From Oscillospiraceae bacterium (GTDB lineage Bacteria; Bacillota; Clostridia; Oscillospirales; Oscillospiraceae), in the NCBI GenBank assembly GCA_020860545.1, contig JAJBUC010000152.1:1-43796 (forward strand): a stretch of DNA of 43,796 nt, written 5' to 3'. This document shows positions 1 through 43,796 of this stretch, in pieces (the stretch's first letter is position 1; every line of letters starts with the position of its first letter). The notes beneath the pieces were generated by a model that did not search any database, was not told the DNA's origin, and saw only the letters and a list, made by a program, of their open reading frames with translations. Position numbers and translations under genes: made by a program.

Positions 1-151
1 ACCTACTAGAGGCCAATTTGCGAAAAACTATTGACAGTACCAAATTTATGTAATGTCAACGAATATTATTCCATGTTTATGTAGATAAAGACGGATTTTG
101 ACGATTTCTGCATCCCGCGTGCTTTCCCAAAAAGGTTACCGGCGCAAACAC

Positions 152-181
152 TTGACATATCAGGCGCGGTTACGATATGAT
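152..181 (+). promoter_or_regulatory. Putative sigma-A promoter for the topoisomerase operon
   Basis: TTGACA (152-157), 18 nt spacer, TATGAT (176-181), 35 nt upstream of the ATG at 216. Confidence 0.55.
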
Positions 182-215
182 AAATTGTTATTGATAAGCA
201 AAAAGGGGAATCAAC

Positions 216-2204
216 ATGGCAAAAAACAAACCGACCGAAGCCTACGGCAACGACTCCATATCCTCGCTCAAGGGCGCGGACCGGGTGCGAAAACGTCCGG
301 GCGTGATTTTTGGCTCTGACGGGCTGGAGGGCTGTGAGCACGCCGTATTTGAGATCCTTTCGAACGCCATTGACGAGGCGCGGGAGGGTTACGGCGACGT
401 GATTACCGTGACGCGCTATGCAGACCGCTCGATCTCCGTCGAGGATTTCGGGCGCGGCTGCCCTGTGGACTGGAATGAAAGCGAGCAGCGCTACAACTGG
501 GAGCTGGTATTCTGCGAGCTATACGCGGGCGGAAAATACAACAACGTCGACGGCAACCATTATGAGTATTCCCTCGGTTTAAACGGTCTCGGCTCCTGCG
601 CGACGCAGTACGCCTCAGAATACTTCGATGCCGTTATACACCGGGACGGGCAGGAATACACCCTCCATTTCGAGCGCGGTGAACCGGTCGGCACGCTCCA
701 AAAAGAGCCGTGGAGCGGAAAAAAGACGGGCTCCTTCTTCCGCTGGAAGCCGGATATCGACGTGTTTACCGACATTGATATCCCGGCGGAATATTATATG
801 GACGTGTTAAAGCGCCAGGCGGTTGTGAACGCGGGCGTCACCTTCCGATTCCGCAATGAGACAGGCGGCAAATTTGAGACGACGGAGTTCCGGTACGAAA
901 ACGGAATCGTCGACTATGTGCGGGAGCTCGCTGGCGAAAACACCCTCACCTCCCCTGTCTTCTGGCAGGCGGAGCGGCGGGGCAAGGATCGTGAGGACAA
1001 GCCGGAATACAAGGTCAAGCTCTCCGTCTCCTTCTGCTTTTCCAACACCGTAACGGTGATTGAGCATTACCACAACTCCTCGTGGCTGGAGCACGGCGGT
1101 TCTCCGGAAAAGGCGATGAAATCCGCCTTTGTCTCCTCCATCGACAGCTATATCCGTCAGCAGGGGAAATACCAGAAAAATGAGAGTAAAATTACATTTG
1201 CCGACATTCAGGACGCCCTTGTGCTCATCTCCAACAACTTTTCCACCCAGACATCCTATGAAAACCAGACAAAAAAGGCCATCAACAACAAATTCATTCA
1301 GGAGGCTATGACCGCCTTTCTCCGCAGCCAGCTGGAGGTGTACTTTATTGAAAATCCGTCTGACGCGGAGAAGATTGCGGAGCAGGTGCTTATCAACAAG
1401 CGCAGCCGGGAAAGCGCGGAAAAGGCACGCCTGAACATTAAGAAAAAGCTCTCCGGCAACCTGGACATCGCCAACCGCGTCAATAAATTCGTCGACTGCC
1501 GCACCCGTGACGCGGAGCGCCGCGAGCTGTATATCGTGGAGGGAGACTCGGCCATGGGCGCCGTCAAGCTCAGCCGGGACGCGGAATTTCAGGGTATCAT
1601 GCCGGTGCGCGGCAAGATACTCAACTGCCTTAAGGCGGATTACGGAAAAATCTTTAAAAGTGAAATTATCACCGACCTGCTCAAGGTGCTCGGCTGCGGG
1701 TGTGAGGTTGCCGACAAGCGGGCCAAGGACATGTCCTCCTTCGACCTGATGAACCTGCGCTGGAACAAGATCATCATCTGTACCGACGCCGATGTGGACG
1801 GCTTCCAGATTCGCACGCTCATTCTGACCATGCTCTACCGGCTGGTGCCCACGTTGATTCAGCGGGGATATGTGTATATTGCGGAGTCGCCGCTCTATGA
1901 AATCACCTGCAAGGATCAGACGTGGTTTGCGTACTCCAACGTGGAGAAGGACAATATCGTCACCGAAATCGGCGAGAAAAAGCATACCATCCAGCGCTCC
2001 AAAGGTCTGGGTGAAAATGAGCCGGATATGATGTGGCTGACCACCATGAACCCCGAGACGCGGCGTCTCATCAAGGTCATGCCGGAGGAGGCGCAGCGCA
2101 CCTCCGACGCCTTTGACCTGCTGCTCGGCGACAACCTGCAAGGACGCAAAACTTACATTGCGGAAAATGGGTATAAGTATTTGGAACTTGCGGATATTTC
2201 CTAG
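216..2204 (+). CDS. Type IIA DNA topoisomerase subunit B (GyrB/ParE-like paralogue)
   Basis: 662 aa; GHKL ATPase motif EILSNAIDEA and DFGRGCPVD; TOPRIM motifs VEGDSAMGAVKLSRDAEFQGIMPVRGKILN and TDADVDG; QRSKGLGE. RBS AAGGGGAA upstream of ATG. Confidence 0.93.
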   Translation: MAKNKPTEAYGNDSISSLKGADRVRKRPGVIFGSDGLEGCEHAVFEILSNAIDEAREGYGDVITVTRYADRSISVEDFGRGCPVDWNESEQRYNWELVFCELYAGGKYNNVDGNHYEYSLGLNGLGSCATQYASEYFDAVIHRDGQEYTLHFERGEPVGTLQKEPWSGKKTGSFFRWKPDIDVFTDIDIPAEYYMDVLKRQAVVNAGVTFRFRNETGGKFETTEFRYENGIVDYVRELAGENTLTSPVFWQAERRGKDREDKPEYKVKLSVSFCFSNTVTVIEHYHNSSWLEHGGSPEKAMKSAFVSSIDSYIRQQGKYQKNESKITFADIQDALVLISNNFSTQTSYENQTKKAINNKFIQEAMTAFLRSQLEVYFIENPSDAEKIAEQVLINKRSRESAEKARLNIKKKLSGNLDIANRVNKFVDCRTRDAERRELYIVEGDSAMGAVKLSRDAEFQGIMPVRGKILNCLKADYGKIFKSEIITDLLKVLGCGCEVADKRAKDMSSFDLMNLRWNKIIICTDADVDGFQIRTLILTMLYRLVPTLIQRGYVYIAESPLYEITCKDQTWFAYSNVEKDNIVTEIGEKKHTIQRSKGLGENEPDMMWLTTMNPETRRLIKVMPEEAQRTSDAFDLLLGDNLQGRKTYIAENGYKYLELADIS

Positions 2205-2237
2205 GAAATAAAACAAGGTAAACGAGGTAATACCATC

Positions 2238-4490
2238 ATGGCAAGAAAAAAACAACCGGATGAGCAGAAAAAGCGGCCTGTAAACGCAAACGTGCGGGGC
2301 CTGCATTCCGAGGTTCTGGAACAGAACATCACCGAAACGCTCGAATTGAACTATATGCCGTACGCCATGAGCGTTATTGTCTCCCGCGCCATACCGGAGA
2401 TCGACGGCTTTAAGCCCTCCCACCGCAAGCTGCTCTATACCATGTATCAGATGCATCTGCTCGGCGGGGCACGCACAAAGTCAGCAAACGTCGTCGGACA
2501 GACCATGAAGCTAAACCCCCACGGCGACGCGGCGATTTACGACACGATGGTGCGCCTCTCCCGGGGCTACGGCGCGTTGCTGCACCCGCTTGTGGACTCA
2601 AAAGGCAACTTTGGCAAGGTCTATTCACGCGATATGGCCTGGGCCGCCTCCCGCTATACCGAGGTGCGGCTTGACGGCATCTGCGCCGAAATTTTTGCCG
2701 GCATCGACCAGGACACCGTCGACTTCGTGCCCAACTACGACAGCACCATGATGGAACCTGCGCTCCTCCCCACCAGCTTCCCGAATGTGCTGGTGTCCGC
2801 AAATCAGGGCATTGCAGTCGGTATGGCGTCTAACCTCTGCGGGTTTAATCTGGGCGAGGTATGCGATGCCGCGGCAGCCTACCTTAAGGATCCGCACTGC
2901 GATCTGCTCTCCGTGTTAAAGGCCCCCGACTTCCCAACCGGCGGCGAACTGCTCTACGATGAGGCGCTGCTGCGCGAAATCTACCGCACCGGGCGCGGCT
3001 CCTTTCAGGTGCGCGCAAAGTGGCGCTACGACAAACAGGATAATCTGATCGAAATCTATGAAATCCCCTATTCTACAACGGTAGAGGCCATCATGGACAA
3101 AGTGGCTGAGCTCGTCAAGCAGGGAAAAATCAAGGAAATATCGGATATGCGTGATGAGACCGACTTAAACGGCCTAAAACTCACCATCGACCTCAAGCGC
3201 GGCGCGGACCCCGAGAAGCTGATGGCCCGCCTCTACCAATCCACCCCCCTGCGCGACTCCTTCCCCTGTAACTTTAACATTCTCATTGAGGGCACGCCGC
3301 GCGTCATGGGCGTGCAAGAGCTGCTGGAGGAATGGACCGCGTGGCGGATCGGCTGTGTACGCCGCCGCACCTATTTCGTCATGAAAAAGAAGGAGGAAAA
3401 GCTCCACCTGCTCAAAGGGCTCCAAAAAATCCTGCTCGACATTGACCGCGCCATTCAGATCATCCGGCAGACCGAGGAGGACGCTGAGGTTGTCCCGAAC
3501 CTGATGATCGGCTTCGGCATAGATGAAATTCAGGCGGAGTACGTGGCGGATATTAAGCTGCGCAACATCAATAAAGAGTATATTTTGCGGCGGATTGAGG
3601 AAACCTCTCATCTAGAGGAAGAGATCGCCGACCTGAAGGATATCGTTGCGCACCCCGCACGCATCAAAAAGATCATCACGGACGAGCTCGCAGCGGTCAA
3701 AAAGAAACACGCCTTGCCGCGCCGCACCGATATTGTATACGAGTACGACACCACTGCGCCCGCTGAGGCGGAGGCGGAGGTGGACGATTATCCGGTACAT
3801 GTTTTCATCTCCCGGGAAGGTTACTTTAAGAAAATTACACCGCAATCCCTGCGCATGAGCGGAGAGCAGAAGTATAAGGAGGGCGACCGGGCATACCTCC
3901 AGTGGGAGACAAGCAACCGCGCCGAGCTGCTCGTCTTCTCCAGCCGCCAGCAGTGCTATAAAACCCGCCTGAGTGAGTTTGAGGACGCAAAAGCCAGCGT
4001 GCTGGGCGATTACCTGCCGTCAAAACTCGGCATGGAGCCGGACGAGACCTTTGTGTGGGCCTGCATTACAGCAGACTACAGCGGTCACCTGCTCTTCTTT
4101 TTTGAAAACGGGAAGGCGGCGCGCGTAGAGCTCGGTGCCTATCAGACCCAGACACGGCGCAAAAAGCTCACCGGCGCATACAGTGACAGATCCCCACTCG
4201 TCGCAGCCGTTCATCTGACCGCCGACATGGAAATGGCCCTCATTTCCACCGAGGGACGCGCCCTGATCTTCCACACCGCAAGCCTGACGCCGAAAAGCAC
4301 CCGCAATGCGCAGGGCGTCAATGTGATGACCCTGAAGAAAAAATATGTCCTGCAGCAGGCCGTCCCCCTCTCTGAAAGCGCCATTACCAGCCCTGACCGC
4401 TACAGGGCGCGCAGCCTTCCGGTTGTGGGTGCGCTGCTGAAGGAGGAGGACAGGGAGGAACGGCAAATCTCTCTTTTGGATGAATCGTGA
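2238..4490 (+). CDS. Type IIA DNA topoisomerase subunit A (GyrA/ParC-like paralogue)
   Basis: 750 aa; YAMSVIVSRAIPEIDGFKPSHRKLLYTM, PHGDAAIYDTMVRL, and AASRYTEVRL containing the catalytic Tyr; C-terminal beta-pinwheel-like region without a canonical GyrA box. Confidence 0.93.
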   Translation: MARKKQPDEQKKRPVNANVRGLHSEVLEQNITETLELNYMPYAMSVIVSRAIPEIDGFKPSHRKLLYTMYQMHLLGGARTKSANVVGQTMKLNPHGDAAIYDTMVRLSRGYGALLHPLVDSKGNFGKVYSRDMAWAASRYTEVRLDGICAEIFAGIDQDTVDFVPNYDSTMMEPALLPTSFPNVLVSANQGIAVGMASNLCGFNLGEVCDAAAAYLKDPHCDLLSVLKAPDFPTGGELLYDEALLREIYRTGRGSFQVRAKWRYDKQDNLIEIYEIPYSTTVEAIMDKVAELVKQGKIKEISDMRDETDLNGLKLTIDLKRGADPEKLMARLYQSTPLRDSFPCNFNILIEGTPRVMGVQELLEEWTAWRIGCVRRRTYFVMKKKEEKLHLLKGLQKILLDIDRAIQIIRQTEEDAEVVPNLMIGFGIDEIQAEYVADIKLRNINKEYILRRIEETSHLEEEIADLKDIVAHPARIKKIITDELAAVKKKHALPRRTDIVYEYDTTAPAEAEAEVDDYPVHVFISREGYFKKITPQSLRMSGEQKYKEGDRAYLQWETSNRAELLVFSSRQQCYKTRLSEFEDAKASVLGDYLPSKLGMEPDETFVWACITADYSGHLLFFFENGKAARVELGAYQTQTRRKKLTGAYSDRSPLVAAVHLTADMEMALISTEGRALIFHTASLTPKSTRNAQGVNVMTLKKKYVLQQAVPLSESAITSPDRYRARSLPVVGALLKEEDREERQISLLDES

Positions 4491-4499
4491 GGTAACGTT

Positions 4500-5372
4500 A
4501 TGCGCCATGAATCGATTGGGAAGAAGCTCATCTCCTATCCCATTATCTTTGCCGCCTGCTTTATCTATGCCCTCGGCTTTGACTGGTGTTATGCCCCAAA
4601 TGCCATCGGCTTCGGCGGCCTGACTGGTATTTCCCAAATTATACATCACTTTATACCGCAGGCTTCCATCGGTATTATGGTTCTGATTCTCAATATCCCC
4701 CTGTTTATCCTTGGTTTTAAAATTCTTGGCACGCGTGTACTCGTAAAATCCCTTTTCGCCATGCTGGTCAGCTCCCTGATGGTGGACTTTTTGGCTGCCG
4801 TCTACGACTTCCCGCAGATGGATCCGATTCTCGCCGCCATCTTTGGCGGACTGCTGATCGGTACCGGGCTGGGCATTATCTTCTCACAGGGTGCGAGTAC
4901 GGGCGGGAGCGACCTCTCGGCGCGTCTGCTCAACAAATGGCTGGCGTGGATTTCTTTGGGTCGTCTGCTCATGGCAATTGATCTGATCGTGATTGTGGCG
5001 GTAGCGATCGCGTTTAAGAGTCTCTCGAGCGCCCTTTACGGTATCGTCGCGCTCTATATCTCCACCCTCGTATCGGATACAATCCTCTATGGCCCGGCCA
5101 GCGCCAAGATGGCATATATCATCAGTGACCGCTCCGACGAGATTACCCAGAGCATTGTGCTGCATATGGAGCGCGGCGTTACCCTTCTGCAAGGCAAAGG
5201 CGCGTATTCCGGCGCGGATAAAAATGTGATTTTTTGCGCTTTTAAAACGCACCAGATTGTCGCGCTCAAGCAGCTGGTGCGCGAAATTGACCCCGGCGCG
5301 TTTGTCATCGTGTGTGAGGCGCGTGAAATCCTCGGCGACGGCTTTGCCGATTTTGACCATGCGAATACCTGA
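4500..5372 (+). CDS. YitT family membrane protein (DUF161 plus DUF2179 C-terminal domain)
   Basis: 290 aa; multiple TM segments, GGLTGISQI, SQGASTGGSDLSARLL, C-terminal KNVIFCAFKTHQIVALKQLVREIDPGAFVIV. Confidence 0.88.
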   Translation: MRHESIGKKLISYPIIFAACFIYALGFDWCYAPNAIGFGGLTGISQIIHHFIPQASIGIMVLILNIPLFILGFKILGTRVLVKSLFAMLVSSLMVDFLAAVYDFPQMDPILAAIFGGLLIGTGLGIIFSQGASTGGSDLSARLLNKWLAWISLGRLLMAIDLIVIVAVAIAFKSLSSALYGIVALYISTLVSDTILYGPASAKMAYIISDRSDEITQSIVLHMERGVTLLQGKGAYSGADKNVIFCAFKTHQIVALKQLVREIDPGAFVIVCEAREILGDGFADFDHANT

Positions 5373-5388
5373 AGAGGTGATTAGAGAC

Positions 5389-6459
5389 GTGTACAGACGG
5401 CAAATACTTGTTTTATCTATGACCGGTATCCTGTTGCTGTCCGGCTGCTCCTCCATGCTTGAGCGGGATTACTCGGTTGTCTCGCCCCATCCGGAGCACC
5501 CAATTACAGAACAGGACTCCTCTACCATCCGTGCGGAGACCTATCAGGATCTCGTCAGTGCGGTACTCTATTTGGTCTCCCAGCACACCGAAACAGGCAG
5601 CATACGGCTCGTGAACTACACAGATGATGTGGAGGCTGATTTGGCGCGCGCCTGCCTTGAGGTCGCGACAGAGGATCCGCTTGGCTGCTATGCGGTGGAC
5701 TATATCAAACACGACTATTCCCGCGTCGTCACCACATACGAGGCAAATATTTACATCATGTACAGCAAAACCAAAGAACAGGTGCAGAGCATCGCAAGCG
5801 TGACCGGCAGCAACGCCATCCGTGAGGAGCTGCAAACAGCACTCACCGCCTTCGCGCCTGAGGTGGTGCTGCGTGTGGGCTACTTTGCGGAGGATGAGGT
5901 ATATATCGCACAGCTCATCCGGCAAGCGTACTATAACACGCCGGAGGCGGCGCTCGGCATGCCGGTTTCTGCAATTACACTTTACCCGGAAAGCGGACGC
6001 CAGCGCATCGTGGAAATCACACTTTCCTATAGCGGCACCGTCGCGGGACTGAAAGAAAAGCAGCAGGCGCTGCAGGAGACAGCCGCACAAATTACTGCGC
6101 CGCTCCAGGACAAACCCGTTGGGCTTGCGCGCATCACCGCCCTGCAGGATGTTTTTCCCTCCTCCGTCAAAACCCGCGCGGAGGGCGGCGCAACCGCCTG
6201 GGACGCACTCTGCGGCGACGGTGCCGACAGTGAAGGCACGGCGCTCGCCCTCGCGCTGCTTTGCGGCAATCTGGAGTGTACCTGCACAGTGACAGAAGGG
6301 ACGCATGACGGCGCACCGGTCTTCTTCTGTATCCTCTCCCCCAATGCCGACACCGTCCTCTACGCCGATTTTTCCCGCGATGAAGCGCCGCAGCTTTATC
6401 AGGAAGCGGAATTTACCGCGCTGGGATATGCGTGGAATGCTTCTGATACTGATCACTGA
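5389..6459 (+). CDS. Lipoprotein with a probable degenerate transglutaminase-like C-terminal region
   Basis: In-frame GTG start (VYRRQILVLSMTGILLLSGCSS) with lipobox LLSGC; preceded by GAAGAGGTG RBS. The ORF track start at 5257 overlaps YitT and is unlikely. Confidence 0.7.
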   Translation: MYRRQILVLSMTGILLLSGCSSMLERDYSVVSPHPEHPITEQDSSTIRAETYQDLVSAVLYLVSQHTETGSIRLVNYTDDVEADLARACLEVATEDPLGCYAVDYIKHDYSRVVTTYEANIYIMYSKTKEQVQSIASVTGSNAIREELQTALTAFAPEVVLRVGYFAEDEVYIAQLIRQAYYNTPEAALGMPVSAITLYPESGRQRIVEITLSYSGTVAGLKEKQQALQETAAQITAPLQDKPVGLARITALQDVFPSSVKTRAEGGATAWDALCGDGADSEGTALALALLCGNLECTCTVTEGTHDGAPVFFCILSPNADTVLYADFSRDEAPQLYQEAEFTALGYAWNASDTDH

Positions 6460-6614
6460 TGCAATGCTTTTATCAGTGATGCGGTGCCCTTGGCACCGCG
6501 CCGCTACGCGGCACGTCTCATAAACCCATGGCGCGCTTCGCGCTAGAAAATCATCTTTGAGGTTTCAGCCTGTCAAAATAAACTCGCTTAGTACGCGGTT
6601 TTTTGACAGGCTGA
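6452..6614. repeat. Array of five consecutive inverted repeats between convergent genes
   Basis: ATCACTGAT/ATCAGTGAT (6452-6480), GCGGTGCC/GGCACCGC (6481-6499), GCCGC/GCGGC (6500-6512), GCGCG/CGCGC (6531-6543), TCAGCCTGTCAAAA/TTTTGACAGGCTGA (6565-6614). Confidence 0.75.
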
Positions 6615-6615
6615 G

Positions 6616-6660
6616 AAACTCCCTCAGATCGCAGTGTTCTGCGATCTGAGGGAGTTTTTT
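6616..6660 (+). terminator. Rho-independent terminator downstream of the lipoprotein gene
   Basis: Perfect 18-bp stem AAACTCCCTCAGATCGCA/TGCGATCTGAGGGAGTTT followed by a T-run. Confidence 0.88.
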
Positions 6661-6668
6661 TCTTATAC

Positions 6669-7553
6669 TCAGGCACGCGGGTGCGCCTTGTTGTACACAT
6701 CCTTAATTTTGGGATTAACCACCTGGGTATATATCTGCGTGGATGAGATATCCGCGTGACCCAGCATCTCCTGAATGGAGCGCAGGTCCGCACCGTTTTC
6801 CAGCAGATGCGCCGCAAAGGAGTGGCGCAGTGTGTGCGGTGTGACCACCTTTTTGATCCCCGCTTTTTCCTGATAGTGCTTGATGATCTTCCAAAATCCC
6901 TGCCGGCTCATCCGTTCGCCATTCATATTGACAAACAGGGCCCGCTGCTCGACCGAATGCACCATACGCGCGCGCACCAGCTCCAGATACTGCGCGAGTG
7001 CCCGGATGGCGGCCGGATAGAGCGGTATATTCCGCTCCTTTTCCCGGTTGTTTCCGCCACAGCGTATGAACGCCGCCGACAGGTTTACATGCTCCAGATT
7101 CAGGCCAATCAGCTCAGAGACGCGGATACCGGTTGCGTAGAGCACCTCCAGCATCGCCTTATCACGGCAGCCCTTGGCATCCGCCGTGTCGGGCTGATCC
7201 AAAAAGAGCTCCACCTCTTTGCTGGTCAGGATCTGCGGCAGCTTACGCTCCACTTTGGCGGGCTTTACCCCCGTTGTCGGGTTTTCCTGCGCAATGCCCT
7301 CTTCGCATAAATATGTATAAAAAGACTTGAGCGACGCGACACAGCGCGTTACCGTCGCCGCAGACTTCCCCTGTCCGGTGAGATATCGCATATAGCACTC
7401 CACCGTCACAGACGTCGCCGCCTCCGGCTCATTGCGCTCTACAGAGAGCCAGCGGCAATATTGGTTAATATCCCGCAGATAGGAGCTCAGGGTATTATCG
7501 GACGCATGCTTCACTTGTGTCAAATACTGTTTATAAGTTTGTAAATAATCCAT
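6669..7553 (-). CDS. xerD: Site-specific tyrosine recombinase XerD
   Basis: Start MDYLQTYKQYLTQVKHASDNTLSSYLRDI; catalytic motifs ATGIRVSELIGL, HTLRHSFAAHLLENGADLRSIQEMLGHADISSTQIYTQV. RBS AAAGGTG. Confidence 0.92.
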   Translation of the reverse strand: MDYLQTYKQYLTQVKHASDNTLSSYLRDINQYCRWLSVERNEPEAATSVTVECYMRYLTGQGKSAATVTRCVASLKSFYTYLCEEGIAQENPTTGVKPAKVERKLPQILTSKEVELFLDQPDTADAKGCRDKAMLEVLYATGIRVSELIGLNLEHVNLSAAFIRCGGNNREKERNIPLYPAAIRALAQYLELVRARMVHSVEQRALFVNMNGERMSRQGFWKIIKHYQEKAGIKKVVTPHTLRHSFAAHLLENGADLRSIQEMLGHADISSTQIYTQVVNPKIKDVYNKAHPRA

Positions 7554-7596
7554 GCGTCGTCCAACACCTTTTCTACTATTTATTCTCAATTTCTCG

Positions 7597-8226
7597 TTAT
7601 GTCAGGGTCCCGGCCGCGCCCGCAAGCATTGCGGGCACAGCCAGATACTCCAAGAGGAAACACACACACAGCGCAAAAACACAGAAAATACAGCGCATCC
7701 AATACGCCTTATCATAATGAACCGCCCCGCGCTCACTGCGCACCATGCGCCCCGCCAGGGCCATGGAAGCATGGAGCGACTGCGTCCCGAGGACAAAAAG
7801 AACCGGCACGGAAATTAACCCCGTAATTCCGAACATCAGAAAGGCAATCAAATCGCCTGTCTGACCAAACACGCGCACAAAGCACGCAATGGAAAAAGCG
7901 AGGTAAAAACCACGCGCGGCAAACAGCACCGGAATTCCGATCAAGCCGATGGCGGTAAACCCAAGCAGGCATCCCAAAAGCGGCCAGCGAAACAACTCCC
8001 AGAGCGAGGAGAGGATCGGGGGGCTTTTCATCTCCCCATCCCCGGCAGCCTGCATGAACCCCGTCAGGTAAGCGGACAGACTCGCCCCACCGTCGCCGCC
8101 TGCCTTTGCCGCGACGATGACGCCAATGAGTCCGCCCGCTAAGAAACAAAACGACAGCACAGCCAGCCCCGGCATAACACCGTCAACCGCTGTAGTAGAC
8201 ACCCGCTCCGCTCGCACTCTCCGCAT
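7597..8226 (-). CDS. spoIIM: Stage II sporulation protein M (SpoIIM-like)
   Basis: 209 aa multi-TM protein; position directly upstream of xerD; hydrophobic pattern and size fit the SpoIIM family. Confidence 0.75.
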   Translation of the reverse strand: MRRVRAERVSTTAVDGVMPGLAVLSFCFLAGGLIGVIVAAKAGGDGGASLSAYLTGFMQAAGDGEMKSPPILSSLWELFRWPLLGCLLGFTAIGLIGIPVLFAARGFYLAFSIACFVRVFGQTGDLIAFLMFGITGLISVPVLFVLGTQSLHASMALAGRMVRSERGAVHYDKAYWMRCIFCVFALCVCFLLEYLAVPAMLAGAAGTLT

Positions 8227-8497
8227 GAAAACACCACCTGCCAGAAGTGTATGTCCTTGCGGTCAAAGTTAGAATGGGATGCAGCGGAAAAAGCTCTTTC
8301 TATAAATATAATCCAATTCAAACCAATGTGCAAGAAAACAATTGCAAATAAATCATTTTTGTTCATTATGACCATATGTTATGTCAACTTGCGTTATGTA
8401 AACCACCGCAACCGCCATAGGTTTGCGACGAAAAAGTTTGCCTTTGCGCCACAATATGTTGCGAGCCCCAATAATACCATTACTAATTGTACGAAAA

Positions 8498-8532
8498 AGC
8501 AGGTGATTACAACAAGTAATCACCTGCTTTGA
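8498..8532 (-). terminator. Terminator of the yajC-TIGR04086-scfA-scfB transcript
   Basis: GCAGGTGATTAC/GTAATCACCTGC stem, followed on the - strand by TTTTTCG; just beyond the scfB stop codon. Confidence 0.8.
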
Positions 8533-8555
8533 ATACAATCTGTAATATACGCGAT

Positions 8556-9914
8556 TTACAGCCCGGAAGCGATGGCTTTTAGTGCAATTGCACATTCCAG
8601 CCTCTTCTTTTCCAGCACACAACCGAGCTCATATGGCGTTTCAATGTCCCCATTGACCGAAAAATTCGACGCGCTGCAGCCCCCGCTGCAGTAAAAACGT
8701 GCCCAACAGGTTCTGCACGCCGCACGCGTATCGATGTTGAGAGACGCAAATCTGGAGGAGAGCGTCCGGTCAAATGTCTGCGCATCGAGATTGCCGAGCT
8801 TATATGCCTCATTGCCCACAAATTGATGGCAGGGGTAGATATCCCCCTCCGGCGGGATCGCGACATACTCGCACCCCGCGCCGCAGCCACGCAGTCGCTT
8901 GATCACACACGGCCCCTGGGAAAGGTCGACGTTAAAGTGAAAAAAATTGACAGCCGGGTTATCCCGCAGCATAAGCGCCAGCTTTTCATACTCCGCCATA
9001 ATGGCCTCTGCTTCCTCCGGACGCAGTGCATAGGGGTCGTCCTTCTTCCCCACCACCGGCTCCACAGAGACATTCTGAAAGCCAAGCGACGCGATGTGCA
9101 TCACGTCGGCGGCAAAATCCGGGTGCAGGCGGGTGAATGTGCCGCGCAGGTAATAGTCCTTTTCCCCGCGTCCCGCCACCAGCTTCTGAAATTTGGGCAC
9201 AATGGTGTCGTAAGAGCCTGTCCCCCCGACTGTCCGGCGCAGGTCGTCATTCACCTCCGGGCGGCCGTCAAGCGACAGGACGGCATTTGACATCTCACGG
9301 TTAATATATTCGATGTTTTCATCACTCAGCAGCAGCCCATTTGTGGTGATGGTGAAACGAAATTGCTTTCCGCACTCCGCTTCCCTGCTGCGTGCATATG
9401 CCACCGCTTTCTTTACGGTATCCATCGCCATGAGCGGCTCGCCGCCGAAAAAGTCGATCTCAATATTCCGCCGGTTCCCTGAGCGCGCAATGACGAAATC
9501 AATGGCCTTCTTTGCCGTTTCAAAATCCATCGTCATCCGCTTGCCGGTACCAAAGTCACCTGTGGAGGCAAAGCAGTACTGACAGCGCAGATTGCAGTCA
9601 TGTGAGACGTGCAGGCACAGCGCTTTAATGAGCGCGGACTGCTGCATGGAGGCCGCCATATCGCGGTCGATATAGTCGTCGGTCTCAAACAGCAGCCCCT
9701 CCTGTGCAAGCGTGCGCAGCTCCTGCCAGCACTCCTCCAGCGCCTCAGGCGGATACTGCGCAAGCGCCGCAAGCACCGCCGGCGGCGCTTGCGCCTCCAT
9801 CGGCGGCACCACCAGCTGTAGGAGCCGGAAGCTCATCTCATCCAGCACATGCACCGCGCCGCTGTTGGAATCCACCGCGATATATTCACCGAGCGCCTCA
9901 AAGGTATGTACCAT
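8556..9914 (-). CDS. scfB: Thioether cross-link-forming SCIFF peptide maturase (radical SAM/SPASM)
   Basis: Radical SAM motif HDCNLRCQYCFA; SPASM-like C-rich C-terminus CRTCWARFYCSGGCSASN; adjacent to the SCIFF precursor. Start MVHTFEALGEY with RBS GAGGTG. Confidence 0.93.
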   Translation of the reverse strand: MVHTFEALGEYIAVDSNSGAVHVLDEMSFRLLQLVVPPMEAQAPPAVLAALAQYPPEALEECWQELRTLAQEGLLFETDDYIDRDMAASMQQSALIKALCLHVSHDCNLRCQYCFASTGDFGTGKRMTMDFETAKKAIDFVIARSGNRRNIEIDFFGGEPLMAMDTVKKAVAYARSREAECGKQFRFTITTNGLLLSDENIEYINREMSNAVLSLDGRPEVNDDLRRTVGGTGSYDTIVPKFQKLVAGRGEKDYYLRGTFTRLHPDFAADVMHIASLGFQNVSVEPVVGKKDDPYALRPEEAEAIMAEYEKLALMLRDNPAVNFFHFNVDLSQGPCVIKRLRGCGAGCEYVAIPPEGDIYPCHQFVGNEAYKLGNLDAQTFDRTLSSRFASLNIDTRAACRTCWARFYCSGGCSASNFSVNGDIETPYELGCVLEKKRLECAIALKAIASGL

Positions 9915-9946
9915 AAATAACTTCACCTCATAAATTTGCAAAGAAA

Positions 9947-9974
9947 AAGGTGGGGCAACCCCCACCCTTTTCCC
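9947..9974 (-). terminator. Intra-operon hairpin (attenuator or partial terminator) between scfA and scfB
   Basis: - strand AAAAGGGTGGGGG-TTG-CCCCACCTTTTTCTTT: stable stem followed by a T-rich tract, located between precursor and maturase genes. Confidence 0.65.
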
Positions 9975-9986
9975 AAAAATTATATT

Positions 9987-10130
9987 TTACTTTTTGCTCT
10001 CGCACTTCTGGTTTGCAACCGTGCAGGAAGTCTTGCAGGCAGATTGACAGGAGGTCTGGCACTCTCCACATCCGCCATGCGCTGCGCTTTTTTTCAGTGT
10101 TGCGCCATTGAGCGTCTTAATATGCTTCAC
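9987..10130 (-). CDS. scfA: SCIFF six-cysteine ranthipeptide precursor
   Basis: Translated by hand from a GTG start: (M)KHIKTLNGATLKKSAAHGGCGECQTSCQSACKTSCTVANQKCESKK*, 47 aa, six Cys; RBS GGAGGG upstream. Not in the supplied ORF track. Confidence 0.95.
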   Translation of the reverse strand: MKHIKTLNGATLKKSAAHGGCGECQTSCQSACKTSCTVANQKCESKK

Positions 10131-10191
10131 TTCTCGTCCCTCCGATCTCTCATAGTGCTACTATTTTAGCACATCTAACACGCCAGTTCAA

Positions 10192-10629
10192 TTATTTTCT
10201 TCTCTTTTTCCTCGTTTTTGACCGCTTTGTCCCCAAAAGGCCCGCAATCGCGCCGCCGCAGAGACAGGCGCAGCAGGTGCCGATTGTGCTGCCGCTGCCG
10301 CCGGCATTGCTGTTCGCCGCGAGCATACCGCCCAGTGAGCCGATGGGCGGCAGAAGCAAGAAGAACACCAGACCCGCGCCGAGTCCAACAAGCAGTGTAC
10401 GGGTCGCGCAGCGCTTTACCGCCATGTGCCCGCCGAATATCCCGCCCAGTACGCAGGCAATCAGCGCCGTCTGGTGCATGGCACCTTCCCCCACGACCCC
10501 ATTGGAGATCAAAATGGATCCGATCAATAGCACCACAATGCACACAATCATCGCCGCCACGCCACCGAGCACAATCCAAGCCGCATAATAGACCAGATTC
10601 TGCCCCTGTTCCGCCTCTGTTTTTTGCAT
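10192..10629 (-). CDS. TIGR04086 family membrane protein
   Basis: Start MQKTEAEQGQNLVYYAAWIVLGG; four hydrophobic segments and basic C-terminus; location between yajC and the SCIFF locus fits this family. Confidence 0.75.
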   Translation of the reverse strand: MQKTEAEQGQNLVYYAAWIVLGGVAAMIVCIVVLLIGSILISNGVVGEGAMHQTALIACVLGGIFGGHMAVKRCATRTLLVGLGAGLVFFLLLPPIGSLGGMLAANSNAGGSGSTIGTCCACLCGGAIAGLLGTKRSKTRKKRRK

Positions 10630-10631
10630 AA

Positions 10632-10682
10632 AACACCCTCCCTGCATGGTTTCTTACTCCATACCTATGCAGGAAGGGTGTT
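10632..10682 (-). promoter_or_regulatory. Hairpin occluding the RBS of the TIGR04086 gene
   Basis: 16-bp stem with one G-U (AACACCCTTCCTGCAT / ATGCAGGGAGGGTGTT on the - strand); the GGGAGGG Shine-Dalgarno is inside the 3' arm, 2 nt before the ATG. Confidence 0.65.
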
Positions 10683-10703
10683 AAGCATGTCTATGAAACG
10701 AAA

Positions 10704-11066
10704 TTATCGGGCTTTGTTGACATCGGTCTCGGTTCCCTTGGTGGATACAGCCCAGCGGGTAAATTCAACGCGAACCCGGTCGGCACCGGTCTCAAGCACA
10801 ATCGTGTCGTCTGTCACATGACACACGGTACCCACGATACCGCCAATCGTGGTAATCTGATCGCCGATGGCAAGTTCAGAGCGCATTTTAGCGGCTGCTT
10901 TTTTACGCTTATTCTCCGGCCGAATCAGCACAAAGTAAAATAGCGCAATAAGAACGACAAATATGATCACAACGGAAAAACTGTTGCCGCCGCTTGATGA
11001 CGCATCCCCCGTGCTGGATAATGCTGTGGCTGCTAGCTGTGTCAACAATACAATCGCCTCCGACAA
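10704..11066 (-). CDS. yajC: Preprotein translocase subunit YajC
   Basis: Single N-terminal TM followed by ALFYFVLIRPENKRKKAAAKMRSELAIGDQITTIGGIVGTV. True start is probably a TTG at about 11045-11048, after the GGAGGCG RBS. Confidence 0.9.
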   Translation of the reverse strand: MSEAIVLLTQLAATALSSTGDASSSGGNSFSVVIIFVVLIALFYFVLIRPENKRKKAAAKMRSELAIGDQITTIGGIVGTVCHVTDDTIVLETGADRVRVEFTRWAVSTKGTETDVNKAR

Positions 11067-11093
11067 AATTCAAAAATAGGACTACATGTCAAC

Positions 11094-11122
11094 ATTATAA
11101 CGGCTGATACGAAGTTTGACAA
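11094..11122 (-). promoter_or_regulatory. Putative sigma-A promoter for yajC-TIGR04086-scfA-scfB
   Basis: - strand TTGTCA, 17 nt spacer, TATAAT. Confidence 0.65.
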
Positions 11123-11148
11123 GCCTTTTCCAGAGATTTCGGAAAAGT

Positions 11149-12279
11149 TTACAATCGCTGCACCAGTTTTCCTGTATATTCTTCCCGAAAGGCGGAAAAA
11201 TGCCCCGCATCAAGCGCCAGACGCATCTGCGCCATCAGGCTGTTGTAAAAATATAAGTTGTGCAGCACCGCAAGGCGCATGGCGAGCATCTCCCCCGCCG
11301 CAAAGAGATGGCGCAGGTAGGCGCGGGAATAGGAGCTGCAAAGCGGGCAGGCGCATGTCTCGTCCACCGGGCGGGTGTCCGCCTTATACTTCTCATTTTT
11401 GATATTCATGGTTCCGTTCCATGTAAACAGCTTGGCGTGGCGTGCGTTGCGGGCGGGCATCACACAGTCAAAAAAATCGATGCCGCGCGCAACCGCCTCA
11501 ATCAGATTGGACGGCGTGCCCACACCCATCAGATAGCGCGGCTTGTCACGCGGCATATACGGCTCCACCACATCAATGATGTCGTACATCACCTGCGTCG
11601 GTTCCCCCACCGCAAGCCCGCCAATGGCGTAGCCGTCACATGGGATTTTTGCTGTCTCCTGCATGTGCCACGCGCGCAGATCGGGAAAGGTCGCGCCTTG
11701 ATTGATACCAAAGAGCATCTGGTGCGGATTGACCGCGTTTAGCGCCGCCTTTTGCCGCTCCTGCTCCGCTTTGCAGCGCTGGAGCCAGCGCAGGGTGCGC
11801 GCGCAGGACTGCTGTGCGTATTCGTAAGTCGCCGGATTTTCCACGCACTCGTCAAACGCCATGGCAATGTCACTGCCGAGATGCGCCTGAATGCGCATCG
11901 ACTCCTCCGGGCCCATAAAGATGCGCCGCCCGTCGATATGGGAGGCAAAGGTCACACCCTCCTCGCTGATTTTTCGCAGGCCTGCGAGGGAGAACACCTG
12001 AAAGCCGCCGCTATCGGTCAAAATCGGGCCGTCCCAATTCATAAAGGCGTGCAGGCCGTGCATCTGCGCGATGCAATCGTCGCCGGGGCGCAGGTGGAGA
12101 TGGTAGGTATTCGAAAGCGCAACCTGACAGCCAATCTGCCGCAAATCATGCGCGGAGACGGCCCCCTTGATCGCCCCCTGCGTTGCTACGTTCATGAATA
12201 CCGGGGTCTGCACCACTCCATGCGCGCAGGTAAAGCGTCCGCGCCGGGCGCGCCCCTCCGTTTTCAGCAGCTCAAACAA
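11149..12279 (-). CDS. tgt: tRNA-guanine (queuine) transglycosylase
   Basis: FELLKTEGRARRGRF, QTPVFMNVATQGAIKG, LTDSGGFQVFSL, GGLAVGEP, YLMGVGTP, zinc site CACPLCSSYSRAYLRHL. Start set at the TTG preceding FELL; the ORF extends to 12303. Confidence 0.93.
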   Translation of the reverse strand: MFELLKTEGRARRGRFTCAHGVVQTPVFMNVATQGAIKGAVSAHDLRQIGCQVALSNTYHLHLRPGDDCIAQMHGLHAFMNWDGPILTDSGGFQVFSLAGLRKISEEGVTFASHIDGRRIFMGPEESMRIQAHLGSDIAMAFDECVENPATYEYAQQSCARTLRWLQRCKAEQERQKAALNAVNPHQMLFGINQGATFPDLRAWHMQETAKIPCDGYAIGGLAVGEPTQVMYDIIDVVEPYMPRDKPRYLMGVGTPSNLIEAVARGIDFFDCVMPARNARHAKLFTWNGTMNIKNEKYKADTRPVDETCACPLCSSYSRAYLRHLFAAGEMLAMRLAVLHNLYFYNSLMAQMRLALDAGHFSAFREEYTGKLVQRL

Positions 12280-12299
12280 TGCGCTCCAAACCCTTTCAC

Positions 12300-13325
12300 T
12301 CAATAAATCATCATCGCGTCGCCAAAGGAAAAAAAGCGGTACCGCTCCTCAATGGCGTTCTGGTAGGCCGCCAGAATATGTTCCCGCCCCGCCAGCGCGG
12401 AGACCAGCATCACCAACGTGGACTGGGGGAGGTGGAAATTGGTGATGAGCGCGTCGAGTACCCGAAAGCGGTAGCCGGGATAGATAAAGATATTCGTCCA
12501 CCCACTCGTCGGCACAAGCATTCCGTCCGCAGACGCGAAGCTCTCAACGGTGCGGCAGGAGGTGGTGCCCACGCAGATGACCCGGCCGCCCGCCGCCTTT
12601 GTGCGGTTCACAATCTCCGCCGTTTGGGGCGGGATGATGGCAAATTCGCTGTGCATCTCATGCGCTGTGATCTCCTCCGCCTTGACCGGGCGAAAGGTGC
12701 CGAGCCCGACGTGGAGCGTCACATAGCACACAGAAACGCCCAGCGCCTCAATTTGCGCCAGCAGTGCTTTGGTGAAATGCAGCCCCGCCGTCGGTGCCGC
12801 CGCCGAGCCGCTCTCTTTGGCATAGACCGTCTGGTAGCGCTCCGGATCATTCAGCTCCGCCCTAATATAGGGTGGAAGAGGCATCTTCCCCAGCCGCTCC
12901 AGCAGCTCCAGGAAAATCCCCTCATAGTCAAATCGGATCAGACGGTTGCCACCCTCCGTGACTGAGAGCACTTCCGCCGTCAACAGCCCCTCCCCAAACG
13001 AGAGCCTTGTCCCGGCGCGCACCTTCTTGCCCGGGCGCACAAGGCACTCCCACACCTTTTCCCCCCGGTCGATCAGCAGCAGGATTTCCGCCGCGCCGCC
13101 GCCCGGCTCACGCCGCCCGGCAAGCCTGGCGGGCAGCACGCGCGAGTCGTTGAGCACAAGGCAGTCCCCTTTGCGCAGCAGCTTGGGCAGGTCGTAAAAG
13201 TGCATGTGCGCAATCTCACCGCTCTCTTTGTCCAGCGTCAAAAGCCGGGAGGAATCCCGCTTTTCCAGCGGGGTCTGCGCGATAAGCTCTTCCGGGAGTG
13301 TAAAGTTAAAATCAGCGGTTTTCAT
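12300..13325 (-). CDS. queA: S-adenosylmethionine:tRNA ribosyltransferase-isomerase
   Basis: [62 protein letters not shown]. Confidence 0.95.
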
Positions 13326-13359
13326 CTGCTGCTCTGTACAGTCCTTTCCGTGCGCCGTG

Positions 13360-13388
13360 CATAAAAAAGGCTAAAAGGCCTTTTATGC
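13360..13388 (-). terminator. Terminator downstream of the SpoIID-like gene
   Basis: - strand AAAAGGC-CTTTTA-GCCTTTTTTATG hairpin with T-run. Confidence 0.6.
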
Positions 13389-13400
13389 TCCTGTGCCTGA

Positions 13401-15095
13401 TTACTCAATCTCAATGCCTGTATAATAGAATTTCAAAATCTGGTCGTAGGTGTAACCCTGTGTCGCCATGGCGTAGGTTCCCCACTGGCTCAGCCCGACC
13501 GCGTGGCCCCAGCCCTTACCGGTAAAGGTGATGCTGCCGCTCGTGCTGCCGGTGCCGGAACTGCTGGTGGAACCCGTCGGCGCAAGCGTCTCCACACCGT
13601 CTGATGTGACGGCATACGGCGTACCGCCCACCGCGCCGATGTTCCCGCTGCCGTCAATGGCATAGGCCCCGGAGACACTGCCCAACACCGTTCCTCCATC
13701 CGTATAGTAGCTGCCGGTAGCGGCAGCAGCCGCATCACCGCCGGAGACGGTGTATTTTTGGGAGCGCAGGCCAAACATCGTGCGCGCCTTCTCTTTATAG
13801 AAGGTATAGTCCTTCCCCGCCGCGTCGGTGACGGTCACCGCGTATACCGCACCCATCGCCGTATTCTGCGTGACGGTCACACTGACCACCCCGGCATTGG
13901 TATAGCCCTTTTCCGTGAGCAGCGTGGAAAGCTCCGCCTTTGTAAACGTCTGCGTCCAGTTGTAATTGCTGATTTTATCCGCCACCAGCGCCTCGTAGGG
14001 GTCAGCCTTCCCCATCAGGTAGGGAAGGGCTGTAGTGTCGTTCCAGACATTGCTCACATCCTCAGACGCGCCGCCATTCGAGGAGTAATAGTAGGTTTCT
14101 GCGAGCGTCCCATTATATACCGCGTATTTCCCATAGGTCGCCTTGACCGCGGCGTTGGACGCATCCGTCTCCACGCCCTGTCCATAATAGACCTGATCGC
14201 TCGTCGTGTTGGTGACATCATACCCCTGCGCTGCATTGGCAGAGGAATTGATCTTCCGCATGGCGTAAGTACGCGCGCAGACCGACATGGTCTTAATCGC
14301 CTCCGTCGGCCAGGACGCGCCGATCTCCGAGGGCACAACGCCACAGATATAATCCTCCATCGGCAGGACGTTCACGACGGTAATGTTGCCGCCGCTCAGG
14401 CGCTGATACTTGAAATTGCCGCGGTAACGGTAGCCGTAAAACCATGTTACGATATCCGACGAGTCGGCCTGTCCGGGGGAAATGCCGAGCGCAAGCGCGG
14501 CATCTGTCGTGTCAAACTGAAAGAGCACCGTGCTCGTACCGGTGATGACCACTGTTATGCCGTAGGCGCTGCCGCTCACGACGGTGCCGCCCATGGCGCT
14601 CGCGGCGGACTGTGCCGCCTCCGCTGTTGTATATGTACCCGCCCGCACGGAAAAGCTGCCGGAGACCCATGCTGGGAAACCGCCGGTCACGGAGGCGCTG
14701 GCCGCCTTTGCCTCGTCAAAGCTTGCGTACGTACCAGGCATCTGCACATGGTAGCAGCCCACCGCAACGGAGGACGTGATGGAGTCAAAGTACCCTGCTC
14801 TGCCGTCCACCGTGCCGTAGTAGACATTCTGCATCTTTACCATGGAAATGGATGTCTCCGCCGTACTGCCAAGCAAGTGAAATGCACCGCCCGCATCATA
14901 ATATCCAAAGCGGTAGCCGCTGCCGGTCATGTTCATCAGGTTCGCGCCCGCCAGCGCGTCCGACCCATATTTCAGTCCCACCCGTATGGTTGGATTAATG
15001 GTATATTCCGCACCCTGCGCAGGCACCATCCCAAAGCACAGTGCAACAACTAACATCATTGCCGAAAATCGAAGCCATTTCTTTTGCATGATCAT
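13401..15095 (-). CDS. SpoIID/LytB domain-containing secreted protein
   Basis: Signal peptide; GGNITVVNVLPMEDYICGVVPSEIGASWPTEAIKTMSVCARTYA; C-terminal GKGWGHAVGLSQWGTYAMATQGYTYDQILKFYYTGIEI. Confidence 0.92.
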   Translation of the reverse strand: MIMQKKWLRFSAMMLVVALCFGMVPAQGAEYTINPTIRVGLKYGSDALAGANLMNMTGSGYRFGYYDAGGAFHLLGSTAETSISMVKMQNVYYGTVDGRAGYFDSITSSVAVGCYHVQMPGTYASFDEAKAASASVTGGFPAWVSGSFSVRAGTYTTAEAAQSAASAMGGTVVSGSAYGITVVITGTSTVLFQFDTTDAALALGISPGQADSSDIVTWFYGYRYRGNFKYQRLSGGNITVVNVLPMEDYICGVVPSEIGASWPTEAIKTMSVCARTYAMRKINSSANAAQGYDVTNTTSDQVYYGQGVETDASNAAVKATYGKYAVYNGTLAETYYYSSNGGASEDVSNVWNDTTALPYLMGKADPYEALVADKISNYNWTQTFTKAELSTLLTEKGYTNAGVVSVTVTQNTAMGAVYAVTVTDAAGKDYTFYKEKARTMFGLRSQKYTVSGGDAAAAATGSYYTDGGTVLGSVSGAYAIDGSGNIGAVGGTPYAVTSDGVETLAPTGSTSSSGTGSTSGSITFTGKGWGHAVGLSQWGTYAMATQGYTYDQILKFYYTGIEIE

Positions 15096-15128
15096 GTTTC
15101 CTTCCAAGTTAATAAATGCACACCCCGC

Positions 15129-15157
15129 TTGACAGCGCTACACCGGTGTGGTACACT
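15129..15157 (+). promoter_or_regulatory. Promoter of the lysine-riboswitch / asd-dapA-dapB transcript
   Basis: TTGACA, 17 nt spacer, TACACT. Confidence 0.7.
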
Positions 15158-15167
15158 GAAAAAAATG

Positions 15168-15345
15168 CAAGATAGAGGTTGCGGTTTTCATCAGTAGCGC
15201 CGGGAGGGGTTCGGATCCCCGAGGAACAGCTGTGAAAGGGAATGCCGCCGAAGGGAGCGCTCAGCCGAATGTCTGTCTCCCTGGGCAGGCGGTTAATATC
15301 CGCCTGACTGTCACCGGTTTTGGTGGAGTGCTGTCTGCTTTTGTC
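15168..15345 (+). ncRNA. Lysine riboswitch (L box) aptamer
   Basis: GATAGAGGTTGCGG...CAGTAGC...GTGAAAGGGAATGCCGCCGAAG...TGTCTCCCTGGGCAGGCGG...CACCGGTTTTGGTGGAGTGCTGTC; upstream of asd/dapA/dapB. Confidence 0.9.
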
Positions 15346-15395
15346 ATATGGTGTGCAGCGGCAAGCTTGTCTTTGCCGTCTCTGACATTATAGTA

Positions 15396-15432
15396 CAAAA
15401 TCAGCCGGTATGTAAACCGCTGATTTTTTCTT
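15396..15432 (+). terminator. Expression-platform terminator of the lysine riboswitch
   Basis: AAATCAGCCGGT-ATGTAA-ACCGCTGATTT followed by TTTCTTTTTTT. Confidence 0.85.
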
Positions 15433-15496
15433 TTTTTCTAAAATTGTATTTTTCATGGCAGGAATAGAATAAAATAGCTCATGGAGGGATGAACAG

Positions 15497-16579
15497 ATGA
15501 AAAAGTATAAGGTTGGCGTGATTGGCGGAACAGGCATGGTGGGGCAGCGCTTTGTCAAGCTGCTCGAAAATCACCCGTGGTTTGATCTCACAGTGATCGC
15601 GGCAAGTGCCCGCTCTGCGGGAAAGACATATGAAGAGGCGGTCGGTGCGCGTTGGGCCATGCCTACGCCCATGCCGGAGGAAGCAAAAAAGATGGTCGTC
15701 ATGAGCGCGGAGGGCGACGTTGCCAAAATCGCGGCCATGGTTGATTTCGTCTTTTCCGCGGTCGACATCAAAACAGAGGAAATTCAGGCGCTGGAAGAGG
15801 AATACGCCAGACATGAGTGCCCCGTTGTCTCCAACAACTCGGCCCACCGCATGACGTCCGACGTGCCGATGGTCATTCCGGAGATTAACCCGGAGCATCT
15901 GGCGGTCATCGCCGACCAGAGAAAACGGCTCGGCTCCAAGCGCGGGTTTATCGCGGTCAAATCCAACTGCTCGCTGCAAAGCTATGTGCCGGCGCTCCAC
16001 CCGCTGCGCGCGTATGGTGTGCGCGATGTGCTGGTATGCACCTATCAGGCAATTTCCGGCTCGGGCAAAACCTTCGCAACATGGCCGGAGATGGTGGATA
16101 ACGTCATCCCCTACATCGGCGGCGAGGAGGAGAAGAGCGAGCAGGAGCCGCTGAAAATCTGGGGCAGCGTGGAAAACGGCGTCATCACCAACGCCGATCA
16201 TCCATCCATCACGGCGCAGTGCATCCGTGTCGCGGTGGCGGACGGGCACATGGCTGCAGTCTTCGTCCGGTTCGACAAAAAACCGGAGCTGGAGGAGATG
16301 AAGCGTGTTTGGGCCGCCTTCCGCGGCCGCGCACAGGAGCTGGACCTTCCCTCCGCCCCCAAGCAGTTCTTGCATTACTTTGAGGAAAATGACCGTCCGC
16401 AGACGCGGCTTGACCGCGATCTCGAGGGCGGCATGGCCGTCTCCATCGGTCGGCTGCGCCCGGATACGCAGTACGACTATAAGTTTGTCTGCCTCTCGCA
16501 CAACACCCTGCGCGGTGCAGCGGGCGGCGCGGTGCTTCTGGCTGAGCTTCTCTGTGCGGAAGGCTATATGGACCGCTGA
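15497..16579 (+). CDS. asd: Aspartate-semialdehyde dehydrogenase (archaeal/fungal-like type)
   Basis: GVIGGTGMVGQRFVKLL; catalytic Cys in AVKSNCSLQSYVPAL; 360 aa; in an operon with dapA and dapB. Confidence 0.92.
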   Translation: MKKYKVGVIGGTGMVGQRFVKLLENHPWFDLTVIAASARSAGKTYEEAVGARWAMPTPMPEEAKKMVVMSAEGDVAKIAAMVDFVFSAVDIKTEEIQALEEEYARHECPVVSNNSAHRMTSDVPMVIPEINPEHLAVIADQRKRLGSKRGFIAVKSNCSLQSYVPALHPLRAYGVRDVLVCTYQAISGSGKTFATWPEMVDNVIPYIGGEEEKSEQEPLKIWGSVENGVITNADHPSITAQCIRVAVADGHMAAVFVRFDKKPELEEMKRVWAAFRGRAQELDLPSAPKQFLHYFEENDRPQTRLDRDLEGGMAVSIGRLRPDTQYDYKFVCLSHNTLRGAAGGAVLLAELLCAEGYMDR

Positions 16580-16616
16580 TCTTCGATTCACGATCATGTT
16601 GAAAGGAATGTTTTCT

Positions 16617-17507
16617 ATGAGAGAACCCGTCTTTACCGGCGCATGCCCCGCGATTGTCACTCCATTCGATGAGAGCGGCGCCATCAATTACGATGTTTTC
16701 GGTCGCCTCATTGAGCAGCAGATTGCGGGCGGTGTAGACGCCATCTGCGTCTGCGGCACCACAGGCGAATCCGCTACAATGAGCATTCGCGAGCATATCG
16801 CCGCGGTGGAATTTTGCGTAGATACCGTAAACCACCGCGTCAAGGTCATCGCAGGTGCGGGCAGCAACGACACCGCCGCCGCCGTCTACCTCTCCCAGCA
16901 CGCGGAGGATTCCGGCGCGGATGCGCTCCTGCATGTGACCCCCTATTATAACAAGACCAGCCAGCGCGGGCTGCTGAAGCACTATGAGTATATCGCTGCG
17001 CGGACAAAGCTGCCCATCATTCTATATAATGTCCCGTCCCGCACCGGCGTCTCCTTTACGGCGGAGACCTACCGCGCCCTTGCGCAAAATCCGCAGTTTA
17101 ACGGCGTGAAGGAGGCGAGCGGCAACTTCTCCCTGCTCGCACACACGCGCCATCTCTGCGGGGATGATTTTTACATCTGGTCCGGCAACGACGATCAGGT
17201 CGTGCCGATGATGTCCCTCGGTGCAAAGGGCGTAATATCGGTCGCCTCGAACATCATTCCGGAGGTCATGGTTGAGATGACCCACCAGTGCCTCGCCGGG
17301 AACTTTGCCGACGCCGCCAAGCTGCAGATTGAATATATGGATTTCCTCGATGCGCTCTTTGTGGAGGTAAACCCCATGCCGATCAAAGCCGCCATGAATC
17401 TCGCTGGTATGCATGTCGGCCCGCTCCGCCTGCCGCTCTGCGACATATCCGAGAGCAGCCTCGCGCTGCTCAAAGCCGCCATGCAGCGTATCGGACTGCT
17501 TGCGTAG
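16617..17507 (+). CDS. dapA: 4-hydroxy-tetrahydrodipicolinate synthase
   Basis: TGACPAIVTPFDESGAINYD, CGTTGESATMS, VTPYYNKTSQRGLLKHY, ILYNVPSRTG, GVKEASGN. The ORF track start at 16305 overlaps asd. Confidence 0.95.
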   Translation: MREPVFTGACPAIVTPFDESGAINYDVFGRLIEQQIAGGVDAICVCGTTGESATMSIREHIAAVEFCVDTVNHRVKVIAGAGSNDTAAAVYLSQHAEDSGADALLHVTPYYNKTSQRGLLKHYEYIAARTKLPIILYNVPSRTGVSFTAETYRALAQNPQFNGVKEASGNFSLLAHTRHLCGDDFYIWSGNDDQVVPMMSLGAKGVISVASNIIPEVMVEMTHQCLAGNFADAAKLQIEYMDFLDALFVEVNPMPIKAAMNLAGMHVGPLRLPLCDISESSLALLKAAMQRIGLLA

Positions 17508-17554
17508 CGGTTGCGCAAAGAAGTAGAAAAGACAGAGAAAGGAATGAGCAAACG

Positions 17555-18316
17555 ATGCTTCGAATTTTAATCTCAGGGTGTAACGGACATATGGGCCGCA
17601 CGGTCGAGAGCATCTGCGCCGGACAGTCGAATGTAGAGATCGTGGGCGGGTTTGACCTTCTGGGGCAGAAGGGCAGGGAGTTCCCGGTCTACACAGCGCC
17701 GCAGGAGTTTACCGGCACGGCGGATGTCGTCATCGACTTTTCGAGTCCCGCCGCCCTGCAGTCCTTGCTGGAATTCGGTATAGCGCGGCAGATTCCGCTG
17801 GTACTGTGCACCACGGGATATCCGCCGGAGCAGTCCGCTGCAATTGACGCGGCAACGGAGAAAATCCCTATTTTCCGCTCCGCCAACATGTCCCTCGGTG
17901 TCAATCTGCTCATTGATTTGATTCAGCGCGCAGCCCATGTGCTGGGGGAATCCTACGACGTCGAGATTGTGGAGCGGCACCACAACCGCAAGGTAGACGC
18001 GCCCAGCGGCACGGCGCTGATGCTCGCCGATGCGGTGTCGGAGGCCCTTCCCTACCATCCGCAGTACATCTATGACCGCCAGTCGGTACGCCGAAGGCGC
18101 GATAAGCACGAGATCGGCATATCCGCCGTACGCGGCGGCGGCATCGTCGGTGACCATGAGGTGATCTTTGCCGGGCGGGATGAGGTCATTGAGATCAGGC
18201 ACTCCGCCATGAGCCGTGAGGTCTTCGCCTCCGGCGCGGTACGCGCGGCGCACTTCCTCGCCACCGTGACAGCGCCGGGACTCTACTCCATGACGGATCT
18301 CGTCGCACAGACCTAG
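17555..18316 (+). CDS. dapB: 4-hydroxy-tetrahydrodipicolinate reductase
   Basis: ILISGCNGHMGRTV, VIDFSSPAAL, VEIVERHHNRKVDAPSGTALMLA, AVRGGGIVGDHEVIFAGRDEVIEIRHSAMSREVFA. Confidence 0.95.
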   Translation: MLRILISGCNGHMGRTVESICAGQSNVEIVGGFDLLGQKGREFPVYTAPQEFTGTADVVIDFSSPAALQSLLEFGIARQIPLVLCTTGYPPEQSAAIDAATEKIPIFRSANMSLGVNLLIDLIQRAAHVLGESYDVEIVERHHNRKVDAPSGTALMLADAVSEALPYHPQYIYDRQSVRRRRDKHEIGISAVRGGGIVGDHEVIFAGRDEVIEIRHSAMSREVFASGAVRAAHFLATVTAPGLYSMTDLVAQT

Positions 18317-18329
18317 CAAATATATAGGA

Positions 18330-18379
18330 AAAAGGCTGCTGCAAGTGTTGATTCAAACACTTGCAGCAGCCTTTTTCCT
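18330..18379 (+). terminator. Rho-independent terminator of the asd-dapA-dapB operon
   Basis: AAAAAGGCTGCTGCAAGTGTT-GATTCA-AACACTTGCAGCAGCCTTTTT, very long perfect stem plus T-run. Confidence 0.92.
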
Positions 18380-18433
18380 TGCGGCATATTTTGTTGCCGC
18401 ATCTGACTTATTATTTCGCCAGAATACAAAGAG

Positions 18434-18463
18434 TTATCCACATTGTCCACAGAGTTATCCACA
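18434..18463 (+). promoter_or_regulatory. Cluster of three DnaA-box-like 9-mers
   Basis: TTATCCACA (18434-18442), TTGTCCACA (18443-18451), TTATCCACA (18455-18463), same orientation, in a convergent intergenic region. Confidence 0.7.
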
Positions 18464-18632
18464 CGCCATGTGCTTTGTGGCGCAATAAATTGCGCGAAAA
18501 CTTCCGGCTTTGCCTTTCCGCTGTATGCCTATTTTTTTAATAGCATAAAGTGCCGCTTTCCTTTACATAATACTGTACTAATCCTTGATGTAAGGCTGTC
18601 ATTACACGTGCAGGATAAGTTTCATCCTTGCA

Positions 18633-19643
18633 TCATCCGACGCCGAGATCCCTTGTGGCATAGGCGTTCAGGTCCGCACCGGCGCGGTTTCCGCTCTGCC
18701 ATTCGTAGTAACCCTGACAGCCAATCATCGCGCCGTTGTCCCCGCAGAGGGAAATGTCGGGCAGATAGAGTTGCGTGCCCGCCTGCGCGCATGCAAGCTG
18801 CAGATCCGCGCGGATGCGGGAGTTGGCGGCGACGCCGCCCGCCACCGCGACCTTGCCGTAACCCATCTGTGTCGACGCCGCCATCACACGCGGTACCAGC
18901 GTGTCGCTGACCGCCGCCGAAAACGACGCGGCAAAATCATGCAGCTCCAGTACCTCACCCTTTTGCCGGGCGTTATGAATCAGGTTGACTGCGGCGGTTT
19001 TGAGGCCGGAGAAGGACATGTCCAGCGGTGCGCCGCTGATCTGGGCGCGGGGCAGCGGATATCTTCCGCTGTTCCCGGACTGCGCAAGACGATCGAGCGG
19101 CGCGCCGCCGGGGTAACCAATCCCCAGCACCCGCGCCACCTTATCGAAGCACTCCCCCGCCGCGTCGTCGCGCGTGCCGCCCAGAATCGCCATATCGGTA
19201 TAGCCCCGCACATCGACAAGGAGGGTGTTCCCGCCCGAAATACACAGACAGACAAAGGGCGGCTCTAAATTCGGGTAGGTGATATAGTTGGCGGCAATAT
19301 GCCCGCGCACATGGTGCACTGGAATCAGCGGCACGCCCAGCGCATAGGCAGCCGATTTGGCAAAGCTGACCCCTACTAATAACGCGCCGATGAGACCGGG
19401 CGCATATGTCACCGCCACCGCGTCGATATTCCCGCGGGAGAGGGACGCGCGGACCAGCGCCTCGTCGCAGAGCGCGGCAATCACCTCCACATGCTTGCGG
19501 GAGGCGATCTCCGGTACCACGCCGCCGTAGTCCGCGTGCATCTCTGCCTGTGAGGCAATCACATCGGCAAGCACCGTGCGCCCGTCGCGCACCACCGCAA
19601 CGGCGGTTTCATCGCAGGAGGATTCTATGGCGAGCAGATTCAT
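18633..19643 (-). CDS. tsaD: tRNA N6-threonylcarbamoyladenosine synthase subunit TsaD
   Basis: MNLLAIESSCDETAVAVV, PVHHVRGHIAANYI, CISGGNTLLV, AVAGGVAANSRIR, CGDNGAMIG. Confidence 0.96.
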   Translation of the reverse strand: MNLLAIESSCDETAVAVVRDGRTVLADVIASQAEMHADYGGVVPEIASRKHVEVIAALCDEALVRASLSRGNIDAVAVTYAPGLIGALLVGVSFAKSAAYALGVPLIPVHHVRGHIAANYITYPNLEPPFVCLCISGGNTLLVDVRGYTDMAILGGTRDDAAGECFDKVARVLGIGYPGGAPLDRLAQSGNSGRYPLPRAQISGAPLDMSFSGLKTAAVNLIHNARQKGEVLELHDFAASFSAAVSDTLVPRVMAASTQMGYGKVAVAGGVAANSRIRADLQLACAQAGTQLYLPDISLCGDNGAMIGCQGYYEWQSGNRAGADLNAYATRDLGVG

Positions 19644-20098
19644 GCAAACCCCTCCCTTTGAAATGTCACCGTCATCAGCACCGCGTCCTCCGGCGGCGTC
19701 GTATAATAATCCTTGCGCCGACCCACCGCCTGAAAGCCCATCTTTTCATAGAGCGCGATGGCCGCGTCGTTCCCTGCGCGCACCTCCAGCGTGAGAAAGG
19801 CCAGATGCGCCGCGCCGAAGCGCAGGAAGGCGGACAGAATCTCCTGCGCCACACCCTGCCTGCGAAACGCAGGGGCGACCGCGATTTTCTCCAGTGTGCC
19901 CTCATCGAGCACCGCCCGGACAAGGCCGTAGCCCAACAGCTTGCCGTCCTCGCCCTCCGCGACGATGAGGGAGGCGTTGGGGTTATATAGCTCGTCCGCA
20001 AGCATCTCCACACTCCACGCGGGGGAAAAGCAGATGCGCTCGAGCGCCGCAAGGGCGGGCAGATGACTCCTGTCCGCCGGATTCAGACGGTAATTCAT
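19640..20098 (-). CDS. rimI: Ribosomal protein S18-alanine N-acetyltransferase
   Basis: GNAT fold motifs EKIAVAPAFRRQGVAQEIL and LTLEVRAGNDAAIALYEKMGFQAVGRRKDYY; directly upstream of tsaD. Confidence 0.9.
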   Translation of the reverse strand: MNYRLNPADRSHLPALAALERICFSPAWSVEMLADELYNPNASLIVAEGEDGKLLGYGLVRAVLDEGTLEKIAVAPAFRRQGVAQEILSAFLRFGAAHLAFLTLEVRAGNDAAIALYEKMGFQAVGRRKDYYTTPPEDAVLMTVTFQREGFA

Positions 20099-22740
20099 GC
20101 TTTCGCCTCCGCCCAGCTCGTTCCGCAATGCGCCTCGGCGGTCAGTGGAACGGAAAGCTTGGCAACCGCCTCCATCTCCTCGGTCAAAAGGGCTTGAACA
20201 TACTCCGCCTCCCCGGTCGGACTGAGTACGATCAGCTCATCGTGCACCTGCAGCAGCAGCCGCGATTGCAATTTTTCCGTCCGCAGCCGCCGCCAGACAC
20301 GGATCATGGCGAGCTTGATGATATCCGCCGCCGTACCCTGAATGGGCATATTGAGCGCCACCCGCTCCCCGAAGGAGCGCAGATTATAGTTGGAGGATTT
20401 TAGCTCAGGAATCCAGCGGCGGCGGCCGAATAGCGTAGCGACATAGCCGTCGCGCTTGCTCTGCGCCACGATCTCGTCCATATAGCGGCGCACGCCGGTG
20501 TAGTGGGCAAAGTACCGCTCCATATACGCCTTTGCCTCCCCGCGCGTCACGTGGAGATCCTGCGAAAGGGAGAAGTCGGAAATTCCGTAGACAATGCCGA
20601 AATTGACCGCCTTGGCACGGCGGCGCATCTCTCCGGTCACCAACTCACGCGGCACACCGAACACCTGCGCGGCGGTGGTGGTATGGATATCCGCCCCGTT
20701 TTGAAAGTCGGCGATCATCGCCGCGTCATCTGCGATATGGGCAAGCAGCCGCAGTTCAATCTGGGAATAGTCCGCGTCCACAAGCACATAGCCCTCCGGC
20801 GCGATGAACATATGGCGCATCTGCGCCCCCAACTCCGTACGCACGGGAATATTCTGCAAGTTCGGCTCGGTGGAGGACAGCCGTCCCGTTGCGGTCACGG
20901 TATTTTGAAAGCTGGTGTGCAGCTTATTGTCCGCGCCGATGAGCTTGCGGAAGCCCTCCACATAGGTCGAGTTGAGCTTGGTCATCTGGCGGAACTCCTG
21001 AATACACTCGATAATCGGGTGCATTCCGCGCAGTTTCTCGAGCACGTCCGCCCCTGTGGAATAGCCGGTCTTCGTCTTTTTTATCGGCGGAAGCCCCATC
21101 TGTTCAAATAGGACCTGCCCGAGCTGCTGGGTGGAATTGATGTTAAAGGTACAGCCCGCGTAGTCATAGATCTCCTGCTGGAGGGTGTCAATACGTGCTT
21201 TGAGCATCGAGCCGAAGGCTTCCAGTGCTTTGCGGTCAATGAGAAATCCGTCGCGCTCCATCTCCGCCAGAATCGGACAGAGCGGCAGCTCCATCTCAGC
21301 CATCAGCTTTAACATATCCATTTCCGCCAAACTCTTACGCTGCACCGGATAGAGCGCGGCAACCGCAGCGGCGTGGGCGGCCAGCACCTGCGCCGCGCCC
21401 GCGCAGTCGCCCAGCGGCTCAAAGGCGGCGGGGTCGGTAAAGGCCTTCGATGCGGGGATTTCATCGTTAAAATAGGACAGATAGAGCTTTTCCAGCGCAT
21501 AGCTCCCATCCGTCGGCGCGAGGAGGTAGGCGGCGATCTCCGTGTCGAATTGTATGCCCTGTGCTTCGACTCCCTCCTCGAACAGGGCGCGCAGCAGCGC
21601 CTTCGCGCCATGGGTCACAAGCGGAATGGTGCCGTCAAAGAGCCGCCTCAAAAAGGGTACAAACGCTTCGCCCAGCCGGTCGGCAAGAATCACGGCGGCT
21701 TCTCCGCCATGGAGCACCGCCACCGCCTTCCAATCCGGAGCCGCCAGCACCGAGACGAATTCCGCCTTCTCCCAGACAGGATAGTATGCCTCTAGCTGTC
21801 CGGCCTCCGTCACCAGCACGCAGTCGGATACCGTTGCCGCCGCGTGCGCGCCCTGCGGCACCCCCTGCGCATCATGCAGATCAAACTTTTCAATCAGCTT
21901 GGAAAATTCCAAACGTCTGAATACCGCAAGGAGTGTATCCCGGTCCGGCTCCCTTTTCTGCGCGTCATCTGGGGTAAACCCAAGCGGCGCGTCACAGTGG
22001 ATGGTCGCAAGGTCAAAGGAGAGGTCTGCGAGCGCCCTCCCCTCCTCCAGCTTTTTCCGCACCCCCGCCTTGATCACCGGCGCGTCCAAATTTTCATAGA
22101 TACCCCCCAAATCGCCAAAGTTGTGGAGTAGCTCCATCGCGGTCTTCTCCCCCACGCCGGGTACGCCCGGAATATTGTCCGAGCTGTCCCCCATCAGCGC
22201 CTTGAGGTCGATCATCCGCAGCGGTTCCATGCCGTACTCCGCGCGAAAGGCATCCGGCGTCATCTCTTTGGTGGTAGTCTGCCCCATACGGGTGGAGACC
22301 AGCTTGACGCGCACGTGGTCGTCAATGAGCTGCAAGCTGTCCTTGTCACCGGTGACAATCACGGTCTCCCAGCCGGCCGCGGTTGCCGCCGCCGCGACTG
22401 TGCCGATGAGGTCGTCCGCCTCCCAGCCCTCCAGCTCATAGCAGGCGATGCGCATGGCGGCCAATACCTCTTTCAAAATGGGCATCTGCACGGCAAGCTC
22501 GTCCGGCATCCCCTTGCGCTTTGCCTTATAGCCGTCATATGCCTGATGGCGGAAGGTGGGCGCGCGCATGTCAAAGCAGACGCAGAGCGCGTCGGGGTTT
22601 TCCTCCTCCATGAGCTTGAGCAGAATGGTGAGAAACCCATACACCGCATTGGTCGGCGTGCCGTCCCGCGTGGTGAGGGGGCGTACGCCGTAAAAGGCGC
22701 GGTTAATGATGGAGTTGCCGTCAATTGCCATGAGCTTCAT
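20095..22740 (-). CDS. polA: DNA polymerase I
   Basis: 5' nuclease domain (LMAIDGNSIINRAFYG; GVPGVGEKTA) and polymerase motifs DADYSQIELRLLAH, RRRAKAVNFGIVYGIS, LLQVHDELIV. Starts at MKLMAIDG. Confidence 0.96.
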   Translation of the reverse strand: MKLMAIDGNSIINRAFYGVRPLTTRDGTPTNAVYGFLTILLKLMEEENPDALCVCFDMRAPTFRHQAYDGYKAKRKGMPDELAVQMPILKEVLAAMRIACYELEGWEADDLIGTVAAAATAAGWETVIVTGDKDSLQLIDDHVRVKLVSTRMGQTTTKEMTPDAFRAEYGMEPLRMIDLKALMGDSSDNIPGVPGVGEKTAMELLHNFGDLGGIYENLDAPVIKAGVRKKLEEGRALADLSFDLATIHCDAPLGFTPDDAQKREPDRDTLLAVFRRLEFSKLIEKFDLHDAQGVPQGAHAAATVSDCVLVTEAGQLEAYYPVWEKAEFVSVLAAPDWKAVAVLHGGEAAVILADRLGEAFVPFLRRLFDGTIPLVTHGAKALLRALFEEGVEAQGIQFDTEIAAYLLAPTDGSYALEKLYLSYFNDEIPASKAFTDPAAFEPLGDCAGAAQVLAAHAAAVAALYPVQRKSLAEMDMLKLMAEMELPLCPILAEMERDGFLIDRKALEAFGSMLKARIDTLQQEIYDYAGCTFNINSTQQLGQVLFEQMGLPPIKKTKTGYSTGADVLEKLRGMHPIIECIQEFRQMTKLNSTYVEGFRKLIGADNKLHTSFQNTVTATGRLSSTEPNLQNIPVRTELGAQMRHMFIAPEGYVLVDADYSQIELRLLAHIADDAAMIADFQNGADIHTTTAAQVFGVPRELVTGEMRRRAKAVNFGIVYGISDFSLSQDLHVTRGEAKAYMERYFAHYTGVRRYMDEIVAQSKRDGYVATLFGRRRWIPELKSSNYNLRSFGERVALNMPIQGTAADIIKLAMIRVWRRLRTEKLQSRLLLQVHDELIVLSPTGEAEYVQALLTEEMEAVAKLSVPLTAEAHCGTSWAEAKA

Positions 22741-24542
22741 ATGTTTTCTCCTCCCTTGTCTGCCGTCTGTTTTGCGATCCGCTCCGCCAGATCGCTGAGA
22801 TAGAGCCAGCGCGCCATCTTTTCCTCCATCCGGCGCTCCAGCTCGGTCTGCTTTTCCAGCAGCTCCTGCAGCGCCACATAGTCCGCCGCCTTGCGCGCCT
22901 GCTCGGCGCACACCTCGGCATGCGCGCGCTCCAGCGCCTCCAGCTCGCCCTCAATGCGATCATATTCGCGCTGCTCGTTATAGCTGAATTTCAGCCGCTG
23001 GGTGCCCGCCGGTTTCTCTCTCCTGGTACGCGGCGCGGCGCTTTTTTCCGCGTCCGCCTGGATGCGCAGCGCATCCCAGTAGTCGGTAAAGCCGCCGGGA
23101 TAGGCGGTCACACGGCCGTCCCCCTCCACCGCCAGAATACGCCTCGCCGTCTTATCCAGAAAATATCGGTCGTGCGAAACCGCCACCATCGCGCCGGGGA
23201 AGGATTCCAGATAATCCTCCAGCACGGTGAGCGTCACAACATCCAGATCGTTCGTCAGCTCGTCCAACAATAAAATATTCGGCGCACCAGCGAGCACCGA
23301 CATGAGAAAGAGCCTGCGACGCTCCCCACCGGAGAGCTTTTTCACCGGACTCCACTGTACCTCCGGCGGGAACAAAAACTGGTCCAAAAGCTGCGCGGCG
23401 GTGAGCGTCCCTTCCGTCGTCGCGATCTCGTTGCCGATCTCGCGGATGTAATCGGTGACCCGCAGGTCGCCGTCCACCGGCGGCGTCTCCTGAGAAAAAT
23501 AACCGATGCGGACGGTCTCCCCACGCACCACTGCGCCGCTGTCCGGCGTAAGCGTCCCCGCGAGCAGGTGCAATAGCGTAGACTTTCCGCTCCCGTTGCG
23601 CCCGACAATCCCAATACGGTCGTCACGCAGGATGCTCAAATTCACATGCTGCAGGACCGTCCTCCCATCGAATCCTTTCCCAACATCGTGCAGTTCAATG
23701 GTCTTTCTGCCCAGGCGGGATGCCTTGATGTTCAGTTCCAGTGCCTCACGCGCCTGCGGCCCGGTCTGTTCCTGCAGGGCGGCAAAGCGCGCGAGCCGCT
23801 CGCGGCTTTTGGTGCCGCGCGCGGTCGGCCCCTGCAGCACCCACTGCTGCTCCCGCCGCAGCAGCGCCTGCCGCTTGCGCTCCGTGGCGCGCTCCCGCTC
23901 CTCCCGGTCCGCTTTGCCCGCCAGATATTGCGCATAGCCGCCGTCGTAAAAATAGAGCTTGCCGCCCTCCACCTCCGCCGTCCGGTTGGTCACCCGCTCC
24001 AGAAAGTAGCGGTCATGGGTCACCATGACAAGAGCGCCGGAAAAGCGCGAAAGGTTCCCCTCCAACCACAGGATCATCTCACTGTCGAGGTGGTTGGTCG
24101 GCTCGTCCAAAATCAACACATCGCAGGGGCGCGCCAGCACCGCCGCGAGGGCCACCCGCCGCCGCTCTCCGCCGGAAAGGGCACCCATTCTGCGGTCAAA
24201 GTCTTTCAGGCCAAGGCGGGTCAGGATGGTGCGCGCCTCGTGCTCGGCAAGGGTGCGCAGCGCAGGGTTACTGTCGGCGAAGACCTGCTCCAGAATGGTG
24301 TAGTCCTCTCCGCAGGCCGGATTCTGCGGCAGGTATTCCAGCGATACGTTCGGGTCACGCCGCACCACACCCCCGTCCGGCTCCTCCACCCCTGCCAGAA
24401 TACGTAACAGGGTAGATTTCCCCGCGCCGTTAAAACCGACGACGCCCAGCCGGTCGCCCTGCAAGAGCGTGAGTGACACCCCGCAAAGCGGCGTTTTCTC
24501 TCCGTATGTTTTTGTGATCCCGTCAGCGGAAAGCAGCATCAT
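22737..24542 (-). CDS. ABC-F family ATPase (Uup-like, with C-terminal coiled coil)
   Basis: Two ABC cassettes (GFNGAGKSTLL/LSGGERRRVALA and GRNGSGKSTLL/LSGGERRRLFLM), no TMD, coiled-coil C-terminus. Confidence 0.93.
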   Translation of the reverse strand: MMLLSADGITKTYGEKTPLCGVSLTLLQGDRLGVVGFNGAGKSTLLRILAGVEEPDGGVVRRDPNVSLEYLPQNPACGEDYTILEQVFADSNPALRTLAEHEARTILTRLGLKDFDRRMGALSGGERRRVALAAVLARPCDVLILDEPTNHLDSEMILWLEGNLSRFSGALVMVTHDRYFLERVTNRTAEVEGGKLYFYDGGYAQYLAGKADREERERATERKRQALLRREQQWVLQGPTARGTKSRERLARFAALQEQTGPQAREALELNIKASRLGRKTIELHDVGKGFDGRTVLQHVNLSILRDDRIGIVGRNGSGKSTLLHLLAGTLTPDSGAVVRGETVRIGYFSQETPPVDGDLRVTDYIREIGNEIATTEGTLTAAQLLDQFLFPPEVQWSPVKKLSGGERRRLFLMSVLAGAPNILLLDELTNDLDVVTLTVLEDYLESFPGAMVAVSHDRYFLDKTARRILAVEGDGRVTAYPGGFTDYWDALRIQADAEKSAAPRTRREKPAGTQRLKFSYNEQREYDRIEGELEALERAHAEVCAEQARKAADYVALQELLEKQTELERRMEEKMARWLYLSDLAERIAKQTADKGGENI

Positions 24543-24561
24543 GCTCCCCCTCTCACGCGGC

Positions 24562-25971
24562 TCAGATTCGCCGCCATTTGACGCCCTCCGGTGTGTCGGT
24601 CAGTTCGATCCCCATAGCCTTGAGCTCGTCGCGGATCCGATCCGCCTCAGCAAAGTTTTTGTCCTGTTTCGCCGCAGTGCGTGCTGCGATCAGTTCCTCA
24701 ATCTCTGTGGACGCTTCTCCGCCGCTTGCCTCCGCCTGTTTGATCCGGGCTGCTGTTTGCAGGAGGCCGAGCGCGAGCACCTGGTCGCAGTCCTCAAGCA
24801 GATATCGCTTGCTCGCGTCGGTGAGCGGTGATTTGAGGATATCATAGAGCACCGTCACCGCCTGTGCGCTGTTGAGGTCATTCCCCATCGCCGCGCAAAA
24901 CTGCTCCCGCAGCGGTTCGCACGCCGCGATATCCGGTGCTCCTTCCGGCGTGAGGGCTGCAATGCGGGACGCGAGCTTCTGATACGCGGCGGCAGCATTA
25001 TCAAGACTTTCCCACGAAAAGGCCAGTGACTTGCGATAGTGCGACTGTAGGCAGAAAAACCGGTAGACAAGCGGGTCATAGCCCTTTTCCTCCAGCAGCG
25101 AGACCGTCAAAAACTCCCCCTTGGATTTGGACATCTTCCCGCCAGCCGTATTGAGATGGTGAATGTGCATCCAGTAGTTGCACCACTTGTGCCCGAGATA
25201 TGCTTCACTCTGCGCAATTTCGTTGGTGTGGTGCGGAAACGCGTTGTCGATGCCGCCGCAGTGGATGTCCAAATATTCGCCAAGATATTTAATGCTGATC
25301 GCCGAGCACTCGATATGCCAGCCCGGATAGCCCAGCCCCCATGGGCTATCCCACTTGAGCTCCTGATCCTGAAATTTGGACTTTGTAAACCAGAGGACAA
25401 AGTCCGTCTTACTGCGCTTATTGGTGTCCTCTTGCACCCCTTCGCGCACGCCGACGGCCAAATCCTCCTCATCATATTCATGAAAGACATGGTAGTGGGG
25501 CAGCTTCGCGGTGTCGAAATAGACATTCCCGCCTGTCTGATAGGCATACCCCTGATCGAGCAGCGCCTGAATCATATCAATATAATCCGCTATGCACGCC
25601 GTCGCGGGGATTACGACGTCAGGACGTCTGATGTTAAGCTTCTCGCAGTCATCAAAAAAAGCATCCGTATAAAACTGCGCCAGCTCCATCACGCTCTTTT
25701 TTTCCCGCCGCGCGCCCGCGAGCATCTTATCCTCACCGGTATCCGCGTCGGAGGCGAGATGCCCCACATCGGTGATATTCATCACACGCGTGACCGCATA
25801 GCCCTCATAGCGGAGAAAGCGGTCGAGCAAATCCTCCATGATATAGCTGCGCAGATTTCCGATGTGGGCGAAGTGGTAGACAGTCGGGCCGCAGGTGTAG
25901 AGCTTTACAACGCCCGGCTCCTGCGGTACAAAGGTCTCCTTCTCCCGCGTCGCGGAATTATATAACTTCAT
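24562..25971 (-). CDS. cysS: Cysteine--tRNA ligase
   Basis: [69 protein letters not shown]. Confidence 0.97.
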
Positions 25972-26007
25972 ATTTTGCCTCCTGCTACATTTCATTCATC
26001 CGATATT

Positions 26008-26676
26008 TTATAATATGTCCTTATTCTCCCGCTCATCCAGCATTTTTTCCAGAAATTCCAGCCGGGAGGAGAGGCTCTGCAGCTCCTTTTGCAGCGGGTC
26101 GGTCACGTGGATCTGATCCACCTGCCCGGCAAAGTCCACTTTCTCTCCCGCGATACGCACCACCCGCGCCGGGACTCCGACTGCGGTGGAATCGGGCGGA
26201 ACTGCGTTGAGCACCACCGCGTTGGCCGCAATGCGCGCGTTCTCGCCCACGGTGAATGGCCCGAGCACCTTTGCCCCAGCGCCGATCAGCACGTTATTAC
26301 CGATGGTCGGATGGCGCTTCCCCTGATCCTTGCCCGTCCCGCCGAGGGTAACCCCCTGATAGATCAGCACATCGTCTCCCACCTCTGCGGTCTCGCCGAT
26401 CACGATACCCATGCCGTGGTCGATCACCAGTCTGCGCCCAAGCTTTGCGCCGGGATGAATCTCAATCCCCGTCCAGAAACGGCTCCACTGGCTGACCATG
26501 CGCGCCAGATAGCGCAGGTCATGCCGGAACAGAAAATTTGCAAAGGAATGGTAGATGGTGGCGTGGACGCCGGGATAGAGCAATAAGATCTCCGCCCGGC
26601 TGCGCGCCGCCGGATCGCGCGCCTGATAGGCGCGCAGTGTCTCACCCAAACGTGTCAACTGAATTCCCCCTTGCAT
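26008..26676 (-). CDS. cysE: Serine O-acetyltransferase
   Basis: RDPAARSRAEILLLYPGVHA, left-handed beta-helix hexapeptide repeats, IHPGAKLGRRLVIDHGMGIVIGETAEVGDDVLIYQGVTLGG. A TTG start at 26658 after AAGGGGGAA is also plausible. Confidence 0.94.
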   Translation of the reverse strand: MQGGIQLTRLGETLRAYQARDPAARSRAEILLLYPGVHATIYHSFANFLFRHDLRYLARMVSQWSRFWTGIEIHPGAKLGRRLVIDHGMGIVIGETAEVGDDVLIYQGVTLGGTGKDQGKRHPTIGNNVLIGAGAKVLGPFTVGENARIAANAVVLNAVPPDSTAVGVPARVVRIAGEKVDFAGQVDQIHVTDPLQKELQSLSSRLEFLEKMLDERENKDIL

Positions 26677-26691
26677 GATAAAACGCCGACC

Positions 26692-26956
26692 AAAAACGCC
26701 CCCCGCACCCATTTCAGGCGCGAGAGGCGATCATTACCGCGGTTCCACTCTCATTTATTACTCCACATCCGGTAACGGTGACAAACCGGAGGGCATCTCC
26801 TATCCCTCTCGCTCCCGGTTGCAATTGACGCAGTGTGTCCGCAAAGCCGCTTTCAGCCTCGCGGCGGCTTCTCTCTGTGCGGTTGCCGGTACTGCGCTAT
26901 AGGTGCGCACGACATAGCCGCCCGCACGCCAAGACCGTTCATCGCGATATTCAATT
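26692..26956 (-). ncRNA. T-box leader RNA, predicted Cys (UGC) specifier, upstream of cysE-cysS
   Basis: - strand T-box motif GAGUGGAACCGCGG; Stem I base GUAAUUG/CAAUUGC; distal AGAGAG and GAGGCUGAAAGC; UGC at 26830-26832 (complement); 13-bp terminator stem at 26697-26729 followed by TTTTTT. Confidence 0.9.
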
Positions 26957-26962
26957 ACTGTC

Positions 26963-26991
26963 ATCTTAACATGCTTACAATCTCTTGTCAA
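26963..26991 (-). promoter_or_regulatory. Promoter of the T-box / cysE-cysS transcript
   Basis: - strand TTGACA, 17 nt spacer, TAAGAT, directly upstream of Stem I. Confidence 0.7.
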
Positions 26992-27000
26992 GCTGCGGCA

Positions 27001-27531
27001 TCAAAGGTTTTTCCAATCTATGACATCGGCGTTTTTTACGAAGTATTCTATGCCGGAATAGACCGTCGTGACCAGAATCACAAGCACACACACCCAGTCG
27101 AGCAGCACGCTCCCAAACGGTACAAGCATCACGCAGAGGCAGACCATCGTCGCAGCCGTTTTCACCTTACCCGACCAGCCCGCTGCAATCACGCGGTTTC
27201 CCTCCACCGCGACCAGACGCAGTGCGGTCACGGCAAACTCACGCACAAGGACAATCAGAAACGCCCACGCCGCCATTCTCCCGCAGGAGACAAACCAGAT
27301 CATCGCGGCCATCACAAGCACTTTGTCCGCCAATGGATCCATAAACTTTCCGAAATCGGTCACCTGATTGTAGTGCCGCGCCACATACCCGTCGCTAAAA
27401 TCGGTTATACTCGCCAGAATAAAGACAAGCAGCGCGATCAGGTTGTGATATGGAAACTCAATATAGAGTAAAATCATAAAAACTGGTATCATAAAAATAC
27501 GCAGCATGGTCAGTTTATTGGCTGTATTCAC
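27001..27531 (-). CDS. pgsA: CDP-diacylglycerol--glycerol-3-phosphate 3-phosphatidyltransferase
   Basis: GTG start (M)NTANKLTMLRIFMIPVFMILL; CDP-alcohol phosphotransferase motif DFSDGYVARHYNQVTDFGKFMDPLADKVLV. Confidence 0.92.
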   Translation of the reverse strand: MNTANKLTMLRIFMIPVFMILLYIEFPYHNLIALLVFILASITDFSDGYVARHYNQVTDFGKFMDPLADKVLVMAAMIWFVSCGRMAAWAFLIVLVREFAVTALRLVAVEGNRVIAAGWSGKVKTAATMVCLCVMLVPFGSVLLDWVCVLVILVTTVYSGIEYFVKNADVIDWKNL

Positions 27532-27547
27532 GCTTGATCCACCTTCC

Positions 27548-28867
27548 CTAATCGTCTGTCTCGCCGGTGAGAGCGCCGTCACGCACGCCGGTGATGCGCA
27601 CCATAACAAAGGTTCCGGCGGCGATTTTACCGCCGCCGGTAAAATAGACCCTGCCGTCAATATCGGGTGAGTCAGCGTAGGTGCGCCCGACGTAGCAGCC
27701 CGCTTCATGGTCAAATCCCTCGCAGAGCACCTCCATCGTCTCGCCAAGCCGCGTCTCATTGTACGCGTCCATCACACGGGACTGCCGGTCTACAAGCAGC
27801 TCAACCCGATGCGCCGCGACCTCCGGCGGCACCTGTCCGTCCATCCCGGCGGCCGGGGTCCCCTCCTCGGGGGAAAACTGAAAAATACCGGCGCGTTCAA
27901 TCCGCGCATCTTCCAGAAAAGCCGCCAGCTCCTCAAATTCCGCCTCTCCCTCACCGGGAAGCCCGCAGATGATGGAGGTACGCAGCACCAGTCCCGGCAA
28001 ACGAGCGCGCAGTTTTTGCAGCAGGGCGGTGATCTCCGCCTTCGTACTGCGGCGGTTCATGGCTTTGAGTATGGCATCGTTCACGTGCTGGAGCGGAATG
28101 TCGATATAGCGCAGAATTTTCGGCTGCGCTGCGAGCACGTCAATGAGCGTGTCGTCCACCTCATCCGGATAGAGGTAGTGCAGACGGATCCAGTGGAACG
28201 GCAGCGCACACAAGGCCCCCAGCAAATCACCCAGCCTGCGGCGTCCATAGAGGTCAAGCCCATAGCGCGTGATATCCTGCGCCACCACAATCAGCTCTTT
28301 TACGCCGCGCGATGATAGCTCTCCCGCCTCCGCGAGGAGAGATTCCATGCTCCGGCTGCGGTATTTGCCGCGCAGGGACGGAATCACACAGTAGGCACAG
28401 CGGTTGTCACACCCCTCGGCAATTTTCAAATATGCCACGTAGGGGGGCGTTGTGAGTACCCGCGCGCCGTCCTCGTCCGTGTGGTCAATGTCGCCAAAAC
28501 AGCGCGGCGTCTCCCCTGCCATCACGGACAGGAGCGCCGGAACGATCTCCCCATAGCTCCCTGTGCCGAGGATGCCGTCCACCTCCGGCAGCTCGGCGCA
28601 GATTTCTTCCCCATACCGCTGGGAGAGGCAGCCCGCAACGAGCAGTTTTTTTAGCCTGCCGCCGTCCTTTAACGCGGCGAGCTCCAGAATGTGGTCAATC
28701 GCCTCACTCTTGGCAGACTCGATGAACCCGCAGGTGTTGAGCACGGCGACATCCGCCCCGTCCGGGTCGGCGCAGAGGGTATGCCCCGCCGCACGCACCA
28801 GCGCCATCATCTGCTCTGTGTTGACCAGATTTTTCGCGCAGCCGAGGGAAATAAATGCAACCTTCAA
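27548..28867 (-). CDS. rimO: Ribosomal protein S12 methylthiotransferase RimO
   Basis: MKVAFISLGCAKNLVNTEQM; radical SAM CDNRCAYCVIPSLRGKYRSR; C-terminal TRAM-like domain. Confidence 0.95.
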   Translation of the reverse strand: MKVAFISLGCAKNLVNTEQMMALVRAAGHTLCADPDGADVAVLNTCGFIESAKSEAIDHILELAALKDGGRLKKLLVAGCLSQRYGEEICAELPEVDGILGTGSYGEIVPALLSVMAGETPRCFGDIDHTDEDGARVLTTPPYVAYLKIAEGCDNRCAYCVIPSLRGKYRSRSMESLLAEAGELSSRGVKELIVVAQDITRYGLDLYGRRRLGDLLGALCALPFHWIRLHYLYPDEVDDTLIDVLAAQPKILRYIDIPLQHVNDAILKAMNRRSTKAEITALLQKLRARLPGLVLRTSIICGLPGEGEAEFEELAAFLEDARIERAGIFQFSPEEGTPAAGMDGQVPPEVAAHRVELLVDRQSRVMDAYNETRLGETMEVLCEGFDHEAGCYVGRTYADSPDIDGRVYFTGGGKIAAGTFVMVRITGVRDGALTGETDD

Positions 28868-28897
28868 AATGGATAAGCCTCACTTTTTGAACTATTT

Positions 28898-29521
28898 CTA
28901 CGCATCCGCCGGATCGGCGCCATAACGCCGCAGCCCGGCGTTGATATCATCCCAGCGGTATCCCCTGCGTGCGAGGGCATCGGCGGCGCGCTTCCACTCC
29001 CGCCGGTCGCACGGGCGGCCTGCAAGCTTTTTGCGCAGAAACGTGTCGATCGCGTCCTCCGTGCCGCCCGCCTGCTGCAGTGCGTCATCCCAGTGCACGC
29101 GGTCGATACCGCGCCGGAAGAGCTCGTCGCGCAGCTTGCGTTCACCGTACCCCTTGCCGGCGTAATGCCTCACCACCGTCACGGCATAGGCGGCGTCATC
29201 GAGATAGCCGAGCTCCTCCAGCCGGTCGGCGGCACGCTCGGCATGCGCAGGCTCACACCGCTCCGAGAGCTTGCGTATCAGCTCTTTGCGGCCATATGGA
29301 CGGACGGAGAGCAGCCGGAGCGCACGTTGCAGCACCTCCCCTTCGGCGACCGCACGGCGCAGCGCCGCATGGGTATCCTCATCCAATTCCATACCGGTAT
29401 AGAGGGAGAAGGAGACCACCTCCCGCTCCCCAATCTGCATGACCGTCTCGTCCTCGAACTGCATCAGCCAGCGCCCGTTGGGCTGATCCGGCGGCGGTGG
29501 AATAAGCTTACATATTTTCAT
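28898..29521 (-). CDS. recX: Regulatory protein RecX
   Basis: [62 protein letters not shown]; overlaps the recA 3' end. Confidence 0.88.
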
Positions 29522-30635
29522 CCGCAAAATCCTCTGCGGACACATCGACCGCCTTGGCGGCCGGTTTCGCCGCAGCAACAGCTTCCGCCTCCGGCTTATA
29601 GTTGCTCATCAGCTTATACGCATTCTCCCTGATATCCTTTTCGATCTGATCGGCTACGTCCGGATTGTCCTGTAAATACTGCTTGACCGCATCCCGCCCT
29701 TGTCCGATACGGGTTTCGCCCATGGAGAACCAGGAGCCGGATTTCTGCACAAGGCCAAGCTGTACCGCCATGTCGGTCATCTCGCCCCATTTAGAAATGC
29801 CCTTGCCGTAGAGAATGTCAAATTCCGCCTCACGAAACGGGGGTGCCACCTTGTTTTTCACAACCTTTGCGCGTGTGCGGTTGCCGATCATCTCGGTGCC
29901 GTTTTTGAGCGTCTCAATCCGGCGCACGTCAATGCGCACAGAGGCATAAAATTTCAGCGCCCGCCCGCCGGTGGTTACCTCCGGGTTTCCGTACATGACC
30001 CCCACCTTCTCACGCAGCTGGTTGATGAAGATGACGACACAATTTGTCTTTGCTACGCAGCCCGCGAGCTTGCGCAGCGCCTGACTCATCAGACGCGCCA
30101 GCAGGCCCACATGGGCGTCGCCCATATCGCCCTCAATCTCAGCGCGCGGCGTCAGCGCCGCCACCGAGTCCACCACGACGATATCAATCGCGCCGGAGCG
30201 CACAAGCGCCTCGCAGATTTCGAGCCCCTGCTCGCCGGTGTCCGGCTGGGAGATGAGCATGGAGTCAATATCCACGCCCAGCGCCCTCGCGTAAGTCGGG
30301 TCCATCGCATGCTCCGCGTCAATATACGCAACCTCGCCGCCGCGCTTTTGCGCCTCCGCCACGATGTGCAGGGCGAGGGTGGTCTTGCCGGAGGATTCCG
30401 GGCCATAGATCTCCACGATGCGGCCGCGCGGCACGCCGCCAATCCCAAGCGCCACATCCAACGCAAGGGAACCGGTCGGAATGGCCTCCACCAGAATTTC
30501 ACTTTTCTCACCCATGCGCATTACCGCGCCTTTGCCGTGCACACGCTCAATGTTCTGCAGCGCAGTTTTGAGCGCCTGCTGCTTGTCGGACGCAGGCTCC
30601 GGGTGTGCCACCGATAGTTTTTTCTTGTCTGCCAT
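29508..30635 (-). CDS. recA: Recombinase RecA
   Basis: [60 protein letters not shown]. Confidence 0.97.
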
Positions 30636-30703
30636 GTATGCCATTCCTTTCCTTTTACATCCTCTGAATTGTTGGTTGTCTATGCTTCAAGCATACTATA
30701 AGG

Positions 30704-31567
30704 TCAATCATTCGCCGTGCCTTCCACCACGCGCCAGATACCATGTGTATCCGGATGGGTGAGTATATTCCCAAAGCCATGCTGCGCGAGAATCATCTCC
30801 ACGCTCGGTGCCTGCCCCATGCCGACCTCAAACACAATGACCCCGCCCACACGCAGCGCCCGCTTCCACTTCGCGGCAATCGCGCGGTAGAAATCGAGGC
30901 CGTCCGGGCCGCCGTCAAGCGCCATATGCGGCTCGAAATCCCGCACCGTCCGCTCGAGCTGCGCGATCTCGCCGCTCTTTATGTAGGGCGGGTTCGACGC
31001 AATCACGTCGAATTCCCACAGTGCGGAGGAGGGCGCTTCTTTGGCGTCTGCGTGCACACTCGTCACACGGCCCAGAAGATCGTTGCGGCGGGTATTGCGT
31101 TTGCATAGCTGCACTGCGCGCTCCGACGCATCGGCCAGCACCACACGGCACGCCGGAACATGCGTGGCGACCGCCAGCCCGATGCAGCCGCTGCCGGCAC
31201 AGAGGTCAAGCATCCGCGCGCTGTCACCCGCGGCGCGGGTGAGCGCAATGGCGCGCGCGGCAAGCACCTCGGAATCCGTGCGCGGCACGAGTACATCGGG
31301 CGAAATATCAAGACCCAGCCCGTAAAACTCCCACTCGCCGATAATATACGCCACCGGTTCCCCCGAAAGCCGCCGCGCAATCAGCTCCCCCGTCCGCTGC
31401 TCTACCTGTTCGGAGACGTAGAGCGTATAGTCCCGCAAGAACTCGTCGCGCGTTTTGTTGGCGGCATAGCATATCAGCTCACGCGCCTCCAGCTGAGCCC
31501 CCTCAATTCCGGCGGCACGCAGCCGACTTCTGGCGTCTAGATATAAATTATTATACGTTGTGGCCAA
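30704..31567 (-). CDS. prmC: Peptide chain release factor N5-glutamine methyltransferase
   Basis: VPRTDSEVL, LDLCAGSGCIGLAVA, catalytic NPPYIKSGEI, ALDGGPDGLDFYRAI. Confidence 0.94.
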   Translation of the reverse strand: MATTYNNLYLDARSRLRAAGIEGAQLEARELICYAANKTRDEFLRDYTLYVSEQVEQRTGELIARRLSGEPVAYIIGEWEFYGLGLDISPDVLVPRTDSEVLAARAIALTRAAGDSARMLDLCAGSGCIGLAVATHVPACRVVLADASERAVQLCKRNTRRNDLLGRVTSVHADAKEAPSSALWEFDVIASNPPYIKSGEIAQLERTVRDFEPHMALDGGPDGLDFYRAIAAKWKRALRVGGVIVFEVGMGQAPSVEMILAQHGFGNILTHPDTHGIWRVVEGTAND

Positions 31568-31615
31568 TGTTCCACGTCCTTCCAGGCAGTTTTTGTCCGT
31601 GCAGCCTGGCGTCCG

Positions 31616-32593
31616 TCACCATGTATCGGTACCCTTCTCGTCCGGCAGTACCTCCTTGAGGGCCGCGATACCGACCTCAATCATGCTGTCGTCCGGCTCA
31701 AAGGTCGTCCAGCGCTGGATTGCCATACCCGGCTTGCTCACAATGCGGCAAAAGAGGTTGTCATGACCGCCCACATACCGGTTAAGCTCCCCCGTTACCG
31801 CGACAATCACCGGCAGCAGCAGCAGATGCAGCCCCATCCGTAGCCATGTGTTGTCAATTTGCAGGGGGGTAAACACAAGCACCGTGACCATGATAGATAC
31901 GAAAATGACGATAAACAAAAAGCTCGTCCCGCAGCGCGGGTGGTGCTTTGGCTGCTTGCGTACGTTCTCCACCGTCAGCGGCAGTCCCGCCTCATAGCAA
32001 AAGATGGTCTTGTGCTCCGCACCGTGGTAGGAATAGACCCTGCGCATATCCTTGAGCTTAGAAGACGCAATGAGGTAACCAAGGAAGATGACGATACGCA
32101 GCACACCCTCAATGACACTGCGCACCCATGACGGCATGGCGGGGATCAGCCACGCAACACCGCCGGAAAGAAGCGTCGGGAGCAGAATAAACAGCACAAC
32201 GGAAACCCCGACGCCAATCACCATTGCCAGCGTCATAAAGACCGACATCAGTTTTTCATTGCCGAGTTTTTGATTCAGCCACTGCTCAAATTTGGATGGT
32301 TCTGTCTCCTCAACATCGTCCTCCGGATAGAATTCCGCCGAGTACATCAGCGCCTTCACACCGGTCACCATGGAGACGCAGAAATTCACAACACCGCGAA
32401 TCAGCGGCCAGCCCAGAATCGGGTACTTGTCCTTGATCAGGGTGCGTTCTTCGGTTTTTATCTCCAGCTCTCCGTCCTGCTTGCGCACGACGACGGATTT
32501 CTTTTTCGGGCCCATCATCATAATGCCCTCAATGAGTGCCTGTCCGCCGATCATTGTGCGGAACTTTGGCTCGGTCTTCTGTTCTTCCGGCAT
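31616..32593 (-). CDS. DUF1385 domain-containing membrane protein
   Basis: IGGQALIEGIMMMGPKKKSVVVRKQDG, YHGAEHKTIFCYE, HPRCGTSFLFIV. Confidence 0.93.
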   Translation of the reverse strand: MPEEQKTEPKFRTMIGGQALIEGIMMMGPKKKSVVVRKQDGELEIKTEERTLIKDKYPILGWPLIRGVVNFCVSMVTGVKALMYSAEFYPEDDVEETEPSKFEQWLNQKLGNEKLMSVFMTLAMVIGVGVSVVLFILLPTLLSGGVAWLIPAMPSWVRSVIEGVLRIVIFLGYLIASSKLKDMRRVYSYHGAEHKTIFCYEAGLPLTVENVRKQPKHHPRCGTSFLFIVIFVSIMVTVLVFTPLQIDNTWLRMGLHLLLLPVIVAVTGELNRYVGGHDNLFCRIVSKPGMAIQRWTTFEPDDSMIEVGIAALKEVLPDEKGTDTW

Positions 32594-32664
32594 GGTTGTT
32601 TCTCCTTAAAAATGCGCCAATCTCTCATGAGTATATCAGACCGGCGTAAAAATTGCAAGTATAT

Positions 32665-34089
32665 TTAGAACTTTTGTTCCGCTTTGAGCCGGATGGTTAC
32701 CATACACCCGCCGCCCTCGGCGTTTCCGATTGCAAGCACACCGCCGTGGCGGGTAATAATCTCGTCGCAGACCGCCAGTCCGATTCCGGAGCCGCGCGCC
32801 TTGGCGCTGCCTTTGTAAAACTTCACCTTCACATTCGGCAGCTCGTCCTCCGGGATGCCCGGCCCATAGTCGCGGATGGTGATGACCGCCTCATCCTTTT
32901 CGCAGTGAATCGCCGTGTCAATACGCCCGCCCGCACCGCCGTGCTTTGCCGCATTATCGAGCAGATTGCAGAAGACCTGCCGCAGCCGCTCCGGGTCGCC
33001 GTTCATCGGGGCAAACTCATCCTCACAGTCGGTATGCTGCAAGGTGATGCCCTCGTGCCGGAAAAATTCGCGATAGGTGTAGACCGCATCCTCCAGCTCC
33101 GCCTTAATGTCCATCGGCGCAACCGAGAGGTTAAAGCGCCCGTCCTCAATGCGGGAAAACTCCAGAAGCTCCTCCACCATGTTTGTCAGGCGCCTCGCCT
33201 CCGAGACGATGATCCCCATACCCTTGCGCACGTCGTCCGCATCGCGCACCTCGCCGTTTATGATGGTCTCCGCCCAGCCGTTGATGGCGGTAAGCGGCGT
33301 GCACAGCTCGTGGGATACGGACGCGATAAACTCGTTTTGCACCTTTTCGGATGAGTCAATCTTCTGTGACATATCGTTAATGGCGTCCGTCAGGTCGCCG
33401 ATTTCATCGTCATATTTCTTCTCAATCTGCACGCCATAGCTGCCGGCGGCAATGCTCTTTGTAATTTCAGTAATGCCGGTTACCGGCTCAATGACAATCT
33501 TGTCCACAAAATAGCGGTTGGAGAAGTAGATCAGCGCCAGCAGGCCTACGCCCACCGCCGTCGCAATCAGGACAATGATCATAAGCTGGCGGTCCACACG
33601 CTCCAGCGAGGTAACGCAGCGCACCACCGTCAGTGCCTTCCCATCCACAATATAGGGGCAGGAGACCGCCATAATGCGCTCCCCTGTCTCCGCGTCATTG
33701 CCTGTCCAAAAGGTGATTTGCGGATACATCTCATCCAGCGCGCCCGCTATATCGGGCGTGCCCGGCTTGGTGTTTGCCATCAACCCAAAGCTGGAAAAAC
33801 GAACCGCACCGGTGGTGTCGATGAACTGCAGCTCAAATCGATTGTCATTGCTCCCGCTCCCGGACGCGTACAGCGCCGCCATGTCCTGATAATACGCCGT
33901 TTCCGTGCGGTAGATACTGATAAACCCGACCACGCTCTCCGCCTTTGACTTGAGTCCCACCTGCATACCGGAATAGTAGTAGGCCGCCATCGCAACCGAA
34001 AAGGCCAGTACCGCAAGCAGCACGATGACAAGCACGGTTCCCACGGAGCTAACGATCCAGCGCCTGCGCAGTCCCCTGAATTTTCTCAA
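32665..34089 (-). CDS. Sensor histidine kinase
   Basis: Two TM segments flanking an extracytoplasmic domain, HAMP, H-box SVSHELCTPLTAINGWAE, N-box NLLDNAAKHGG, G-box DYGPGIPEDELP / GSGIGLAVCDEII. Confidence 0.94.
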   Translation of the reverse strand: MRKFRGLRRRWIVSSVGTVLVIVLLAVLAFSVAMAAYYYSGMQVGLKSKAESVVGFISIYRTETAYYQDMAALYASGSGSNDNRFELQFIDTTGAVRFSSFGLMANTKPGTPDIAGALDEMYPQITFWTGNDAETGERIMAVSCPYIVDGKALTVVRCVTSLERVDRQLMIIVLIATAVGVGLLALIYFSNRYFVDKIVIEPVTGITEITKSIAAGSYGVQIEKKYDDEIGDLTDAINDMSQKIDSSEKVQNEFIASVSHELCTPLTAINGWAETIINGEVRDADDVRKGMGIIVSEARRLTNMVEELLEFSRIEDGRFNLSVAPMDIKAELEDAVYTYREFFRHEGITLQHTDCEDEFAPMNGDPERLRQVFCNLLDNAAKHGGAGGRIDTAIHCEKDEAVITIRDYGPGIPEDELPNVKVKFYKGSAKARGSGIGLAVCDEIITRHGGVLAIGNAEGGGCMVTIRLKAEQKF

Positions 34090-34108
34090 TGTACTTCACC
34101 CGTTTTTC

Positions 34109-34795
34109 CTATAGTCCCCACTTGTAGCCATAGCCCCACACGGTCGTGATATAAGCCGGATTGGTGGGATCGTCCTCAATTTTAATCCGCAGCCTGCGGA
34201 CATTGACATCCACAATCTTCAGCTCGCCAAAATAATCCCTGCCCCATACCGCGTCCAATATCTCTTCACGGGAGAGGGCTTTGCCGGGGTTATCCATAAA
34301 GAGCTTGACAATAGCGTATTCGATCTGGGTGAGCTTCACCCGCTGCCCGTTTTTTTCGAGCGTGCGGTTGCGGGTATTGAGTAAGAAGGGCGGCTGGCTG
34401 ATCTGTGCGGCATCCGGCTCCTGCTCGCCGCCGGTGCGGCGGTAGAGCGCGTCAATCCGCGCCGTGAGCTCTGCTGGAGAAAACGGCTTTGTCACATAGT
34501 CGTCCGCGCCGGTCATCAGGCCGGTGACCTTATCCATCTCCTGTGTGCGGGCGGTCAACATGATAATCCCGATCTTGGCGTCGCCCGCGCGGATGCGGCG
34601 GCAGACCTCAAAGCCGTCCATATCGGGCAGCATGATGTCGAGCAGCGCGACCTTAATATCGGGGTTGCGCGCAATCTGCTCGAGCGCCTCCTCACCGGTC
34701 GCCGCTTCAATCGCCTCATACCCGGCACGCTTCAAATTAATGACCACAAAGCTGCGGATGTTTGCCTCATCTTCCAGTACCAAAACTTTTTTCAT
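34109..34795 (-). CDS. OmpR/PhoB-type response regulator
   Basis: Receiver domain with VLEDE, LLDIMLPDMDGFEVC, VTKPFSPAEL; winged-helix C-terminus VDVNVRRLRIKIEDDPTNPAYITTVWGYGYKWGL. Confidence 0.95.
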   Translation of the reverse strand: MKKVLVLEDEANIRSFVVINLKRAGYEAIEAATGEEALEQIARNPDIKVALLDIMLPDMDGFEVCRRIRAGDAKIGIIMLTARTQEMDKVTGLMTGADDYVTKPFSPAELTARIDALYRRTGGEQEPDAAQISQPPFLLNTRNRTLEKNGQRVKLTQIEYAIVKLFMDNPGKALSREEILDAVWGRDYFGELKIVDVNVRRLRIKIEDDPTNPAYITTVWGYGYKWGL

Positions 34796-34827
34796 TTTTA
34801 TGAAACATCCCCTTTATCCGACAGAAA

Positions 34828-36189
34828 TTACGACGTCCAGCCGCTTTTGATGAGTGAAAATGCCGCGATCGCATCGCTTTCGTTTATACCGCAATCCCAG
34901 CTGCACGTGTTAAATTCCGCGGCATACAGATACGTCTCCTCCGTGGACGCGTCCGGGCGGAGGGAAAAACGCCCGTCCTGCGCCGCCCGCTTCTGTCTAT
35001 TGCTGCCGGAAAGGGTGTAGATGGTTAAAAACGGCTCCGGCTCGGCGTTCTCGTCCGGCCTATAGGAGAAAATAACGGCGCGCTCGCCCACTTCCGGCTG
35101 GTCTTGCCGCTCGAGCGAAATCTTCCCTTCCCATGCATCGGGCAGGATAAAAAACCACCCGTCGCTTTCATTGTAATAGGTGGTATAAAGTGGATAGACA
35201 TTGCCGGCAGAGTCATATTGCTGCCATAAAACCGCCCAAAAATTCACCACCGTGGTCAGGTTGTCTGTGCTCGCCGGGATGGCTGACGGAATTGGAACCT
35301 CCATAATCCCGTCGCCGTTGATGTCGGTGCTGCTTACCCCGTTATAATAGCGAATGGTGCTTACGCTCGCGCCCTGCTCGGGGTCAAGTGTGATATTCTC
35401 CAGCTTCTCGTTGCGCCAGGCAAAGATATCTATCATGAAGCCGGTCTCTCCATAATGGGACGGCACAAAAAGCGCCGGTGTGTTGTCGCGCAGATAGCCG
35501 GTCAGCACACCGCCCTCCACCGCGCCGCTAATCCCCTTGGATAGCGGCGCGACTGAGTCCAATAGCAGCGTGCCGTCACGCCAATTGTACAGCTCCGCCC
35601 GATCCGCCTCCTCCGCTGCACCGGTCTTGACGATCAGGATCTCCTTTTGTCCGTCGCTGTCAATGTCGTAGATTTTATACGCCGTATAGTCCGAGCGCAT
35701 CAGCTCCACAATCTCTCCATTTTCAATGGAATAGGCGGAAAGCGCGTGCAGCTTGTCCTCCATCTGCCAGCTGACAACCAGCTCCTTGGCAGGGCTGTCG
35801 TTTAAGTCCTCAAAGCTGATGGAGTCAATGGCCGTTCCACTCCCGTCGATCTGGCCGAGCAGCTCATATGCATCACCCTTTTGTGAAAAAATAAAAATTT
35901 TCAGCGGCGTTTCTCCGCTGCTAAAGCGGAAAAAGGCAATGGCCTCCTGTACGCCGTCCCCGGTCAGATCCTGAAGCAGCACAGACTGGATGTACCTCCC
36001 GCTCTGCGGTGTAATGTACTCCCCACCCTGATCGGAAATCTCCTTGATTTCCGTCTGCAGAGCATAGTATTCCGGTGGCGGCTGCGGCATGGCATATAGC
36101 TCATCAACCGAAAGAAACGAGCACCCGCTCAACAACAAAACAAGTGCCAGAAGTAGAAGCCAGCACCGCTTCATCTGCTTTTTTTTCAT
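34828..36189 (-). CDS. Lipoprotein, VCBS/FG-GAP-like repeat protein
   Basis: Signal MKRCWLLLLALVLLLSGCSF; recurrent D-x-D/N-G-D-G patterns (DLTGDGVQEAIAF, DIDSDGQKEILIV, DINGDGIMEVPI). Confidence 0.75.
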   Translation of the reverse strand: MKKKQMKRCWLLLLALVLLLSGCSFLSVDELYAMPQPPPEYYALQTEIKEISDQGGEYITPQSGRYIQSVLLQDLTGDGVQEAIAFFRFSSGETPLKIFIFSQKGDAYELLGQIDGSGTAIDSISFEDLNDSPAKELVVSWQMEDKLHALSAYSIENGEIVELMRSDYTAYKIYDIDSDGQKEILIVKTGAAEEADRAELYNWRDGTLLLDSVAPLSKGISGAVEGGVLTGYLRDNTPALFVPSHYGETGFMIDIFAWRNEKLENITLDPEQGASVSTIRYYNGVSSTDINGDGIMEVPIPSAIPASTDNLTTVVNFWAVLWQQYDSAGNVYPLYTTYYNESDGWFFILPDAWEGKISLERQDQPEVGERAVIFSYRPDENAEPEPFLTIYTLSGSNRQKRAAQDGRFSLRPDASTEETYLYAAEFNTCSWDCGINESDAIAAFSLIKSGWTS

Positions 36190-36307
36190 ACGAACGCAGT
36201 CCCTTTCATAGTGATTTCTACATTTTATGTTTTTATCGTGTAATAGCATTATCATAGCACATTACCCGTGCAAATGGTACCGTTAATTTCTGTTTTCTTG
36301 ATGAGCC

Positions 36308-36336
36308 TTGATTCCACGCATGGAAGGTGCTAAAAT
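36308..36336 (+). promoter_or_regulatory. Putative promoter of the zinc-ribbon/beta-helix/flavoprotein/SDR genes
   Basis: TTGATT, 17 nt spacer, TAAAAT. Confidence 0.55.
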
Positions 36337-36379
36337 AAGGCATATCGCAAATATATACACAGAAAGGAATAACGCAATT

Positions 36380-36571
36380 ATGACATGGGGTACTTATTAC
36401 TTTTTCTATGACTGCCCGAAATGCGGAAAAAAATACCGCTGCTCGTTTGAGGACATGAGTGAGGAGACCTTTGGCCAATGCCCGGACTGCAAGGTGGAGG
36501 GAACTTTTGTGGGGGAAAGCAAGGATGTTGTCGCGGGCGATACACGCTTTGTGGATTATGAATATGTCTAA
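36380..36571 (+). CDS. Small zinc-ribbon protein
   Basis: 63 aa MTWGTYYFFYDCPKCGKKYRCSFEDMSEETFGQCPDCKVEG...; CxxC...CxxC; AGAAAGGAA upstream. Confidence 0.75.
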   Translation: MTWGTYYFFYDCPKCGKKYRCSFEDMSEETFGQCPDCKVEGTFVGESKDVVAGDTRFVDYEYV

Positions 36572-37904
36572 GATGAAAAAATTGTTTGGCCTATGCCTGT
36601 CTCTCGTACTGTGTTTCGCTCTGTTTTCCGCCTATCCCAATGCTGCGGATACGGTAATTCCAGCCGTTCCAAGCACCGCCGCCGTGCTGGTGGATGGGGA
36701 ACAAATTGCATTTGAAGCATACACAATTGGCGGAAACAATTTCTTCAAGCTGCGCGACATCGCCTATGTCCTGCGCGATACGCCCTCGGCATTTGAGGTG
36801 CAATGGGATCAAGCCAACAATAGCATCGATTTGCGCTCCAATACAGCATATACACCGGTTGGCGGGGAACTTTCCACAGGATCACAGGGCGCGATCACGC
36901 CGACCGTAACAACCTCACCGATCTATTTAGACGGTAAAAAAATTGATCTGACCGGCTATCAAATCCGCGGCAACAACTACTTTAAGCTCAGAGACCTCGG
37001 TACGCTCTTGGATTTTACCGTAGCGTGGGATGAGGCTGCCACCACAATTCAGATCATCAGCCGCGCCGCGCAAAAGGAAGTGACGGTCTCCACTGTCTCG
37101 GAATTTGTACAGGCAGTCGCATCGAACACCGTCATCCATCTCGCGGCGGGCACCTACGATTTTACGGCGTATAACGAGACGTATCCAAACGGTTACACGA
37201 TTGATGGCATAAGTAACCTCACGATTCTCGGCGCGGAGAACGGTGAGACGGAATTTATAAATACAGACCGCTTCAAAGATATCATCGCCTTTCACAACTG
37301 CTCCACGATACGTGTACAGTCGATCAAGGCGGGCCATACCCCGCAGGAATATGAGTGCGACGCCGGAGTGTTTGACTTCGTGCGCTGTTCCAATGCTGTT
37401 GTGGACAACTGCTATCTGTACGGCTGCGGCAGTGTGGGCATCTCGATTGGGGACAGCACGAACTTTGTCGTGGAAAATACGACCATTACGGATTGCTCCC
37501 TGCGTGGAACTAATATTTATGATTCCAATGAAGTCATTTTTTCCAAGTGTACTCTGACGGAAAACCGCTGCTATGCCGCCCTGATTTCTGTCAGCGCGCG
37601 GTCGTCTGTCGGCACCTCAATCGTCACGTTTACTGACTGCACAATTTCCGACAATCGAAATCTGGAGTGGGAACTGATTGAAGCTGACGGAGCTTGCTCA
37701 CTTGTTTTTAACGATTGCACCATTTCCAATAACGTGCGGGCCGAGGGGCATCTTCCCTATCTATTTAAGATGATCTCAGGCGCATCGGCTGTACTGAACC
37801 GGTGCACCATCACGGGCAACGACATGGGCTATGAATATTACATGGTTGCGCCGGTATACAAGGATTGTGTCGTGAAAGACAATCGCTTTTCCGGAACTGT
37901 ATGA
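36564..37904 (+). CDS. Secreted protein: two copper-amine-oxidase N-like repeats plus right-handed parallel beta-helix
   Basis: Signal peptide MKKLFGLCLSLVLCFALFSAYPNAA; duplicated VDGE.I.F.AYTIGGNNFFKLRDIAYVL / LDGKKIDLTGYQIRGNNYFKLRDLGTLL; beta-helix repeats (NCYLYGCGSVGISI, TNFVVENTTITDCSL). Confidence 0.82.
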   Translation: MSKMKKLFGLCLSLVLCFALFSAYPNAADTVIPAVPSTAAVLVDGEQIAFEAYTIGGNNFFKLRDIAYVLRDTPSAFEVQWDQANNSIDLRSNTAYTPVGGELSTGSQGAITPTVTTSPIYLDGKKIDLTGYQIRGNNYFKLRDLGTLLDFTVAWDEAATTIQIISRAAQKEVTVSTVSEFVQAVASNTVIHLAAGTYDFTAYNETYPNGYTIDGISNLTILGAENGETEFINTDRFKDIIAFHNCSTIRVQSIKAGHTPQEYECDAGVFDFVRCSNAVVDNCYLYGCGSVGISIGDSTNFVVENTTITDCSLRGTNIYDSNEVIFSKCTLTENRCYAALISVSARSSVGTSIVTFTDCTISDNRNLEWELIEADGACSLVFNDCTISNNVRAEGHLPYLFKMISGASAVLNRCTITGNDMGYEYYMVAPVYKDCVVKDNRFSGTV

Positions 37905-37910
37905 GGGATA

Positions 37911-38999
37911 TTGATGGAGCAAAAAGAATATGATATCGCAATTATCGGCTTAGGCCCTGCCGGGGCGGTGCTGGCAAAGCATCTGGACAAACGCCTGAAG
38001 GTCGTCGCCATAGATAAGAAATCCAGCGGGGACGGGGGCTTTACCAAGCCCTGCGGAGGTATGCTCGCGCCTGACGCGCAGGAATCCTTCTCCCGCTTTA
38101 ATATGACGCTGCCAAAAGACCTTCTTGTCGATCCACAGATTTTCAGTGTAAAGACCATTGATCTGGAAAATAACCTGACCCGGCACTACCAGCGGCACTA
38201 TATCAATATGGATCGTGACAAATTCGACCGCTGGCTGATCAGTATGATCCCTCCAAACATTGAGGTGAGGCAGAATGTTACCTGCACAAGCGTCGCGCGG
38301 CTGGATAACGGCTTTGCAATCACCTATCTGCAGGACGGCAGGAAAACTGTCCTGACTGCCAAATACGTCGTAGGCGCGGACGGCGCCAATTCTATTGTCC
38401 GCCGCTGCCTTTATCCGGATTTCAAGATCAATACCTTTCTGGCAATACAGCAATGGTTTCAGGATGAGCACCCTTCCCCATTTTACTCCTGCATCTTTGC
38501 CCCGGAAATCACCAATTCCTATGGTTGGGGGCTGACGAAGGATGACTGCTTCATCTTTGGCGGTGCGTTTGACCTCAAAACAGGCAAGCGGGATTTTGAG
38601 GCTCTCAAGCAAAAGCTCAAGCCCCACGGCTTCCTGCTCGATCATCCGGTCAAAACGGAAGCGTGCCTGGTGCTATGCCCCTTTGGCCCGCGGAACCATT
38701 GTTACGGTACTCATGGAGCGTTTTTTATCGGCGAGGCCGCTGGATTTATCAGTCCGAGCTCATTAGAAGGCATCAGTTATGCCATTGACAGCGCCTATCT
38801 GCTCTCCCAATGCCTCAACACACACTCGGATCCCAATATGGCATACCGCTATAAAACACGTAAAATACGCCTCAAGCTTTTTTTCAAGTATGCCAAACAC
38901 CCATTTATGTATCACCCATTTTTACGCAAACTGGTGATGAAAAGCGGTGTCTCCAGTATTAATATGGTGGTTGCGGAAGACGAAAATGCGGCAACCTAG
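37911..38999 (+). CDS. NAD(P)/FAD-dependent oxidoreductase (geranylgeranyl reductase-like family)
   Basis: IIGLGPAGAVLAKHL dinucleotide-binding motif, KPCGGMLAP, NMDRDKFDRWL, VGADGANSIVRR, FFIGEAAGFISPSSLEGISYAIDSA. Confidence 0.87.
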   Translation: MMEQKEYDIAIIGLGPAGAVLAKHLDKRLKVVAIDKKSSGDGGFTKPCGGMLAPDAQESFSRFNMTLPKDLLVDPQIFSVKTIDLENNLTRHYQRHYINMDRDKFDRWLISMIPPNIEVRQNVTCTSVARLDNGFAITYLQDGRKTVLTAKYVVGADGANSIVRRCLYPDFKINTFLAIQQWFQDEHPSPFYSCIFAPEITNSYGWGLTKDDCFIFGGAFDLKTGKRDFEALKQKLKPHGFLLDHPVKTEACLVLCPFGPRNHCYGTHGAFFIGEAAGFISPSSLEGISYAIDSAYLLSQCLNTHSDPNMAYRYKTRKIRLKLFFKYAKHPFMYHPFLRKLVMKSGVSSINMVVAEDENAAT

Positions 39000-39063
39000 C
39001 ATCATGAATCAAGAAAAAAGCGGCATACTATGCATATAAAACGGCAATGCAGGAGGTGCTATT

Positions 39064-39831
39064 ATGCGCATTGCAATCATTACCGGCGCATCCTCCGGTA
39101 TCGGGCGTGCTTTCGCCAAATACGTGGCGGAATATGATGAGATTGACGTACTCTGGCTCGTTGCAAGGCGGCGGGAACGCCTTGAGGCGCTCTGCAAAGA
39201 GCTGCCAAAACCGGCGCGCATTTTGGAATATGATCTGACGGAGCAGGAGAGCATTCGGGCTATCCGCGCGCTGCTCGAGCAGGAGTCGCCGGAGGTCGGC
39301 TATCTCATCAATGCCGCAGGTTTCGGAAAGTTCTCCACCTACGCAGACCTCACCCTGCAGGAGACAAACGACATGATCGACCTCAACTGCAAGGCCTGCG
39401 TCGACCTGACCGTCGCCTCCATCCCTTATATGCGCCGCGGCTCCCGCATTCTGGAGATTGTCTCCACGTCCGCATTTCAGCCCTTGCCGGGCTTAAATAT
39501 CTACGCATCCACCAAGGCCTTTCTGCTCCACTACACCCGTGCGCTGCGCTGGGAGCTTTGGGGAAAAGGCATCTGGGCAACGGCAGTATGCCCCTACTGG
39601 GTGAAAACCGAGTTTATGGAGGTGGCGAAGGACACGAAAAACGGCAATACCGTGCGCTTTTTCCCCTTTGCCTCCACACCACAGGCCATTGCCCGGCGTG
39701 CGCTGCGTTTAAACCGCATGGGCGTCGCGGTTGCCACCTGTTCTGTCCCAGGCATCATTCAGCGATTCTTCACAAAGATCATACCACACTGCCTGATTAT
39801 GGGCATTTGGACCTTGACCAGAAAATTATAA
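39064..39831 (+). CDS. SDR family NAD(P)-dependent oxidoreductase
   Basis: IITGASSGIGRAFA, NAAGFGK, YASTKAFLLHYTRAL (YxxxK), VCPYWVKTEF. Confidence 0.93.
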   Translation: MRIAIITGASSGIGRAFAKYVAEYDEIDVLWLVARRRERLEALCKELPKPARILEYDLTEQESIRAIRALLEQESPEVGYLINAAGFGKFSTYADLTLQETNDMIDLNCKACVDLTVASIPYMRRGSRILEIVSTSAFQPLPGLNIYASTKAFLLHYTRALRWELWGKGIWATAVCPYWVKTEFMEVAKDTKNGNTVRFFPFASTPQAIARRALRLNRMGVAVATCSVPGIIQRFFTKIIPHCLIMGIWTLTRKL

Positions 39832-39838
39832 TACTACT

Positions 39839-39863
39839 CTCCAATTGAATGAGTCAATTGGAG
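39839..39863. repeat. Inverted repeat following the SDR gene
   Basis: CTCCAATTGA-ATGAG-TCAATTGGAG perfect 10-bp stem. Confidence 0.65.
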
Positions 39864-39898
39864 AGGCGGCACGTCTCATAAGCACGGAGACTAGTATA

Positions 39899-39960
39899 AG
39901 CAAAACAGGGCCGACGCTTCGGAATCCGCAGGATTCCATATGCGTCGGCCCTGTTTTGCT
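39899..39960. terminator. Large nested hairpin, probable bidirectional terminator between SDR (+) and lpdD-like (-)
   Basis: 19-bp perfect arms AGCAAAACAGGGCCGACGC / GCGTCGGCCCTGTTTTGCT, inner hairpin GGAATCC-GCA-GGATTCC. Confidence 0.75.
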
Positions 39961-39976
39961 ATTCCATTCGTATGCC

Positions 39977-40345
39977 CTATTCCGGCACAAGCTGCTTACA
40001 TATCTTTTCCAGAAGCTCCTCAACCAAGGAGAGAATGAGGGCAATATTGTCTCCGGATAGATTGTCGTAATGCACGCCGCAGACAACAACCACCTTTTTC
40101 CCAAAGCGTGCGGACAGGGCCTCGGCAATCTGATTGCCGACAAAGTGATCCTTATGACCGGGATAGCAAAAGGTAGAGACCGTGGCACTCATGTCGGCCG
40201 CATCGGCCAGACTGGGGCGCGGGGTTGCCATGCTGACGCTCCCAATATGGGCCGCGCCTCCGGTCACCAGCACAAGGAGATCTTCACCCACCCACGACGC
40301 TTCCGCGCGGATAGCAAACCCCTCCCGTTCCGCCTGACAGGCCAT
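39977..40345 (-). CDS. Prenylated-flavin chaperone LpdD-like protein
   Basis: 122 aa; VTGGAAHIGSVSMATPRPS, FCYPGHKDHFVGNQIAEAL, VVVVCGVHYDNLSGDNIALIL; RBS GAGGTG; last gene of the ubiX-ubiD cluster. Confidence 0.72.
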   Translation of the reverse strand: MACQAEREGFAIRAEASWVGEDLLVLVTGGAAHIGSVSMATPRPSLADAADMSATVSTFCYPGHKDHFVGNQIAEALSARFGKKVVVVCGVHYDNLSGDNIALILSLVEELLEKICKQLVPE

Positions 40346-40374
40346 AAACAGCACCTCATTTTCTTTGGAGTATT

Positions 40375-40411
40375 GGGGACGCCCGCGTGCTGTATCAACA
40401 CGGGCGTCCCC
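40375..40411. repeat. Intercistronic hairpin between ubiD and the lpdD-like gene
   Basis: GGGGACGCCCGCGTG...CACGGGCGTCCCC (one bulge), no strong downstream T-run. Confidence 0.7.
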
Positions 40412-40424
40412 TTCCTGTCATGAA

Positions 40425-41885
40425 TTAGAGATCGGGTACGTATTTCTTGTAGTCCATATCCAGGAACTTTGAGCGCTCGAACTTAGCCTTCATACCAAAC
40501 GGAACCGTACAGTCGAAGATCGTCTTACAGGAGATGCCGCGGTCGGCGATCAGCGGGCTATACTCCGGTGTTTCCGACGGATCCAGCGGGTGACAGCGCA
40601 CGCCGGGAATAAAGATCGTGTCAATATTCCCTTGGAATCTCGTGTTCATGGCCCAGATGACATCGTTCATGTCAAACGGGTCGACATCGTCATCGACAAG
40701 GAAGACATGCTTGAGCTCCGGGAAGGCGCTGAACGCGAGCAGCGCGGCCTGGCGCTGACGGCCCTCGTCGCTGGGAATGGATTTCTTGAACTGAAGAACC
40801 GCCATATACTTTCCACCGCCGGGTGATGCCGCATAGACATTGAGCAGGCGGCCGGGCATCGCCTTTTCCACCATGCTGAGAATGCTCGCCTCGGTGGGGA
40901 TACCGGCCATGCTGACATGCTCCTCGCTCGGTCCGATGCACGTCTGGAGAATCGGATTTTTACGGTGGGTAACCGATTTGATCTTAATCATGGGGACGGA
41001 CGCCGCGCCGCCGGTATAGCCGGGGAACTCGGGCATGGCCTTGCCGGTGTTGCTGTTCTTGTCCTCCGCCGCGCGGAAATTCGGAATCATCTCGCCCTCG
41101 ATGACATACTCCGCGTTTGCGATACACTTGGAGTTGATGGTAAGGCACTTTGTCAGCTCAACCGCCTTGCCGCGGATGGCACCTGCAATGCTGAGCTCAT
41201 TGAAGCCAAACGGTGTCGTGGGGGGCTCAAAGCCGGCGGCAATATCAATGGCGGGGTCAACGCCGATGCTCACGGAGATGGGCCAGGGCTTGTCGGCCTT
41301 TTCCGCCTTCTCAAACATCGCGCCCAGATGACGTGCACCGGGGGTGATCCACATGGACATCTCATCCTCACTCTGCAGGCAGAGGCGGTGGATGGTTACG
41401 TCGGACTCGCCGGTCTCCGGATCTTCGCCGTAGCAGACACCCATGGTCACATAGGGGCCTGCATCTTCAGGGGTATTGGTCGGGGCGGGCCCACTTTTAC
41501 GTATATGAAATCCGGGATCGGTTGCCTTGTAGATCACTTCCTGACAGAGCGCCTTCTCATTCGGGATCACAATCGGATAAATGGCCTTTGTTACACTGTC
41601 CTTCAGGAGGAAGCCCAGCTTTTCAGGCTCAGTTTCCAGCATCAGGGCGACGCGCTTGCGGCTGGCCAGGGTGCCAATCAGGACCTTGGCATCGGGATGC
41701 CCGTTGACCTTGTTGAACATCAGCGCGGGGCCTTCCTTCGTCGGGCGCTTCACGGTGCCGCCGGCACCGACATAACGATAGATGCCGGAAATCTCAGCGT
41801 GGCATTCCACAGGCTCATTGCACTCTGCATATTGGCCGGGATTCGCTTTCATAATTTCAATCGCGCGTCTCAGATCGTATTCCAT
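40425..41885 (-). CDS. ubiD: UbiD family prFMN-dependent decarboxylase (LpdC/gallate decarboxylase-like)
   Basis: MEYDLRRAIEIMK, KVNGHPDAKVLIGTLASRKRVAL, CIANAEYVIEGEMIPNFRAAEDKNSNTGKAMPEFPGYTGG, LQTCIGPSEEHVSMAGIPTEASIL. Confidence 0.92.
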   Translation of the reverse strand: MEYDLRRAIEIMKANPGQYAECNEPVECHAEISGIYRYVGAGGTVKRPTKEGPALMFNKVNGHPDAKVLIGTLASRKRVALMLETEPEKLGFLLKDSVTKAIYPIVIPNEKALCQEVIYKATDPGFHIRKSGPAPTNTPEDAGPYVTMGVCYGEDPETGESDVTIHRLCLQSEDEMSMWITPGARHLGAMFEKAEKADKPWPISVSIGVDPAIDIAAGFEPPTTPFGFNELSIAGAIRGKAVELTKCLTINSKCIANAEYVIEGEMIPNFRAAEDKNSNTGKAMPEFPGYTGGAASVPMIKIKSVTHRKNPILQTCIGPSEEHVSMAGIPTEASILSMVEKAMPGRLLNVYAASPGGGKYMAVLQFKKSIPSDEGRQRQAALLAFSAFPELKHVFLVDDDVDPFDMNDVIWAMNTRFQGNIDTIFIPGVRCHPLDPSETPEYSPLIADRGISCKTIFDCTVPFGMKAKFERSKFLDMDYKKYVPDL

Positions 41886-41908
41886 AATAATCCTCCTAAA
41901 TGATGCAT

Positions 41909-42430
41909 TCATTTATTTTTGTATATTGTCTCTATGACTCGCGGGGCACATATCAGAAACCAGGGGGCATATTGCTCCGGCTCGGTGCGCATATCATCCA
42001 GCAGTATCGGGATGCTGACCCATTGCAGCACATCGACTTCCTCCGGATTGGCTTTTATGTCCCCATGGTATTCCCCAAGAAAAACATGGTCATATTCATA
42101 CTCATATAGCCCGTGGTCCAGCCGGGCAAAATAGGTAAACGCGTGGTGATGGACAAGCTTCACAGGGGTCGCCCCCGTCTCCTCCCTGAGGCGGCGCGCA
42201 GCACACTCCTCCAGCGCTTCGCCGGGGCGCGGATGCGAGCAGCAGGCGTTTGCCCATAACCCGCCGCAATGATATTTGTGCGCGGCACGCCGCTGCACGA
42301 GCAGCCGATCCTCCTGATACAGAAAAACGGAAAATGCCCGGTGCAGCTGCGGCGTACGGTGCGCCTGCATTTTTGGCATGGTACCAATCGGCCGATCCAG
42401 TAAATCCACCAGAATCACGTCCGGTTCCAT
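41909..42430 (-). CDS. idi: Isopentenyl-diphosphate delta-isomerase, type 1 (NUDIX)
   Basis: ILVDLLDRPIGTMPKMQAHRTPQLHRAFSVFLY, GGLWANACCSHPRPGEALEECAARRLREETG, HHAFTYFARLDHGLYEYEYDHVFLG; matches the IDI-1 His/Cys/Glu active-site pattern. Confidence 0.9.
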   Translation of the reverse strand: MEPDVILVDLLDRPIGTMPKMQAHRTPQLHRAFSVFLYQEDRLLVQRRAAHKYHCGGLWANACCSHPRPGEALEECAARRLREETGATPVKLVHHHAFTYFARLDHGLYEYEYDHVFLGEYHGDIKANPEEVDVLQWVSIPILLDDMRTEPEQYAPWFLICAPRVIETIYKNK

Positions 42431-42432
42431 TG

Positions 42433-42999
42433 CTATCCGTCGACCCCTTCCCATGGAGAAAATTCGCTGTACTGCATCCCCAGCTGCATCAGAATTTTCC
42501 CAATCACATGGTTGATTTGGTCGGTGGTGCGTTCGAGCTTATTGTAGAAGGTCAGCACAGGCGGGATAATGGTGCATCCCAGATCTGCCGCATCCAGCAA
42601 ATTACGCAAATGCACCTTGCTCAGCGGCATTTCGCGCGGCACAAGAATGACCCGTCTGTTTTCCTTCAGGCAGACATCCACCGCGCGCACCAGAAGATTC
42701 GCGCTGTATCCGGCAACAATCCCGGAGAGGGTTTTCATACTGCACGGAATGACAATCATCCCGTCTGTGTGAAAGGACCCGCTGGAGATGCTTGCGGCCA
42801 GATTCGCATCACTATGGCAGAAGTCGGCAAGCTCCAGTAGTTTTTCAAAGGGCAGATCTGTCTCCAAATCCCAGGTTTTCCGCGCACCGTCGGTAACTAC
42901 CAAATGGATTTCACAGTCCTCGCGCTGGCGCAACGCCCGCATCAGCGCGTACCCCATCACGACGCCGCTTGCGCCGGAAATCCCTACAATGATTCGCAT
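42433..42999 (-). CDS. ubiX: UbiX family flavin prenyltransferase
   Basis: MRIIVGISGASGVVMGYALMRAL, IPCSMKTLSGIVAGYSANLLVRAVDVCLKENRRVILVPREMPLSKVHLRNLL, IPPVLTFYNK. Confidence 0.93.
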   Translation of the reverse strand: MRIIVGISGASGVVMGYALMRALRQREDCEIHLVVTDGARKTWDLETDLPFEKLLELADFCHSDANLAASISSGSFHTDGMIVIPCSMKTLSGIVAGYSANLLVRAVDVCLKENRRVILVPREMPLSKVHLRNLLDAADLGCTIIPPVLTFYNKLERTTDQINHVIGKILMQLGMQYSEFSPWEGVDG

Positions 43000-43023
43000 T
43001 CCAGACCTGCCCTCCTTTTTCTT

Positions 43024-43796
43024 TTAGTATAACCCAATGACCTTGAACCAACCGACTTCCACAAGACAGACAACCACAAAGACGGCAATTGTCAAAGGTA
43101 AGCCCATTCGCAGCGTTTCCCTTGTACTGTCCCCGCCATTGTCTTCTCCTGATCCGACCAGAATCGGCAGATTGTGGTGCGGGAAGAGGTAGTGGGCATA
43201 AATGGCTGTGTACGTCATAAAGGCCGGTATAAGCGGACTGATATTCATCTCTGTCGCGTAGGTAACCATAAGCGGACAGACAAGGCCCATAACCGCGATA
43301 CAGCTGCCCAGAACCATATGGCAGACCACCGCAACCACAAAGATAACCAGCGCAAGAACAAAAATACTCTGCGGCGTGGAAATCATCTTCTGAATCACGT
43401 CATTGAACAGCCAATCCGTCATGCCGCTTTCCGCGCCGACTTTGCTGATAGCGAGGGCAGCGGTCAGGAAGACCAGCGTGGGAACAGGCACCTCACTCCA
43501 AGCCTTTGGAGTAATAACCTCTCCAACAATCGGCAGACTCATGCACACCGCGACAAGCAGGGTAATCCAGCCGGGGTCTATGCCATGCAGGCTGTACGTC
43601 ATCCAAAGGACAATGGCAATCACCAGCCAGACGATGACGCGGATTTCCTTCTGCGTCATCTTGCCGAGGCTCTTGGATTTGAGCACAACCTCTTCCTTGT
43701 TGATCACGATTTTATTCTTCGGGCGGAAGAGCAGGAAGATCAGGCCCATCGTCAGCAGTGTCATCGCAATAGCGGGAATGCCCATGATCCCAAGCC
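43024..43796 (-). CDS. SLC13/DASS-type anion transporter, C-terminal part (truncated by window edge)
   Basis: Multiple TM segments; WSEVPVPTLVFLTAALAISKVGAESGMTDWL, HMVLGSCIAVMGLVCPLMVTYA, YLFPHHNLPILVGSG. Confidence 0.8.
   Translation of the reverse strand, partial: LGIMGIPAIAMTLLTMGLIFLLFRPKNKIVINKEEVVLKSKSLGKMTQKEIRVIVWLVIAIVLWMTYSLHGIDPGWITLLVAVCMSLPIVGEVITPKAWSEVPVPTLVFLTAALAISKVGAESGMTDWLFNDVIQKMISTPQSIFVLALVIFVVAVVCHMVLGSCIAVMGLVCPLMVTYATEMNISPLIPAFMTYTAIYAHYLFPHHNLPILVGSGEDNGGDSTRETLRMGLPLTIAVFVVVCLVEVGWFKVIGLY

Follow-up and report, generated by a model that had tools for sequence, protein, structure and literature searches.

The LpdBCD- and VdcBCD-type hydroxyarylate decarboxylase systems share UbiX, UbiD, and LpdD homologues with the locus described here. 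In the gallate system, LpdD is a chaperone for prFMNH2, and the use of UbiD enzymes is limited by cofactor supply and loading, with the natural accessory genes still an open question (PMC10865409). An accessory gene that boosts UbiD-family activity is found in the PhdABC operon, a prFMN operon of Mycolicibacterium fortuitum (PMC13040415). PhdC is an oxidative maturase that acts after prFMN synthesis, whereas the idi gene considered here would act earlier. In the phthaloyl-CoA decarboxylase cluster on plasmid 2 of strain EbN1, genes for UbiD and UbiX and an idi gene lie near one another, as they do in our locus, but there idi lies beyond an IclR gene and runs opposite to the other two, the UbiD belongs to another subfamily, and the transporter is of the ABC type. 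Genes for IDI also occur beside cytokinin ipt genes or in bacteriochlorophyll and carotenoid clusters, where they likewise adjoin a consumer of prenyl groups. In contrast to those cases, the consumer here is a flavin prenyltransferase that makes a cofactor. In the open-access literature we found no prior description of idi as a member of prFMN clusters, although an earlier mention is possible.

The locus occupies one end of the window, by which we mean the whole 43,796-nucleotide stretch of DNA that was analyzed, and which comes from an anaerobic bacterium. Five genes are arranged head to tail on the minus strand, with the following features:

43024..43796, minus strand: 3′ part of a gene for a DASS/SLC13-type anion symporter (PF00939 over cut-off; 5′ end beyond the window)
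42433..42999, minus strand: ubiX, flavin prenyltransferase (TIGR00421, 204.5 bits against a cut-off of 108.9; gap-free alignment to 1sbz; residue survey)
41909..42430, minus strand: idi, type-1 isopentenyl-diphosphate isomerase, catalytic residues all intact (above the cut-offs of TIGR02150 and NF002995)
40425..41885, minus strand: ubiD, predicted AroY/LpdC-like prFMN-dependent decarboxylase (three UbiD Pfam domains; match to 5ny5)
40375..40411, minus strand: 14-bp stem-loop in the ubiD–lpdD intergenic gap (the congener shows one compensatory base-pair change)
39977..40354, minus strand: lpdD, predicted prFMNH2-binding chaperone (PF21758; match to PDB 8pzh; start at GTG 40354 or ATG 40346)

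Gene calls and family tests bear out the gene order, strand, and spacing given in the initial annotation, with 2 nt between ubiX and idi and 23 nt between idi and ubiD. The idi ATG is at 42430, and the ubiX stop codon ends 2 nt before it; a second in-frame ATG lies upstream at 42454, within ubiX. The ubiD ATG at 41885 is preceded by an AGGAGG site. Promoter and terminator scans of the locus gave matches at chance level only. The transporter gene runs off the window edge, contains an N gap, and lies close to the contig end, which is 414 bp beyond the window. The entire arrangement is retained in a congener (G075), the IDI of which is 95% identical, and this identical gene arrangement rules out an assembly artefact. 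Compared with LpdBCD and VdcBCD, the unit has idi and the DASS transporter in addition. UbiD scores 440.7 bits against NCBIfam VdcC (cut-off 650) and UbiX 253.9 bits against VdcB (cut-off 290), and the pair was not filed as VdcBC because both scores fall below the exception cut-offs.

The IDI protein exceeds the cut-offs of both NCBIfam IDI-1 profiles (TIGR02150, 114.1 versus 105.8 bits; NF002995, 156.1 versus 127 bits). As the initial annotation had noticed from the residue pattern, all of the catalytic positions are present: in E. coli numbering the protein retains the catalytic residues Cys67, Tyr104, and Glu116, as well as the metal ligands His25, His32, His69, and Glu114. By family and residues it is therefore a predicted type-1 IPP isomerase, and the activity would be expected to follow. 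Comparison of the window species with its congener gives a dN of 0.030 and a dS of 0.403 for idi, indicating purifying selection.

In UbiX the VPRExPLS..H motif is found as LVPREMPLSKVHL. The initial annotation had named a dimethylallyl (phosphate) donor for UbiX, but the use of DMAP or DMAPP varies among these enzymes: PaUbiX uses DMAP, while O157 UbiX accepts both and gives a higher yield with DMAPP (PMC6541611). The donor-specificity position (181 in PaUbiX, 164 in O157 UbiX) is a histidine in the window protein, like in O157 UbiX, and this DMAPP-type residue argues that the enzyme would use DMAPP. A UbiX restricted to DMAP, which would count against an isomerase role for idi, is unsupported since His164 is present. 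UbiD contains the domains PF20695, PF01977, and PF20696, and its best match among solved structures is the 3,4-dihydroxybenzoate decarboxylase 5ny5 (full length, 593 bits, E=3e-177). The full-length alignment with AroY protocatechuate decarboxylase (5ny5, 5o3m) is a likeness of sequence, and suggests a hydroxybenzoate substrate. LpdD matches PF21758 at 118 bits and the LpdD structure 8pzh with E=2e-7, and the His and Asp positions of the PHIG and HKD motifs, which form the metal site His35-His61-Asp63, are kept in the alignment.

The initial annotation had named an idi–ubiX adjacency confined to the source genome as a result that would refute its proposal. The adjacency is not so confined: a genome-neighborhood survey found the pairing in dozens of genomes, which span three phyla. 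The two genes are co-directional within 7 kb in 37 examined genomes and on opposite strands in none, in at least 14 gene orders, with these counts being raw and uncorrected for relatedness. The 37 genomes belong to Oscillospiraceae-like Clostridia, Lachnospiraceae, Coriobacteriia, and one Rhodoferax metagenome-assembled genome. The Rhodoferax case is isolated and weak, its IDI being found in only 2 of 401 genomes in the family search. Where both genes occur, ubiX is within 7 kb of idi in 20 of 27 genomes, compared with 0.18 expected at random positions (not corrected for phylogeny). Among 35 Coriobacteriia genomes with a UbiX at least 42% identical, idi lies alongside ubiX in 27 and is absent from the cluster in eight. 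With a type-A query, which misses divergent IDIs, only 13 of 25 idi genomes in this class are linked, a figure that type-B queries showed to be too low. DASS homologues are present in most of the linked clusters. The IDI tree forces at least four changes of linkage label, and idi also adjoins ubiX–ubiD on plasmids of Aromatoleum aromaticum EbN1, in the phthaloyl-CoA decarboxylase cluster, and of Neorhizobium. On this comparative genomic evidence, idi has been recruited to ubiX–ubiD units. Because the pairing recurs so widely, bacteria that carry it probably increase their supply of the cofactor in step with the prFMN-using enzyme.

In all 21 ubiX-linked type-B IDIs from Coriobacteriia, the catalytic Cys67 is replaced by alanine or serine, with a cysteine one residue earlier; the fold is still IDI-like. 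Therefore, linkage to ubiX does not by itself prove isomerase function. A broader proposal, which we regard as possible but rather doubtful, is both that idi is a recurrent prFMN-cluster accessory across phyla and that the Coriobacteriia protein has been remodeled (Cys67 to Ala/Ser, Asn64 to Asp) into a dedicated enzyme of the prFMN line whose activity is new, for example hydrolysis of a phosphate from DMAPP (a DMAPP phosphohydrolase) or delivery of DMAPP to UbiX. The Cys-less clade offers a ready case for asking whether a Nudix isomerase can become a new cofactor-synthesis enzyme.

For the window itself, it is likely that the five genes constitute one catabolic decarboxylase unit in which co-expressed idi supplies the prenyl donor for prFMN. 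In this process, the DASS/SLC13-like transporter would import an organic acid, probably an aromatic one. The MEP enzyme IspH yields mainly IPP, which IDI would turn into DMAPP. UbiX would form prFMNH2 by transferring the dimethylallyl group onto FMNH2, a reaction that is established for the family, and LpdD would hand prFMNH2 to the AroY-like UbiD, which would decarboxylate the acid. Both the transfer by LpdD and decarboxylation by UbiD are established for homologues. DMAPP supply would rise with synthesis of the decarboxylase, so that prFMN would not be limiting and other isoprenoids would not be drained of DMAPP. We infer that idi is co-transcribed with ubiX and ubiD and that it benefits prFMN yield. 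Against this reading, each decarboxylase molecule holds one prFMN, and the demand for prFMN may be minor beside total isoprenoid flux unless the decarboxylase is abundant. Many ubiX–ubiD clusters are without idi, and a second ubiD–ubiX pair in the source genome (contig C60, locus L041) also has none. The prenyl-donor role put forward in the initial annotation is supported, with recruitment and recurrent linkage in its favor, and the genomic findings that it had named as refuting did not materialize. Its term "self-sufficient" is too strong, because IDI merely interconverts IPP and DMAPP from the MEP pathway elsewhere: the carbon still comes from that pathway, and FMN is also made elsewhere.

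The position of idi could instead be incidental, with the gene encoding an ordinary housekeeping isomerase that balances IPP and DMAPP for quinones, undecaprenyl, and tRNA prenylation. Targeted searches of the 77%-complete assembly detected a single IDI and no type-2 IDI over cut-off, and a lone IDI also affects the general pool. However, a targeted search found ispH in the genome, and a strong IDI match occurs in only 7 of 151 genomes of the family, so that housekeeping does not require idi. No other isoprenoid-operon gene is present on the idi strand between 34000 and 43796, which argues against membership of such an operon in that stretch. The initial annotation had counted a sole, separately transcribed housekeeping idi against its proposal; the gene is the sole one detected, yet rather than standing apart it shares the direction of its neighbors, is closely packed with them, and is dispensable for housekeeping. 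With the linkage also recurring among unrelated lineages and gene orders, an incidental position is unlikely. An old horizontally transferred block, in which idi remains linked as the block moves whole and is unneeded for prFMN output, would fit the patchy distribution, the plasmid-borne cases in EbN1 and Neorhizobium, and the joint travel of ubiX, lpdD, and DASS genes. The many gene orders and distinct IDI lineages instead indicate repeated joining or repeated selection for linkage, and together with the purifying selection on idi make this explanation very unlikely.

The Nudix fold of the window protein also raises the idea that it is not an isomerase and strips one phosphate from DMAPP, providing UbiX with the DMAP that PaUbiX uses (PMC6541611), and the Cys-less clade shows that loss of isomerase residues does occur in linked IDIs. 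The window protein nevertheless has the full residue set and passes both IDI-1 cut-offs, and the UbiX encoded beside it carries the histidine seen in a DMAPP-using type, which leaves this idea highly improbable. Finally, the classical UbiD substrate is a polyprenylated hydroxybenzoate, and idi might serve such a prenylated substrate in quinone-type synthesis rather than the cofactor. That the window UbiD is AroY-like, that its partners are an acid transporter and a prFMN chaperone, and that the genes listed for the clusters include no UbiA-type prenyltransferase render this role barely credible.

Recurrent recruitment of idi, with ribBA in a few genomes, suggests that precursor supply is a bottleneck in nature, and idi is a directly testable part for UbiD expression systems. 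The ribBA gene, which is the gene for the other half of prFMN, joins three Coriobacteriia clusters and borders a fourth.

Five genes in head-to-tail arrangement on the - strand close the window, each called as a gene and confirmed by profile searches:

Cut by the window edge, - strand: DASS-type symporter gene
42433-42999, - strand: ubiX, flavin prenyltransferase, product closest to E. coli O157 UbiX (1sbz)
41909-42430, - strand: idi, type-1 IPP isomerase (IDI-1)
40425-41885, - strand: ubiD, prFMN-dependent decarboxylase, product closest to solved 3,4-dihydroxybenzoate decarboxylases (E=3e-177)
39977 to about 40354, - strand: lpdD, product closest to the solved LpdD chaperone

The coordinates agree with the spacing proposed in the initial annotation, with 2 nt between ubiX and idi and 23 nt between idi and ubiD, and an AGGAGG site is present in the 23-nt gap. 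The whole block is kept in a related genome, here called the congener, with 91.5% DNA identity across the block, and the two idi genes differ with a dN of 0.030 and a dS of 0.403. Between ubiD and lpdD, a 14-bp stem-loop with no T run after it is found in both the window (40375-40411) and the congener (L035:6216-6257), where a compensatory change of the A-T to C-G type preserves it. Downstream of lpdD lie two convergent genes that are also kept in the congener, named by sight as a geranylgeranyl-reductase-like FAD oxidoreductase (37911-38999, +) and a short-chain dehydrogenase (39064-39831, +); because they are on the opposite strand, they are probably outside the ubiX-idi-ubiD-lpdD unit.

UbiX-UbiD-LpdD units are already known. 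Passages of the paper describing LpdD report that UbiD genes are often accompanied by partner genes, for many of which no function is known, and that the LpdD chaperone promotes the activation of UbiD and binds prFMN in its reduced form; the relevant passages do not name idi (PMC10865409). Searches of the open literature turned up no description of idi as a member of these units.

The association of idi with ubiX is not limited to one genome, in keeping with the initial proposal: across all sets 37 genomes carry the two genes in the same direction (39 loci, of which two are duplicates) and no genome has them on opposite strands, and at least 14 different gene orders occur; these counts ignore kinship. 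Sampling covered Lachnospiraceae, with IDI in 16 of 348 genomes, and Coriobacteriia, with IDI in 25 of 251 at first cut; the 7 kb fetched on each side of idi revealed many further cases. UbiX was found in 27 of 48 genomes with idi, and in 20 of these 27 the two genes are at most 7 kb apart, compared with 0.18 expected for random positions (kinship ignored). Searching Coriobacteriia from UbiX gave 35 genomes whose UbiX shares at least 42% identity with the window protein, and 27 of them have idi in the neighborhood, a count that likewise ignores kinship; ten Coriobacteriia clusters are near-identical to one another. In a scan of named genomes, Lacrimispora defluvii and L. amygdalina showed the association, with the order ubiD-DASS-ubiX-lpdD-idi behind a divergent LysR gene, as did an Atopobiaceae MAG and a Rhodoferax MAG. 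On the IDI tree, the label for linkage to ubiX has to change 9 times, and branches with good support force 4 of these changes. Most idi genes of the wider sample, such as those of Bacteroidota, have no ubiX close by. At one locus (L039, genome G066), ubiX near idi is broken off after residue 117 with the 3' part of lpdD continuing in frame (about 8376-8852), and ubiD is broken off after residue 231 with membrane-protein sequence continuing in frame (about 9909-10946), so that either the cluster is decayed or the assembly is chimeric. No ubiX, ubiD, or lpdD was seen at the locus of its sister IDI (L111).

The gene could instead be a housekeeping idi, a reading that the initial annotation had left room for. 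The window is part of contig C149 of a 1.98 Mb, 77% complete assembly, in which this IDI-1 is the only one found, ispH is present, and no type-2 IDI exceeds the cut-off. The 96%-complete congener also has a single idi, and the missing part of the window's own assembly could hide a second copy. IspH gives both IPP and DMAPP, and therefore an organism with the MEP pathway can manage without idi; a strong IDI-1 match occurs in 7 of 151 genomes of the family and 7 of 397 of the order. For a gene that most relatives lack and that is placed within a ubiX-ubiD unit, a role in the unit is a better explanation than a housekeeping one. The same genome has a second ubiD-ubiX pair on the - strand of contig C60 (ubiD 1476-2924, ubiX 804-1352), 53% and 49% identical to the window's ubiD and ubiX, respectively, on a 4-kb contig without idi.

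The window IDI retains the full E. coli set of residues (H25, H32, C67, H69, Y104, E114, and E116), as first noted. UbiX enzymes differ in their prenyl donor: PaUbiX (Phe181) takes DMAP, AnUbiX (Gln) requires DMAPP, and O157 UbiX (His164) takes both, DMAPP giving the higher yield (PMC6541611). The alignment of the window UbiX to O157 UbiX is gap-free and shows His164 in the window protein, making DMAPP from IDI a plausible direct substrate. His164 is present in all other surveyed UbiX sequences readable at that position; being common to clusters with and without idi, it is compatible with donor supply by IDI and does not discriminate in its favor.

Substitution of the catalytic Cys inactivates IDI. 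In a separate Coriobacteriia IDI clade (SH-aLRT 94; L209-L214, L252-L255, L270, L272-L276, L278-L281, and L283), found within the sample only near ubiX, Cys67 is replaced by Ala or Ser in 21 of 21 sequences and Asn64 by Asp, with the remaining active-site residues kept; the motif is D[ST]C[AS]GH, compared with N..C[SG]H in other IDIs. Loss of Cys67 was seen in none of the unlinked IDIs in the residue comparison. The predicted structure of a clade protein has an IDI fold (pLDDT 80.6), with E. coli IDI (1nfs) as best match. The Cys just before this position may take over its role, or the protein may now do something else for UbiX. The clade cautions that a linked idi does not always encode an isomerase, the window IDI being of the intact type. 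As the clade was reached via UbiX neighborhoods in Coriobacteriia, members not linked to ubiX could have escaped detection elsewhere.

On the observed gene content, order, conservation, residues, and recurrence of the unit we place a model in which its genes would be read as one transcript. The transporter would import a hydroxyaromatic acid, IDI would convert IPP to DMAPP, UbiX would use the DMAPP to make prFMNH2, and LpdD would deliver the prFMNH2, with the acid then decarboxylated; the benefit of idi would be an induced donor supply. The weak point of this model is the size of the prFMN demand, since each decarboxylase molecule needs prFMN once, and only an abundant enzyme or a shortage of DMAPP would make this demand large. 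In Aromatoleum aromaticum EbN1, idi (9019-9588 of plasmid 2, L284, NC_006824.1) is 1.5 kb from ubiX, with an IclR gene between them, and belongs to the phthaloyl-CoA decarboxylase cluster. According to a review, that enzyme is believed to be maintained at a high level in the cell (PMC13040137), which would imply a high prFMN demand. A Neorhizobium plasmid carries a LysR-idi pair divergent from ubiD-ubiX, and its UbiD shares 66% identity with that of the window; on both plasmids idi and ubiX are on opposite strands. Other plasmid idi genes adjoin an isopentenyl transferase gene or bacteriochlorophyll/carotenoid genes, and idi beside a consumer of prenyl groups is thus a recurring solution.

Four Coriobacteriia clusters also hold ribBA, in three of them between ubiD or lpdD and idi:

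L211:5691-6926, ribBA
L213:5679-6929, ribBA, product over the curated cut-off for the bifunctional enzyme (640 vs 569 bits)
L252, 9586-10818 (ubiX orientation), ribBA
L267, ribBA at the contig edge, where the cluster ends

Riboflavin is the source of FMN, and clusters with ribBA and idi therefore hold a supply gene for both halves of prFMN.
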